From contig NZ_CP033006.1 of NCBI RefSeq assembly GCF_005237295.1, positions 186,001 to 250,000 of the forward strand: DNA of 64,000 nucleotides, read 5' to 3'. The notes under the pieces were generated by a model. That model was not told where the DNA came from and searched no databases. It saw only the letters and a list, made by a program, of their open reading frames with translations. Below are positions 1-64,000 of the stretch, piece by piece (the stretch's first letter is position 1; each line of letters starts with the position of its first letter). The translations under genes were made by a program, and so were the position numbers. This DNA comes from Buchnera aphidicola (Macrosiphum euphorbiae) (GTDB lineage Bacteria > Pseudomonadota > Gammaproteobacteria > Enterobacterales > Enterobacteriaceae).

Positions 1-259
1 ACGTATTTATGCTGCTAAATTAGAAAAAAATCATCAAGAAAAATCTTCTATGAGAAGAGTTTTGTTAGGAACGGGTGAACGATCAGATAGAAATAGAACA
101 TATAATTTTCCTCAAAACAGAATCACAGATCATAGAATTAATTTAACTATCTATAAATTGGATGAAGTATTACAAGGAAAATTAGATTTGCTTATTGATC
201 CAATAACTCAAGAATATCAAGCAGATATGCTTGCTTCTTTATCCCAATCAGAACTATGA
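1..259 (+). CDS. prfA: Peptide chain release factor 1, C-terminal part (5' end outside window)
   Basis: The frame is open from the first bases of the window to a TGA at 257-259, so only the last 85 or so residues are present. The stretch [18 protein letters not shown] followed by [19 protein letters not shown] is the typical class I release factor region just after the GGQ domain. RF1 recognises UAA and UAG stop codons and triggers peptide release on the ribosome. The stop overlaps the prmC start by four bases (ATGA), as in the E. coli prfA-prmC pair, where PrmC methylates the GGQ glutamine of the release factors. RF1 rather than RF2 is inferred from this neighbour. Confidence 0.95.
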
Positions 260-1089
260 ACATTAAAAAATGGTTAAAAAAATCTATTAAAAGATTATCT
301 TTTGTCGATAATCCAAAATATGAAGCCGAATTTTTACTGGGTTATGTTTCAAAATGCACACGTAGTTTTATTATTAGTTCTGATGATATTGAATTGACTC
401 AGAAACAATATGAATATTTAAATTATTTAATTTATCGTAGATCTTTAGGAGAACCTATAGCTTATATAATAAAAGAAAAAGAATTTTGGTCTTTGTCTTT
501 ATGTGTTTCATATGATACTCTTATTCCAAGACCTGATACAGAAATTTTAGTCGAACAAGTATTGTCTAAAATTAAGAGTAATTCTGTTTTAATTCTTGAT
601 TTAGGTACTGGATGCGGAGCTATTTCTCTAGCTTTAGCAAGTACATGCTCTGATTGGAACATTATTGGTATTGATAAATCGGAAAAAGCTCTTACAATAG
701 CCAGAATTAATGCAGATAAACTAAATATTAAAAATGTGACTTTTTTTTGTAGTAATTGGTTTTCAAATATAAATCACAAATTTAATATTATTGTAAGTAA
801 TCCACCATATATTAGTAAGAAAGAAATAATATTTTTTAAAAAAGATATTTTTTTTGAGCCGTTTGATGCTTTGATATCTGGTAATAATGGATTATCAGAT
901 ATTAAAAATATAGTAAAGAACGCAAAAAATTATTTATTTCATGGAGGTTGGTTATTAATAGAGCATGGATGGAAACAAAAATTACAAGTACAATATTTAT
1001 TCAGAAAATATAATTTTGTTGAAATAGAATCTTATAAAGATTATGGAGGAAATGATCGTGTGACAATCGGTAAAAAATATGATAAATAA
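256..1089 (+). CDS. prmC: Release factor glutamine N5-methyltransferase
   Basis: SAM-dependent methyltransferase (HemK family) that methylates the GGQ glutamine of RF1 and RF2. At 277 aa it has the same length as the E. coli enzyme. The N-terminal helical domain ends in GEPIAYI (65-71) and PRPDTE (91-96). The SAM-binding DLGTGCGAI loop lies at about 115-123 and the catalytic NPPY motif at 182-185. The ATG overlaps the prfA stop by four bases, so translation is probably coupled. E. coli has sirB2 next. Here 161 bp of A/T-rich DNA without a gene separates it from sirB1. Confidence 0.96.
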
Positions 1090-1250
1090 AATTTTATAAT
1101 ATTTTAAAAGTTTTATAAAATAAAAAAATGTTTTATTAACAATAATAAAAAAAAATGTTATATTTTAATATAAAATATATTAATTATATATAAAATTATA
1201 CCATTTAAATTTGTTTACTAATTTAAAAAAATATTACTATTACTAATAAT

Positions 1251-2060
1251 ATGAAAGCGATTTCTAATATTGATTTTTCTAAATTATCACTTTTTGAATC
1301 TATTATTATTGCTTCTCAAGCTATTCGAGAAGATTTTCCTTCAGATCGTGTTTTATCTGAATTAAAAAGTAGAATAAAAGAAGCCGAATCTTACATTTCA
1401 TCTGAAAATGAACCTAATCGACAATTAGAAAAATTGTTGGAATTATTTTATGTTCACTGGAATTTTGGTGGCGCAAGTGGTGTTTATAATCTTTCAGATG
1501 CACTATGGATTGATAATGTTCTTAAAACACGAAAAGGTACTGCAGTATCCTTAGGTATTCTTTTCTTACATATTGCTCAGGAATTAAAATTGCCATTAAA
1601 TCCTGTTGTATTTCCTACTCAACTTATTTTAAGAGCAGATTGGATTAATAAGAAAAAATGGCTTATTAACCCTTTTAATGGAGAGATATTAGATCAACAT
1701 ACATTAGAAGTCTGGTTAAAAGGCAATATTAGTCCTACAGCAGAATTATATGAAAATGATTTGTATAAATCTGAATCTATTACTGTTATTCGAAAAATGT
1801 TAGATACATTAAAATCTGCATTAATGGAAGAAAAAAAAATGGAATTAGCATTAAATGTTACTAATTTATTACTTAAAATTGATCCAAATGATCCATATGA
1901 AATTCGTGATAGAGGCTTAATATATGCACAATTAGAATGCAATCATGTTGCTTTAACAGATTTAATCTATTTTGTAGAACATTGTCCCGAAGATCCAATT
2001 AGTGAAATTATTAAAATTCAAATTCATTCTATTGAACAAAAAAAAATTGTATTACATTAA
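1251..2060 (+). CDS. sirB1: SirB1 family protein (transglutaminase-like/TPR)
   Basis: The 269 aa length equals that of E. coli SirB1 (YchA). The N-terminal part carries the family signature around VHWNFGGASGVYNLSDALW and RKGTAVSLGILFLHIAQEL, characteristic of the transglutaminase-like SirB1 domain. The C-terminal part (about 180-260) reads as TPR-like helices. Biochemical function is not established; the gene follows prfA-prmC in many gammaproteobacteria, which supports the assignment. It converges with nadE with only six bases between the two stop codons, and no hairpin terminator is visible there. Confidence 0.9.
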   Translation: MKAISNIDFSKLSLFESIIIASQAIREDFPSDRVLSELKSRIKEAESYISSENEPNRQLEKLLELFYVHWNFGGASGVYNLSDALWIDNVLKTRKGTAVSLGILFLHIAQELKLPLNPVVFPTQLILRADWINKKKWLINPFNGEILDQHTLEVWLKGNISPTAELYENDLYKSESITVIRKMLDTLKSALMEEKKMELALNVTNLLLKIDPNDPYEIRDRGLIYAQLECNHVALTDLIYFVEHCPEDPISEIIKIQIHSIEQKKIVLH

Positions 2061-2066
2061 AATTAT

Positions 2067-2873
2067 TTATGGTATAACTGGTAAATTACGTTTATGCAAT
2101 GTATTAAAGTACAATTTTTCAATAATTTTTTGGTTTTCGAGATCTATTTTTTTTCCTTCTAAATAAGAATCAATTACATTATATGTAACTCCTAAAATGG
2201 ATTCGTCATCTTGTTGTGGATGCTCATCTTCTAAATCTGCCATTGGTTTTTTTAAATACAAATGCTTTGGACAATTTAATTTTTTTAATAATAATTGAAT
2301 TTGTCGTTTATTTAATTTGGCAATAGGATTTATATCCGTTCCGCTATCTCCATATTTTGTAAAAAATCCGGTTATGCTTTCTGCCGCATGTCCTGTGCCG
2401 ACTACTAGACCCTTTTTTACTGCAGCAACGCTATATTGCACTTTCATTCTTTCTCTAGCTTTTTCATTGCCTCTTATATAATCTGAAATAATAATACCTG
2501 ATTTTTTTAAAGAATTTTCACTACTTAAAACCGCTTTTTTGATGTTAATATTAAATACTTGATCTGGTCGTATAAAATTAATTGCATCTTGACAATCTGT
2601 TTCATCGGATTGAATACCATATGGCAAACGTAATGCGATAAATTGATAATTGATGTCTTTTCTTTCATTTCTTAATTTTTCAGCAGTTATTTGACATAAT
2701 TTGGCAGTTAATGTAGAGTCTTGTCCTCCACTAATACCGACTATTAAAGATTTTAGGTAAATATGATCAAGTAAATATTTTTTTAAAAAATCAATACAAT
2801 TTTTAATCTCTATTTCTGGTATAATTACTTCTTTTACTCCTAGTAATTTAATAATTTTTTTTTGAAGTGTCAT
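2067..2873 (-). CDS. nadE: NH3-dependent NAD synthetase
   Basis: Catalyses the last step of NAD synthesis, amidation of nicotinate adenine dinucleotide with ammonia and ATP. The PP-loop ATP-binding motif SGGQDST lies at 48-54, and the family motifs [19 protein letters not shown] and [16 protein letters not shown] follow. There is no glutaminase domain, so this is the short ammonia-dependent type (268 aa against about 275 in E. coli). The ATG is preceded by a clear AGGAG Shine-Dalgarno on the minus strand (about 2879-2883). It is divergent from ackA and convergent with sirB1. Confidence 0.96.
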
Positions 2874-2956
2874 CTTATTCTCCTGGTTTTTTAAGAAGTT
2901 TAAATATTTTTATATGAAATATAAAATGTATTTTTTAATATTATTACAACAGAAAA

Positions 2957-4174
2957 ATGGATAAAAAATTGAATAATTTAATTTTTGTATTAAATTGTGG
3001 TAGTTCTTCTATAAAATTTGCAATATTAAATCCTAATAATGAAAAAAAATATTTATCTGGTTTAGTAGAGTGTTTGTTTTTGTCAGAAACATATATTACT
3101 TGGCAGTGTTCAGGTGTAACATATAAAAAAAAAATAGGTTCAAAAATTAATCATGAAACTGCCTTAAATTTTATTATAGACCAAGTTTTATCAGAACAAA
3201 AAGATATTTTTAAAAATTTAATAGGTGTAGGACATAGAGTAGTTCATGGGGGAACTAAAATAAAAAAATCAACTTTAATTGATAATAATATTATCAAATG
3301 TATTCAGGACGCAGTTTCTTTTGCCCCATTACATAATCCAGCTAATTTAATTGGTATTAAAATAATTATAGAAAAATATCCTAGTTTATCAAGAAAAAAT
3401 GTAGCAGTTTTTGATACATCTTTTTATCAAAATATGCCTGAAACCTCTTTTCTATATGCAATTCCGTATAATTTTTATAAGAAACATGGTATTAGACGTT
3501 ATGGTGCTCATGGTACTAGTCATGATTACGTTGCTCATAAAACTTCTATTATATTGAATAAAAAATTCAAATCTTTAAATATTATAACATGTCACTTAGG
3601 TAACGGAACTTCTATTTCTGCTATTTGCAATGGAATATGTGTAGATACTTCAATGGGATTAACTCCTCTAGAAGGATTAGTTATGGGGACTCGAAGTGGG
3701 GATTTAGATCCTTCAATTATTTTTTTCATGAATAAAAGTCTTAATTTAAGTATTAATGAAATTGAAACAATCTTAAATAAAAAATCAGGATTATTAGGAT
3801 TAAGTGGTATTAGCAGTGATTTTCGCTATTTTGAGAAAAATTATAGTTGCAAAAAACATGCTAAAAGATCTGTAGATATTTTTTGTCATCGTTTATCAAA
3901 ATATATTGCTTCTTATATGAGCTTAATGGAAAATCGTTTAGATGCTGTAATTTTTACTGGCGGAATTGGTGAAAATGTACCTTTGATTAGAGAGTTAACT
4001 CTTTCTAGATTATCTATATTCGGTTTCAAGATTGATTTAAAATTAAATTTATCTATGACAGCGGGTAGATCAGGAATAATAACTCAATGCACTTCTCGTC
4101 CAGTTTTTGTAGTTGCAACAGACGAAGAGTTAGCAATAGCTCAAGAAACTAGTAATATAATTAGTGACAAATAA
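2957..4174 (+). CDS. ackA: Acetate kinase
   Basis: Interconverts acetyl phosphate plus ADP and acetate plus ATP. The 405 aa protein has the ASKHA-fold motifs of the family in order: LNCGSSSIKFAIL at the N-terminus, GVGHRVVHGG, FDTSFYQNMPE, RYGAHGTSHDYV, CHLGNGTSISAI, TPLEGLVMGTRSGD and FTGGIGENV. It sits 47 bp upstream of pta, as in E. coli, and together they convert acetyl-CoA to acetate with ATP formation. This is plausibly an overflow route for the pyruvate dehydrogenase encoded further along the window. A run of ten A occurs in frame near 3125-3134. Confidence 0.97.
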   Translation: MDKKLNNLIFVLNCGSSSIKFAILNPNNEKKYLSGLVECLFLSETYITWQCSGVTYKKKIGSKINHETALNFIIDQVLSEQKDIFKNLIGVGHRVVHGGTKIKKSTLIDNNIIKCIQDAVSFAPLHNPANLIGIKIIIEKYPSLSRKNVAVFDTSFYQNMPETSFLYAIPYNFYKKHGIRRYGAHGTSHDYVAHKTSIILNKKFKSLNIITCHLGNGTSISAICNGICVDTSMGLTPLEGLVMGTRSGDLDPSIIFFMNKSLNLSINEIETILNKKSGLLGLSGISSDFRYFEKNYSCKKHAKRSVDIFCHRLSKYIASYMSLMENRLDAVIFTGGIGENVPLIRELTLSRLSIFGFKIDLKLNLSMTAGRSGIITQCTSRPVFVVATDEELAIAQETSNIISDK

Positions 4175-4221
4175 TTATTTTTTAGTATTTTATTATTTTT
4201 ATATGTCATAACAGGATAATT

Positions 4222-6351
4222 ATGTCACGTATTATAATGTTAATTCCTCTAGATATAGATATTGGTTTGACTTCAATAAGTTTGAGTATGATTGATTTTT
4301 TTGATAAAAATAAATCCGAAAAAAAATCTATTCCATCTATATTATATTTTTCTTTCATAAAAAATTCATTAGATGATACATCGTCAATTATTAAAAAATA
4401 TTTTTCAAAAATTGTTCATGTACTAGATGATATAGATTTTTCTGAAATTTTTTTTAATTCTTCTGAATATTTGTTTTTATCAAATAAAATTATAGAAGAA
4501 TGTTATAATAACAAGTTTTTATATCAATTTATTTTAATTGAAGGTATAAATAATAATCATAGTGTTAATTCTCAAGAGATTAATTATGATATTTCTCAAA
4601 ATTTAAATGCAGAAGTGATATTTATATCGAATTTAGAAAATTCTTCTTCAGCATGTATCAAAAAAAAAGAAAGACAAATAAATTTATTTTTAAAACAAAA
4701 AAAGTATAAAAATGTTTTAGGTGTAATTTTTAATAAGATTAATTCTCCTTTTATAGAAAAAAAATATGATTTTATAAAAAAACTAACATTTTTAAAAAAA
4801 ATAAAATCTCAAGAAAAAATAATTAGTTCAAAAGAGGTTTTTAAAAATAATTTTTTTCCAATTATAGCTTGTATTCCTTGGAACAAAAATATTATAAAAA
4901 CATATGTAATGGATCTTTTTAATTTTTTAAATGTGAAATGGATTAATTTAACACAAAAAAAAACTTCTATTATAGAAGAAATAATTATATTTGATGAAAG
5001 TTCTCTAAATATGTTAAATAAGAATTATTTAAATACTTTAATAATAATTTCTTTTAGTCGTATAGATGTTTTTATAGATATTTTAAATTTAAATTCTAAT
5101 TTTGATAGTAGCAAGATTAAATGTATTATATTAACAGGAGTATTAAAATCAAAAAAATATATTATTTCTTTATGTAAAGTTTTAATTAAAAAATCTATTT
5201 CTGTTCTTTTTACAGAAAGTAGTACAATGGATATTGTATCGCAATTGCAAATATTTAACTTTAATATTAATGTAAAAGATTTAATATATATTAAAAAATT
5301 GCAAAAATATATTTCTAGTTTTTTTTGCTATTCTTCTATTATCGTTTCTAAAAAAAAGTACAATTGTAGTGTCATGTATTCACCAAAAGAATTTTGTTAT
5401 ACATTAAAAATATTATCAAAAAAAAGAAATAAACGTATCATACTACCTGAATCATATGAAATAAGAATATTAAAAGCTGCTGCAATATGTTGTGATTCTA
5501 ATATTGCTCAATGTGTATTATTAGGAGATCCAAAAAAAATATATAGTATAGCAAATGAACAAGGAATTTACTTAAATAAGGATATTGAAATAATTAATCC
5601 TGTTTCGATAAGGGAAAAATATGTTTCTCGTCTTTTAGAACTTCGAAAAGAAAAAGGTATAAATGAGTTTTCTGCAAGAAAACAATTACAAGACAATACT
5701 GTTTTAGCTACTTTAATATTAGAATCTAACCAAGTTGATGGATTAGTTTCTGGATCAGTAAATACAACATCTGATACTATACGTCCAGCATTACAAATCA
5801 TTAAAACTAATCCTCAGAGTTTGTTGGTTTCATCTATTTTTTTCATGTTGTTACCAAATCAAGTTTTTATTTATGGCGATTGTGCTATTAATATTAATCC
5901 AACTGCAGAAGAACTAGCAGAAATTGCAATTCAATCTGCAGATTCAGCAAAGATTTTTGGAATAAAACCACGTATTGCTATGCTATCTTATTCAACTGGT
6001 TGTTCTGGATTTGGATATCAAGTTGAAAAAGTAAAAGCAGCTACTTCTATTGTTAAAAATAAAAGACCTGATTTAATTATTGATGGTCCTATACAGTATG
6101 ATGCAGCAGTTTCAAAAAGCGTTTCTAAATTAAAAGCCCCTTGTTCACCAATTGCAGGATCTGCAAATGTATTTATCTTTCCAGATTTAAATTCTGGTAA
6201 TATAGCTTATAAAGCTGTTCAGCGTTCTTCAAAAATAGTTTCTATTGGTCCAATGTTGCAAGGATTAAGACAACCAGTCAATGATTTATCACGAGGCGCT
6301 TCAGTAGAAGATATTGTTTATACTATTGCATTAACATCAATTCAATCTTGA
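4222..6351 (+). CDS. pta: Phosphate acetyltransferase
   Basis: Transfers acetyl from acetyl-CoA to phosphate; partner of AckA. The 709 aa length is close to the 714 aa of E. coli Pta. The N-terminal two thirds (P-loop-like and DRTGG regions) are strongly diverged and rich in K, I and N. The C-terminal catalytic PTA_PTB domain from about residue 400 is well conserved (RIILPESYEIRILKAA, LVSGSVNTTSDTIRPALQI, DGPIQYDAA, SIGPMLQGLRQPVNDLSRG). An AGGA Shine-Dalgarno precedes the ATG. The gradient of conservation suggests relaxed selection on the N-terminal regulatory part. Confidence 0.95.
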   Translation: MSRIIMLIPLDIDIGLTSISLSMIDFFDKNKSEKKSIPSILYFSFIKNSLDDTSSIIKKYFSKIVHVLDDIDFSEIFFNSSEYLFLSNKIIEECYNNKFLYQFILIEGINNNHSVNSQEINYDISQNLNAEVIFISNLENSSSACIKKKERQINLFLKQKKYKNVLGVIFNKINSPFIEKKYDFIKKLTFLKKIKSQEKIISSKEVFKNNFFPIIACIPWNKNIIKTYVMDLFNFLNVKWINLTQKKTSIIEEIIIFDESSLNMLNKNYLNTLIIISFSRIDVFIDILNLNSNFDSSKIKCIILTGVLKSKKYIISLCKVLIKKSISVLFTESSTMDIVSQLQIFNFNINVKDLIYIKKLQKYISSFFCYSSIIVSKKKYNCSVMYSPKEFCYTLKILSKKRNKRIILPESYEIRILKAAAICCDSNIAQCVLLGDPKKIYSIANEQGIYLNKDIEIINPVSIREKYVSRLLELRKEKGINEFSARKQLQDNTVLATLILESNQVDGLVSGSVNTTSDTIRPALQIIKTNPQSLLVSSIFFMLLPNQVFIYGDCAININPTAEELAEIAIQSADSAKIFGIKPRIAMLSYSTGCSGFGYQVEKVKAATSIVKNKRPDLIIDGPIQYDAAVSKSVSKLKAPCSPIAGSANVFIFPDLNSGNIAYKAVQRSSKIVSIGPMLQGLRQPVNDLSRGASVEDIVYTIALTSIQS

Positions 6352-6352
6352 T

Positions 6353-6391
6353 AAAAAATATATTTTATAAAATAAAAAAAATATATTTTTT
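6353..6391. terminator. A/T hairpin between convergent pta and yfaE
   Basis: A 14-bp perfect inverted repeat (arms 6353-6366 and 6378-6391) ends on T runs in both directions. It starts directly after the pta stop and touches the yfaE stop codon, as expected for a shared bidirectional terminator. All pairs are A-T, so stability is low. Confidence 0.5.
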
Positions 6392-6653
6392 CATATCTTA
6401 ATTACAATATTTCCATTTGGTTGACAACAACATGGAAATATTTCGCTTTCTTTAAATAAAGCAGCCATGGGCTGTTTTTTTAAGTAGAATATTTCTCCTT
6501 TAATCAATTCAATTCTACACATTCCACAATATCCAGATCGGCACTGATATTCTATATTGATATTATTTAATTCTAAAGCAAATAATAACGAGTTTTTTTT
6601 TTATAAATAATTTTTTTTTTGATATTTATTATTTCAATAATAGTGTAAGTCAT
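6391..6653 (-). pseudogene. yfaE: 2Fe-2S ferredoxin-like protein YfaE, frame broken at a poly(A) tract
   Basis: YfaE maintains the diferric-tyrosyl radical cofactor of NrdB. Reading from the ATG at 6653 gives about 20 residues and then runs into a stop, because the tract at 6593-6602 has ten A (mRNA sense). With eleven A the frame gives an 87 aa protein (E. coli has 84) with the 2Fe-2S ligand pattern EYQCRSGYCGMC (Cys38, 43, 46) and PCCC (75-77), stopping at TGA 6391-6393. A second A10 run at 6611-6620 is in frame; shifting there gives an immediate stop, so the first-named tract is the cause. The start lies one base beyond the nrdB stop, as expected for an nrdAB-yfaE operon. It may still be expressed by transcriptional slippage. 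Confidence 0.85.
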
Positions 6654-6654
6654 T

Positions 6655-7785
6655 TTATAATTTAAATTTTTTAAATTCATTATTAGATAGTTCTGAATCA
6701 ATCTGACCAACTAGATAAGAACTAATTTCTGTTTCTTGCGGAGCAGTTTGTATATTATCAGAAGTTAACCAATTATTAATCCAAGGAATAGGATTAGATT
6801 TTTTTGTAAAAGGCATTTTAAAACCTATTGCGTGCATACGCATATTTGTAATATATTCTATATATTGACAAAGAATATCTTTATTTAATCCGAGCATTGA
6901 ACCATTTTGAAACAAATATTCTGCCCATTTTTTTTCTTGTTGTGAAGCTGAAATGAAGATATTAATAGCTTCTTCTTTACATTCTAAAATTATATCTTTC
7001 ATGTCCTCATTATTTTTTGCATTGCTTAAAATATTCAAAATGTGTTGAGTTCCCGTTAAGTGTAATGCTTCATCACGTGCTATTAATCTTATAATTTTTG
7101 CATTTCCTTCCATTATTTCTCTTTCTGCAAATGCAAATGAACATGCAAAACTAACATAAAATCTAATTGCTTCTAAAACGTTTACACTGATTAGACATAA
7201 ATATAATTTTTTTTTGAGCAAGTGTAAATTGACATAAATTTTTTTTCCATTTACTAAATGGACACCTTCACCAAATAAATGCCAATAGCTCGTTAATTTT
7301 ATTAGTTCATCATAATATATAGAAATATTTTGAGCACGGTCATTAATATTTTTATTTGAAATGATGTCATCAAATACTAAAGATGGAGAATTTACAATAT
7401 TTCTAATTATATGAGTATAAGAACGTGAATGGATGGTTTCTGAAAAAGACCATGTTTCAATCCATGTTTCTAGTTCAGGAATGGAAATAATTGGTAAAAA
7501 AGCTATATTAGGGCTTCTTCCTTGAATGGAATCAAGTAAGGTTTGATATTTTAAATTACTAATAAAAATATGTTGTTCATTATTAGGTAAGTTTTGAAAA
7601 TCTATTCTATCTTGAGAAAGATCTATTTCTTCAGGTCTCCAGAAAAATGATAATTGTTTTTCAATTAATTGTTCAAATATATTATACTTTTGTTGATCAT
7701 ATCTAGCAATGTTTACAGGTTGTCCAAAAAACATGGGCTCTTTAAGTTGATTATTTTTTTTTTTTGAAAAAATTGTATAAGACAT
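6655..7785 (-). CDS. nrdB: Ribonucleoside-diphosphate reductase 1, beta subunit
   Basis: Small subunit of aerobic class Ia ribonucleotide reductase; it supplies the tyrosyl radical. The 376 aa length equals E. coli NrdB. The diiron ligands and radical site are visible: Asp85 in [10 protein letters not shown], Glu116 and His119 with Tyr123 in [14 protein letters not shown], and later ERE and [11 protein letters not shown]. The C-terminal tail [13 protein letters not shown] would dock to NrdA. The gene is downstream of nrdA by 68 bp and is followed by yfaE. Its fourth codon region contains a 12-base A tract (7754-7765 on the plus strand as T) that is in frame. Confidence 0.97.
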
Positions 7786-7853
7786 ATTATTATACCTAAT
7801 GATGAATTAAATGTTTTAGTATGTATTTTTTTAAATACTTATATTTTTTGTTT

Positions 7854-10139
7854 TTATATAATACATGAGCCACTGTCGCAAATATTTTCTGTTATAGATT
7901 CAGATATAATGTTCTGATGTTCTTCAGAACCATCTCGAGTATTTTGATAATATAGTGTTTTTAAACCAAGCTTATAAGATAATAGAAGGTCGTAAATAAG
8001 TTGTTTCATAGGTATTTTATTGTTTAAAAATCTTTTTGGGTCATAGTGAGTATTTACTGAAATAGATTGATCGATAAATTTTTGCATAATACCAGTAAGT
8101 TGCAGATATCCTGTGTTATTTGGTATATCCCAAAGCAATTCATATTGTGACTTTAATTTTTTATATTCAGGAACAACTTGACGCAAGATTCCATCTTTTG
8201 ATACTTTAATACTAATAAAACCTCTTGGTGGTTCGATGCCATTTGTTGCATTAGATATTTGAGAAGATGTTTCTGAAGGCATCAAGGCAGATAATGTTGA
8301 ATTTCTTAAACCATATTTTTTAATTTTAGAACGTAATAAATTCCAGTCTAAATGTAGAGGTTCATTACATATAGCATCAATATCTTTTTTATATGTATCT
8401 ATAGGTAATTTTCCTAAATAATAGTTAGTATGATTAAATAGAGAGCATGCTCCTTTTTCTTTTGCTAATTCACAAGATGCTTCTAATAAATAATATTGCA
8501 TTGCTTCAAAAGTTTTATGTGTTAAATTTTTTGCGCTACCATCTGAATAACGTACTTTATTTTTAGCTAAATAATATGCAAAATTAATGACACCAATACC
8601 TAACGAACGTCTAGAAATAGCTGATTTTTTAGCTGCTAGTATTGGATAATTTTGATATTCTAATATTTCATCTAATGCACGTACAGATAATATAGATAAT
8701 TCTTTAAATTCATTGAGATCTTTAATAGTTCCTAAATTAAAAGCTGACAATGTACACAGTGCTATTTCTCCATTTACATCATAAATATCATTTAACGCTT
8801 TAGTAGGCAATGTAATTTCTAGACATAAATTAGATTGTCTTATTGGAGATAATTTCGGGTTAAACGCACTGTGTGAATTACAATGATCTACATTTTGTAT
8901 GTAAATACGTCCAGTAGAAGTTCTCTCTTGCATCATTAATGAAAATAGATCTAATGCTTTGATTGTTTTTTTTCTTATGTTTTTATTTTTTTCATATTGT
9001 AGATATATTTCTTCAAATTTTTTTTGATCAGAAAAAAATGTTTCATATAAGTCGGGAACATCAGAGGGGCTAAATAATGTTATTTGATCTCCTGATAACA
9101 TTCTTTGATACATTAATTTATTAATTTGAATTGCATAGTCGATATGACGTACTCTGTTTTCTTCAATTCCTCTATTATTTTTTAAAACTAATAAACTTTC
9201 GACTTCAAAATGCCATATTGGATAAAAAATAGTTGCAGCTCCACCTCTAACACCTCCTTGAGAACAAGATTTTACAGCACTTTGAAAATGTTTATAAAAA
9301 GGTATACAACCAGTATGAAATGCTTCTCCATTTCTAATGGGACTTCCTAACGCGCGAATTTGTCCAGCATTAATACCGATTCCAGCACGTTGAGAAACAT
9401 ATTTAACAATAGAGCTCGTTGTAGCATTAATAGAATTTAAATTATCAGCACATTCAATTAAAACACAGGAACTGAATTGACGAGTAGGAGTTCTAACTCC
9501 GGACATAATTGGTGTTGGTAATGAAATTTTAAAAGTAGATATAGCATTATAAAAACGATGGATATAATTCATTCGAATATTTTTAGCATATTGAGCAAAT
9601 AAACATGCGGCTATTAAAATATATAAAAATTGTGCGCTTTCATATATTTTTCCACTTACACGATTTTGTATTAAATATTTTCCTTCTAACTGTTTTACCG
9701 CTGCATATGAAAAATTCATATCTCGCCAATGATCAATAAAAGAATTCATCTGTAAAAATTCTTCATAAGAATAATTTTTCAATAAATTTTTATCATATTT
9801 TCCTAAAAAAACCATTTTTTTTACATGATCATATAGTTGAGGTGGTTCAAATTGACCGTAAGCTTTTTTTCTAAGATGAAAAATAGCTAATCTTGCAGCC
9901 ATATATTGATAGTCTGGTGTATCTTGTGAAATGAGATCAGCTGCAGCTTTTATGATAGTTTCATGAATATTTATAGTAGTAATATTATTATAAAATTGAA
10001 TACGAGAACACAATTCAACTTGTGATACAGATATATTATCTAATCCTTCAGATGCCCAATTTAATACTTTATGAATTTTATCTAAATTAATTTTTTCTTT
10101 TCTTCCATCACGTTTAGTAACAAACAGACTATTTTTCAT
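7854..10139 (-). CDS. nrdA: Ribonucleoside-diphosphate reductase 1, alpha subunit
   Basis: Catalytic large subunit that reduces NDPs to dNDPs. At 761 aa it matches the E. coli length. An N-terminal ATP-cone (FVTKRDGRKEKINLDKIHKV) is retained, so dATP/ATP activity regulation should still exist. The catalytic core includes FSSCVLIECADN, RAGIGINAGQIRALGSPIRNG, NLCLEITLPT and ALCTLSAFNLG. The C-terminal redox pair is present in NICDSGSC. First gene of the nrdA-nrdB-yfaE unit; 98 bp separate its start from the gyrA stop upstream on the same strand. Confidence 0.97.
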   Translation of the reverse strand: MKNSLFVTKRDGRKEKINLDKIHKVLNWASEGLDNISVSQVELCSRIQFYNNITTINIHETIIKAAADLISQDTPDYQYMAARLAIFHLRKKAYGQFEPPQLYDHVKKMVFLGKYDKNLLKNYSYEEFLQMNSFIDHWRDMNFSYAAVKQLEGKYLIQNRVSGKIYESAQFLYILIAACLFAQYAKNIRMNYIHRFYNAISTFKISLPTPIMSGVRTPTRQFSSCVLIECADNLNSINATTSSIVKYVSQRAGIGINAGQIRALGSPIRNGEAFHTGCIPFYKHFQSAVKSCSQGGVRGGAATIFYPIWHFEVESLLVLKNNRGIEENRVRHIDYAIQINKLMYQRMLSGDQITLFSPSDVPDLYETFFSDQKKFEEIYLQYEKNKNIRKKTIKALDLFSLMMQERTSTGRIYIQNVDHCNSHSAFNPKLSPIRQSNLCLEITLPTKALNDIYDVNGEIALCTLSAFNLGTIKDLNEFKELSILSVRALDEILEYQNYPILAAKKSAISRRSLGIGVINFAYYLAKNKVRYSDGSAKNLTHKTFEAMQYYLLEASCELAKEKGACSLFNHTNYYLGKLPIDTYKKDIDAICNEPLHLDWNLLRSKIKKYGLRNSTLSALMPSETSSQISNATNGIEPPRGFISIKVSKDGILRQVVPEYKKLKSQYELLWDIPNNTGYLQLTGIMQKFIDQSISVNTHYDPKRFLNNKIPMKQLIYDLLLSYKLGLKTLYYQNTRDGSEEHQNIISESITENICDSGSCII

Positions 10140-10237
10140 AATGAATTTAACTTATTATAAAGAGTATAAAAAAATTTTTTATTTTTATTTAATTATTAAT
10201 ATATATTAGATGTTTTAAGAGATAAATGTATTTTTTT

Positions 10238-12739
10238 TTATATAGGTTCTACAATTTTTTGTAAAGCAACAACTTTTTCATTTTTTGAGGTTCTTATCAA
10301 TATTACACCTTGTGTATTTCTTCCTAATACTCCTACTTCAGAAACCCTAATTCTAACTAATGTTCCTGCATTAGTAATCATCATAATTTGATCTTTTTCT
10401 ACAACCTGTATTGCTCCAATGATTTTACCATTTTTTTTTGTAATTTTAATAGAGATAACGCCTTGAGTAGCACGTGATTTTATAGGAAAATCAGTAATTT
10501 TTGTGCGTTTTCCATACCCATTTTTTGTTGCTATCAAAATACTTCCTTTATTTTTTGGTACGATTAAAGAAACAACTTTATCATTTTTTTTAATTTTAAT
10601 ACCTTTTACACCAGATGCAGTTCTGCCCATAGTTCGAACACTGTTTTCTAAAAATTGAACTACTTTACCATTTTGTGTAAATAACATAATGTTATTATTT
10701 CCATCAGTTAAAGCAACTCCAATTAATTCATCGTTTGCATGTAAATTAATAGCGATAATTCCTGCAAGTCTAGGCTTTTTAAATTGATTTAAAGAACTTT
10801 TTTTTACTATTCCATGTGCTGTAGTCATAAAAATATTAAGATTATCTTTATATTCATGCACTGGTAATATCGCTGTAATTCTTTCTTTGGGACTTAAAGG
10901 TAATAAATTAACTATAGGTCTTCCTCTTGCATGTCTACTAGACTCTGGTAATTGGTAAACTTTCATCCAATACAGAATACCACGACTAGAAAAACATAAT
11001 ATAGTGTCGTGTGTGTTTGCTATTACTAAACTTTCTATAAAATCTTCTTCTTTTATTTTTGCAGCCGATTTTCCTTTTCCACCGCGTCTTTGAGCATTAT
11101 AATCAGAAAGAGGTTGATATTTTACGTATCCTGAATGAGATAGTGTGACTACTACATCTTCTTGATTAATTAAATCTTCAATATTAATATCAGAATGATT
11201 TTCAATAATTTCTGTGCGTCTTTTATCACTAAAATTATTTTTTATGAATAATAATTCTGATTTAATAACATTAAACATACGGTTTGGATTTTCAAGTATT
11301 TCTTTTAATTCTTTAGTTTTTTTTATTAAATCACTATGTTCAGCAATAATTTTTTTCTTTTCTAAATTAGTTAATTTATGTAAACGTAAATCTAATATAG
11401 CTTGTGCTTGTTGTTCAGTAAAAAAGTATTCAAGTTTTTTATTTGAATAATTTTCTTCTTTTAAACAATCATGTTTTTTTATCGTTTCAGATATCCATTT
11501 TTTTTTAATTAAAAAATTTTTTGCATCTATGGAGTTTCCTGAGTTTTTTATTATTTCAATAATTATATTAATGTTTATTAAAGCAGTGTTTAATCCTTCA
11601 AGAATATGCATACGATTGCGCATCTTATTTAATTCAAAAATACTACGTCTTGTAATAATTTCTTGTCTATGAAATAAAAAATATTTTAATATTTCTTTTA
11701 AAGATAACGTTTTTGGTTGTCCTTGACATAACGCAACCATATTAATCCCAAAAGATATTTGCAGTTGAGTTAAAGCATATAGTTGATTTAAAATTATTTC
11801 AGATATTGCTTCTTTTTTAATTTCTATAACAATTCTCATTCCATCTTTATCAGATTCATCACGCAAAGCAGTAATCCCATCAATTCTTTTGTCTTTTACT
11901 AGTTCTGCTATTTTTTCAATTAAACGTGATTTATTTACTTGATAAGGTATTTCGTCAAATATAATAGATTCTTTTTTATTTTTGTTATTTTTTTCAATTT
12001 TGTTTCGTGCTCGAATATAAATTTTTCCTTTTCCTGTACGATAAGCTTCTTCAATACCTAATTTTCCATTTATAATCCCAGCTGTTGGAAAATCTGGTCC
12101 TGGAATATATTTGATTAACTCTTCTAGAGTAATATCATTATTGTCAATATAAGCTAAGCATCCATCAATGACTTCATGCAAGTTATGAGGTGGAATATTT
12201 GTAGCCATTCCTACAGCTATACCTGATGAACCATTTATTAAAAGATTAGGTATTTTTGCGGGTAGTATTTCTGGAATATATTCAGTTCCATCGTAGTTTG
12301 GCAAAAATTCAACAGTATTTTTTTCTAAGTCACTTAATAGTTCATGAGCTATTTTAGACATTCGAATTTCTGTATATCGCATTGCTGCTGCCGAATCTCC
12401 ATCGACAGAACCAAAATTTCCTTGACCATCTATAAGCATATAACGTAATGAAAATTTTTGAGCCATACGCACTATGGCATCATATACAGCAGAATCTCCA
12501 TGTGGATGATATTTTCCTATAACATCACCTACTACACGAGCAGATTTTTTATATGTTTTATTCCAATTATTATTTAATACATACATCGCAAAAAGTATTC
12601 TTCGGTGAACAGGTTTTAAACCATCTCGAACATCTGGCAAAGCTCGGCCAACTATTACAGACATAGAATAGTCTAAATAAGAGCTTTTTAACTCTTCTTC
12701 AATATTGACCTGTATGATTTCTCGTGCAGGATCTTTCAT
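10238..12739 (-). CDS. gyrA: DNA gyrase subunit A
   Basis: DNA-cleaving subunit of gyrase. The N-terminal breakage-reunion domain has the active-site tyrosine at Tyr122 in MRYTEIRM. The positions corresponding to E. coli quinolone-resistance sites carry the wild-type Ser83 and Asp87 ([10 protein letters not shown]). The GyrA box QRRGGKG near residue 549 and the following beta-pinwheel repeats mark the DNA-wrapping C-terminal domain. At 833 aa it is shorter than E. coli GyrA (875) because the acidic C-terminal tail is missing. The partner gyrB is not in this window. Confidence 0.97.
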
Positions 12740-12991
12740 ATGAACTTTTATCTCTTTTATTAAAAACGATCAAATTAAGTAAAAAAGTATAACATAATTA
12801 AACTATTAGATGCATATAAAGAAAATCATTCTTCAGGATAAACAATCCTATTATTGTAAAAAACATTTTTTTTATATTGTTTATTTGAAACGAAAGTATT
12901 ATTATAAAAGAATTATAATTTTATATAAAAATTATTAATTTAATTAAAGATATAATAGTTTATTAACTTGACTTGAAAATGAGATCTTATT

Positions 12992-13729
12992 ATGAAAGAT
13001 GAAGAAAAAAATTTAATAGAAAATTTATTTCATCGTTTGAAGAAAATTGAATTAAACTCTTCTGAAAGAGATGAATCAGCAGATAATTTAATTCAAAATT
13101 TAGTGAAAAAACAACCAGCTTCTTCTTATTATATGACTCAAACAATATTGATTCAAGAAACAGCTATAAAAAAAATGAGTATGAAAATTGAAGAATTAAA
13201 AACAAAAATAAAGCAATTGAATAAAGAGGAATTAAATAAAAAAAGAAGTTTCTTGTCTAGTTTTTTTAAAAAAAATTCTTCTGCTCAAGTATCATCTAAC
13301 GATAACAGTATGTGGCAAAAAAAAACAGATACATTGCCGAATAATTATTCGAATACAACTAGTTTACCTGTTAATCAATCATTTCCGACAACAAACAGTA
13401 ATGGCAGTAGAAGCAGTAGTTTTCTTGGTAGTGCATTACAAACAGCAACAGGCGTAGCAGGTGGGATGATTTTAGGTAATATGTTAATGAATGTTTTTAA
13501 CCACACGAAACCAGAAGAAGATATATTTGATACTGTTAATAAATCGTCTTTAAATCAGCATGCAGAAGATAATTTTTTAAATAATAATTCTAATAATAAT
13601 AATGATCTAATAAATTATGAATATGATCAATCAGATATTAATAGAAACGAATCAAATTCAGAAAGCATCAATAATGATGTTTATGATACAGATGATGATA
13701 TTGATATTGATGATGATAACTTTATTTAA
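12992..13729 (+). CDS. DUF2076-like hypothetical protein
   Basis: A 245 aa protein of unknown function. The first 65 residues (MKDEEKNLIENLFHRLKKIE, DESADNLIQNLVKKQPASSYY, MTQTILIQE) and the glycine-rich hydrophobic segment FLGSALQTATGVAGGMILGN (about 147-166) resemble the DUF2076 family of proteobacteria, a recollection-based match without a database search. Residues about 60-80 look like a coiled coil. The middle is low-complexity Ser/Asn/Thr, and the last 60 residues are very rich in Asn and Asp (NNNSNNNND, DTDDDIDIDDDNF). The hydrophobic segment could be a membrane or assembly helix. The gene stands alone with its own promoter region and shares a terminator with ahpC. Confidence 0.8.
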   Translation: MKDEEKNLIENLFHRLKKIELNSSERDESADNLIQNLVKKQPASSYYMTQTILIQETAIKKMSMKIEELKTKIKQLNKEELNKKRSFLSSFFKKNSSAQVSSNDNSMWQKKTDTLPNNYSNTTSLPVNQSFPTTNSNGSRSSSFLGSALQTATGVAGGMILGNMLMNVFNHTKPEEDIFDTVNKSSLNQHAEDNFLNNNSNNNNDLINYEYDQSDINRNESNSESINNDVYDTDDDIDIDDDNFI

Positions 13730-13802
13730 AAATATGTATTGTTCTAATTTATAATAAATGATATTAAGACTGTATTATAAAATAAAATACAGATTAAAAA
13801 AT

Positions 13803-13836
13803 AAAGCCAGCATAAAATATTTTTTTTGCTGACTTT
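13803..13836. terminator. Bidirectional terminator between DUF2076-like gene and ahpC
   Basis: Arms AAAGCCAGC (13803-13811) and GCTGACTTT (13828-13836). Read on the minus strand the ninth pair set is complete with one U-G wobble, whereas the plus strand would have one A-C mismatch, so it is best fitted to ahpC. T-rich sequence follows on both sides (13839-13848 on the plus strand). Confidence 0.7.
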
Positions 13837-13846
13837 AAGTTTTTTT

Positions 13847-14440
13847 TTAAGAATATTTACTTAAATATTCAGCAACTCCTTCTGAAGAAGGGGCTATACC
13901 TTTTTCTCCTTTTTTCCAATTAGCAGGACATACTTCACCAAATTTATTATGAAAATCTATAGCGTCTACCATGCGTATCATTTCTTTTATGTTTCGTCCA
14001 AATGGTAAATCGTTTACAACTTGGTGACGTATAATCCAATTAGAATCAATTAAAAATGAAGCTCTCAGTGCTACACCAAGATTTGGATGTTCAATCCCAT
14101 AAGATTTTTGAATGCTATGTTTTATATCAGATACCATAGGGAAGTTTATTTTCCCAATTCCACCATTTTTAGGTAATATTTTTTGCCATGCTTGATGAAC
14201 AAAAATACTATCAATTGATACACCCACAATTTTTACATTTCTTTTTTTGAATTCTAAATATAGTGTATTGAATTCTATAATTTCAGATGGACATACAAAA
14301 GTAAAATCCATTGGCCAGAAAAATAGTACAATTGATTGACCATTAGAATATTTTTTAAGATCAAACTGTTCAACGATTTCATTATTTTTTAAAATCGCTG
14401 GAGCTATAAAGTTAGGTGCATTTTGTGTTACTAGAACCAT
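13847..14440 (-). CDS. ahpC: 2-Cys peroxiredoxin (AhpC/TSA family)
   Basis: Thiol peroxidase that reduces H2O2 and organic hydroperoxides. The peroxidatic cysteine is Cys50 in DFTFVCPSEI and the resolving cysteine Cys171 in GEVCPANWKKGEKG, so it is a typical 2-Cys enzyme. The 197 aa length and the C-terminal SEGVAEYLSKYS resemble the thioredoxin-dependent Tsa type more than the 187 aa E. coli AhpC. No ahpF is adjacent, so reduction by thioredoxin is a reasonable inference. AGGAAA precedes the ATG. It is divergent from ung with 58 bp between starts. Confidence 0.93.
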   Translation of the reverse strand: MVLVTQNAPNFIAPAILKNNEIVEQFDLKKYSNGQSIVLFFWPMDFTFVCPSEIIEFNTLYLEFKKRNVKIVGVSIDSIFVHQAWQKILPKNGGIGKINFPMVSDIKHSIQKSYGIEHPNLGVALRASFLIDSNWIIRHQVVNDLPFGRNIKEMIRMVDAIDFHNKFGEVCPANWKKGEKGIAPSSEGVAEYLSKYS

Positions 14441-14498
14441 TTTTTTTCCTATAATATTATATTATCAAAAGAAGATTGTTATTAAATTTTTATTAAAA

Positions 14499-15179
14499 AT
14501 GGAAATTAAAAATGAATCCAATTCTAACTTGGAAAGATGTTTTATCTCAAGAAAAAAAAAAAGATATTTTATTGATATAATTAAATTTCTTAAAAAAGAA
14601 CGTTTAAATAAAATAATTTATCCAGAACAGAAAAATATATTTAATGCATTTTTTTTAACTAATTTTAATGATATAAAAGTCGTTATTCTTGGACAAGATC
14701 CATATTTTTCTAAGAATCAAGCACATGGTTTATCGTTTTCTGTGCCGAAACGTTTTACTATACCACCTTCTTTAAAGAACATATACAAAGAGTTAAATAG
14801 TGATTTTAAAAAAAAATATAGTTTTAATCATGGATGTCTTGAAAACTGGGCTCATCAAGGTGTTTTTTTGTTGAATACTATTTTAACAGTTGAATCAGGA
14901 AAACCAAAATCACATAGTAATATTGGATGGACTATTTTTACTGATAAAGTAATTTCTACAATTAATTTATATAGAAATTCTATTATTTTTTTGCTATGGG
15001 GCAATGATGCACAAAAAAAATCTTATTTAATTAATGAAGATAAGCATTATATATTAAAAACATCTCATCCTTCTCCTTTATCAGCATATCGAGGTTTTTT
15101 TGGATGTAAACATTTTTCTTTAACTAACAAAATATTAGTTGAAAATAAAAAAAAACCGATTGATTGGTTTGTTATTTAA
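14499..15179 (+). CDS. ung: Uracil-DNA glycosylase
   Basis: Removes uracil from DNA, mainly from cytosine deamination. The 226 aa protein has the water-activating GQDPYF motif (Asp67), the uracil-binding NTILTVESGKPKSHS region and the catalytic His190 in HPSPLSAYRGFFGCKHF, all family 1 UNG features. Retention is of interest in a genome whose composition is driven by C-to-T change. The N-terminal 20 residues are poorly conserved and the start is the first ATG in frame. Confidence 0.96.
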   Translation: MEIKNESNSNLERCFISRKKKRYFIDIIKFLKKERLNKIIYPEQKNIFNAFFLTNFNDIKVVILGQDPYFSKNQAHGLSFSVPKRFTIPPSLKNIYKELNSDFKKKYSFNHGCLENWAHQGVFLLNTILTVESGKPKSHSNIGWTIFTDKVISTINLYRNSIIFLLWGNDAQKKSYLINEDKHYILKTSHPSPLSAYRGFFGCKHFSLTNKILVENKKKPIDWFVI

Positions 15180-15254
15180 AAAAATAAAAGATTTTCTATT
15201 CTTAAATAATATAAAATTATTATTTAAGTAAGAATTTTATAAAATAAAAAAATA

Positions 15255-15836
15255 TTAATTTTTAGCAATTGTTACTATTGCTTTTCTTAATAATACCTTA
15301 TTGAAGGTAAATCCCTTTTTATTAGTAGAAATGATATGATTAGGAAGTGTATTTTCAGATAATTCTTCCGACATTAATGTATGAATATCAGGATTAAAAA
15401 GTTCATTTTTTTGACCTTCGACTTTTACTCCTAATTTATGCAATATATTTAATAAAGATTGCAATGTAAGTTCGATACCTTTTATTAAAGGCTCGTCTTT
15501 TATATTTAATTTATCAGATAATATTAAAATATCTTCTAAAGAATCTATTATAGGAATTATTTTTTTTAAAAATGTTTCAGTTTCTGTTTTTTTTATTTTT
15601 TTTATTTTGTCTTCAGTGTTTTTTTTTATATTTTCTATATTTGCTAATTTTCGTAATTCAATATCACTAATTTTTTTTTGATTTTGAATTATTTCTAATT
15701 TTAAATCTTCTATTTTTTGGTTTTGCAGAGTAAGTGTATCAATTGAATTATCTTTTTTTTCTTTTATAGTATTATTATTTTGACAAACATTTTCTTCATG
15801 TAATTTTTTTTCTTTATTTTCCATAAAAGTTACCAT
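15255..15836 (-). CDS. grpE: Nucleotide exchange factor GrpE
   Basis: Exchange factor that releases ADP from DnaK. The 193 aa protein has a K/E-rich N-terminal coiled coil (about 30-90), then the four-helix dimer region PIIDSLEDILIL and the beta domain GVKVEGQKNELFNPDIHTL, ending VLLRKAIVTIAKN. Two in-frame ATG codons four residues apart (15836 and 15824) are possible starts and neither has a strong Shine-Dalgarno; the longer is given. A heat-shock type -35 element lies upstream (see 15859-15887). Confidence 0.93.
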   Translation of the reverse strand: MVTFMENKEKKLHEENVCQNNNTIKEKKDNSIDTLTLQNQKIEDLKLEIIQNQKKISDIELRKLANIENIKKNTEDKIKKIKKTETETFLKKIIPIIDSLEDILILSDKLNIKDEPLIKGIELTLQSLLNILHKLGVKVEGQKNELFNPDIHTLMSEELSENTLPNHIISTNKKGFTFNKVLLRKAIVTIAKN

Positions 15837-15858
15837 TTATTAAATTAATAATTAAGCT

Positions 15859-15887
15859 ATTATAAACCTTATAATTAATCTTTCAAG
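15859..15887 (-). promoter_or_regulatory. Possible sigma-32 (heat shock) promoter of grpE
   Basis: On the minus strand CTTGAAA (15887-15881) is an exact match to the sigma-32 -35 consensus. It is followed after about 14 nt by the A/T-rich TTTATAAT (about 15866-15859), which resembles a housekeeping -10 more than the GC-rich sigma-32 -10. It lies 45-50 bp upstream of the grpE start. Confidence 0.5.
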
Positions 15888-15940
15888 ACTGTTTAGTATT
15901 ATAATATAATATACATTATTTTTTTGGGAATTTTTATGTA

Positions 15941-16819
15941 ATGAAGCAACATTTCACTTGTATAGGTATTGTTGGGCGTCCGCGTCATGCGAGTGCATTA
16001 ATAACACATAAGACTCTTTATAAGTGGTTAATAAAAAATGGTTATAAAGTTTTTATTGAACACACTGTTGCTAAAGAATTAAAATTAAATAATCCTCATA
16101 CTGCTACATTAATTGAAATTGGTGAATCTTGTGATTTAGCAGTTATTATAGGGGGTGATGGTAATTTATTATGTGCAGCACGTGTTTTGTCGTTTTATAA
16201 TATTAAAATTATTGGGATTAATAGAGGTAATCTAGGTTTTCTTACTGATTTAAATCCGGATACTGGTTTAAAAAATTTATCAGAGGTTTTATCTGGAGAT
16301 TATTTTTTGGAAAATCGGTTTTTGTTGGATGCACAAGTTTGTCAAAAAAAAATAATTTCAAGATCTAGCATAGCTATTAATGAAGTTGTTTTACATGCAA
16401 AACATTTAGCTCATATGATAGAATTTGAGGTGTATATTGATAATAAATTTTCTTTTTCTCAGCGTGCAGATGGATTAATTGTTTCGACGCCTACAGGTTC
16501 TACTGGTTATTCGCTGTCAGCTGGTGGACCAATTATAGCAGCATCTTTAGATGCTATTCTATTAGTTCCAATGTTTCCACATACTTTATCTGCTCGTCCT
16601 TTAGTAATTCACAGTAATAGTACAATTTGTTTAAAATTTTCTAATATTCAAACTAATTTAAAAATAAGCTGTGATAGTCAAACTATTTTAACAATTAAAA
16701 AAGATGAATGTGTATTTATTCGTAAAAGTTGTTATTATTTAAATCTTATACATCCTAAAAGTTATAATTATTTTAAAACTTTAACTTCTAAGTTAAGTTG
16801 GTCTAAAAAATTTTTTTAG
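15941..16819 (+). CDS. nadK: NAD kinase
   Basis: Phosphorylates NAD to NADP. The 292 aa length is identical to E. coli NadK. The catalytic GGDGNLL motif is at 71-77, followed by [11 protein letters not shown] and the conserved [15 protein letters not shown] loop that binds NAD. The start ATG follows directly after an out-of-frame ATGTAA. In E. coli nadK also lies divergent from grpE, which supports orthology. Confidence 0.97.
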
Positions 16820-16979
16820 ATTATTTAATAAATATAAGCAAATATGAATTTAATCAAAATATTTTTGAATGATTGATGTTTTTTATTAATATAAATTATT
16901 GTAAAATACTAAAAATACTATGTAATATACTATAAAGAGTATTAATTATTTTTTATGTGAACTATGATAAGATATTATT

Positions 16980-17288
16980 ATGAATAATTATATCAAAATG
17001 CTATTGATAGTCATGTTATTTTCTAGCTGTTCTATTTTAGAAAAAAGAAAACTTAGCTCAGATTTTTTAGAAAAAACATATTTAAATGAGAACATGTTAA
17101 ATAAAAATTATGTTGGTATGACAAGACAACAAATAGTTTATATTTTTGGTATACCAATCATTTCTGATTCTTTTAATGATGTATATCATTATTGTTTATA
17201 TAATTTTAAAACCGATAATAAGCTCCAAAAAAAAATGTTAAATTTATATTTTAAAGAAAATAAAGTTTCAAAATTTAATATCACATAG
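16980..17288 (+). CDS. bamE: Outer membrane assembly lipoprotein BamE (SmpA)
   Basis: Small lipoprotein of the BAM complex that inserts beta-barrel proteins. Residues 1-16 form a signal peptide ending FSS before the lipidated Cys17. The SmpA/OmlA fold is recognisable in YVGMTRQQIVYIFGIPIISD and the YHYCLYNF and LNLYFKENKVSKFNI strands. At 102 aa it is slightly shorter than the E. coli protein (113). Its position beside tmRNA matches the E. coli smpA/smpB/ssrA neighbourhood. Confidence 0.88.
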   Translation: MNNYIKMLLIVMLFSSCSILEKRKLSSDFLEKTYLNENMLNKNYVGMTRQQIVYIFGIPIISDSFNDVYHYCLYNFKTDNKLQKKMLNLYFKENKVSKFNIT

Positions 17289-17303
17289 TTTTATAAATAT
17301 TTT

Positions 17304-17667
17304 TGGAGCTGGCGGGATTTGAACCCGCGTCCAAAATTTCTACGAATAAAGTACTACATGCTTAGTTTTTTCTTTATTCAATTCATTACCTAATTTGGAA
17401 AAACGCATTTTAGGTATATAGCTTGAAAAATTTCTTCGTGTCACCGTCAAGCTTGATGTTCACGTTTTTCTCTTTTTTATAACCTTCCTGATTTCTCGTC
17501 CTAAGAGAAAGGCTGAGAAGGAAGGGCTTAATACAGTTTTTTAAGCTGCTAAAGCGTAGTTTTGTTTATTATTTGCAATTATTGTTTCACGGCTTTTATC
17601 GAGGCAAACCGTTCCTCGGCATGCACTTTACTTTGTTGATAATTTTGTCAAATCCAAAAACAGCCCC
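17304..17667 (-). ncRNA. ssrA: tmRNA (10Sa RNA)
   Basis: Transfer-messenger RNA for rescue of stalled ribosomes. The 5' GGGGCTG at 17667-17661 pairs with CAGCTCC at the 3' end (17311-17305) to form the seven-base acceptor stem; the T arm CGGGTTCAAATCCCG is intact. The tag reading frame runs from the GCA resume codon at 17576 to TAA at 17541 and encodes ANNKQNYALAA, one residue longer than the E. coli ANDENYALAA but with the same degron end. After the discriminator A (17304) the DNA reads AAA rather than CCA, so the CCA tail must be added enzymatically. Confidence 0.97.
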
Positions 17668-17798
17668 TTTTTTCTAACAACGTAGTATTACAAAAAAAAA
17701 TAAGTTTGTCTATCAATTATTTTGTAGTATTCTAATAAAATTTTTATATAAATTATTCAAATAAATATTTTATACGAATTTTAAAAATGGAAATTAAT

Positions 17799-18125
17799 AT
17801 GAGTATTATTGAAAAAATAAAGAAACAAATTAAAGATAATATTATTTTAATTTATATGAAAGGAACTCCTGAAGCTCCTAGTTGTGGTTTTTCTGCACAA
17901 GCAGTAAAAGCTTTATCAGTTTGTGGTGAAAAATTTGCTTATGTAGATATCTTAGAAAACACAGAAATTAGAAATAAACTTCCAGAATATGCAAATTGGC
18001 CAACATTTCCTCAGTTGTGGATAGATGGTGAATTAATTGGCGGTTGCAGTATTATACTTGAAATGTTAGAAACTGGTCAATTAAAAGAACTTATATCAAA
18101 AACAGTAAAAAAATATAAAACATAA
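17799..18125 (+). CDS. grxD: Monothiol glutaredoxin (Grx4)
   Basis: CGFS-type glutaredoxin that carries or traffics 2Fe-2S clusters. The sequence has the active-site motif SCGFSAQAVKAL and the conserved KFAYVDILEN, NWPTFPQLWIDGELIGG segments, with 108 aa from the chosen start. The ATG at 17799 is preferred over the in-frame ATG at 17787 because MSIIEKIKKQI aligns with the E. coli N-terminus and TGGA lies at a good distance before it. It could cooperate with ErpA, also encoded here, in Fe-S delivery. Confidence 0.95.
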   Translation: MSIIEKIKKQIKDNIILIYMKGTPEAPSCGFSAQAVKALSVCGEKFAYVDILENTEIRNKLPEYANWPTFPQLWIDGELIGGCSIILEMLETGQLKELISKTVKKYKT

Positions 18126-18167
18126 TTTTCAAAAAAATCTAAATGTAGATAATGTATATAGAAAATT

Positions 18168-18226
18168 AGATATGACATTAAATAAAGAGTATTAAATTTT
18201 TGATCTTTATTGCTAATGTCATATCT
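18168..18226 (+). terminator. Terminator between convergent grxD and rnt
   Basis: Long hairpin: a 13-bp outer stem (18168-18180 with 18214-18226) and, after a two-base bulge, an 8-bp inner stem (18181-18188 with 18204-18211), followed by T5 on the plus strand. It fits grxD termination and is strong for this genome. Confidence 0.75.
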
Positions 18227-18293
18227 TTTTCTTATTAAAAAAACTATAAAATATATAAGATAATTATGTTGTTAATATTTTTAATACTAACTA

Positions 18294-18941
18294 TTAAAGT
18301 GTTTTTTCTAAATTAAGAGGCCAACCACCTAAACGTTTCCAACGATTTACTAATTCACAAAAAAGTTCAGCAGTCTGCAAAGTATCATAAAGTGCAGAAT
18401 GTGCTTGATGGTTATCAAATGACAAGCCAATAGCTTTACATGCTTTAGATAAGACAGTTTGGCCGACTACTAATCCGCTTAATGCGGCCGTATCAAATGT
18501 AACGAATGGATGAAAAGGATTATTTTTTATTTTCACTCTTTGAATTGCAGCCATTAAAAAATTATGATCAAAATTAGCGTTATGTGCTACAACAATTCCT
18601 CGACTACATCCTTGTATTTTAATTCCTTTGCGTACCATTTTTAATATAGATTGAATTGCTATTTTTTCGCTAATAGCACCACGTAATGGGTTAAATGGAT
18701 CAATTTTATTGAAAGCTATTGCATCAGAGTTTATTATAGAACCTTTAAAGGGTTCTATATGAAAATGCAATGTATTTTCTTTGTGTAACCATCCTAATTC
18801 ATCCATTTTTAATGTAATTATAGCAATTTCTAATACTGCATCAGTATTTGCATTGAATCCTGCTGTTTCAATATCTATAACGACAGGATAAAAAGTACGA
18901 AACCGATTACTTAGTAAATTGAATTCTTGAGTTGTAGACAT
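18294..18941 (-). CDS. rnt: Ribonuclease T
   Basis: DEDD-family 3'-5' exonuclease that trims tRNA CCA ends and matures 3' ends of stable RNAs. The catalytic acids sit in [10 protein letters not shown] (Asp23, Glu25), [11 protein letters not shown] and the C-terminal [10 protein letters not shown]. The 215 aa length equals E. coli RNase T. The ATG at 18941 is chosen; the codon before it is TTG and could extend the protein by one residue. RNase T is relevant to the tmRNA and tRNA 3' ends that need CCA addition. Confidence 0.96.
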
Positions 18942-19160
18942 CAAAATCTCATTTTTTAAAATATTTTTTATTGAATACAGTTAATCTTTTATATTTTTAT
19001 AATTTTAGTTCTAGATACTTTAAAAATATGTATTATGGTTCTTGTGAATAATTTAATAAGTGTACTATAATTTATAAGAATGTTTAAGATTAAATTATCA
19101 ATTTAATATTTTTAAAAAATAATGCAGTAATTTTATTACAATCATATCTAAGGAAATAAA

Positions 19161-19772
19161 ATGAGTTATGTTCTGCCTTCTTTACCTTATTCATATAATG
19201 CGTTAGAACCATTTTTTGATGAACAAACTATGAGAATTCATCATACTAAACACCATCAAAATTATATTAATAACACTAATTCTATTTTAGAAAATACAAC
19301 TTTTTCTTCATTATCTATTGATGAATTAATATCTATTTTTAATGAAATTATTTTAGAAAATAAAAATGTATTACGTAATAACGCAGGTGGTCATATAAAC
19401 CATAGTTTTTTTTGGAAAGGTTTAAAATTAGGGACAGTTTTAACAAATGATCTAAAAATAGAAATAGAAAAACAATTTGGTACTATTGATAGTTTTAAAG
19501 AAAAATTTGAGTCAATAGCACTTAATCATTTTGGTTCTGGTTGGGTATGGTTAGTAAATCAAAATGGTGTTTTATCTATAGTTTCTACTATTAATCAAGA
19601 TAATCCTTTAATGGGGAAATCAATATCTAATACTTATGGTGATCCTATAATTGCCTTAGATGTCTGGGAACATGCTTATTATTTAAAATATCAAAATAGA
19701 CGGTTAGATTATATTAAAGCTTTTTGGAATGTTGTTAATTGGGAAGAAGCTTCTAATCGTTTGCAGAAGTAG
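19161..19772 (+). CDS. sodA: Superoxide dismutase (Mn type)
   Basis: Dismutates superoxide. The 203 aa protein aligns along its length with E. coli Sod[21 protein letters not shown], metal ligands His27 (IHHTKHH), the second histidine in [10 protein letters not shown], and Asp and His in [15 protein letters not shown]. The [10 protein letters not shown] start and overall similarity favour Mn over Fe, though metal preference cannot be proved by sequence. AAGGAA precedes the ATG. It has its own promoter region and a palindromic terminator. Confidence 0.95.
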
Positions 19773-19853
19773 TTTATAAACCATATTAAAACAGTATTAT
19801 TTATATAGATTACATATTATATCGTTGTTTTTTTATGGCATTTTATGTAATTC

Positions 19854-19889
19854 TTAAAAAACATATAATATATATTATATGTTTTTTAA
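19854..19889 (+). terminator. 36-bp perfect palindrome after sodA
   Basis: The sequence is self-complementary over all 36 bases (arm TTAAAAAACATATAATAT). It ends in TTTTTTAA on the plus strand, 81 bp after the sodA stop and 50 bp before pth. A terminator is the likely role, though a perfect palindrome without loop is unusual. Confidence 0.55.
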
Positions 19890-19939
19890 TTTATTTTATA
19901 AAATATTAAAATAATGATTTTAAGATTAAAGGATATTTT

Positions 19940-20491
19940 TTGAATATTATTAAAATGATAGTCGGATTATCTAATCCAAAAACAGAATATCATAATACAC
20001 GTCATAATATAGGTTCTTGGTACGTTTATTCCTTAGCAAAAAGTTATTTGAACAATTTTAAAAAAGAAGAAAAATTTTTTGGTTTTACTTCTTCTTGTTA
20101 TATAGATTCAAATCATGTTCGATTACTGGTACCTAATATCTTTATGAATATAAATGGTCAGTCAGTATTAAAAATGGCATCATTTTATAATATTAATTTA
20201 AGTGAAATATTAATAGTTCATGATGATCTAGAACTTAATCCTGGAATTATAAAATTAAAATATAGTTATGGACATAATGGACATAATGGACTAAGAAACA
20301 TTATTAGTGTTTTTAATAATAAAAAGATTAATTTTTATCGATTTAGAATTGGAATTGGTCGTCCAATAAATCGTGATCAAATAGCTTCTTTTGTATTATC
20401 AATTCCAACAAAAAAAGAGAGAATATTAATTGAAAGATCAATTTTACATGCAATAGAAGAAAATTTTATTTTAAATATTTTAAAATGTTAA
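19940..20491 (+). CDS. pth: Peptidyl-tRNA hydrolase
   Basis: Releases peptides from peptidyl-tRNA that dropped off the ribosome. Catalytic His22 is in [14 protein letters not shown], with LIVHDDLEL and [11 protein letters not shown] following, all typical of bacterial Pth. It is 183 aa (194 in E. coli). The start is taken as TTG at 19940: it has AAAGGA at the right distance and gives [10 protein letters not shown], matching the E. coli MTIKLIVGL. The next ATG (19955) would remove the first beta strand. It is followed by ychF 41 bp downstream, as in E. coli. Confidence 0.95.
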
Positions 20492-20531
20492 TTAAACAAA
20501 AATATCTTCTATTTTTCAAGGCGCATAAGAC

Positions 20532-21620
20532 ATGGGTTTTAAATGTGGTATTATAGGTTTGCCTAATGTTGGCAAATCTACTTTATTTAATCTTTTAACC
20601 AAGGGAAATTCAGCAGTTGCTAATTTTCCATTTTGTACTATTAAACCAAACATAGGTATTGTTCCAGTTATTGATGAACGTATTGAGCATCTTGCAAAAA
20701 TTGTTTCTCCTAAAAAAATAGTTAATGCATTTATAAAATTTATAGATATCGCCGGATTGGTTAAAGGAGCATCTAAAGGTGAAGGATTAGGTAATCAATT
20801 TTTAGCTAATATACGAGAGACAGATGCGATAGTACATGTTGTACGTTGTTTTAAAAATGAAAATATTACTCATATTTATAATAAGGTTGAACCTGCTCAA
20901 GATATAGATATTATTAATGCTGAACTTATATTATCTGATTTTGATCTTTGTGAAAAAAATATATCACAATTACAAAAAAAAATATCATTAAAAAGTAACG
21001 AGACAGAAAAAAAAATTCATGTTTTAAAGAAATGTATCAATCATTTAACAAAATTTTTAATGCTAAAAACTCTTAATTTAAATAAAGACGAAAAAGAATT
21101 AATTAGTTATTTGCGCTTTTTGACTTTAAAACCAATAATGTATGTTGCTAATATGAATGAAACAAAAGAATCTTATTATTTTTTAGACAAATTGAATAAA
21201 ATTGCTAAAAAAGAAGGTTCTACAGTTATTCCAATTTATGCAAATTTAGAATCAGAATTAGTTGAAATGAACAATGAAGAACAAAAATCTTTCATGAAAG
21301 AATTTAATATAAAAACTTTAGGTTTAAATAGTATTGTTTCTGCCGGTTATAAACTATTAAATTTAATAACTTTTTTCAGTGTTGGGATAAAAGAAATTCG
21401 TGCTTGGGAAATTCTTAATGGAAGTACCAGTATTCAAGCTGCTCATAAAATACATAGTGATTTTAGCAGGGGTTTTATTAGAGTAGAAATTATCAAATAT
21501 ATAGATTTTATAAAATATAAAAGTGAAGTGAAAATTAAAGAAATGGGTAAAATGAGAATAGAAGGGAAGAGATATTGTATTCAAGATGGGGATATTGTTC
21601 GTTTTTTATTTAATGTTTAA
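20532..21620 (+). CDS. ychF: Redox-regulated ATPase YchF (OBG family)
   Basis: P-loop protein of the Obg family associated with ribosomes and translation. The P-loop GLPNVGKST is at 9-17, followed by NFPFCTIKPN and DIAGLVKGASKGEGLGNQFL. The usual NKxD is replaced by NMNE, the feature linked to ATP rather than GTP preference. A C-terminal TGS domain is seen in IRAWEILNGSTSIQAAHKIH and GFIRVEII. The 362 aa length matches E. coli. The pth-ychF order is conserved. Confidence 0.96.
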   Translation: MGFKCGIIGLPNVGKSTLFNLLTKGNSAVANFPFCTIKPNIGIVPVIDERIEHLAKIVSPKKIVNAFIKFIDIAGLVKGASKGEGLGNQFLANIRETDAIVHVVRCFKNENITHIYNKVEPAQDIDIINAELILSDFDLCEKNISQLQKKISLKSNETEKKIHVLKKCINHLTKFLMLKTLNLNKDEKELISYLRFLTLKPIMYVANMNETKESYYFLDKLNKIAKKEGSTVIPIYANLESELVEMNNEEQKSFMKEFNIKTLGLNSIVSAGYKLLNLITFFSVGIKEIRAWEILNGSTSIQAAHKIHSDFSRGFIRVEIIKYIDFIKYKSEVKIKEMGKMRIEGKRYCIQDGDIVRFLFNV

Positions 21621-21657
21621 AATTACTTAATTTTTAAATTTATATATGTATTGTTTA

Positions 21658-21689
21658 TTAGAGAGGAAGATTTCATCTATCCTCTCTAA
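21658..21689. terminator. Hairpin between convergent ychF and thrC
   Basis: Arms TTAGAGAGGAAGAT (21658-21671) and ATCTATCCTCTCTAA (21675-21689) pair over 14 bp with a single bulged A and a three-base TTC loop. No U tract follows immediately on either strand, so termination strength is uncertain, but its location between convergent genes fits. Confidence 0.65.
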
Positions 21690-21700
21690 TGTGATAATTT

Positions 21701-22990
21701 TTATTTTTCTAATAAAAATGTTTTTAATTTACTAAAAATAGGATCAATATTATGAGATAATAATGGAAGATCAATTCTATTTTTCAGTTCATTAGGCAAT
21801 GAAATTTTAATTTTTAATATTTTTTCTATGGTATTTTTAAATTTAGCTGGATGAGCGGTACCTAGAAATAGACCAAATTCATTTTTTTTCAATTGATCTC
21901 GTAGTAATCGATATGCTATTGCAGCATGAGGTTCGGAAACATAACCTAACTCAAATAATTCTTTTAATGATTCTTTAGTCGCAGTATCTGATACGCTGCC
22001 AAATCTGAGTTCTTTTAAATTCCATTTTTTTCTATAAAATAATTCTTCAATTCGAGGCCAATTATTAGGTTGGCTAATATCCATAGCATTCGAGATTGTA
22101 GATACAGTTTTTTTAGGATTCCATGTTCCATTGTCAAGGAACCTTGGGACGGTATCGTTAGCATTTGTACAAGCTATAAATGATTTAATTGGTAATCCAA
22201 GAGATTTAGATAATAATCCAGCAGTTAGATTACCAAAATTACCACATGGTACTGCTATAACTAAATTTTTTCTTTGTTGCTCTGAAATTAAAGAAAAAGC
22301 TTCAAAATAATAACAAATTTGCGCTAATAATCTACTTATATTAATAGAGTTAGCTGAATTTAATCCTATTGATTCTTTAAGTTTTTTATCGTGAAAAGCT
22401 TCTTTTACTAGTTTTTGACAATCGTCAAAACTACCGTTGATTGATACAGTTTTTATATTTTTTCCTAAAGTACAAAATAATTTTTCTTGTAACTCACTAA
22501 TCTTTCCTTTAGGATATAAAATAATTACTCGTACATTCTTCATTTCATAAAATGCATGTGCTACTGCTGCACCTGTATCACCTGATGTTGCGGTTAAAAT
22601 AGTAACTGACTCATTGTTTTTATTGAGTGACAGTATCATTTGAGCCATAAAACGTGCTCCAAAATCTTTAAATGCTAATGTTGGTCCGTGAAACAACTCA
22701 AAACAATGTATGTCTTCTGTGATTTTTATTTTTAATGGATGTTTAAACAAAAAAGCCTGTTTAACATTTTCATATAATTTTTCTTTAGATATTTCGTGAT
22801 AAATGAACTTAGAAAGTATTTCAGTACTACGAGTAATAAAATCCATTTTTAATATTTTTTGTAATTCGATAGGTGTAATAATAGGTAATTCTACGGGAAA
22901 AAATAATCCTTGTTGTTTTCCTAATCCTAATTTTACAGCTGTTTCAAAGTTTACTTGTTCGCTATGATCTTTTAAATTATAAAGTCTCAT
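21701..22990 (-). CDS. thrC: Threonine synthase
   Basis: PLP enzyme converting O-phosphohomoserine to threonine, the last step of the pathway. MRLYNLKDHSEQVNFETAV and the PLP-lysine segment FHGPTLAFKDFGARFMA are diagnostic, with GDTGAAVAHAF and VAVP(C)GNFGN-type phosphate-binding motifs following. The 429 aa length matches E. coli (428). It is the third gene of thrABC with a three-base gap from thrB and an AGGAT Shine-Dalgarno inside the thrB end. Threonine is an essential amino acid for the aphid host. Confidence 0.97.
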   Translation of the reverse strand: MRLYNLKDHSEQVNFETAVKLGLGKQQGLFFPVELPIITPIELQKILKMDFITRSTEILSKFIYHEISKEKLYENVKQAFLFKHPLKIKITEDIHCFELFHGPTLAFKDFGARFMAQMILSLNKNNESVTILTATSGDTGAAVAHAFYEMKNVRVIILYPKGKISELQEKLFCTLGKNIKTVSINGSFDDCQKLVKEAFHDKKLKESIGLNSANSINISRLLAQICYYFEAFSLISEQQRKNLVIAVPCGNFGNLTAGLLSKSLGLPIKSFIACTNANDTVPRFLDNGTWNPKKTVSTISNAMDISQPNNWPRIEELFYRKKWNLKELRFGSVSDTATKESLKELFELGYVSEPHAAIAYRLLRDQLKKNEFGLFLGTAHPAKFKNTIEKILKIKISLPNELKNRIDLPLLSHNIDPIFSKLKTFLLEK

Positions 22991-22993
22991 TTT

Positions 22994-23923
22994 TTATCCT
23001 ATTTTACGTGCACCTTTTGAATCTAAAAAACAAATGTGAACAAATCCTGTTTCATTTTGTAAATAATTTTCTGTTAACCATGAAGATATTTTTTGAGCTG
23101 TATGTATATTATCAGAAATAGAAAAAATAGTAGGACCTGAACCAGATATACCACAACTAATAGCTCCAATTTTTTTAATGTTTTCTTTGGCTTTTAAAAA
23201 ATTAGGCAGTAATTTTATACGATATGGTTCTGCTATAAAATCTTGCATTAATCGTGCTGCTAAATAAGGTTGTTGACTATATGAGGCATGAATGAAACCA
23301 GCTAAATAACGACTATTTTTAATGCATGTTTCTTTTTTGTACTTTTTTGGTAGTATTTCTCTTGCTTCTGAAGTAGGAACTTTTATTCCTGGCCAGGCTA
23401 TTATCCAGAACCAATTCTTAAAACTTGGGATTGTTTGGCTTATTATCTCAGAATCTTCTAGTATTAACTGTAACCCTCCAAGATAAGATGGAGCAACATT
23501 ATCATAGTGTATGCTTCCTGATATTTCACCTTCTATTTCTCCCATAAGAAATAATAATTCTTTTGAACTTAAAGGTTTATTACACAATTCATTCATAGCA
23601 ACTAAAGTGGCTACTACTGAACAAGCACTAGAACCTAGTCCTGATCCAATAGGCATATTTTTTTCTAGTAGAATAGAAACTGGAACATTTTTTTTTATGA
23701 CACTACAAAATTTTAACCAGCATTTCCAAACGATATTTTTTTCAGTATTTTTAGGTAATTTGTTAGAAAATACACCTTTGTTGATTAAGTTGAATTTCTT
23801 TGATAATTTTACTGTTACAAAATCGCCTAATAAATCACCATTTATAGGTATAATTGCTGCACCTAAAATATCAAATCCCACTCCAACATTACCAATAGAA
23901 GCTGGCGCATAAATTTTAATCAT
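22994..23923 (-). CDS. thrB: Homoserine kinase
   Basis: GHMP-family kinase phosphorylating homoserine. The protein starts [20 protein letters not shown] like E. coli ThrB and contains the GHMP ATP loop [16 protein letters not shown] around 90-105 and the C-terminal [12 protein letters not shown] motif. It has 309 aa against 310 in E. coli. GGAG precedes the ATG by seven bases. The gene sits between thrA (17 bp) and thrC (3 bp) and is clearly cotranscribed. Confidence 0.97.
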
Positions 23924-23940
23924 TACTATGCTCCTGACGT

Positions 23941-26391
23941 TTATGATAGTGTACGCAGTAAGTCGGAAAATACTCCAGACGCTGTAACATTATTACCGGC
24001 ACCGTAGCCTCTTAGTACTAAAGGAATAGGTTGATAATAATTAGTATAAAATGCGAGTGCATTTTCACCATTTTTTATTTTATATAATGGATCATTAATT
24101 TTCACTTCTTCGAGTTTTATAAAAAATTGTTTCTTTTGTTCTATAGTTGCAACAAATCGTAGTACATTTCCTGCACTGCGTGCTTGATTAGTTTTTTCTA
24201 AAAAATACAAATCTAATTCTTTTAGTTTCAATAAAAATTTATCAACATCTTTATATCTTTTAAAATTTTCCGGTAGTAAAGGTTCAATTTTTATATCTTT
24301 GAGTTCTATATCATATCCAGATTCACGTGCTAAAATTAGCAGTTTTCTTGCAACATCTATACCAGATAAATCATCACATGGATTTGGTTCAGTAAAACCT
24401 AAGTCTTTAGCTTCCTTAGTAGCTTGTGACAATAAAACACCTTCTTCTAATCTTCCGAAAATAAAAGATAATGACCCAGATAATATACCTTTAAACCGAA
24501 TTAAAGTATCACCTGTTTTAAATAGATTTTGAAGAGTTTCTATTACTGGTAATCCTGCTCCAACGTTAGTTTCATATAGAAATTTTTTATTTGTTTCAGT
24601 AGTAGCATTTCTTATTTTTTTATAGTAGCTCCATTCACTAGTATTTGCTTTTTTATTTGAAGTAACAACATGAAAATCATTATAAATAAAATTTACATAT
24701 TGTTCTGATAATAATTGATCAGACGTACAATCAACAATTACTGAATTTGAAAAATTATTATTCTTTATTAAACTATTTAATAGTTCTAAATCAAAGTTCT
24801 TACTTGATTTTTTAAAATCTCTTTTCCAATCAGATAAATTATGTTCATTATTTAAAAAAAATATTTTTTTAGAATTTGCAATAGTACAAATTTTAATCTC
24901 TATATTTCTTTCTTCTAAAAATTTTTTTTGTTTTAATATTTGATTTAATAGTGTACGACCAACTCCACCTATTCCCATTAAAAAAACATGAATGATTTTT
25001 TTATTGCAAAATAATATATTATGAACATTTTGAACAGCTTTTAAAATATGTTCTTTTTTCATTACTAGTGAAATAGAATGTTTTGAAGAGCCTTGTGCAA
25101 TTGCAAGAATATTAATTTTTGAAGCTCCTAGAGTAGAAAATATTTTTGATGCAATATTATATTTTTTATAAATATTTGATCCAATTACTGAAAGAATAGA
25201 TAGGTTTTCTTTTGTTTTAAAGGGATTTAGTAATCCATTTTTCAATTCTAATTGAAATTCTTTGTTTAATGAGTGTAGAACTTTATAAACATCATGTTTG
25301 AAAATACAAAAATTTATTTTATATTCTGAAGATGATTGAGTAATTAGTAATATTTTAATGTTATCTCTTGAGATTATAGAAAATACACGTGGAATAATAT
25401 TTCTTACATCTTTTATATAAGGTCCAGATATATTAAACATTACTATGTCATTAAGATAAGTAACACCTTTCAAGAAATCTTTTTTAGAATCATTCTTTTG
25501 ACAAATTAAAGTTCCAATAGATTCAATTTTATCAGTATTTTTAATAAAACATGGGATTTTAAACTGAGAAAGTGGTTCAATAGTACGAGGATGTAATACC
25601 TTAGCACCAAAATAAGATAATTCCATTGCTTCTTGATATGATATTGATTTCAATAAATAAGTATTTTGAATTTTTCTTGGATCAGAAGTAAAAACTCCGT
25701 CAACATCAGTCCAGATCTCACAGCAATTTGCATCCAAACAAGCTGCTAAAACTGCAGCAGAATAATCAGAACCATTTCGTCCTAATACTACTAATTCTTT
25801 ATCTTTATTACCTGAAATAAAACCAGGCATCAAAATAATATTATTTTTATCAATATTTATATTATGAATACGTTCTTTAGATTTAGATATGTCAACTCTT
25901 GAATCTAAGTAGTTGTTACCTATGGAAACAAAATTCTTGACAGGATTGATGATAGTTACATTATGATTCTTAGATTGTAATATACTTTTCATAATAAAAA
26001 CTGAAAGTATTTCTCCACGAGAAATTATAGTGGCACGAATATTATCTGGACATTGTTTTAATAATATTATTCCATGTATTATATTTTTTAATTTATCAAA
26101 TTCTTTTTTTATAATTTTTTCTATTTCTTGATAGGGAAAATTAGATTGTATTTTTAAAAGATTATTTGTTAATTGAATAAATATATTTTCTGCAAGATCT
26201 ATACTTTCTAAAATTTGATTATTCTTAATTGTTTTTTCTACAACTTTAACAAGATAATTAGTAACTTTAGCTGGTGCTGAAAGAACCACTGCAATTTGAT
26301 CTTTTTTAACGTTTTCTTCTATAATATTAGCTACACATAAAAATTTTTCTGCATTAGCTAATGAAGTGCCACCAAATTTTAATAATTTCAT
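23941..26391 (-). CDS. thrA: Bifunctional aspartokinase I/homoserine dehydrogenase I
   Basis: Fused enzyme for the first and third steps from aspartate to threonine. The kinase part starts [13 protein letters not shown] and has [16 protein letters not shown] (205-219) and [16 protein letters not shown]-type regulatory repeats occupy about 310-460. The dehydrogenase part begins near 467 with the NAD-binding GIGGVGRT (473-480) and contains [14 protein letters not shown] and [15 protein letters not shown]. The 816 aa length matches E. coli (820), so the interface for threonine feedback is at least physically retained. An attenuator-like hairpin lies in the leader. Confidence 0.97.
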
Positions 26392-26420
26392 ATTTTATAA
26401 TTCCTTATGTTTATGTCATA

Positions 26421-26454
26421 AAAAAACCCGCCTTTGGGTATGGGCAGGTTTTTT
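26421..26454 (-). promoter_or_regulatory. Attenuator-like terminator hairpin in the thrABC leader
   Basis: Minus-strand RNA forms AAAAAACCTGCC (26454-26443) with GGCGGGTTTTTT (26432-26421), 12 pairs with one U-G wobble, followed by a U run. It is a classic intrinsic terminator placed 30 bp before the thrA start with no other minus-strand gene for 1.1 kb upstream. An upstream TGTGGGC (26476-26470) can pair with GCCCATA (26445-26439) and partly exclude the terminator. No Thr/Ile-rich leader peptide was found; the only short frame (26557-26522) encodes just two Ile. Confidence 0.65.
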
Positions 26455-27023
26455 AAAAAGATCATCTGAGCCCACATCATGACTAGTTATAATAATTAGA
26501 ACAGCTATTCTAGTGAAGAGGCTATAAATAGATATTAATATTTTTTTGTGAATACATAAAGTCTGTTAATTAATTCTATTAAGTAATATCTTTTAATATA
26601 TAATTTATATTGTTAATGAAAAATATTTTTATTTATTTAGAATGCTGTAAAAGCAGTATTTTTTGATTTTATCATAAATTAGATATGTTTATGTTCATAA
26701 AAAATTATTTATTTATGAAATATTATTTTTTATAATTAAATATAAAATATAACATAAATTACATTTTGATATAGACAGAATACATGTTTTTAATTTTTTT
26801 AATTTGTGTAATTACTGTTTTTATTGAAAACTTTTTTCATTGAATTAATTTTTATAACATAATGATCATTATTAGTGGAATAGTTTAAAAAATAAATATT
26901 TTATTTTTAATTTTATATTAAAAGTTAATATGTTTAATATATTGTATTTTTCTTAAAAAATATCAGTCTATTATTTTAAATTTTTAATATAATTCACTTT
27001 ACATTAACCATTTATTTAATATT
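26455..27023. other. Gene-free A/T-rich stretch between thrA and hpt
   Basis: About 570 bp upstream of the divergent thrA and hpt genes. Besides the thr leader elements at its left end it holds one plus-strand hairpin (26641-26660). No protein-coding frame, tRNA or repeat is recognisable. Promoters for both genes must lie here but cannot be placed with confidence because nearly every hexamer is A/T-rich. Confidence 0.6.
26641..26664 (+). terminator. Terminator-like hairpin upstream of hpt
   Basis: AATGCTG (26641-26647) pairs with CAGTATT (26654-26660) around a six-base loop and is followed by TTTT. One pair is G-U on the plus strand but A-C on the minus strand, so a plus-strand RNA is favoured. 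No plus-strand gene precedes it, which is unexplained. Confidence 0.4.
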
Positions 27024-27560
27024 ATGAAACATATCATTCAAGTTATCATTACTGAAAAAGAACTTGATATTCGCGTTCGAGAATTAGGTCAAGAAATTAC
27101 TAAAAAGTATAAAAATAGTAAAAATAAAATGATATTAATAGCATTACTACGTGGTTCATTTGTATTTATAGCTGATTTATGTCGGAGAATTAATATTAAA
27201 CACGAAATAGATTTTATGACAACTTCTAGTTATGGTCGGGGAATGCTATCTAGTGGCGACGTAAAAATTATCAAAGATTTAGATGAAGATATTTATAATA
27301 AACATGTTTTAATTGTAGAAGATATTATTGATTCAGGAAAAACTTTAAGTAAAGTATTAGGTATTCTGAAACTTAGAAATCCAAAATCATTATCAATTTG
27401 TACTCTTTTAGATAAACCTGATTACCGTGAGGTGGATATTAATGTTGATTTTATAGGGTTCTCTATTTTGGAGAATTTTTTTATAGTAGGTTATGGTATT
27501 GATTATGCTCAATCTTATCGTCATCTACCATATATAGGAAAAGTAGTTTTTAAAAAATAA
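27024..27560 (+). CDS. hpt: Hypoxanthine phosphoribosyltransferase
   Basis: Purine salvage enzyme converting hypoxanthine (and guanine more weakly) plus PRPP to the nucleotide. The 178 aa length matches E. coli Hpt. The PRPP-binding motif [18 protein letters not shown] and the flexible loop region [16 protein letters not shown] are clear, with the C-terminal [20 protein letters not shown]. It probably works on purines supplied by the host. Convergent with panC, 24 bp apart, with no clear terminator. Confidence 0.95.
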
Positions 27561-27584
27561 AATAACATAAAAGATACAGCTATT

Positions 27585-28442
27585 TCAATTAATTAAAGAA
27601 AATTTTTTATTATCAATTAAACGAGTTTTTCCTAACCATACAGATGCTAGAAGAACTACTTTTTTAATTTTTTTAGATGGATTTTTTAATGTTTTGGAAT
27701 CATATATATTAAATACATCAATAGAAAACCCTTTTTGAATTAATAAATTTTTTGATGCATTAATGATTTTTTTTCTAACATGACTTTCTTCTTTTGCAAT
27801 TTTTTCACATGTTTCTCTTATAATTTTATATAAATAAGGTGCTATTTTATTTTCTTGAGAATTTAAATTATTATTTCTTGAGCTTAGAGCAAGTCCATTT
27901 TTTAGTCGTATTATAGGTAAGCTAATTATCTTTATCATATAATTCAATTCTTTTACAAGAATTTTTATAATTAATAATTGTTGATAATCTTTTTCTCCAA
28001 AGAAAGCAAAATCTGGTTGTATAAAATTGAATAATTTGGCAATAATTGTTGTGACACCTTTAAAATGTCCCGGTCGTGCTTGCCCCTCTAAAATTTTCGA
28101 TAATTTTGGAACTTCAACAAACGTTTGATTTTTTATACCATTAGGATAAATTTGATCAATATGAGGAAAAAAAACTATATCTACATTTTTTTCTTTTAAT
28201 ATTGCACAATCTTGTATAAAGGTTTGGGGATAGTTTTTTAGATCTGATAAATTATTAAATTGCATTGGATTGATAAAAATACTTACTATAATAATATCTG
28301 CATATTTTTTTGCTAACAGTATTAATTTTACATGACCATTGTGCAAATTACCCATTGTAGGAACTAGACCTATTTTTTTATTTGTTTTTTTTAGAAGTAT
28401 TATTTTTTTATGTAATATTTCTATTTTTTTTATAATATACAA
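27585..28442 (-). CDS. panC: Pantothenate synthetase
   Basis: Ligates pantoate and beta-alanine with ATP. The nucleotidyltransferase HxGH-like motif is in PTMGNLHNGHVKLI (His34, His37), with FINPMQFNN, FFGEKDYQQL and the ALSSRN loop following; 285 aa against 283 in E. coli. The start is TTG at 28442, supported by GGAG five bases before it and by MYIIKKIEIL aligning with the E. coli N-terminus. It is 15 bp downstream of panB in an operon. panD is not in the window, so beta-alanine may come from elsewhere. Confidence 0.95.
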   Translation of the reverse strand: MYIIKKIEILHKKIILLKKTNKKIGLVPTMGNLHNGHVKLILLAKKYADIIIVSIFINPMQFNNLSDLKNYPQTFIQDCAILKEKNVDIVFFPHIDQIYPNGIKNQTFVEVPKLSKILEGQARPGHFKGVTTIIAKLFNFIQPDFAFFGEKDYQQLLIIKILVKELNYMIKIISLPIIRLKNGLALSSRNNNLNSQENKIAPYLYKIIRETCEKIAKEESHVRKKIINASKNLLIQKGFSIDVFNIYDSKTLKNPSKKIKKVVLLASVWLGKTRLIDNKKFSLIN

Positions 28443-28457
28443 TTTAACTCCATATTT

Positions 28458-29249
28458 TTAGAAACTATATTTTTTATTAGGAAAAATGCCTTTTTTAACT
28501 TCGTATATATATTTTTGAATTGCTTTTTGAACACTACCACTTTCAGAAAGAAAATTTTTAGTAAAACTAGGCTTTTTACCTTCAGTAATTCCTAATAAGT
28601 CATGCATTACAAGAATTTGTCCATCAGTATATTTGCCTGATCCTATCCCAATAACTGGAATAGATAAATTTTCAGTTATTTGTTTTGCTAATTTTTCTGG
28701 AATACATTCCACTACAAGCATTTGAATTCCAGATTCTTCTAATAATAAGGCATCATCTATTAATTTTTTTGCATCACTTGCGTTTCTTCCCTGAACTTTA
28801 TATCCGCTTAAATAGTTAAAGGATTGGGGTGTTAAACCTATGTGACCACATACTAATATTGATCTATCAGATAGTTCTTTAATAATTTCAACTAGCCATT
28901 TTCCACCTTCTATTTTTATCATATTTGCACCGGATCTTATAATTTTTGCCGTGCTTTTAAGCGCTTGTTTAGTATTGTAATAAGACATGAACGGTAAATC
29001 AGATAACAAGAAAGTGTTTGGTGCTCCTTTTCTAACTGCTTTTGTATGATACTCAATATCTTTAATTTTTACTGATAATGTAGAACTGTGACCTTGTATA
29101 GTCATTCCAAGAGAATCACCTGTAAGTATAACTGGAATACCTTGATTAGAAAATAATTTAGCAAAGCTAAAGTCATAAGCTGTGATGGCTGCAAATTTTA
29201 TTTTATTTTTTTTCCAATTTTTTAATTCAGAAATTGTAATAGATTCCAT
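28458..29249 (-). CDS. panB: 3-methyl-2-oxobutanoate hydroxymethyltransferase
   Basis: First committed enzyme of pantothenate synthesis, making ketopantoate from 2-oxoisovalerate. The 263 aa protein has the metal-binding [16 protein letters not shown] (from 43, Asp45) and the conserved [19 protein letters not shown] and [20 protein letters not shown] segments. GGAG precedes the ATG. It leads the panB-panC pair. Its substrate is an intermediate of valine synthesis, a pathway that begins with IlvIH encoded at the right end of the window. Confidence 0.96.
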
Positions 29250-29367
29250 ATTTACTCCGGTTGATTATATTTGGATAACAATGTAAATTGAATTGTGAAA
29301 GGATATTCAAATTAATTTTTTCAATCAATTGAACATCCTCCCTATCTAAATATTTCAATCTGTAAAA

Positions 29368-29823
29368 TTAACCAGTCATTTGTTTTTCTCTAATTTCTGC
29401 TAGTGTTTTACAATCAATACAAAGATTAGCAGTAGGTCTAGCTTCTAAACGACGAATTCCAATCTCAATACCACAAGAATTACAGTAACCAAAATCTTTT
29501 TCTTTAATTTTTTTTAAAGTGATTTCAATTTTTTTAATTAATTTTCGACTGCGATCGCGATTTCGTAAATCTAAACTAAATTCTTCTTCTTGTGTAGCCC
29601 GATCAATAGGATCTGGAAAATTTGTAGCTTTATCTTGTATATAGAGTAGAGTATGGTTAATTTCATCTTTTAATTGATTTTTCCATGTTTCAAGAATTTT
29701 ATGAAAGTGTAACATTTGATCTTCATTCATGTATTGTTCATCTATTTTTTTTTGATAAGGTTCTAAACCTGCAATAGAAAGAACATTTAAAGATGATGTT
29801 TTTTTATTTTTTTCTTTTTCCAT
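29368..29823 (-). CDS. dksA: RNA polymerase-binding transcription factor DksA
   Basis: Secondary-channel regulator of RNA polymerase that acts with ppGpp in E. coli. The 151 aa length is identical to E. coli. The central coiled coil carries the acidic tip [12 protein letters not shown] (Asp71, Asp74) and the C-terminal zinc finger has Cys114, Cys117, Cys135 and Cys138 (CNSCG and CIDC). GGAGAG precedes the ATG. Full retention of tip and finger suggests real function despite the general loss of regulators in this genome type. Confidence 0.96.
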
Positions 29824-30220
29824 AGCTCTCTCCGAGATAATATTTTTAATAAATATTGAAAATAAAGAAAAATTGTCAATATAATATTTATTATATTAAT
29901 TTTATAAATTTAAATTTAGCAAACATTTTTTAAGATATATTAAATTTATATTTTTTCTTAATGTACTATTCAGATTTTAATTGAAAGAATTTAAGTCAGA
30001 AAAAACTTTCTTAAGTTTTTTAAAAAAATACTTTAAAATATTGTATTTGAATATAATTTTTTCTTATCTTATCGATAAATGAAACATTATAATAAACTAT
30101 GTTAACATAAACTATAATTAAATATTTTTTTATATGATTAGATTAATTTTTAAAGAAATGTCTTTTTTATAAAAAATAAATTTATTATTTTTATTGATAT
30201 TTATAATAGGATTTTTTTAA
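29824..30220. other. Gene-free stretch between divergent dksA and truA
   Basis: About 400 bp, over 80 percent A/T, holding the promoters of two divergent genes. A symmetric hairpin, AAAAAACTT (30000-30008) with AAGTTTTTT (30013-30021), is the only structured element noticed. No coding frame or RNA gene is recognisable. Confidence 0.6.
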
Positions 30221-31021
30221 ATGGCATCAAATAACATTAAGAAATTTGCTTTGGGAGTTGAATATGATGGAAGTTTATATCATGGATGGCAACGTCAAAA
30301 AAATGTGCCTAGTATTCAAGAAGAAATAGAAAGAGCCTTGTCTATGATTGCCAATCATAAGATAAATATTATATGTGCAGGTCGTACTGATGCTGGAGTT
30401 CATAGTGTAGGACAAGTTATACATTTCAACACTACAGCTGTTAGAAAAAAATCATCTTGGTCAATAGGAGTAAATAGTTATTTATCTAAAAATATTTCTA
30501 TTGTATGGGTGAAAGAAGTTCCAGAAAATTTTCATGCTCGTTATAGTGCTATTACACGTTCTTATCGTTATATAATATACAATGGTAGTCTTCGTTCTGC
30601 TATTTTTCAGACTAAATTAAATCATATTTATAAGGAATTGAATGTAAAAAAAATGTATTCTGAATCTCAATTTTTATTAGGAGAACACGATTTTACATCT
30701 TTTAGAGCACTTGGTTGTCAATCATATTCTCCATATAGAAAAATTACAAAATTAAACGTTTTTCGTTTTGATAATTGGGTAGTAATTGATATTACAGCTA
30801 ATTCTTTTTTATATCATATGGTTCGCAATATTGTTGGTTCTTTAATTGAAATTGGTATTTCTAAAAAAAAAGAATATTGGATTCAGGAGTTATTAAAAAA
30901 AAAAGATAGAAATTATGCAGGAGCAACTGCTCCAGCCAAAGGTTTATATTTAGTATATGTAGAATATCCTTTACATTTTAACTTACCAAAATCAGTATAT
31001 AAAACTATGTTCTTTAAATAA
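30221..31021 (+). CDS. truA: tRNA pseudouridine(38-40) synthase
   Basis: Modifies U38-U40 in tRNA anticodon arms. Catalytic Asp57 is in [18 protein letters not shown]. The conserved [28 protein letters not shown] and [17 protein letters not shown] segments complete the family pattern. It has 266 aa against 270 in E. coli. The gene is monocistronic in appearance, with mrcB starting about 70-100 bp downstream. Confidence 0.96.
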
Positions 31022-31124
31022 AAAAATATTAAATTATTTTTATCTTTTAATTTTTATAAAATTATTTGTAATAAAATTAGCGAGAATTGTTAATGTATAT
31101 AAATATAAAAAAAAAAGAAAAATA

Positions 31125-33389
31125 TTGATAAAAATATTTTTTTTCATGTTAATTTCAATAATTTTTTATGGGTTTTATTTATATATTAAGATAAATCGAT
31201 CAATCACAGGAAAAGTATGGATTCTCCCTACTTCAATATATGGACGTATAGTTAATTTAGAACCAGGCAATTTATATTCTCAGAATGAGATCTCAAATCT
31301 TTTAGAAAATACAATGTATAGAAAAGTAGATTCGGTTATGTTGCCCGGAGAATACAGTATAAAAGACAACACTATAGAATTTATACGACGTTCTTTTGAT
31401 TTTCCTGATATTAAAGAAGGTGAGTTTCATACACGCTTATCTTTTAATAAAAACACTTTAATAGAAATTAAAAATATTGAAAATAATCGTAATTTTAGTT
31501 TTTTCCGTTTAGAACCTAAATTAATTGCCATGTTGAAATCTTCTGAAAAAAAGAAACGTATATTTATTTCTCGTAATAAGTATCCCGAAATGTTAGTCAA
31601 AACACTTTTAGCAATTGAAGATAAGTATTTTTATCAGCATGATGGTATTCATATATCTTCTATAGGTCGAGCTTTTTTAGCGAATGTTATGGCTGGTCGT
31701 ACAATCCAAGGTGGAAGCACTCTTACTCAACAGTTAATAAAAAATTTATTTTTAACAAATACTCGTTCCATTTTGAGAAAAATAAATGAAATGTATATGG
31801 CTTTAATTTTAGATGGTTTTTATACAAAAGACCGAATTTTAGAGTTGTATTTAAATGAAGTTTATCTAGGACAAGATGGTGATGAACAAATTCGAGGATT
31901 TCCTCTTGCTAGTATTTATTATTTTGGTCGACCAATAGATGAATTGACTTTAGAACAATACGCTTTATTAGTTGGAATGGTAAAAGGCGCATCCTTATAT
32001 AATCCTTGGACTCATCCTACATCTGCATTAAAAAGAAGAAACTTAGTGCTATTTTCATTATATGAACAAAAATATATTACTGAAAATATTTATAAAGATT
32101 TATGTAAACGATCTTTAAATGTTCAACCTAAAGGTAATATTATTTCACCTCATCCTTCTTTCGTACAACTCGTCTATCAAGAATTTAAAAAAAAAATTCA
32201 TAGTCCAATCGAGAATTTTTCGGGCATAAAGATATTTACAACTCTTGATCCTACTTCACAAAATGCAGTGGAAAAAGCTGTAAAAATAGAAATGCTTTTA
32301 TTAAAAAGAAAAAAAAGACTAAAAGATTTAGAAGTTGCTATGATAGTTATAGATAGATTCACTGGAGAAGTCCAGGCAATTATTGGGAGTTCTAAACCAG
32401 AATTTAATGGTTACAATCGTGCTTTAAAAGCTCGTCGTTCTATTGGTTCTTTATCTAAACCAATAACATATTTAACTGCTTTATCACAACCAAATAAATA
32501 TCGTTTGAATAGCTGGATTTCTAATCGTCCTATTTCGATTAAATTAGATAATGGTAAATATTGGATACCAAAAAATAATAACTTTTCTTTCAGTGGAAAA
32601 GTAATGTTATTAGATGCTTTAATTAATTCGATTAATATTCCTGCAGTTAATCTCAGCATGGATATAGGATTAAAAAAATTAGTTGATAGTTGGTTACATT
32701 TAGGTATTTCTAAAAATCAAATTACTCCTTTTCCATCAATATCTTTAGGAGCTATTAATTTAACACCTATTGAAATAGCACAAGTATTTCAAGTAATTGC
32801 AAATGGTGGTTATAAATCATCATTATCATCAGTTAGATCAATTATTTCTGATGATGGTCAAGTATTTTATCAGAATTTACCTCAATCGAAACATATAGAA
32901 TCCTCTGAAGCTTCTTATTTAACACTATATGCTATGCAACAAGTAGTTAATAGTGGTACGGCAAAATCATTAGGAGTAATTTTTAAAGAATTTTCTTTAG
33001 CAGGGAAAACTGGTACTACAAATAATTTAGTTGATAATTGGTTTGTAGGTATTGATGGAAAACAAATTGCAATTACTTGGATAGGAAGAGATAATAATAA
33101 AACAACAAAATTATACAGTGCTTCTGGGGCAATGCAAATTTACAGAAGATATCTTCAATATCAACGTCCAATACCATTAGTATTAAAACCTCCAAAAAAT
33201 ATTAATATGTTTTATGTTGATCATTTGGGTAAATTATTTTGTGAAAAAAATGATAAACACAATCGAATTTTACCCGTATGGTCTGTAAAAAATCAAGAAA
33301 CTTGTAATCATGATGAATTATCAGAACATTTTTTAATAAAAGAAAAAAAGAATTTTTTATTTCGATTAAAAGATTTTTTTAAAAAATAG
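31125..33389 (+). CDS. mrcB: Penicillin-binding protein 1B, 5' end ambiguous
   Basis: Bifunctional murein polymerase and crosslinker. An N-terminal membrane helix (FFFMLISIIFYGFYLYI) precedes the GT51 transglycosylase with EDKYFYQHDGI (about 164) and IQGGSTLTQQLIKN, then the transpeptidase with SIGSLSKPITY (SxxK about 438) and KTGTTNNLVDNW (about 627). It is 754 aa; the cytoplasmic tail of E. coli PBP1B is missing. The open frame begins only at TTG 31125 with a weak ribosome site. An ATG at 31093 with GAGAA upstream would read into the gene if the A10 tract at 31107-31116 had eleven A, giving MYINIKKKRKILIKIF. Confidence 0.93.
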   Translation: MIKIFFFMLISIIFYGFYLYIKINRSITGKVWILPTSIYGRIVNLEPGNLYSQNEISNLLENTMYRKVDSVMLPGEYSIKDNTIEFIRRSFDFPDIKEGEFHTRLSFNKNTLIEIKNIENNRNFSFFRLEPKLIAMLKSSEKKKRIFISRNKYPEMLVKTLLAIEDKYFYQHDGIHISSIGRAFLANVMAGRTIQGGSTLTQQLIKNLFLTNTRSILRKINEMYMALILDGFYTKDRILELYLNEVYLGQDGDEQIRGFPLASIYYFGRPIDELTLEQYALLVGMVKGASLYNPWTHPTSALKRRNLVLFSLYEQKYITENIYKDLCKRSLNVQPKGNIISPHPSFVQLVYQEFKKKIHSPIENFSGIKIFTTLDPTSQNAVEKAVKIEMLLLKRKKRLKDLEVAMIVIDRFTGEVQAIIGSSKPEFNGYNRALKARRSIGSLSKPITYLTALSQPNKYRLNSWISNRPISIKLDNGKYWIPKNNNFSFSGKVMLLDALINSINIPAVNLSMDIGLKKLVDSWLHLGISKNQITPFPSISLGAINLTPIEIAQVFQVIANGGYKSSLSSVRSIISDDGQVFYQNLPQSKHIESSEASYLTLYAMQQVVNSGTAKSLGVIFKEFSLAGKTGTTNNLVDNWFVGIDGKQIAITWIGRDNNKTTKLYSASGAMQIYRRYLQYQRPIPLVLKPPKNINMFYVDHLGKLFCEKNDKHNRILPVWSVKNQETCNHDELSEHFLIKEKKNFLFRLKDFFKK

Positions 33390-33611
33390 AAATTTTTTAT
33401 TAATGAAGGTGTAGTTTTAATCTATATGATTATTTAGGTTTTTATCATCTATATATTATTGATGTTAATTTTAGAATGTTTTATTAATAAAGTTTTTTTT
33501 ATTATATTTCATATGTACTGAATTGAAATAATTTTTAAGTCATTTAAAAGAATAATAAAAAATTTTTAATTATTACTTAATTTAAAGATTGTAAATATGA
33601 GAATGTACAGT

Positions 33612-36236
33612 ATGTTAATTAAATTTTTAACTAAAATATTCAGTAATCGTAACAATCGTATTTTAAAAAAGTTCAAAAAAATAGTTTTATCTATTAATGA
33701 ATTAGAAGAAAAATTTAAATGTTTATCAGATAAAAAATTGAAAGAACAAACAAAACTTTTTCGTTTACGATTGAGCAATGGTGAAACTTTAGATGATATA
33801 TTGCCAGAGGCTTTTGCTACAGTTCGAGAAGCGAGTAAACGCGTTTTTAATATGCGTCATTTTGATGTGCAAATTCTTGGGGGAATAGTTTTGAATCAAC
33901 GATGTGTTGCAGAAATGCGAACAGGAGAAGGAAAAACTTTAACATCGACGTTACCAGCTTATTTAAATGCATTAAGTGGAAAAGGTGTGCATATAGTAAC
34001 TATGAACGATTATTTAGCTCAGCGAGATGCTGAAAAAAATGCTCCTTTATTTGCATTTCTTGGTTTAACAGTAGGATTAAATTCATCTGAAATGTCTTTT
34101 TTTTCTAAAAGAAAAGCTTATTTATCTGATATTACTTATGGCACGAACAATGAATATGGATTTGATTATTTGCGTGATAATATGGTTTTTTCTTCTAAGG
34201 AAAGAGTGCAGAGAAAATTAAATTATGCATTAGTAGATGAAGTAGATTCAATTCTAATAGATGAAGCTAGAACACCTTTAATTATTTCGGGACCATCAGA
34301 AGATAGTTCTGAATTATATAAAGAAATTGATAAAATTGTCCCTTCCTTAATTTCTCAAAAAAAAGAAGATTCAGATATTTTTAGTGGAACAGGGCATTTT
34401 ACTATTGATGAACAATCAAAACAAGTATATTTAACAGAAAGAGGATTAATAAAAATTGAAAAAATATTATTTGATAGGAAATTAATGAATACAGGTGAAT
34501 CATTGTACTCTTCAAATAATATAATATTAATGCATCATGTCTTATCTGCGTTGCGTGCTCATAAATTATTTATTCGAGATGTTGATTATCTTGTAAAAAA
34601 TAATAGTGTAGTTATTGTAGATGAGCATACAGGTCGTACTATGCCAGGAAGAAGATGGTCAGATGGACTACATCAGGCAATAGAAGCTAAAGAAAATGTT
34701 CCTATAAAAAATGAAAATCAAACTCTTGCGTCTATTACTTTTCAAAATTATTTTCGCTTGTATAAAAAAATAGCAGGTATGACAGGTACTGCTGAAACTG
34801 AATCTTTTGAATTTAGTTCTATTTATAATCTTGATACCATTGTGATACCAACAAATAGAACGATGATACGTAAAGATTTGCCTGATTTAGTGTATATCAC
34901 TAAAAAAGAAAAAATTAATGCTATTATTAAAGATATACAAGAATGTATAGAATTAAATAAACCTGTATTAGTTGGCACAGTATCTATTGAAAAATCAGAA
35001 ATTATTTCTAAGAAATTATTAAAATTGAATATCAATCATAGTGTTTTAAATGCTAAATTTCATGCTAAAGAAGCTGATATTATAGCACAAGCAGGCAAAC
35101 CTAAATCTATTACAATTGCTACTAATATGGCTGGAAGAGGAACAGATATAGTGCTTGGTGGTAATTTAGAAGTTGAATTAAATCGACATAAAAATATAAC
35201 TTCAGATGAAGTTGAAAGAATTAAAAAGAAATGGAAAAAAGAACATGACTTAGTTGTTTCTGCTGGAGGGCTACATATAATTGGCACTGAACGTCATGAG
35301 TCACGTCGTATTGATAATCAATTGAGAGGTCGTGCTGGTCGTCAAGGAGATAGTGGTTCTTCACGTTTTTATCTTTCTATGGAAGATTCATTGATGCGGA
35401 TTTTTGCATCTGATAAAATCATTTATATGATGCGTAAATTAGGATTATCTTCAAATGAAGCTATTGAACATCCTTGGGTAACTAAAGCTATAGAAAATGC
35501 TCAAAAAAAAGTAGAAAATCGAAATTTTGATATTAGAAAACAATTATTAGAATATGATGATGTTATTAATGAACAACGTAGTGCGATTTATTCCCAACGT
35601 AATAAATTAATTGATGCAAAAAATATAAAATCAATGATTTATGATATTTTCAAAGATGTTTTGAAAAAAAATATTATTTTATACATGCCTAAAAATACAA
35701 TGAAAGATAAATGGAATATTATTGGGTTAGAAAATAAATTAAATTTTGATTTTCATTTAAATATACCAATTTCAGATTGGTTAACTATAGAACCTAATTT
35801 AAAATATGAAAAAATTATAAGTAACATAATTGATTTTGCAAAAATTAATTATAAAAATAAAGAAAAATTAATTGGTTCAAATAATATGCGTACAATAGAA
35901 AAAATGATTATGTTGCAAACATTGGATTCACTTTGGAAAGAGCATTTATCAGCTATAGATTATTTAAGACAAGGTATTCATTTGCGTGGTTATGCTCAAA
36001 AAGACCCTAAACAAGAATATAAAAGAGAATCTTTTAATATGTTTTCTAGCATGTTAGAATTATTAAAATATGAAGTAATATCATTTCTTAGTAAAATTAA
36101 TTTATCTTATGCAAAAAAATATATAGATTTAAATAAACAATTTGTAGTTAATCCCAATGATACTAAAATTAGTCGAAATGCACTTTGTGTATGTGGTTCA
36201 GGTAAAAAATACAAGTATTGTCACGGTAGTTTATAA
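33612..36236 (+). CDS. secA: Preprotein translocase ATPase SecA
   Basis: Motor of the Sec pathway, driving proteins through SecYEG. Walker [11 protein letters not shown] (about 100-109), the helicase motif [16 protein letters not shown], and [15 protein letters not shown] with [15 protein letters not shown] are intact. The C-terminal zinc site [14 protein letters not shown], which binds SecB and phospholipid, is also retained. The start at 33612 ([18 protein letters not shown]) matches the E. coli N-terminus; two earlier in-frame ATGs (33597, 33603) would add five residues at most. mutT follows as in E. coli. Confidence 0.97.
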
Positions 36237-36285
36237 CTATGCGTCTTATACAAAAAAAGATATTTTTTTACTCAGGATAAATTCA

Positions 36286-36666
36286 ATGAATTATATACAT
36301 GCAGCAATTGGAATTATTATAAATAAAAAAAAAGTTTATATAACTAGAGGAAAATATAAAAAAAATACTTGGGAGTTTCCAGGTGGAAAAATTAAGAAAC
36401 ATGAAAATATAGTACGTGCATTAAAAAGAGAATTATTAGAAGAAGTTGGCATTACTATATTACAATTTAATTTTTTTAAATATATAAAATATATTAATTC
36501 TAAAAAAAAATTAAAGTTATACTTTTTTTTAATAAAAAAATGGAAGAGCCAACCTTATAGTATTGAAGGATGGTCTTATCGTTGGGAATTTTTATATCAT
36601 TTAAGAACTCTTGATTTTCCACCTGCAAATCATAATGTTATAACTTTTCTTAAAAAGAAATATTAA
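36286..36666 (+). CDS. mutT: 8-oxo-dGTP diphosphatase MutT
   Basis: Nudix hydrolase that removes oxidised dGTP from the nucleotide pool. The complete Nudix box is visible from GGKIKKHE to RELLEEVGI with the exact GX5EX7REUXEEXGU spacing. The frame is open further upstream into secA, but the ATG at 36286 has AGGAT before it and gives MNYIHAAIGIIINKK, matching MutT N-termini and length (126 aa; E. coli 129). The secA-mutT order is conserved. Confidence 0.93.
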   Translation: MNYIHAAIGIIINKKKVYITRGKYKKNTWEFPGGKIKKHENIVRALKRELLEEVGITILQFNFFKYIKYINSKKKLKLYFFLIKKWKSQPYSIEGWSYRWEFLYHLRTLDFPPANHNVITFLKKKY

Positions 36667-36693
36667 TATTTTTATGTCTTATTATAAAAATAT
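36666..36693. terminator. A/T hairpin between convergent mutT and coaE
   Basis: ATATTTTTAT (36666-36675) and ATAAAAATAT (36684-36693) are perfectly complementary with an eight-base loop. It lies between two convergent stop codons only 26 bp apart. All pairs are A-T, so it is weak. Confidence 0.4.
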
Positions 36694-37343
36694 CAATAAA
36701 ATTTTGTTAAATAGTTTTTTTTAATTTCTGTGATTTTTTTATCATTTTTTTTTGATAAATATGAATAAAGTAAATTAAAATAATAAATATATGAATTTAT
36801 TTTTTTTATGTTTTTTTTATTAAAAATAATATCATCTGATATAGAAATTCTTTGTTTTCTAGTAGCTTGTAATGCAATAATTTTTTTAGCTTCAAGGAGA
36901 TTAATTTTATCTCTTTTAATTATACGTTTTATTTGTTCTTTTACTGGTGTGTCAACTAAAAGAATCCTATGAGCTTTTTTTTCTAATTTTTTTTCAATTA
37001 GCAATGGCACTACCCATAAACACCAATTTGATTGTGTGAGTTTTATTTGAGTTTTAGTTTCTTGGTAAATTTTAGGATATAATAAGTTTTCTAGCCATAA
37101 ACGATGATTTTTATTATTAAAAATATATTTTCTAAGCAGAATTCGATTGATTGAATTTCCTGTATTTAATATTTTTTTTCCAAATTTTTTTTTAATAGAA
37201 AATAATATCTGTGAATTGTATTCTATAATATTTTTTGCAATAACATCTGTATCAATAATATTGATACCTATTTTTTTAAATCCATTAGAGACAGTAGTTT
37301 TTCCACTACCAATCCCTCCAGTAAGTGCTACAATATAAGTCAT
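36693..37343 (-). CDS. coaE: Dephospho-CoA kinase
   Basis: Last step of coenzyme A synthesis. The P-loop GGIGSGKTTVSNGF is at 9-22, followed by IIDTDVIAKNII and the VDTPVKEQIKRIIKRDKI region of the P-loop kinase lid. It has 216 aa (E. coli 206), the extra residues being a Lys/Asn-rich C-terminus. Together with PanBC it connects vitamin B5 synthesis to CoA. Divergent from guaC. Confidence 0.95.
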   Translation of the reverse strand: MTYIVALTGGIGSGKTTVSNGFKKIGINIIDTDVIAKNIIEYNSQILFSIKKKFGKKILNTGNSINRILLRKYIFNNKNHRLWLENLLYPKIYQETKTQIKLTQSNWCLWVVPLLIEKKLEKKAHRILLVDTPVKEQIKRIIKRDKINLLEAKKIIALQATRKQRISISDDIIFNKKNIKKINSYIYYFNLLYSYLSKKNDKKITEIKKNYLTKFY

Positions 37344-37362
37344 GATATTTTAAATCTCCATT

Positions 37363-37400
37363 ATCAGTATTATATGTTTAAATCAGTATTATATGTTTAA
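37363..37400. repeat. Tandem duplication of 19 bp before guaC
   Basis: Two identical copies of ATCAGTATTATATGTTTAA lie directly head to tail (37363-37381, 37382-37400), 17 bp before the guaC ATG and 19 bp from the coaE start. Each copy carries a TATTATAT core that could act as a -10 element. Confidence 0.9.
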
Positions 37401-37417
37401 ATAAGGATAATAATTTT

Positions 37418-38464
37418 ATGAGAATTGAAGAAGATATTAAATTAGGTTTTAAAGATGTACTGATTAGACCAAAACGTTCTACATTAAAAAGTCGTGCTCA
37501 AGTTGATCTTGTTCGTTGTTTTTCTTTTAAATATTCGTCTATTATCTGGTCTGGTATTCCTATTATCGCAGCAAATATGGACACCATAGGTACATTTGAG
37601 ATGGTGAAATCTTTATCAAATTTTAATATATTAACAGCAGTTCATAAGTATTATTCTTTTGAAGAATGGGAAATTTTTGTTAATTCATCTTCTAAAGAAG
37701 TATTAAATCATGTAATTGTATCAATTGGAATTTCTAAAATAGATTTTTTAAAAATTAAAAAAATATTTTTATTGTCTTCCGATTTAAAATATATTTGTAT
37801 TGATGTTGCAAATGGTTATTCTGAACATGTTGTTTCTTTTTTAAAGTCAGTAAGAGATTATTTTCCAGATAAAATTATTTGTGCTGGTAATGTTGTTACT
37901 GGAGAAATGGTTGAGGAATTGATACTTTCTGGAGCAGATATAGTCAAAGTTGGTATTGGTCCAGGTTCAGTATGTACTACACGGGTAAAAACTGGAGTTG
38001 GTTATCCTCAACTTTCAGCGATTATAGAATGTGCTGATGCAGCACATGGTTTAAGTGGACAAATCATTAGCGATGGAGGGTGTACTGTTTCCGGAGATAT
38101 TGCTAAAGCTTTTGGAGGAGGTGCAGATTTTGTTATGTTAGGAGGAATGCTTTCAGGTCATAAAGAATGTTCAGGAGATATAGTTAAAGAAAAATCAAAA
38201 AAATATATGTTGTTTTATGGTATGAGTTCTATCTCTGCAATGAAACGTCATGAAGGTAAAATTGCTGGATATCGGGCATCTGAAGGTAAGACAGTTAAAA
38301 TACCTTTTCGTGGAAGTGTAGATTGCACTATACGTGATATTCTTGGAGGATTACGTTCTTCTTGTACTTATGTTGGTGCAGAGAAATTAAAAGAACTAAC
38401 AAAAAGAACTACATTTATACGAGTTACCGAACAAGAAAATTGCATTTTTAATATTTTTAAATAA
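37418..38464 (+). CDS. guaC: GMP reductase
   Basis: NADPH-dependent deamination of GMP to IMP, linking guanine to adenine nucleotides. The 348 aa barrel protein has [20 protein letters not shown]-type N-terminus, the catalytic cysteine near 186 in [40 protein letters not shown] and the flap region [14 protein letters not shown]. There are no CBS domains, which separates it from IMP dehydrogenase. AAGGATAA precedes the ATG. In context it complements Hpt in purine interconversion. Confidence 0.96.
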
Positions 38465-38492
38465 TATTCATTTAAAAGATTTTTGATATTTT

Positions 38493-38542
38493 AAAATCAA
38501 TAAAATTAATTATATTTATATATATTTAATTTTATTGATTTT
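38493..38542 (+). terminator. Terminator after guaC
   Basis: Perfect 17-bp inverted repeat (38493-38509 with 38526-38542) with a 16-base A/T loop, followed by more T residues to 38546. It lies 29 bp after the guaC stop and before the aceE promoter region. Confidence 0.75.
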
Positions 38543-38682
38543 TTTTAGATATTCATGATTGATTCTCAATCAAACGAATAGTGTGTAAAAATAAAATTTT
38601 ATTAAAAAAATAATATAATAATTTTTTAGACCGAATTTTAATTTAATCGTTAAATACATATAATGTATAAGGAATTTATGCC

Positions 38683-41346
38683 ATGTCAGAACGTTTATAT
38701 AATGACGTGGATCCAATTGAAACTAGTGATTGGGTGCAAGCTATTGAATCTGTTGTTCGTCAAGAAGGTCGCAAAAGAGCACATTTTTTAATTGAACAAG
38801 TTTTAAAAAAATCTAAAATTAATAGAGTGGAGTTTTTTAGATGTTTTTTTACCAGCGACTATATTAATACTATTTCTAGTGAAGATGAATTTGAATATCC
38901 TGGCAATCTTATTTTAGAAAAGCGTATTCGCTCAGCAATTCGCTGGAATGCTATAATGATGGTATTGCGTGCATCAAAAAAAAATTTAGAATTAGGTGGA
39001 CATTTATCATCTTTTCAGTCTTCTGCTACAATATATGAAGTATGTTTTAATCATTTTTTTAGAGCTAAAAATGATAATGATGGAGGCGATTTAGTTTATT
39101 TTCAAGGTCATATTTCTCCAGGTATTTATGCACGTTCTTTTTTAGAAGGACGTTTATCAGAAGAACAACTTAATAATTTTAGACAAGAAGTTGATGGAAA
39201 AGGATTGTCTTCTTATCCCCATCCTAAATTAATGCCAAATTTTTGGCAATTTCCTACTGTATCTATGGGTATAGGACCAATTTGTGCTATTTATCAAGCA
39301 AGGTTTTTAAAGTATTTACAAAATCGGGAATTAAAAAATACTTCAAAACAAATAGTTTATGCTTTTTTAGGTGATGGTGAAATGGATGAACCAGAATCTA
39401 AAGGTGCTATTTCTATTGCTGTTCGTGAAAAATTAGATAATCTAATATTTATAATCAATTGTAATTTGCAAAGACTGGATGGTCCAGTAGTAGGAAATGG
39501 AAAAATTGTAAATGAATTAGAAAGTTTTTTTTATGGTGCAGGATGGAAAGTTATAAAAGTTATATGGGGAAGTAGATGGGATTGTTTATTAAAAAAAGAT
39601 AAGACTGGAAAATTAATTCAATTAATGAATGAAACAGTAGATGGAGATTATCAAACTTTCAAATCTAAAGATGGCGCATATGTTCGAAAATATTTTTTTG
39701 GTAGATACAAAGAAACATATGATTTAGTTAAAGATATGACTGACGAAGAAATATGGAAATTGAATAGGGGAGGACATGATCCTAAAAAAATGTTTAATGC
39801 ATTAAAAAAAGCAAAAGAAACAAAATATAAACCAACAGTTATTTTAGCACATACTGTTAAAGGATACGGTATGGGAGTAACTGCAGAAGGTAAAAATATT
39901 GCTCATCAAATAAAAAAGATAGATATTAATGGAATAATGCATATTCGAGATCGTTTTAATATTCCTATAAAAAATGAAGATATAAATAAATTACCATATA
40001 TGACTTTCGAAAAAAATTCTGAAGAATATTGTTATATGCATTTACAACGAAAAAAATTAGATGGTTACATTCCCTTTCGTTTATCTCGTTTTACTAATCA
40101 ATTAGTTTTACCAGAGTTAATAGATTTTCAATCATTATTAGAAGAACAAAAAAAATATATTTCTACAACTATAGCTTTTATACGTGTTTTAAATATTATT
40201 TTAAAAAATAATTCTATAAAAAATCTAATAGTACCAATTATTGCTGATGAAGCACGAACTTTTGGGATGGAAGGACTGTTCCGGAAAATTGGTATTTATA
40301 GTTCTAGTGGTCAAAAGTATGTTCCTCAAGATCGAGAACAATTAGCATATTATAAAGAAGAAAAAAAAGGTCAAATATTACAGGAAGGAATAAATGAATT
40401 AGGTGCAGCTTCATCTTGGTTAGCTGCCGCGACTTCTTATAGTACCAATAATTTTCCTATGATTCCTTTTTATATTTATTATTCAATCTTTGGTTTTCAA
40501 AGAATAGGGGATTTATTTTGGGCTGCTGGAGATCAACAAGCAAGAGGTTTTTTAATTGGTGGGACTTCGGGAAGAACTACTTTAAATGGTGAAGGATTGC
40601 AACATGAAGACGGACATAGTCATATACAATCTTTAACGATTCCTAATTGTATATCTTATGATCCTGCTTTTGCTTATGAAGTTGCTGTAATTATACAAGA
40701 TGGATTAAGACGTATGTATGGTCCTTCTCAAGAAAATATATATTATTACATTACTACAGTTAATGAAAATTATTATATGCCTGCTATGCCTATAGGTGCA
40801 GAAGAAGGTATTTGTAAGGGAATTTATAAATTAAAAACTTTACATGGTACTGCATCAAAAGTACAGTTAATAGGTTCTGGTGCCATTCTACGTTCTGTTT
40901 GCGAAGCCGCGGAAATTTTGTTAAAAGACTATTCTATTACAACAGATATATACAGTGTTACTTCTTTTACAGAATTAGCAAGAAATGGTGAAGATTGTGA
41001 ACGATGGAATATGTTACATCCCAATGAAGAAAATAAAATAGCATATGTTAAACAAGTGATGAATAAAAATCCTACTGTTGCAGCTACTGATTATATGAAA
41101 TTATTTGCTGAGCAAATTCGTCATTATATTCCATCCCCAGAATATCATGTATTAGGAACAGATGGTTTTGGTCGTTCAGATAGTCGTGAAAAATTACGTA
41201 ATCATTTTGAAGTTAATGCGTATTATATTGTTGTAGCTGCTTTAAATTTATTAGCTAATATAAATAATATTGAGAAACAAGTAGTAGAAGATGCAATTTT
41301 TAAATTTAATATCAATGCTAATAAAATTAATCCGCGTTTAGCTTAA
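38683..41346 (+). CDS. aceE: Pyruvate dehydrogenase E1 component
   Basis: Thiamine-diphosphate decarboxylase subunit of the pyruvate dehydrogenase complex, homodimeric gammaproteobacterial type. The 887 aa length equals E. coli AceE. It begins DVDPIETSDWVQAIESVV and carries the ThDP/Mg motif FLGDGEMDEPESKGA through IINCNLQRLDGPV. DEARTFGMEGLFRKIGIYS and NGEGLQHEDGHSH are also conserved. It is the first gene of aceE-aceF-lpd (13 bp before aceF). No pdhR regulator gene precedes it. Confidence 0.98.
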   Translation: MSERLYNDVDPIETSDWVQAIESVVRQEGRKRAHFLIEQVLKKSKINRVEFFRCFFTSDYINTISSEDEFEYPGNLILEKRIRSAIRWNAIMMVLRASKKNLELGGHLSSFQSSATIYEVCFNHFFRAKNDNDGGDLVYFQGHISPGIYARSFLEGRLSEEQLNNFRQEVDGKGLSSYPHPKLMPNFWQFPTVSMGIGPICAIYQARFLKYLQNRELKNTSKQIVYAFLGDGEMDEPESKGAISIAVREKLDNLIFIINCNLQRLDGPVVGNGKIVNELESFFYGAGWKVIKVIWGSRWDCLLKKDKTGKLIQLMNETVDGDYQTFKSKDGAYVRKYFFGRYKETYDLVKDMTDEEIWKLNRGGHDPKKMFNALKKAKETKYKPTVILAHTVKGYGMGVTAEGKNIAHQIKKIDINGIMHIRDRFNIPIKNEDINKLPYMTFEKNSEEYCYMHLQRKKLDGYIPFRLSRFTNQLVLPELIDFQSLLEEQKKYISTTIAFIRVLNIILKNNSIKNLIVPIIADEARTFGMEGLFRKIGIYSSSGQKYVPQDREQLAYYKEEKKGQILQEGINELGAASSWLAAATSYSTNNFPMIPFYIYYSIFGFQRIGDLFWAAGDQQARGFLIGGTSGRTTLNGEGLQHEDGHSHIQSLTIPNCISYDPAFAYEVAVIIQDGLRRMYGPSQENIYYYITTVNENYYMPAMPIGAEEGICKGIYKLKTLHGTASKVQLIGSGAILRSVCEAAEILLKDYSITTDIYSVTSFTELARNGEDCERWNMLHPNEENKIAYVKQVMNKNPTVAATDYMKLFAEQIRHYIPSPEYHVLGTDGFGRSDSREKLRNHFEVNAYYIVVAALNLLANINNIEKQVVEDAIFKFNINANKINPRLA

Positions 41347-41359
41347 GAGGTAAAAAACA

Positions 41360-42568
41360 GTGGATATAGAAGTAAAAATGCCTGACATTGGTTTAGATAA
41401 AGTAGAGGTAATAGAAATCTTAGTTAATATTAATGAAAAAGTAAAATTAGAACAAGGATTAATAACTGTAGAAGGAGATAAAACTTCTATGGAAATACCC
41501 TCACCGATATCAGGTGTGGTAAAAAATATCTATATAAAAATTGGTGAAAAAATTACAACTAATTCGCTTATAATGATGTTTAAAGTTGATAGAATCAATT
41601 CTTTAATAAAGAAAAAAAAAGAAAATTATTTAAAGGAAGATATTGATCTAAATTTTAAAAAAAAATTAAAAAAAGATATTTTATTTCATGCGACTCCAGT
41701 TATAAGACGTTTAGCACGAAATTTAAATATTAATTTATCTAATATTACTCCTACCGGTCCTAAAAATCGGATTTTAAAAGAAGATGTAGAATCATATCAA
41801 AATCATTTAAAACAAAATATTTTAGAAGAAAAAAATACAATTAATTTTAACGATTATAATAAATCCAAAACAGAAGAATTAGAATTAAGTAGTATTCAAA
41901 AAATTATAGGTGAGAATCTACATCGTAATTGGACAAATATACCTCATGTTACACAATTTGATGAAGTCAATATTACTGTATTAGAAAGATTTCGTCAGAA
42001 ATATAATAATGAAAAGAAAAGTCAAAATAAAATAAGTAATAATATTACAATATTAGTTTTTATAATCAAGGTAGTTGCATATGCATTAGAGAAATTTCCT
42101 ATTTTTAATAGTTCTTTCACTTTAAACAATAAGAAAATTATTTTGAAGAAATATATTAATATCGGATTTGCTGTAGATGTAAATAATGATTTATTTGTTC
42201 CTGTATTAAAAGATGTTAATAAAAAAAATATTGAACAATTATCTTCTGAATTAAAGTTGTTGTCAGAAAAAACACGAAAAAGAAAATTAAACACTTCAGA
42301 TATGACAGAAGGATGTTTTACTATATCTAATTTAGGTGGGATTGGAGGCAGTTGGTTTTCTCCAATTATCAATGCGCCTGAAGTAGCAATTCTTGGTGTT
42401 TCAAAATCTCAAATAAAACCATTATGGAATGGAAAAGAATTTATTCCATCTTTAATGTTACCATTATCTTTATCTTATGATCACCGTATAATTAACGGAG
42501 CTTATGCCGCGCGTTTTATTACATTTATTGGGAAGCTATTATCTGATATACACTTATTAATTATGTAG
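41360..42568 (+). CDS. aceF: Dihydrolipoamide acetyltransferase (E2), single lipoyl domain
   Basis: Core of the pyruvate dehydrogenase complex. One lipoyl domain only, with the lipoylated Lys41 in GDKTSMEIPS, compared with three in E. coli, explaining 402 aa instead of about 630. The peripheral subunit-binding domain is at about 110-147 (ATPVIRRLARNLNINLSNI). The catalytic domain ends with SYDHRIINGAYAARF, where the classic DHRxxDG motif has Asn in place of Asp, a variant I recall from pseudomonad-type E2p. The start is GTG at 41360 with AAGAGG upstream. Confidence 0.96.
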   Translation: MDIEVKMPDIGLDKVEVIEILVNINEKVKLEQGLITVEGDKTSMEIPSPISGVVKNIYIKIGEKITTNSLIMMFKVDRINSLIKKKKENYLKEDIDLNFKKKLKKDILFHATPVIRRLARNLNINLSNITPTGPKNRILKEDVESYQNHLKQNILEEKNTINFNDYNKSKTEELELSSIQKIIGENLHRNWTNIPHVTQFDEVNITVLERFRQKYNNEKKSQNKISNNITILVFIIKVVAYALEKFPIFNSSFTLNNKKIILKKYINIGFAVDVNNDLFVPVLKDVNKKNIEQLSSELKLLSEKTRKRKLNTSDMTEGCFTISNLGGIGGSWFSPIINAPEVAILGVSKSQIKPLWNGKEFIPSLMLPLSLSYDHRIINGAYAARFITFIGKLLSDIHLLIM

Positions 42569-42621
42569 TTTTTACATGTATTTAATATCATTTTTTTAAA
42601 ATTAATTTATAAGGGGTTATA

Positions 42622-44043
42622 ATGCATCAAAAAATTTATACACAAGTTGTAATTATTGGATCAGGTCCTTCAGGTTATTCTGCAGCTTTTCGTTGTGCAG
42701 ATTTAGGTTTAGATACTGTTTTAATAGAACGTTATAATAAATTAGGAGGGGTTTGTTTAAACGTTGGTTGTATTCCTTCAAAAACATTATTGCATATAGC
42801 TAAAGTAATTAAAGAATCAAAAGAATTACATAGAACAGGTGTTTTTTTTAGTGAACCAGTAATTGATATTGAAAAAATTAAAAATTGGAAAGAAAATGTT
42901 ATAAACAAACTAACTAATGGTTTGTCTAATATGAGAAAACAAAGAAAAATAAGAATTTTTCAAGGAAATGCTGTTTTTGAGACCAATAAAAGTCTTTTTG
43001 TTACAAACGAAGAAGATCAATTTTCTATTTTCTTTGATAATGCAATTATTGCAACAGGTTCTAAACCGATTAAAATTTCTTCAATACCTAATGATGACAC
43101 AAGAATTTGGGATTCAACTGATGCTCTATCACTTACAATGATACCAAAGCGTTTTTTAATTATAGGTAGTGGAATTATTGGTTTAGAAATGGCTACAATA
43201 TATAGTGCATTAGGTTCAAAAGTTGATATTATTGATCGATTTAATCATTTTCTCCCTTCAATAGATAAAGATATTACTGATATATATGTAAAATCTATTA
43301 ATCAGAGATTTAACTTAATGTTAAATACTCACATAGATAAAGTTGAAATAAAAAAAACAGGATTAAAAGTAGATATTGTTCAAGAAAATATTGCTAAAAA
43401 AAATATATTTTATGATGCCGTATTAGTAGCAATAGGAAGGACTCCTAATATTGACAGATTAAAATTAGATGAAATAGGACTAAAAATAAATAGTTTTGGT
43501 TTTATTGAAGTAGATAATCAATTAAGAACAAACATACCTAATATTTATGCTGTTGGTGATGTAACTGGCACACCTATGTTAGCCCATAAAGGAGTACATG
43601 AAGGTCATATTGCGGCAGAAGTCATTGCTGGTAAAAAACATTATTTTGAACCTGTAATTATTCCATCCATAGCATATACGGAACCAGAAATTGCTTGGGT
43701 AGGATTAAATGAAACACAAGCTAAAAAAGAAAAGATAGATTATAAAGTTGCAATTGTTCCTTGGAGTATATCGGGTAGAGCTATTGCTTCGAACTCTAGT
43801 ATAGGTATGACAAAATTAATTTTTAATAAAGACAATAATAAAATTATTGGTGGTGCTATAGTAGGTACAAATGCTGGTGAATTAATTGGTGAAGTTGGAC
43901 TAGCTATTGAAATGGGATGCGATGCTGAAGATATTGCATTAACTATTCATGCTCATCCTACTTTATATGAATCAATCGGATTATCTGCAGAAGTTTTTCA
44001 AGGCACAGCAACAGATGTATTAAATTCTAAGTTCAATAAATAA
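42622..44043 (+). CDS. lpd: Dihydrolipoamide dehydrogenase (E3)
   Basis: FAD flavoprotein that reoxidises dihydrolipoamide in PDH and, where present, 2-oxoglutarate dehydrogenase. The FAD-binding GSGPSG is at 13-18, the redox disulfide Cys45/Cys50 in GGVCLNVGCIPSKTLL, the NAD-binding IIGSGIIGLEMATIYSALG in the middle, and the catalytic His-Glu pair in HAHPTLYESIGLSAE. The 473 aa length matches E. coli. AAGGGG precedes the ATG, 53 bp after aceF. Confidence 0.98.
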   Translation: MHQKIYTQVVIIGSGPSGYSAAFRCADLGLDTVLIERYNKLGGVCLNVGCIPSKTLLHIAKVIKESKELHRTGVFFSEPVIDIEKIKNWKENVINKLTNGLSNMRKQRKIRIFQGNAVFETNKSLFVTNEEDQFSIFFDNAIIATGSKPIKISSIPNDDTRIWDSTDALSLTMIPKRFLIIGSGIIGLEMATIYSALGSKVDIIDRFNHFLPSIDKDITDIYVKSINQRFNLMLNTHIDKVEIKKTGLKVDIVQENIAKKNIFYDAVLVAIGRTPNIDRLKLDEIGLKINSFGFIEVDNQLRTNIPNIYAVGDVTGTPMLAHKGVHEGHIAAEVIAGKKHYFEPVIIPSIAYTEPEIAWVGLNETQAKKEKIDYKVAIVPWSISGRAIASNSSIGMTKLIFNKDNNKIIGGAIVGTNAGELIGEVGLAIEMGCDAEDIALTIHAHPTLYESIGLSAEVFQGTATDVLNSKFNK

Positions 44044-44093
44044 TTATTGATTTTTTAAAATGTTCTATTTTTATTTAAATTAACAAATTTCTC

Positions 44094-44148
44094 TTAGAAA
44101 AAGAAAAGATTATAGAAATTAAGCTTCTATAATCTTTTCTTTTTCTAA
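44094..44148. terminator. 24-bp perfect inverted repeat between lpd and speD
   Basis: Arms 44094-44117 and 44125-44148 are perfectly complementary over 24 bp around a seven-base loop (ATTAAGC). The arms are A/G-rich against T/C-rich, so T-rich sequence follows on both strands. This is a strong bidirectional terminator for convergent lpd and speD, 12 bp from the speD stop. Confidence 0.85.
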
Positions 44149-44160
44149 CAAAAATTTGTT

Positions 44161-44964
44161 TTATTCTGAAGAATCTATCATAGATATATTTCTTCCATAA
44201 TAGATTTCACGCATTTCCCTCCAGAGCAAGTTGACAATATAAGAACGTTCTTCTTTTTCTAGATCTTCTAGATTAATGTTAAATAAATAATTTTTTAAAT
44301 CAAATTCTCTTAATAACATTCGAGTATGAAAAATATTTTCTTGATATATATTTACATCAACCATGTCATACATTGATTTTATATCATTTGACATAAAATT
44401 TTGAATTGAATTTATTTTATGATCAATAAAATGTTTTATACCGTAAATATCTCTAGTAAATCCTCGAACACGATATTCAATGGTAACAATATCTGATTCT
44501 AATTGATGTATAAGATAATTCAATGCATTTAGAGGTGATATAATTCCACATGTTGAAACTTCGATATCAGCTCGAAAAGTGCAAATACCACTTTGAGGAT
44601 GGCTCTCTGGATATGTGTGTACACATATATGACTTTTATCTAAATGTGCAAGTACAGAAGATGATATAATGTTGCTGTTTAAAACACTAATTTTTTCTAT
44701 ATTGATTGGTTCTTCACATACTAGAATAGTGACACTTGCGCCTTGAGGTTCATAATCTTGATGAAATATATTTAAAATATTAGCACCAATAATTGAACAT
44801 GTTTCTTTTAAAATTTTAGTTAATCGAATAGCATTATATTGTTCATCAATATAAGCAATATAACTATTACGTGAATCGTTAGTATTCGCATAGCAAATAT
44901 CATAGATACAAAAACTTAGGCTTTTAGTTAAATTATTAAAGCCATATAATTTTAGTTTTTGCAA
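44161..44964 (-). CDS. speD: S-adenosylmethionine decarboxylase proenzyme
   Basis: Makes decarboxylated SAM for spermidine synthesis. The 267 aa proenzyme self-cleaves to create a pyruvoyl group; the cleavage site is Lys110-Ser111 in [17 protein letters not shown]. The rest ([40 protein letters not shown]) matches the E. coli-type SpeD. The start is TTG at 44964, giving [18 protein letters not shown] like the E. coli MKKLKLHGFNNL, with GGAG upstream. It follows speE by 27 bp in an operon. Confidence 0.96.
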
Positions 44965-44991
44965 TTTAATTACTCTCCTATGAAAGGATTT

Positions 44992-45852
44992 TTAAATTTC
45001 ATCTAATGCATTAAGAATGTATTGAGGTAAATAAAAACTACTTATATGAATTTTAGCATTATAGTAATTAAAAGTTAATTTTGCATATTTTATGCGTGTT
45101 TGTATTTCTATTAAACTGTTTTTGTGTAATTCTATATTATTAGTACCCCATGCAAACATCATCATTCCACCATAATAAGTAGGGATATTTGCTTGATAAA
45201 ATTTTGTATTATAAAAATGTTGTTTTAAATTTTTATAAGTAAGAATAGTTTCATCTTTTTGAAGAAAGAAAACGCCATTTTGTGATACAAAAAGACCATT
45301 TTTTTCAAGACAGTTCTTACAATTAAAATAAAATTCTGATAGAAATAAATTTTTTCCACAACCAATAGGATCTGTAGAATCTGATATGATTAAATCAAAT
45401 TTATCTTTTGTTTTTTTTGTAAAATTTAGACCATCATCAATAATTAATTTTAAACGAGAGTCTTCATAAGCATTATTACTATGGTTAGGGAAATATTTTT
45501 TACATAAATCAATAATATTGATATCAATTTCTACCATAGTGATATTTTCAATGGTTTTATGTCTACATACTTCACGAAGTATACCTCCATCACCTCCGCC
45601 TATTATTAATACGTTCTTTATCGAACCATGAGAAAATATGGGTACATGAGTTAGCATTTCATGATATATAAATTCATCACGTTCGGTTGTTTGAACAATA
45701 TCATCTATTGCCATAACTTTTCCAAATACAGCATTTTTAAAAATCATCACTTTGTGATGAGAAGTATTTTTTTTATATAGCAATTTTTCAATTAAAAAAT
45801 GTTGTCCAAGATGACAATAAAGTTTTTCATGCCATGTTTTTTTTTGATCCAT
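44992..45852 (-). CDS. speE: Spermidine synthase
   Basis: Transfers aminopropyl from decarboxylated SAM to putrescine. The nucleotide-binding IIGGGDGGILREVCRH is near residue 85, followed by EIDINIIDLCKKYFP and the substrate motif ISDSTDPIG. It has 286 aa (288 in E. coli). The speE-speD order is conserved. No putrescine-forming gene is in this window; if absent from the genome, putrescine would have to come from the host. Confidence 0.96.
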   Translation of the reverse strand: MDQKKTWHEKLYCHLGQHFLIEKLLYKKNTSHHKVMIFKNAVFGKVMAIDDIVQTTERDEFIYHEMLTHVPIFSHGSIKNVLIIGGGDGGILREVCRHKTIENITMVEIDINIIDLCKKYFPNHSNNAYEDSRLKLIIDDGLNFTKKTKDKFDLIISDSTDPIGCGKNLFLSEFYFNCKNCLEKNGLFVSQNGVFFLQKDETILTYKNLKQHFYNTKFYQANIPTYYGGMMMFAWGTNNIELHKNSLIEIQTRIKYAKLTFNYYNAKIHISSFYLPQYILNALDEI

Positions 45853-46134
45853 GGTTATATTTATATATCCTATAAAATGTAATGTTATAGATTATTTTGG
45901 GATTAATAAAAAATTACGAGTATTTTGAAATAGTAGATTTTATTTTCGGAATTTTTAAAAGAAGGATAATAATTCTTAAAAATATAAATTGCTTTTTAAA
46001 AATAACTTTATCACTTGTATAAAAAATTTTTTATAAAATTTTAAAAAAATGAAGGTTATGAAAAAATTGTCTTAATAGAGGTTATCAAAAATAATATAAG
46101 AATGCTATTATTTATTAAATAGATTACATGATAT

Positions 46135-46833
46135 TTATATATTAATTAAATTTTCTAGAATTATTTTCACAAATTCAGAAAGTTGACATGATGCAATTGA
46201 AATATTTTTTTTAAAATTAAAAGTAGCATTATTATCAGATGCATCAGATATAGATTTTATAACAATAAGAGGAGTATTAAATTTATAGCAAACTTGAGCT
46301 ATTGCAGTAGATTCCATTTCAACGGCTATTGCAGAAGGAAATATTTTTTTTAAAATTTTTATACGTGAATTTTCTCTAATAAATGAATCTCCACTAATAA
46401 TAAGTCCTTTTGTAAATTTTAATTCATATTTATAAGAATTTTTTTTACAAAAATTATATATTTTTTTATTAATTATAAATTTTTTTGGATATTTAGGTAT
46501 TTGTCCTTGAAAATATCCAAAATTTGTTAAATCTACATCATAATAGCATGTTTTTTCGGGTATAATAATATCACCAATTTTTAGTTTTGAGTTTAAACTT
46601 CCAGCAGAACCACTATTAATAATTATATCTATTTGACATAAATTAACAAGAACCATAGTTGCAATGCTAGCAGAAACTTTGCCTACTCCTGATTTTATTA
46701 AAAAAATATCATTTTTTTTAAATTTTCCTATATAAATTTTGTAATTTGCAATTATTTTTTCTACATATGGATGTATTATTTTCTTTAGTACTTCAGTCTC
46801 TTGACTGATAGCACCTATTATTCCAATTTTCAT
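46135..46833 (-). CDS. mtn: 5'-methylthioadenosine/S-adenosylhomocysteine nucleosidase
   Basis: Cleaves methylthioadenosine (by-product of spermidine synthesis) and S-adenosylhomocysteine. The 232 aa length equals E. coli Pfs. Catalytic Glu12 (AISQETEVLK), Glu174 in AVEMESTAIAQV and Asp197 in SISDASDN are all present. Metabolically coupled to SpeE/SpeD just upstream on the same strand, 282 bp away, which leaves room for its own promoter. Confidence 0.95.
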   Translation of the reverse strand: MKIGIIGAISQETEVLKKIIHPYVEKIIANYKIYIGKFKKNDIFLIKSGVGKVSASIATMVLVNLCQIDIIINSGSAGSLNSKLKIGDIIIPEKTCYYDVDLTNFGYFQGQIPKYPKKFIINKKIYNFCKKNSYKYELKFTKGLIISGDSFIRENSRIKILKKIFPSAIAVEMESTAIAQVCYKFNTPLIVIKSISDASDNNATFNFKKNISIASCQLSEFVKIILENLINI

Positions 46834-46898
46834 TTTAATATGATATATATTTAATAATTAAAAATTATACAAGATTATTTGATCTATCTTGTGGTGTT

Positions 46899-47243
46899 TT
46901 AAATGCTAAATGATGAACCGCATCCACATGTATTTTTTGCGTTAGGATTAGAAACTATAAACTTAGAACCTTCTAGATTTTCTAAATAATCTATTTTACC
47001 ACCGTATAAGTACTGCAAACTAATAGGATCAATAATTAATGAGATATCTGATTGAGTAATAATAACATCATCCTCATTCATTAATGCATCAAAAACAAAC
47101 TGATATTGAAAACCACTGCATCCACCACCATTTATATAAATTCTTAATTTTAAATTATGATTTTTTTGGATTTCAATAAGATATTTTATTTTTTTAATTG
47201 CTTTTTCAGTGAATGTAAGATAATCTTTAACAGTTTTTTTCAT
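46899..47243 (-). CDS. erpA: Iron-sulfur cluster insertion protein ErpA
   Basis: A-type Fe-S carrier. The 114 aa length and the pattern [12 protein letters not shown] (Cys42) plus the C-terminal [11 protein letters not shown] (Cys106, Cys108) are diagnostic, and [14 protein letters not shown] matches ErpA more closely than IscA or SufA. The gene lies between the GC-rich hairpin region and mtn. Likely clients in the window's pathways include 2Fe-2S YfaE if it is expressed. Confidence 0.95.
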
Positions 47244-47358
47244 TTTTATTTTATTCTCAAAATTTGTTAAATATATTTATTTGACATAGATATTCTATTA
47301 TGATCTTATCATAAATAAATATTGTTTGAAAATTTTATATGTGCATTTTAAATTTAAA

Positions 47359-47411
47359 GCGTATCCGTGCGCCGATAGAGAATTTAGTCATTATTGGCGC
47401 AGGTTATCAGG
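47359..47411 (+). other. GC-rich hairpin element between erpA and ftsZ
   Basis: A 53-bp island of about 49 percent G+C within A/T-rich intergenic DNA. TGCGCCGATA (47368-47377) pairs with TATTGGCGCA (47392-47401) over 10 bp with a 14-base loop. One pair is G-U on the plus strand and would be A-C on the minus strand, so a plus-strand RNA is favoured. A perfect TTGACA lies upstream at 47281-47286. A 26-codon frame (47339-47419) crosses it but is not recognisable. Possible small RNA or regulatory element. Confidence 0.5.
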
Positions 47412-47480
47412 AACAATAATATTATTTATTAGGACTTAATTCAACATTTTTAAAGATTTTTTCAAATAATTTTAAAAAAA

Positions 47481-48635
47481 TCAATCTGCTTTCTTACGAA
47501 GAAAAGATGGGATGTCTAAATATTCCGGTTCTTTGTTAATTTTTTCTTCTGAATTTTTTATTTCTTTTTTGATAATTTTTTTATCGATTTTTGTTGGAGA
47601 TATATTTAAATATTGATAACGATAATCCATTAACACTTCTCGAGAAGATTTATTTTTTATTTGGTTAATATCTAAATTTTTTTCCATTCCAATACCAGTA
47701 GCTACAACTGTTACACGAAGAGAATCGTTCATATCAGGATCTAAAGAAGTGCCTATGACAACTGTTGCATTATCTGAAGAAAAAGATCTAATAGTATTTC
47801 CGACAGTTTCAAATTCGTCTAACTTTAAATCAAATCCAGCAGTAATATTGACTAATACACCGCGTGCACCAGACAAATCTATATCTTCTAGCAAGGGGCT
47901 AGATATAGCTATTTCCGCAGCTTCTTCTGCACGATTTTCTCCGGAAGATATTCCAGTTCCCATCATTGCATATCCCATTTCTACCATTACAGTACGTACA
48001 TCAGCAAAATCTACATTCATTAATCCAGGTCTTGTAATTAATTCCGCAATACCTTGTACAGCGCCTTTTAAAACATTATTGGCTGCACTAAAAGCATCTA
48101 ACAAAGAAATTCCTCGACTGAGAACTTTTAACAATTTATCATTAGGAATTGTAATTAAGGAATCTACATATTTTGATAGTTCGATTATACCTTGTTCTGC
48201 TACAATCATTCTTTTTTTACCCTCAAAATTAAAGGGTTTTGTCACTACAGCAACAGTGAGAATACCTAATTCTTTTGCAATTTCAGCTACTACAGGAGCA
48301 GCTCCAGTTCCAGTTCCACCTCCCATGCCAGCTGCTATAAAAACCATATCAGAACCATCTAATGCAGATTTTAATAATTCTTTATCTTCTTCTGCTGAGG
48401 TGCGTCCAATTTCTGGATTAGCTCCAGCACCTAATCCTTTTGTTATATTGTTTCCTATTTGTATAGTTTGTCCTACTTCTATTTTTCTTAGTGCTTGCGC
48501 ATCAGTATTAACTGCAAAAAATTCTACACCTTCAATACGTTCTCTAACCATGTGTTCTACTGCATTTCCACCTCCGCCTCCAACACCAATTACTTTAATT
48601 ATTGCGTTATTACTTAATTCTGCAGGTTCAAACAT
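47481..48635 (-). CDS. ftsZ: Cell division protein FtsZ
   Basis: Tubulin-like GTPase forming the Z ring. The GTP-binding [11 protein letters not shown] is near 105-115, and [19 protein letters not shown] and the T7 synergy loop [11 protein letters not shown] are intact. The C-terminal conserved peptide [13 protein letters not shown], which binds FtsA and ZipA, is present after a Lys/Glu-rich linker. It has 384 aa (E. coli 383). Last gene of the division cluster; E. coli lpxC and secM, which would follow, are absent. Confidence 0.98.
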
Positions 48636-48689
48636 GATTGGTTTCCATTATATATCTATTTTTTATAAAGTTTTAAGTATAATATATTT

Positions 48690-49946
48690 TTAAAACTCTT
48701 TTTTAAACCAATTGTTAATTTGTTTAAAAATTTTTTCAAGAAAAGAATTTTCTTTTTTTTTCTTATCGATATTTATATAAGATTCTTTTCCATAATGCAA
48801 TAAACCAATTACTGTGGAGTAATGTGATGCAGTTATTTCCTCTATTGATCCAGAAACATTAAAAGGTTTAGCAACACGGATTTTTTTATGAAAAACTTTT
48901 TCTGCACAGTCAGTTAAATATGAAATATTTGACCCACCTCCAGTAAGTACTATGCCACCTAATAATTCATATTTTTCTCCTTTTTTATGTAGTTTTTTTT
49001 GTGTATAAACAATTTTATTTTGTACTAAAGATAGCAATTCAATATATCTTGATTCGATTACTTCTATTAATGCATCTTGTTGTAAAGTTTTTGGAAAATT
49101 ACTATTTGTATCAGAAAAATCAATATTTTTTGATGTTCCTAAAGACGGTTTTTTTGTAGATCCATATTGAATTTTCATATTTTCTGCTTCATAGTAAGAA
49201 GTACTAAAGGCATATGAGATATCACTAGTTACAATATTTCCAGCATATGGTATAACCTGGCTATATTGTATAGATCCATTAATATAAATAGTAAAGTCTA
49301 TTGTTCCTCCACCTATATCAATCATACATACGCCAAGATTGCATTCATCTTCAGTTAAAACAGCTTTACTTGAAGCAAGACCTGAAAAGATAACTTGATC
49401 AACTTTTACATCACATTTTTCTACAGCTTTAATAATATTTTTTGTCATATTTTGATGGCAAGTAATTAAATGCACTTTTACTTGCATGCGCACTCCAGAT
49501 AAACCTATAGGGTTTTTTATTCCAGATTGCTGATCAATTGAGTATTCTTGAGGTATTACATGTAATATTTGATGTTCGTTAGGAATTTGAACAGATTTTG
49601 CAATATGTATTACATTTTCTAAATCTTCTTTTGTTACTTCATCTTCAGAAATTGGAATCATACCTATTTCATTTTGAGAATTAATATATTTATTAGATAA
49701 AGACAGATATACAGAAGTAATTTGACAATCTGCCATAATTTCAGCTTTATTAATAGATTCCTGTATACATGAAACTATTGAATCTAAATTGTTAATTCTT
49801 CCTTTATCTATTCCTTTAGAAAAACAAGTTCCAAATCCAATTATTTTAATTGTATCATCTGTTAATACTTCTCCTACCAAAGTTACAACTTTAGTAGTAC
49901 CAATTTCTAATCCGACTACTAATTTTCTATCTTTTGATATGATCAT
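48690..49946 (-). CDS. ftsA: Cell division protein FtsA
   Basis: Actin-like ATPase that tethers FtsZ filaments to the membrane. The phosphate-binding VGLEIGTTKVVTLVGEV opens the protein. LGVCMIDIGGGTIDFTIYING and GGIVLTGGGSNISYLTDCAE mark the other nucleotide motifs. The C-terminal amphipathic helix FLEKIFKQINNWFKKEF fits the membrane-targeting sequence. It has 418 aa (420 in E. coli). E. coli ftsQ normally precedes it; here 147 bp separate it from ddlB. Confidence 0.97.
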   Translation of the reverse strand: MIISKDRKLVVGLEIGTTKVVTLVGEVLTDDTIKIIGFGTCFSKGIDKGRINNLDSIVSCIQESINKAEIMADCQITSVYLSLSNKYINSQNEIGMIPISEDEVTKEDLENVIHIAKSVQIPNEHQILHVIPQEYSIDQQSGIKNPIGLSGVRMQVKVHLITCHQNMTKNIIKAVEKCDVKVDQVIFSGLASSKAVLTEDECNLGVCMIDIGGGTIDFTIYINGSIQYSQVIPYAGNIVTSDISYAFSTSYYEAENMKIQYGSTKKPSLGTSKNIDFSDTNSNFPKTLQQDALIEVIESRYIELLSLVQNKIVYTQKKLHKKGEKYELLGGIVLTGGGSNISYLTDCAEKVFHKKIRVAKPFNVSGSIEEITASHYSTVIGLLHYGKESYINIDKKKKENSFLEKIFKQINNWFKKEF

Positions 49947-50093
49947 TTATTTTTTAGCCTGTACTTTATTTCTTTGTTTTATTGCTTTTTTGATAAATTA
50001 ATTTCTTGTTTTTTTGCATATATAAAATATCAAAATCAATAGTCGTACTTTTAAACATAAACTATGTTAATTAATTTTATACTTAAATAAATC

Positions 50094-51013
50094 TTAATTT
50101 TTCATATTTAAAATTAATAATACTAGTTCATCAAATGATATTCCCATTTCTTTCGCAGAAATTGGAACTAAACTTCTGTTTGTCATTCCAGGTATAGTAT
50201 TGGCTTCTAGTAACCAAAACTTGTTTTCATTATCTAATATAAAATCAATCCTTCCACATCCACTGCATCCTAGTGTATTCCATGCTAAGATTGCTGTTTT
50301 TTTTAATTCTATTTCTTGGGTTGTGTTTAATCCACTTGGACACAAGTATTTGGTAGAAGAAGATATATATTTAGAATTATAATCATAAAAATCATTATTA
50401 GTAGAAATATGAATAGAAGGTAGTGCTTTTTCGCCTAAAATAGATATTGTATATTCTTTTCCTTTTATAAATTTTTCAATAAGAATATTGTCATCATAAT
50501 CAAAAGCTATATTTATAGCATTATTAAGTTGTTTAAGATGAGATACTAGTGTTATACCTATACTCGATCCTTGATTATTTGGTTTGATTAAGACAGGAAA
50601 TCCTAGTTTTAATATTTTTTTTATTATAATTTTATACGAAGATGCAAAATTTTTTTTTTTGAAATATAAATATCAGGTGCTGTTAAAAGACCGCGGGATT
50701 TCCATAGTAATTTAGTTCTAAATTTGTCTATAGAGATCGAAGATGCCATAATTCCACTTCCTGTATAAGGAATTTTTAAATATTCTAGCAGTCCTTGAAT
50801 ACTACCATCTTCTCCACCTTTTCCATGTAATGAAATATATGCTTTATCAAAACCTTCTTGTTTTAATTGTATTAAAGAATAATCACGTGTATCAATGGGA
50901 TATGCGTTTAATCCAGATTTTAATAAACTATTAAGAACAGCATATCCTGATTTAATTGAAATTTTTCTTTCAGAAGATGTTCCACCCAATAAAACTGCTA
51001 TTTTTTTGTTCAT
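50094..51013 (-). pseudogene. ddlB: D-alanine--D-alanine ligase, frame broken at a poly(A) tract
   Basis: ATP-grasp ligase making D-Ala-D-Ala for MurF. The first frame runs from ATG 51013 (KKIAVLLGGTSSERKISIKSG, ISLHGKGGEDGSIQGLLEYL) to an A11 tract at 50650-50660 and stops soon after. With one extra A the frame continues without interruption through LIKPNNQGSSIGI, NILIEKFIKGKEYT, SGCGRIDFILD and LLEANTIPGMTNRSLVPISA to the stop at 50094. The restored product is 306 aa, the same length as E. coli DdlB. No other damage is visible, so slippage rescue or a sequence error is as likely as true loss. Confidence 0.88.
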
Positions 51014-51017
51014 TTTA

Positions 51018-52463
51018 TCACTTTTTTATTTTTTTAATTAATATTTTATGCATTATCGTATCTATATTTCCCGCACCTTGTATTAAAATAATATCATTTC
51101 CATTTAATTTAGAAACAAGAATATCTAATATTAGATTATGATCAGAAATAAAAATTACATGATTTTTTCCTAATTTTTTTATGTCGTTAAAAAGTGAAAG
51201 ACTATCTGCTCCAACAATAAATTTTTCATTTGCAGAATATACATTTAATATTATAAGAACATCAACTTGAGATAAAATTTGAACAAAATCATGATATAAA
51301 TTATATGTTCTTGTATAGCGATGGGGTTGAAATATCATTATTAAGTTTTTATTCGGCCAACTTATTCGTATTGTTTTAATAGTTTCAGATAACTCTGTCG
51401 GATGATGTCCATAATCATCTATTAACATACAATTACTATTTTTACTAATATCTTTTTGAATTGAAAGAAATCCTAGAAATTCAAATCTCCTACAGGTGCC
51501 TTGAAATTTTTTTAATGATAAAATTATATCACGAATTTTTACTCCCTCATTTATTGCGAGAGCAATAGCAGCTGCTGCATTTAATGCATTATGTCTGCCA
51601 GGTATATTTAATGTTAAATTAAATTTTTTTTTATCCTTTAAAAGAATTTGAAAATTACCAAGAAAATAATTTTGTTTATAGCACAAAATTCGCACATCTG
51701 CATTTTTATCAAAACCATATGTAACTACTTTACATTTTATATCAGGTAAAATATCGCAAATAGCGCTATTGTCTATACATACTATAGCGGTTCCATATAA
51801 TGGAATTTTTTTTAAAAAAATCAGAAAGGTTTGTTTTAATTTTTTAAAACTATTGTTGTAATGATTTATATGATCAATTTCAATATTAGTTATAATTACT
51901 ATTTTCGGATTTAAATATAAAAGAGAAGCATCACTTTCATCTGCTTCTACAATAAAATAATCAGAAGAACCTAATTGTGCATGAGAATTAATTGATTTTA
52001 TTAAACCACCGTTAATTACAGTAGGATTTAGACCACTGTCAATAAAAATATCAGAAATCATCGATGTTGTAGTAGTTTTACCATGTGTTCCAGAAATTGC
52101 TATTCCAAATTTAAAATTCATCAATATTTCAAGCATTTCTGCTCTTAATAATATGGGAATATTATTTTTTTTAGCAGCAATCATTTCTTTATTTTTTGAT
52201 GAAATAGCACTAGATTTAATAATAAAATCAATATTTTGAATATTTTCTTCCGAATGTTGAAAATATATAGTTGCACCTAGATTAATTAACTTTTCTGTAA
52301 TTAAACTTTTAAATAAATCAGAACCGCTAATTTTATATCCTAATTTTAATAAAATTAAAGCAATCCCGACCATGCCTGCACCACCAATTCCAATAAAATG
52401 AATATTTTTATTTTTTTTTTCAGAAATAAAAAAGTTAATTTTTTTTATATCTTTTACATTCAT
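51018..52463 (-). CDS. murC: UDP-N-acetylmuramate--L-alanine ligase
   Basis: Adds L-Ala to UDP-MurNAc. The Rossmann start [18 protein letters not shown] at 21-38, the Mur ligase P-loop [12 protein letters not shown] at 124-135, and the conserved [17 protein letters not shown] and FQPHRYTRT segments are present; 481 aa against 491 in E. coli. The stop is four bases before the ddlB start. An in-frame A10 tract lies at 52411-52420. Confidence 0.97.
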
Positions 52464-52505
52464 ACTTTAATCTTTTTCATTTTTATATGTTTAAATATGT
52501 AAGAT

Positions 52506-53570
52506 TTATGTTTTTTTAGCAACATTATTAATAATATTGAAAATATTTAACATGGAATCACGAATACCGAGAGAAAAAGCTTTTTCTGCCATAATCAATA
52601 GTTTATCTCTATTGAGCGAATTGAGTATATTAACTACTAACGCAGTATTAAAATTTGATTGGTCAATTATTTTTGCCGCACCAATAGATTCTAAATTTTC
52701 TGCGTTTCGATGTTGTTGTTTATCTTTATGTGGATAAGGTATAAAAATAGCAGCTATTCCTACTATAGATATTTCACTTACAGTTAATGCTCCAGAACGA
52801 CAAATAATTATATCAGCCCATTCATATGCAGAAGCTATATTTTTTATAAAACAGGTAATTGCACATTGATCTAATTGTAATTCTTGATATTTTTTTTTGG
52901 TTTTTTCTAATTCATAACTCCCTGTTTGATGCCAAATAATAATTTTTTTCTTTAATAAAAATAATACTTCAGGTAATATATAATTTAAAATTGATGATCC
53001 CTGACTACCACCAATAACTAATACTCGTAAAAGACCCTCTCTATTTTTAAAACGATTCATAGGAGGATTGACATTTATAATACTTTCACGAACTGGATTG
53101 CCAACTACTTCTGCATTTTTTAAAACTCCAGGATATGCTTGCATATTTTTTGTAGATATTTTAGAAAGCCATCGATTTGTAATTCCTGCAATTTTATTTT
53201 GTTCATGTAAAACAAATGGAATTTTGCAATTCCAAGCAGCAATCCCCCCTGGACCAGATACATATCCCCCCATTCCCAATATGATATCTGGAGACCAGTT
53301 TTTTATTATTTTTTTAACATCGTAATAAGCACGTAATATATACATTGGTGAAATAATTAAATTTTTCAAGCTAGTATTACGTAGTCCTTTAATTTTTATA
53401 TAATGAAGTTTAATACCATATTGAGGTATAATTTTAGATTCTATACTATTTCTTGTTCCTATCCAATTAACATACCATCCTTTTTTAATCAAATAACGTG
53501 CTATAGTTAGTCCTGGAAAAACATGACCACCACTTCCGCCTGCCATAATTATTATTTTTTTAGCAATCAT
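52506..53570 (-). CDS. murG: UDP-GlcNAc:undecaprenyl-pyrophosphoryl-MurNAc-pentapeptide transferase
   Basis: GT28 glycosyltransferase that makes lipid II from lipid I. The N-terminal glycine loop [19 protein letters not shown], the [15 protein letters not shown] segment and the C-terminal [12 protein letters not shown] and [24 protein letters not shown] donor-binding region are intact; 354 aa (E. coli 355). Its ATG overlaps the ftsW stop (ATGA). Confidence 0.97.
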
Positions 53571-54751
53571 TTAGGTCCTCTAGGAAATGCTTGTGATGTT
53601 CTTAATCTCATTTCAAAATCTATTCTTAATAGAAAAAAAATAGCTATTGAATTTATAATTAAACTAGACCCACCGTAACTAATAAATGGTAAAGTTAAAC
53701 CTTTAGTTGGTAAAATGCCAGTAACAGCACCAACATTAATTAATGTTTGAAAACTAAACCAAATACCAATAGAACATGATAAAAAACCTGAAAAAATTTG
53801 TTTTTTTTCTAAAGCTTGTTGTCCAATACACATGGCACGAAAAGCAATAGTAAAAATTATTAACAATATTAAAAAAGAACCAATATAACCTAATTCTTCA
53901 CCTATAATAGAAAATATAAAATCACTATGTGCATCAGGTAAATAATTTAGTTTTTGTATTGAATTACCCAGACCTTGTCCTAAAAAATTTCCACGACCTA
54001 ATGCTATTAATGATTGCGTTAGTTGATATCCATTTCCAAAGGGATCTTCCCAGGGATTCCAAAAAGATAAAACTCTTTTAACACGATACGGTTCTAGTAA
54101 TACTAATGAAATTACTATTAATAAACTAATTGTGATAATTATAAAAAATTGTCCTATTTTAGCACCAGAAATAAATAAAATAGATAAAGTAGTAAAAAAA
54201 AGCACAATAACAGTTCCTAAATCAGGTTCTGCTAATAGAAGAATAGATTGTATTGTAATAATGCTCATAGGCTTAAAAAATCCCCAGAAATTATTACGTA
54301 CTTCATTAGATTTTCGTGATAAATAACTAGATATATAACAGAAAGAAGAAATTTTACATATTTCAGATGGTTGTATATGTAAGAAACCTATATTTATCCA
54401 TCGAAAAGATCCATGTATTGAATGACCTACTAATAATACGAAAATTAGCAATAAAATTGAAATAATTAATATGATATTGCTATTTTTCTCCCAGAAAATA
54501 ATTGGTGTGCGTAAAAAAATAAAAGATAATAAAAATATTAAAAAAAAATAAAATATTTCTCTTTTTATGAAAAAAAAAGGATTATGATATATATTTTGAC
54601 TTATAGGAATTGATGTGGACATAACCATAATCAATCCAATAGAAAACAAACTTAAAGTCAACCATAACAATACACGATCATATAGTATAAAAATATGATT
54701 TTTTCCTTCAATATTTTCTTTATTTTTTAAATTTTTTTTTTGTAAGTACAT
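53567..54751 (-). CDS. ftsW: Septal peptidoglycan polymerase FtsW
   Basis: SEDS-family membrane protein that polymerises septal murein with FtsI. The sequence is dominated by about ten hydrophobic helices, with the conserved [51 protein letters not shown] and [21 protein letters not shown] motifs. The start is placed at ATG 54751, overlapping the murD stop as TGATG; a TTG one codon earlier is also open. Codons 4-7 contain an in-frame A10 tract. Confidence 0.95.
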
Positions 54752-56070
54752 CAAGTTATTTCCTTTATTAATTTTATAAAAAAATTACCCCTCTCTTCAA
54801 AATTAGAAAATTGATCTAAACTACTGCATCCAGGAGACAAAAGCACTGTATCACCTGATTTAACTTGTTTTGAAACTAATATTATTGCCTGTTCTAAAGT
54901 TTCAACATAAATAGATTTTTTCTTGCATATTTTTGATAGTTTAATACCATCTTTCCCAAAACAGTAAATTTTTATTTTTAAGTTTTTAAAATATATTTTT
55001 AATGTATTAAAGTTTGCAAACTTGCTATCTCCACCTAATAATAATCGTATTATTCCAGATGTTTTTATGGATTGTAAAGCAACTGTAGTACTATTTACAT
55101 TTGTAGATTTAGAATCGTTTATCCAACTTATTCCTTTTTCATGTTTAATTATTTGACACCGATGTGGTAAGTTTGAAAAATTTTTAAGTGTGTTTATTAC
55201 ATGATTCCTAGGAAATTTCATTGCATCTGAAATAGCAATAGAGACTAATACATTATTATAATTGTGATCACCAGATAATAATATTTCATTAGCATTCAAT
55301 ATTTTTTTATGTTTATAAAATAAAATGGCATCATTATTTTGATAAGATACATAATAATCACTTTGACTTGTTCCAAAACTAATCCAAGTTTTTTTTTTAT
55401 TGTGAACAAGATTCTTTAATTTATCATTAGAATTGATTATACAAATTTCTGCTTGTTTATAAATAGATATTTTAGTATTTTTGTATTGTTGAAATCCTTG
55501 TGGATACCGATTTATATGATCTTCGGTAATATTAAGAATAACTGCTATTTTTGATTTTAAAGTAAATGTATTTTCTAGTTGAAAACTAGATAGTTCTATT
55601 ATGTACAAATCTACTTTTTTATCAAGCATTTTTAGAACAGGAAAACCAATATTTCCACCTAGAGAAACTTTGTAACCTGCGTTTTTTGCAATTTTTGCAA
55701 TCATTGTAGCTACTGTGCTTTTTCCATTAGTTCCTGTAATCGAAATAATAGGAATGGTCACTTCTCTAGCAAATAATTCAATATCACTAAGAATTTCAAT
55801 TCCTAATAAACGTGCTTTAATTAAAATAGGTTTAAATGAAGAAATTCCTGGGCTTATAATGATTAGATCTGATTCTAAAATCCATTTATTTTTTAAATTT
55901 CCTAAACTGTATTCAATTTTTTTAGGAATTTTTGTGAAATTTACAGGACATTTAGATTCATCAATAATTTTAGGTTTTATACCTCTTCGTAAAAAAAAAT
56001 TAAGACATGATATTCCTGTTAATCCCATACCTAAAATTAGTATTTTTTTACCGAAATAATTATATGACAT
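54751..56070 (-). CDS. murD: UDP-N-acetylmuramoyl-L-alanine--D-glutamate ligase
   Basis: Adds D-Glu to the nucleotide precursor. The N-terminal UDP-binding part reads [18 protein letters not shown]. The P-loop [13 protein letters not shown] is at 111-123, and [19 protein letters not shown] and [17 protein letters not shown] follow. It has 439 aa from the start chosen here, the ATG at 56070 that overlaps the mraY stop (TGATG) and aligns with E. coli. A GTG two codons upstream is also open. Confidence 0.96.
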
Positions 56071-57143
56071 CAACACACCTTTAAAGAAATAAGACCTATT
56101 AATAGTAATATTAATGAAATAATCCAGAATCTTACAACAATTAAAGATTCCAATATTCCTTTAATTTCATAGTGGTGGTGAATTGGGGCCATTTTAAAAA
56201 TTCTTTTTTTTCTAATTTTGAATGATATTATTTGAATGATAACAGATATTGTTTCAAAAACAAAAATTCCACCCATGATAATTAGCAACAATTCTTGATG
56301 CAATAATATTGCTATAGTTCCTAGAGAACCACCTAATGATAAGGATCCGACATCTCCCATAAATATCTTAGCTGGATAGCTATTAAACCATAAAAAACCT
56401 AATCCTGATCCAATAATTGCCATACATAATACAGCTAATTCTCCTGAATTTTTTATATAATGAATATGTAAAAAATTAGGGTTGTTTATATTTTCACTAA
56501 ATAAAGATATTAATGCAAAACCACAAGCTAAAAAAATTATAGGCATAATAGCTAAGCCATCTAATCCATCTGTAATATTAACGGCATTGCTAGTTCCAAC
56601 TATTACGAAATAACAAAGAAATATATATAAATAATTTATTTCAAAAGAATTTTTTATATAAAAAGGGATCATTAATTGAGTAGAAATAATATTTTGATTA
56701 TTAGTATTCATTATACAAATAAATACTAAAGCAAAAATAGATAGAAAAAAATATTTCCACTTTAATGTTAAGCCTTGAGAATTTTTATATTTTATTTTCT
56801 TATAATCATCTATTAAACCTATTACACCATATCCTATTAACATAACAATAACGTACCAAATATAAATATTAGATAAATTACAATATAATATTGTCGAAAA
56901 TAATATAGAAGAAATTACAAAAATTCCACCCATAGTAGGTATTTCATTTTTTGAGTAATGTGTTTTAGGTCCATTTTCTCGTATTATTTGATATTTTTGC
57001 GATTTTTTAAAGTGATATATGAAATATGGTCCGAGATATAAATTAATAAAAAAAGAAGTTAATAAGCTAAATATTGCGCGATATGGTACATAAGAAAAAA
57101 TATTTAAATTAAAATTCAAATACTCATTAAATAAAACTAACAT
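56070..57143 (-). CDS. mraY: Phospho-MurNAc-pentapeptide transferase
   Basis: Integral membrane enzyme that forms lipid I. It has about ten hydrophobic helices and 357 aa (E. coli 360). Diagnostic motifs are PTMGGIFVISSILF, LIGLIDDYKKIKYKNSQGLT with the catalytic aspartates, NAVNITDGLDGLAIMP, and the cytoplasmic MAPIHHHYEIKGI. The ATG lies inside the murF end (17-bp overlap), indicating translational coupling. Confidence 0.97.
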   Translation of the reverse strand: MLVLFNEYLNFNLNIFSYVPYRAIFSLLTSFFINLYLGPYFIYHFKKSQKYQIIRENGPKTHYSKNEIPTMGGIFVISSILFSTILYCNLSNIYIWYVIVMLIGYGVIGLIDDYKKIKYKNSQGLTLKWKYFFLSIFALVFICIMNTNNQNIISTQLMIPFYIKNSFEINYLYIFLCYFVIVGTSNAVNITDGLDGLAIMPIIFLACGFALISLFSENINNPNFLHIHYIKNSGELAVLCMAIIGSGLGFLWFNSYPAKIFMGDVGSLSLGGSLGTIAILLHQELLLIIMGGIFVFETISVIIQIISFKIRKKRIFKMAPIHHHYEIKGILESLIVVRFWIISLILLLIGLISLKVC

Positions 57144-58505
57144 TTTTTTTACTCTCCTTTATAAGCTCTTCTACTACTTCTTCCATTTTTGTACTACGAG
57201 ATCCTTTGATTAATATCGTTATTTTTTCTTTCTTTGAAAAAAAATCTTTTAGAGATTTGCATAATTTTTTTTTATTATAAAAATGTTTGCCATTATTAAA
57301 AACCATAGTAATTTGATTACTTATGTTTCCAATACTAAAAATTTTGTTAATTTTAGATAAATTAGCAGTGTTTCCTATCATTTTATGATATAAAATACTA
57401 TTTTCTCCTAATTCAGCCATGTCTCCAGTAACCAGTATTTTATAGCCTGGCATTTTTTCTAATACTTTTATTGCTGAAATCATAGATGAAACGTTAGAAT
57501 TGTATGTATCATCAATTAAAATTTTATTAGGCTCCAATATAATTGATTCTAATCTTCTTGACACGAGAGGAGTTTCTGATAGTCCTTTTTTTATTTTTTT
57601 TAAAGGTATTTTAAGTGCGAAAGAAAGAGCGCTAGCTGCTAATGCATTAGATATATTTTGATAACCTAAAAATGGTAGAGAAATATTTATTTTTCCACAT
57701 GGTGTGTGCATTGTAAAAGATGTACCATACACATAAATTTTAATATTACTACAAAAAAAATTGCTATATTTTTTTTTTTAATGGAAAAAAATAAAATCTT
57801 ATTTTTTTTTATATCTTTTTTCCATTGTGAAAGATGGTGACTATCCAAATTAATAACAACTATTCCTTTAGGTTTTAATCCGGTCAATATTTCTGATTTT
57901 GCTTTAGATACTCCTAATAATGATTTGAACCCTTTTAAGTGAGCACAATGAATATTATTAATTAATATAATCTCTGGTTGACTAATATTGCTAGTATAAG
58001 AAATTTCACCTGGTTTATTTGCTCCTAATTCAATTACAGCATATTTATGTTTTTTTGTTAACTGTAATAAAGTCATAGGTACACCAATATTGTTATTTGA
58101 ATTATTAATAGTAGATATTGTATTTCCATTTTTTCTAAGTATAGATGCTGTCATTTCTTTTACTGATGTTTTTCCACAAGAACCAGTAATGGCCAACACT
58201 TTTACGTTAGTTTTTTTCCGAATCCAACTAGAAATTTGACCTAAAGCAATAGATGTATTTTTTACTATGATATATGAAACAACATGAGAATTTATATTCT
58301 TTTGTGTAATAAAAGCAGAACACCCTTTTTTAATAGCATCATTTATAAAAATATGTGCATCAAATTTTTTTCCTATCAAAGCAATAAAAAGACAACCTGG
58401 AATAATTTTTTTAGTATCAATTACAATCTCATCTATCAATAAATCTGTTCCATGTAGCTTTCCATTAGTAATTAAAGCAATTTTTTTTAATGATAAAGAA
58501 ATCAT
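57127..58505 (-). pseudogene. murF: UDP-MurNAc-tripeptide--D-Ala-D-Ala ligase, frame broken at a poly(A) tract
   Basis: Adds the D-Ala-D-Ala dipeptide produced by DdlB. The first frame (about 242 good residues) contains the P-loop ITGSCGKTSVKEM and NNIGVPMTLLQL. At an A11 tract (57769-57779) it slips out of frame. With one more A it continues YSNFFCSNIKIYVYGTSF and then PCGKINISLPFLGYQN, LIDDTYNSNVSSM, VTGDMAELGENS and KGSRSTKMEEVVEELI to the stop at 57127. The restored protein is 459 aa (E. coli 452). Both halves keep all recognisable motifs, so selection for function seems to continue. Its ATG overlaps the murE stop. Confidence 0.88.
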
Positions 58506-59995
58506 ATCTTTTTTTCCAATAAGTTTAAGACTATTTTTTTATCTGAATAATTGATATGTCTATTTTGAATTATTTGTTTTTCTTCATGTCCTTTTCCAGC
58601 TATCAAGATTATATGGTTATGTTTTGCTTGACAATAAGCATAAGATATTGCTTTTTTTCTATTTGTAATAATTAGTATTCTTTTTTTATTTTTACAACCA
58701 TTTAAAATATCTTGGATAATTGTTTTTTCTTTTTCATTTCTTGGGTTATCATTAGTAATGATAACTTTATCTGACATTTTTTCTGCAATCGCTCCCATAA
58801 TAGAACGCTTTTTTTTGTCCCTATCTCCTCCACATCCAAATATACACCATATATACCTTGAATAATGTAATCGAATAGCATCAAGTGTTTTTTTTAATGC
58901 ATCAGGTGTATGAGCATAATCAATAATAAAAGTTGGTTTTTTAATAAAAGTAAATATTTCCATTCGACCATGTACAGGTATTAATTTTGAAGATGTGCGA
59001 ATCAGATCAGATAAACTATAACCTAGTTCTAAAAGACAAGCTAATGATAACAAAAGGTTTGTTGCATTAAAATGTCCAATTAGATGAGATGATATTTTAC
59101 CTGCCCCCCAACTTGATTCAAATGCAATAAGAACAGAATTATTAATATACTTAATATCAGTGGCATTTATCCATTTTTTAGAATATTTTTTTTGTTTAGG
59201 ATTTTGAATAGTAACTGCTACCGTATAGTAATTAAGTAGTTTTTTTAGCCATATTTTCCCATATTCATCATCGGCATTTAGTATGATTTTTTTTACTTTA
59301 TGTGTGCTAAATAATAACCATTTTGCTGATTCATATTGTTTCATATTTTGATGATAATCTAGATGATCTTGTGTAAGATTTGTGAAAATTGCAATATAAA
59401 AAGGAACTTCTTTAACACGATTTTGCATTAAACCATGTGAAGAAACTTCCATAGTAACTAGTTTAGCTTTTTTTTCTAGTACTATAGATAAGAATAAATG
59501 AATAAAAATTGCCGAAGAAGTGGTATTTTTTGTAGGATTTAAGGAATTGTAAAAACCGTTTCCTAAAGTTCCCATAGTTGCGGTTTTATTACCTAAAATT
59601 TCGCTCCATTGATTAATTAATTGTGTTACAGTTGTTTTTCCATTAGTACCAGTTACACCAATTATTTTTAATTTTTTCCCTGGTTCTTTATAAAAACGAT
59701 TGGCTAACATCGATATATTTTCAGATAGTTTAAAAAAATATATTATAAGAACATTACCAATGTATTTAAATATTCCATGATTTTCTTTTTTTTTAGTTTC
59801 GCACAAAATTGCTGCTGATTGTTTGTAAATAGCTTCACGAATAAAATGACGTCCATCTTTTTTTGTTCCTGGAACAGCTATAAATAAATCTCCTTTAGTT
59901 ATAGTTCTGCTATCCATATTTAAATTCAAAACATATTTATTTGGAATATTTTTAATCCATGGTGATAATAAATATTTTAAGCAAGTTTTATTCAT
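58502..59995 (-). CDS. murE: UDP-MurNAc-L-Ala-D-Glu--meso-DAP ligase
   Basis: Adds the third stem residue. The P-loop VTGTNGKTTVTQL is at 114-126, and the DNPRNE motif near residue 415, which selects meso-diaminopimelate, is present. FTNLTQDHLDYHQNMKQYES and HGRMEIF with DYAHTPDALKKTL support the assignment. It has 497 aa (E. coli 495). meso-DAP is also the lysine precursor, so it links murein and lysine supply. Confidence 0.97.
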   Translation of the reverse strand: MNKTCLKYLLSPWIKNIPNKYVLNLNMDSRTITKGDLFIAVPGTKKDGRHFIREAIYKQSAAILCETKKKENHGIFKYIGNVLIIYFFKLSENISMLANRFYKEPGKKLKIIGVTGTNGKTTVTQLINQWSEILGNKTATMGTLGNGFYNSLNPTKNTTSSAIFIHLFLSIVLEKKAKLVTMEVSSHGLMQNRVKEVPFYIAIFTNLTQDHLDYHQNMKQYESAKWLLFSTHKVKKIILNADDEYGKIWLKKLLNYYTVAVTIQNPKQKKYSKKWINATDIKYINNSVLIAFESSWGAGKISSHLIGHFNATNLLLSLACLLELGYSLSDLIRTSSKLIPVHGRMEIFTFIKKPTFIIDYAHTPDALKKTLDAIRLHYSRYIWCIFGCGGDRDKKKRSIMGAIAEKMSDKVIITNDNPRNEKEKTIIQDILNGCKNKKRILIITNRKKAISYAYCQAKHNHIILIAGKGHEEKQIIQNRHINYSDKKIVLNLLEKKI

Positions 59996-60030
59996 TCATT
60001 TCCTTTTGATTTAATTTAAAGACTATTATT

Positions 60031-61764
60031 TTAATTTAATAAATTGTCTGGTTTTATATTCATTTTTTTTAATACTAAAGTCATTATATTACTGAAAACT
60101 GGAGCAGAAACTGCACCTCCATAATATTTTTTTCCTTTAGGATTATCGATAACAATTATCAATGAAAATCTTGGATTACTAGCTGGTGCGATTCCAGCAG
60201 TATAAGCTGTGTATTTTTTAATATAATACCCATGAATTCCTACTTTTTTTGCAGTTCCTGTTTTAATAGCAACACGATATCCTTTCACTGCTGCTTGAAC
60301 ACCTCCTCCTCCGGGTTTAGCAACACTTTCCATCATATTAATTACTTTTTTTACATATTTTTTTGGGAAAATTCTCTTTTCTTCTATTGGGCTACTAATT
60401 TTTATAATTGAAAGCGGGCGATATATTCCATAACTTCCAATAGTGGCATATAATCGAGCTAGCTGAAGAGGCGTTACCATTAGTCCATATCCAAAAGAGA
60501 AAGTAGCTTTATCTAAATCAGACCAGTTTTTTTTTTTAGGTAAAAATCCGCTTTTTTCGCCAATTAGTCCTAGTTTAGTCGGTTGTCCTAGTCCAAAATT
60601 AATATAACTATCAATTAATTTTAAAATTGGCATAGATAATGCGATTTTTGATACTCCTACATTACTAGATTTTTGTAATATTCCGGTTATAGTAAGTTGG
60701 TCATGATAGGAAACATCTTTTATTTGATGCTTTCTAATAAAAAAAGGTTTTGTGTTAATTATTGAATTTTCTTGGATTATTCCTAGTTTTAATGCTTCCA
60801 TAATTACTATTGGTTTTATTGTTGATCCTGGTTCAAAAATATCTGTAATAGCTCTGTTACGTACATTTTTTTTTATCGTATGTTTCATATTATTAGGATT
60901 AAATGCAGGACTATTTGCCATAGCTAGCACTTCCCCAGTTTTAATATCAATTAAAATAGCAGTTCCAGAATCAGCTTTATTTTGTTCTACCGATTCATTT
61001 AGTTTATGATATACAATAGTTTGTAATTTGGTATCAATACTGAGTGTCAGGTTGTTAGATGCGCTTTTATCAACCAAAGATATATTTTCAACGATTTGGC
61101 CTATATTATCTTTTCTTATCTTTCTTTGTCCTGGTTTTCCTGTTAAAAGTGCATTAAAACTTTTTTCTATACCCTCAATGCCTATTCCATCTATATTGGT
61201 TATTCCTATAAGTTGAGCTGCAATTTTTCCGAAAGGATAATATCTTTTTGATTCTTCCAATAAAAAAATACCAGGCAACCGCAACTTTTTAATATATTCT
61301 GAAATTTCAGGATTGATTTGACGTGCTAAATAAATAAATTTTGATTTTTTGTAAGAATTTATATGAAAGATTATTTCTTTTAATGGGATAGAAAGAACTT
61401 CTGATAACGCTTTCCAGCGTTTATCATTGTTAATATTTTTAGTGTCAAGAATTACTGATGGATCTGCGCAAATAGCGTTTACTGATACAGTAACTGCTAG
61501 CGGATAACCTGATCTATCATTAATAATTCCTCTTGTGCTAAGTAAAGATTGTATTCTTAATGTTCTACGATCTCCTTCTATTATTAGTGGATTCGGATTG
61601 ATTATTTGTAAAAAAATTACGCGTAGGGTCAAAATTATTAAGGATAAAAAAATAAAATTATATAATATAGAAAATCGCCAATTTATATAGTTTATTTTTT
61701 TTATTTTTTTTTCTTTAAAAAAGTTAATTTTTTCTTTTTTGTACATTTTCGAAATGATATCCAT
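60031..61764 (-). CDS. ftsI: Penicillin-binding protein 3 (FtsI)
   Basis: Septum-specific transpeptidase. A short cytoplasmic Lys-rich segment and one membrane helix (about 34-53) lead to the PBP dimer domain ([18 protein letters not shown]). The transpeptidase has [12 protein letters not shown] (SxxK, near 310), KSSNVGVSK and the KTGTAKKVG motif near 500. It has 577 aa from ATG 61764; a TTG one codon upstream is also open. An in-frame A11 tract at 60527-60537 encodes part of [11 protein letters not shown]. Confidence 0.97.
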
Positions 61765-61793
61765 CAATTTACATTTTCTTTATTAAATAAAAA

Positions 61794-62047
61794 TTATTTT
61801 TTTTGAACTGTAGAATGAATAGATAAAGAATTTTTTTCAATTATTAAATTTCTCCATTCGTCGTTTTTTTCTTTTTTTTTAAAATAAGATTTTCTTCTTG
61901 AGTAATTAATAGACGAGTTTTATAAACTGTTATAACAACAAGACTAGCAGATAATATAATAGATATTAATAAAATTAAGTGAGTTTTTCCATATAAAAGG
62001 AAATCATTTTTGATTATTGTTGGTAAATCATAACGTTGAATTTTCAT
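61794..62047 (-). CDS. ftsL: Cell division protein FtsL, C-terminal part behind a poly(A) frameshift
   Basis: Small bitopic divisome protein working with FtsB and FtsQ. The uninterrupted frame gives 67 aa: a cytoplasmic DLPTIIKNDFLLYGK, a membrane helix (about 24-42) and YKTRLLITQEENLIL, then ends in TTNGEI at 61844. Adding one A to the A9 tract at 61872-61880 (or the A7 at 61864-61870) continues as KNDEWRNLIIEKNSLSIHST to a stop at 61794 (84 aa). That stretch matches the E. coli EWRNLILEENALGDHS region, so it is the ancestral frame. Even then the last 35 residues of E. coli FtsL are missing. Confidence 0.85.
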
Positions 62048-62049
62048 AT

Positions 62050-62988
62050 TTATTTTTTTATTTCTGCTACACGAAGTATAGAACTACGAGCTCTAGGATT
62101 GTCATTTATTTCACTTTGAGTTGGTGATATACGATTGATGATTTTTAATTTACATATTTTTAAATCATTTAATTGTTTTTCTGTAATAGCCATACCATAT
62201 GGAATTGTTGCTTTCGTACTATTTTTAATCATAAATTTTTTTACTATTCTATCTTCTAAAGAATGAAAACTAAGAATTGATATACGCCCGCCTGGTCTTA
62301 ATATTTTTAGCGTACTTTCCAAAGCTTTTTTAATTTCTTCTAATTCTTGATTGATATAAATTCTAATAGCTTGAAAACTTCTTTTTGCTGGATGTTTAAA
62401 TTTATTTTTTATCGGTATAGCTTTTCTAATAATATTTGCTAATTCTAAAGTACTTGTTATTTTTTTTATTTGACTTGCATATTTAATTGCATAAGCTATT
62501 TTTTTTGAAAATCGTTCTTCTCCAAAATTTTTCAAAACGAAAGCAATTTTGTTGACATTGCTTTTAAAAAGCCATTCTGAAGCAGAAATTCCATGATTAG
62601 GATTCATTCGCATGTCTAAAGGTCCATCTTGTTTAAATGAAAAACCTCTTTTATAGTCATCAATTTGCAATGAAGAAACTCCTAAATCAAATATAATTCC
62701 ATTAACTTTTCCTATAATTTTTTTATTTTTTGCATAATCTAATAATCTTGAGAAATTTTCATTGATTATATGAAAGCGTGAATCTTTAATATTATTTCCT
62801 ATAGAAGCAGCGATTGGATCTTTGTCAATGGAATATAGTTTTCCATCTTTTCCTAGTTTTTTTAAAATTTCATGTGAATGTCCACCTGTTCCGAATGTGC
62901 TATCAATATAAATACCATTTTCTTTTATTTTTAAAGAATGAATTAATTCTTTTTTCATTACTGGAATATGTTTAAGTATACGATTCAT
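62050..62988 (-). CDS. rsmH: 16S rRNA (cytosine(1402)-N(4))-methyltransferase
   Basis: Methylates C1402 of 16S rRNA in the P site (MraW). The SAM-binding [20 protein letters not shown], the [21 protein letters not shown] motif, [20 protein letters not shown] and the C-terminal [16 protein letters not shown] are characteristic. It has 312 aa (E. coli 313). It leads the mra cluster here because mraZ is absent; ftsL starts two bases after its stop. Confidence 0.97.
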
Positions 62989-63024
62989 TTTAAAATATAA
63001 TATGATATAAAGTAAGAATACAGT

Positions 63025-63053
63025 ACATGGTCATTTTGAAGAAATGACCATGT
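63025..63053. other. 12-bp perfect hairpin between ilvH and rsmH
   Basis: ACATGGTCATTT (63025-63036) and AAATGACCATGT (63042-63053) are perfectly complementary with a five-base loop. It may terminate ilvIH transcription on the minus strand, but no U tract follows on that side. It lies 36 bp upstream of the rsmH start and could also be part of the rsmH leader. Confidence 0.5.
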
Positions 63054-63088
63054 GTAATATATTTTATTTAAAAACTTCATCATTTAAA

Positions 63089-63146
63089 TAGTATTAACCT
63101 AAATGTAAATGATCTTTTAGTATTAACCTAAATGTAAATGATCTTT
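63089..63146. repeat. Tandem duplication of 29 bp between ilvH and rsmH
   Basis: Two identical 29-bp copies (63089-63117 and 63118-63146) lie directly head to tail; each starts TAGTATTAACCTAAATG. They sit in the 240-bp gap where E. coli has mraZ. No third copy or spacer is present. Confidence 0.9.
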
Positions 63147-63228
63147 AGTGTATTTTTAAAAAATTTTTTTAATGTTTTTGTTAAAACATTTAAAAAATTT
63201 ATAAATAAATTATTTTTTATGTAAAAAT

Positions 63229-63705
63229 TTATCCCCGAGAAATTCCAACAATTCCAGAACGGGTTACTTCAATAACTTCCGAGATATTACGTATTATTTT
63301 TAAAAAAGAATCAATTTTTTTTGTAGTTCCAGATAATTGTAATATATATGTTGTAGATGTTATATCTATAATTTGTCCTCGAAAAACTTCGGTAACATGT
63401 TTTACGTCATCTCTTTTATGGTTGTTAATCTGAACTTTTAATAATATAATTTCACGTTCTATATGAGAAGATTGTTCAATTTGTACGACTCTCAATACAT
63501 CTATTAATTTATGAAGTTGTTTTTCAATTTGTTCAATTGTTTTTTCATTTCCTACAGTTTGTATAGTCATTTTTGATAAAGAAGGATCTTCAGTAGGTGC
63601 AAGTGTAATAGTTTCTATATTATATCCTCTTTGTGAAAAAAGGCCTATTACTCGTGATAATGCACCTGATTCATTTTCTAATAGAATAGATAAAATTCTT
63701 CGCAT
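63229..63705 (-). CDS. ilvH: Acetolactate synthase isozyme III, small subunit
   Basis: Regulatory subunit of AHAS III, first enzyme of valine, leucine and isoleucine synthesis. The N-terminal ACT domain reads [20 protein letters not shown] with [18 protein letters not shown] following, where E. coli IlvH binds valine. The C-terminal domain contains [13 protein letters not shown]. It has 158 aa (163 in E. coli). The ATG is three bases beyond the ilvI stop, so they are coupled. Confidence 0.97.
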
Positions 63706-63708
63706 ATT

Positions 63709-64000
63709 TTAGGAGGCCTCTTTTTTTCTTAACCACATTTCATTCATACCACCGCCTTGAATCTGCATAGGATAAACATGCTCAGAATTATCTATTTGAA
63801 TGTCTACAAATACTAAATGACCATCAGATAATTTATTTAATGCTACTTTTAATTTTTCTTCTAATTCTATAGGTTTAGTGATTTTAATACCAAAATGTCC
63901 ATAAGATTCTGATAATTTTACAAAATCCGGAAGTGAATCCATATAAGAATGAGAATGTCGTCCGGAATAAATCATGTCCTGCCATTGTTTAACCATTCCT
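63709..64000 (-). CDS. ilvI: Acetolactate synthase isozyme III, large subunit, C-terminal part
   Basis: Only the last 97 or so residues are in the window; the gene continues past the right edge. [19 protein letters not shown] followed by [18 protein letters not shown] and [19 protein letters not shown] is nearly the E. coli IlvI C-terminus. This is the ThDP-binding, substrate-facing end of the catalytic subunit. Gene order ilvI-ilvH is as in E. coli. Confidence 0.96.

Follow-up and report, generated by a model that had tools for sequence, protein, structure and literature searches.

Frame break of Buchnera murF at a poly(A) tract, widespread in the genus and probably bridged by slippage

Polymerase slippage at poly(A) tracts that rescues frameshifted endosymbiont genes was reportedly described by Tamas et al. 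in 2008 (PNAS), with murF said to be among the genes included and with immunostaining for MurF said to have been part of that work. The murF locus of Buchnera aphidicola from Macrosiphum euphorbiae analyzed here resembles this case in the symbiont, the kind of tract, the direction of correction and, reportedly, the gene itself; unlike it, the present case is known from sequence alone, and it adds one more species and compares phase and length classes across 35 genomes of the genus and a sister genus. Bacterial transcriptional slippage at A/T runs is likewise described for tssM of Citrobacter rodentium and for mxiE and spa13 of Shigella (PMC6260861). Homopolymer breaks of murF were reported for the symbionts of A. 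pisum (5A and Tuc7), A. kondoi, U. ambrosiae and S. graminum in Degnan et al. 2011 (PMC3164680), where slippage and regulation are raised as possibilities. In the M. persicae symbiont, gene models with polyA indels were merged because both sides seemed to be under purifying selection (PMC3890641); murF is not named in the text of that paper as far as a term search goes and, unlike the genes concerned there, it is in frame in G026, the putative M. persicae symbiont. The phenomenon is thus real and mostly known, the slippage mechanism and the frameshifts of Buchnera murF being already published, and what is new here is the scale of the break within the genus, the phase in which it is kept and its two main length classes, together with a solution to the wall puzzle discussed below that can be put to the test. 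Neither a genus-wide count for murF nor a link to this puzzle appears in the open-licence titles and the beginnings of abstracts, and either may still be in print.

The window, i.e., the entire analyzed stretch of 64,000 nucleotides, contains on its forward strand a T11 run at positions 57769..57779, which reads A11 on the coding strand of murF (-) and represents both the proposed slippage site and the frame break of the gene (phase 2 of 3). That this genome carries A11 is to be taken as the probable state, given its own assembly and the relatives. The N part of murF (57687..58505, (-)) starts with an ATG at 58505, reaches a stop that ends at 57687 and encodes 272 aa, including an out-of-frame tail of about 30 residues; a Pfam search with this ORF identified Mur_ligase and the beginning of Mur_ligase_M (positions 1-151 of 200). 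The C part (57127..57777, (-)) lies in another frame, which is open from position 57777 at the tract to the murF stop that ends at 57127, contains Mur_ligase_C and shows signs of purifying selection; it shares 88 nt with the open frame of the N part. The upstream junction is an ATGA overlap of 4 nt between murE and murF (58502..58505, (-)), of the same length in 24 of the 35 genomes, and downstream the C part overlaps mraY by 17 nt (57127..57143, (-)), a value shared by 15 of the 35 genomes, with 20 nt in 10. The original prediction, namely that an A11 tract splits murF into two halves that keep the expected motifs and that the coupling overlaps on both sides are preserved, is therefore borne out. 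Its premise that murF is single-copy agrees with a search of the source genome, which consists of one contig of 645,334 bases: six matches were obtained, namely the two murF pieces, murE, murD, murC and a weak match located elsewhere in the genome than the window (E 8e-8; profile positions 113-332; in an open frame of 439 aa), and no second murF was recognised among them. When MurF of an intact relative is aligned with its E. coli counterpart (1gg4), the lysine-rich stretch coincides with a gap of one residue in a region of low conservation, and the four free-living outgroups have no A run at the position of the tract.

The break is widespread in the genus. We collected 36 Buchnera genomes, including the one studied here, of which 35 contain murF as detected with the TIGR01143 profile; G024 was left out. 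The profile gives a single match over the cut-off in 6 of the 35 genomes, and in the other 29 it gives two pieces, always divided at the same point. At the tract, murF is in phase 2 in 28 genomes, including that of the M. euphorbiae symbiont, in phase 1 in one (G030) and in frame in 6. Beyond this break, the frame stays open in 28 of the 29 broken genomes; in G018, there is a second break near residue 423, and G030 has a stop that precedes the end of the reference by two residues. The length of the A run varies from 9 to 14 in 34 genomes and is 7 in G005, and the anchors that flank the tract lie 53 apart in 27 genomes, 54 apart in the 6 in-frame genomes, 52 apart in one and 47 apart in one. 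Because this distance is nearly constant, the differences in run length would, by our own reading, stem largely from base changes at the edges of the run. In the sister genus, which includes G079 (the putative Baizongia pistaciae symbiont), murF is broken at the same place in 6 of 11 genomes, with phase 2 in two and phase 1 in four; given these two phases, the break there probably arose or changed more than once. The sister-genus genomes with a broken tract, in two different phases, are G212, G231, G232, G235, G238 and G239. In the whole family, 169 of the 198 genomes searched have a match to the murF profile over the cut-off. In G024, a Buchnera genome of about 600 kb, we found no candidate with the murF profile, which elsewhere also finds murE, murD and murC.

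Translation through the tract predicts selection in the shifted frame behind it, which neither a pseudogene nor separate cistrons would produce, barring frequent in-frame intervals. In 14 hand-chosen genome pairs, which have both partners in phase 2 and share branches, the median dN/dS is 0.213 behind the murF tract and 0.152 in front of it; the medians for five neighboring genes range from 0.181 to 0.211 (murG and rsmH, 0.181; murE, 0.199; mraY, 0.206; murD, 0.211), where murG and rsmH are free of core breaks in all 35 genomes and murD, mraY and murE are broken in some. A second set of seven disjoint pairs from two clades gives pN/pS values of 0.25 and 0.22 for the 3' rest of murF, to be compared with 0.27 and 0.25 for murD and 0.25 and 0.26 for mraY. 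For codons 248-263 (0-based), behind the tract, pN/pS is 0.19 in the shifted frame vs 0.84 in the unshifted frame and 1.88 in the third one (14 pairs), and in the disjoint pairs the shifted frame yields 0.06 (15 changes) and, in the four-pair set, 0.44 (17 changes). Many, though not all, of the motif positions encoded behind the tract show little or no variation; for instance, the G, S and R of the KGSR motif and the D, Y and N of the DxYN motif are kept in 35 of 35 genomes, other motif residues in fewer. The absence of AAG from the tract is a weakly informative sign of selection, as AAG accounts for 5.5% of the lysine codons in the cluster genes. Hence, the break lies at an uninterrupted A run of the length of about 9 or more that slippage rescue calls for (A11), and the part behind it shows purifying selection in its own frame, weaker for the short stretch in one clade (0.44); the relaxed selection typical of pseudogenes is not seen, dN/dS (0.21) being like that of the neighbors. 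The reading implied by the original prediction, that murF still works across the tract, is thus backed by the comparison of 35 genus and 11 sister-genus genomes.

We consider it quite likely that murF is a functional gene read by slippage on its A run, mainly at the level of transcription. Under this model, RNA polymerase would slip while copying A11, so that a share of the transcripts gains one A; these lengthened transcripts would be read into the C-terminal frame and yield full-length MurF with a lysine-rich loop, and the remaining ones would give the 272-residue fragment. What can be read from the aligned genomes is the tract, its common phase in most of the genus and the selection on the shifted frame directly behind it; the mainly transcriptional nature of the slippage, its yield and the lack of a role for the fragment are inferences. 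Published data point in the same direction: insertions into transcripts at Buchnera A runs climb exponentially with run length up to 11 (PMC5574713), corrected transcripts amount to 12-50% where frameshifted genes were studied in an aphid symbiont (wall synthesis) and in an ant symbiont (a histidine gene) (PMC5009743), slippage occurs at A10 in Buchnera mur genes (PMC6260861), and it is reported as shown in the R. padi symbiont (PMC3164680). Contrary to this, transcription errors restoring a reading frame were not detected in Buchnera according to PMC5574713. Against slippage also stand the possibility that frequent returns to frame along the branches could let in-frame intervals explain part of the selection, and the four of six sister-genus breaks in a phase that one added A would not mend.

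The same protein as from one added A would result if ribosomes, rather than RNA polymerase, slipped one base back on the run, and the heptamer A AAA AAA that is characteristic of programmed minus-one shifting (dnaX or IS type) is present within it, by eye, at the needed spacing. However, no stimulating structure was found behind the tract in the 28 phase-2 genomes (pseudoknot-free folds of 70 nt each; mean z 0.36, lowest -1.55), the upstream region is AT-rich, with no Shine-Dalgarno-like element visible by eye, and the published transcript data favor the polymerase (PMC5009743, PMC5574713, PMC6260861), so we regard ribosomal slippage as unlikely. Still less likely, in our view, is that murF is splitting into two coupled cistrons, with translation restarting at an ATG 22 nt before the stop of the N part and with the fragments assembling afterwards. 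Such an ATG is found at reference index 264 in 24 of the 29 broken genomes, mostly 22 nt before that stop, other junctions in the operon often overlap too, and the C frame of the genome studied here also has a GTG at 57732; yet the same ATG is present in all 6 intact genomes and is replaced by ATA in 5 of the 28 phase-2 genomes, selection in the shifted frame is seen at indices 248-263, i.e., ahead of the restart, and a split at this point would cut the middle domain in two. The presence of the ATG in intact genomes and the selection ahead of it led us to disfavor internal restart.

Frameshifted genes are usually scored as pseudogenes, and with 29 of 35 genomes carrying an out-of-frame murF, its inactivation counted four times in one study (PMC3164680), and murF, murC and/or murE taken as lost in most Aphidini in another (PMC9116674), one could suppose that murF is dead and that the wall is built without it. 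This seems highly improbable considering the dN/dS of 0.21 behind the tract, the KGSR and DxYN columns kept in 35 of 35 genomes, and the low pN/pS (0.25 and 0.22) of the bulk of the 3' part in disjoint pairs from two clades; decay is argued against by a 3' part that evolves like the neighboring genes and by the shifted frame being selected directly behind the tract. A homopolymer artefact of sequencing or assembly is the least credible of the explanations considered. Long A runs are indeed prone to error, and 454 data are described as unreliable in AT-rich regions (PMC3890641), but 29 of 35 genus and 6 of 11 sister-genus genomes have murF broken at this tract, the phase is the same in 28 of 35 assemblies and the flank distance is 53 in 27 of 35, and the assemblies in phase 2 include G008, the putative R. 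maidis symbiont, whose published genome was polished with PacBio and Illumina reads. We retain slippage, mainly during transcription, as the preferred reading.

The history of the break was traced on a tree of 49 rows (quick method, LG+G4) that contains two of the four outgroup loci and has G053 on a long branch; G065 and the Escherichia and Enterobacter rows were left out before counting. At least 12 phase changes are required on this tree overall, and 9 for phase 2. On all 49 rows, the better fit is that of reversible models (AIC 76.7, 76.7 and 79.1 vs 81.6 and 81.8), which assign phase 2 to the base of the genus, G005 set aside, with a probability of 0.95 to 0.98. When only the 35 genus rows are used and an in-frame base is imposed, the best fit is obtained with irreversible breaks (40.3), followed by a three-rate reversible model with a fitted return rate of zero (41.0), and the others range from 44.9 to 51.0. 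The two histories considered, a single old break that later reverted in places or several separate breaks, need 7 and 8 changes when we count them on the tree. The broken state at the base of the genus thus depends on the choice of model and taxa. Degnan et al. 2011 inferred four independent inactivations of murF (PMC3164680); unlike in that reading, selection here does not look like inactivation, and the larger tree fits either history. According to the same source, murF is intact in the Tokyo strain of the A. pisum symbiont and frameshifted in 5A and Tuc7, so the phase can change rapidly. With rapid change, a share of 28 of 35 genomes in a single phase calls for selection or for a strong bias in mutation, and with slow change the break is old; either outcome would be notable. 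A more speculative idea, to which we give limited credence, is that the tract is a maintained slippage switch, where a frame break that goes back nearly to the root of the genus has persisted because MurF and, via coupling, mraY are thereby kept at a low set point, the tracts of murC, murE and ddlB acting likewise. If true, polymerase slippage would throttle much of the stem-peptide branch of wall synthesis.

To place the murF tract among comparable sites, we surveyed ten cluster genes in the 35 genomes, dropping breaks in the first 12 and the last 15 residues of each reference gene as gene ends vary. Runs of at least 9 are out of frame in 29 of 34 cases at the murF tract vs 35 of 470 at 79 other sites, and runs of at least 10 in 28 of 33 vs 34 of 162, a difference that Fisher values overstate given that the genomes are related. 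A run of 9 or 10 located about eleven codons upstream of the tract in murF itself is never out of frame (0 of 12). Among the other sites, those with frequent breaks are murC near residue 99 (10 of 15 out of frame), ddlB near residue 119 (7 of 18), murE near residue 174 (5 of 15) and murC near residue 16 (5 of 20, perhaps start variation), and no broken runs were found at ftsI near residue 402 (0 of 18) or at murG near residue 225 (0 of 19). Therefore, breaks cluster in the stem-peptide genes, most of all in murF, with the exception of murD, which is broken in 2 of 35 genomes. In the nine cluster genes other than murF, 33 of 36 breaks at A/T runs of at least 7 are correctable by one added base, by our own count, which leaves out four further breaks without such a run, includes breaks shared among related genomes and takes in five murC breaks at residues 13-17 that may be start variation. 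Insertions made by the polymerase are located in such runs far more often than its deletions are (151 of 157 insertions vs 16 of 57 deletions; PMC5574713). The one-sidedness of the breaks may mean either that deletion is the more common mutation or that, given this insertion bias, the class mended by one added base is alone tolerated. The sister genus breaks the rule, as 4 of its 6 murF breaks belong to the class not corrected by one added A.

A second frame break of the same kind in the cluster is found in ddlB, at an A11 tract in positions 50650..50660 (-), with an N part at 50624-51013 and a C frame at 50094-50672. The product of ddlB makes D-Ala-D-Ala, which MurF attaches. Breaks of ddlB of the same class are also present at this site in G006, G020, G032 and G029, and dN/dS behind the break is 0.17 to 0.32 (four pairs). 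In G018 (L054), there are two murF breaks and further ones in murE, in murC and near the start of ftsW; in this lineage, the wall pathway may be decaying.

The survey also bears on the cell wall of the R. maidis symbiont, which is said to build a wall while lacking murC, murE and murF, with novel adaptations of the pathway being proposed (PMC9116674). In that work, frameshifted coding sequences were excluded and it was concluded that most Aphidini Buchnera are without murF, murC and/or murE, and one of its passages calls MurF the remaining ligase, at odds with other passages. In G008, the putative R. maidis symbiont (642,929), murC, murE and murF are all present, each is broken once, at an A10 run and in the correctable class, and dN/dS behind these breaks is 0.13 to 0.30 in the examined pairs that include G008; murD has a shift near its start at T7. 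Given the low dN/dS and the correctable A10 breaks, we infer that the three genes have probably not been lost in this symbiont. It also points to a bias in those gene-loss tables of AT-rich symbionts from which frameshifted genes are excluded. Slippage at murF is worth pursuing both for how widely a single phase has spread within the genus and for its link with the wall puzzle.

Five A/T runs of at least 11 occur in the window, and three of these are at frame breaks. Apart from the murF and ddlB tracts, a run is located in ftsI at 60527-60537, with no break there, and another at 7754-7765. The gene for uracil-DNA glycosylase (Pfam UDG) at 14512-15176 is out of frame relative to G029 at A11 14552-14562, near its start. 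At 6394-6653, a gene that encodes 87 aa in a relative appears to be out of frame at an A10 near 6593.
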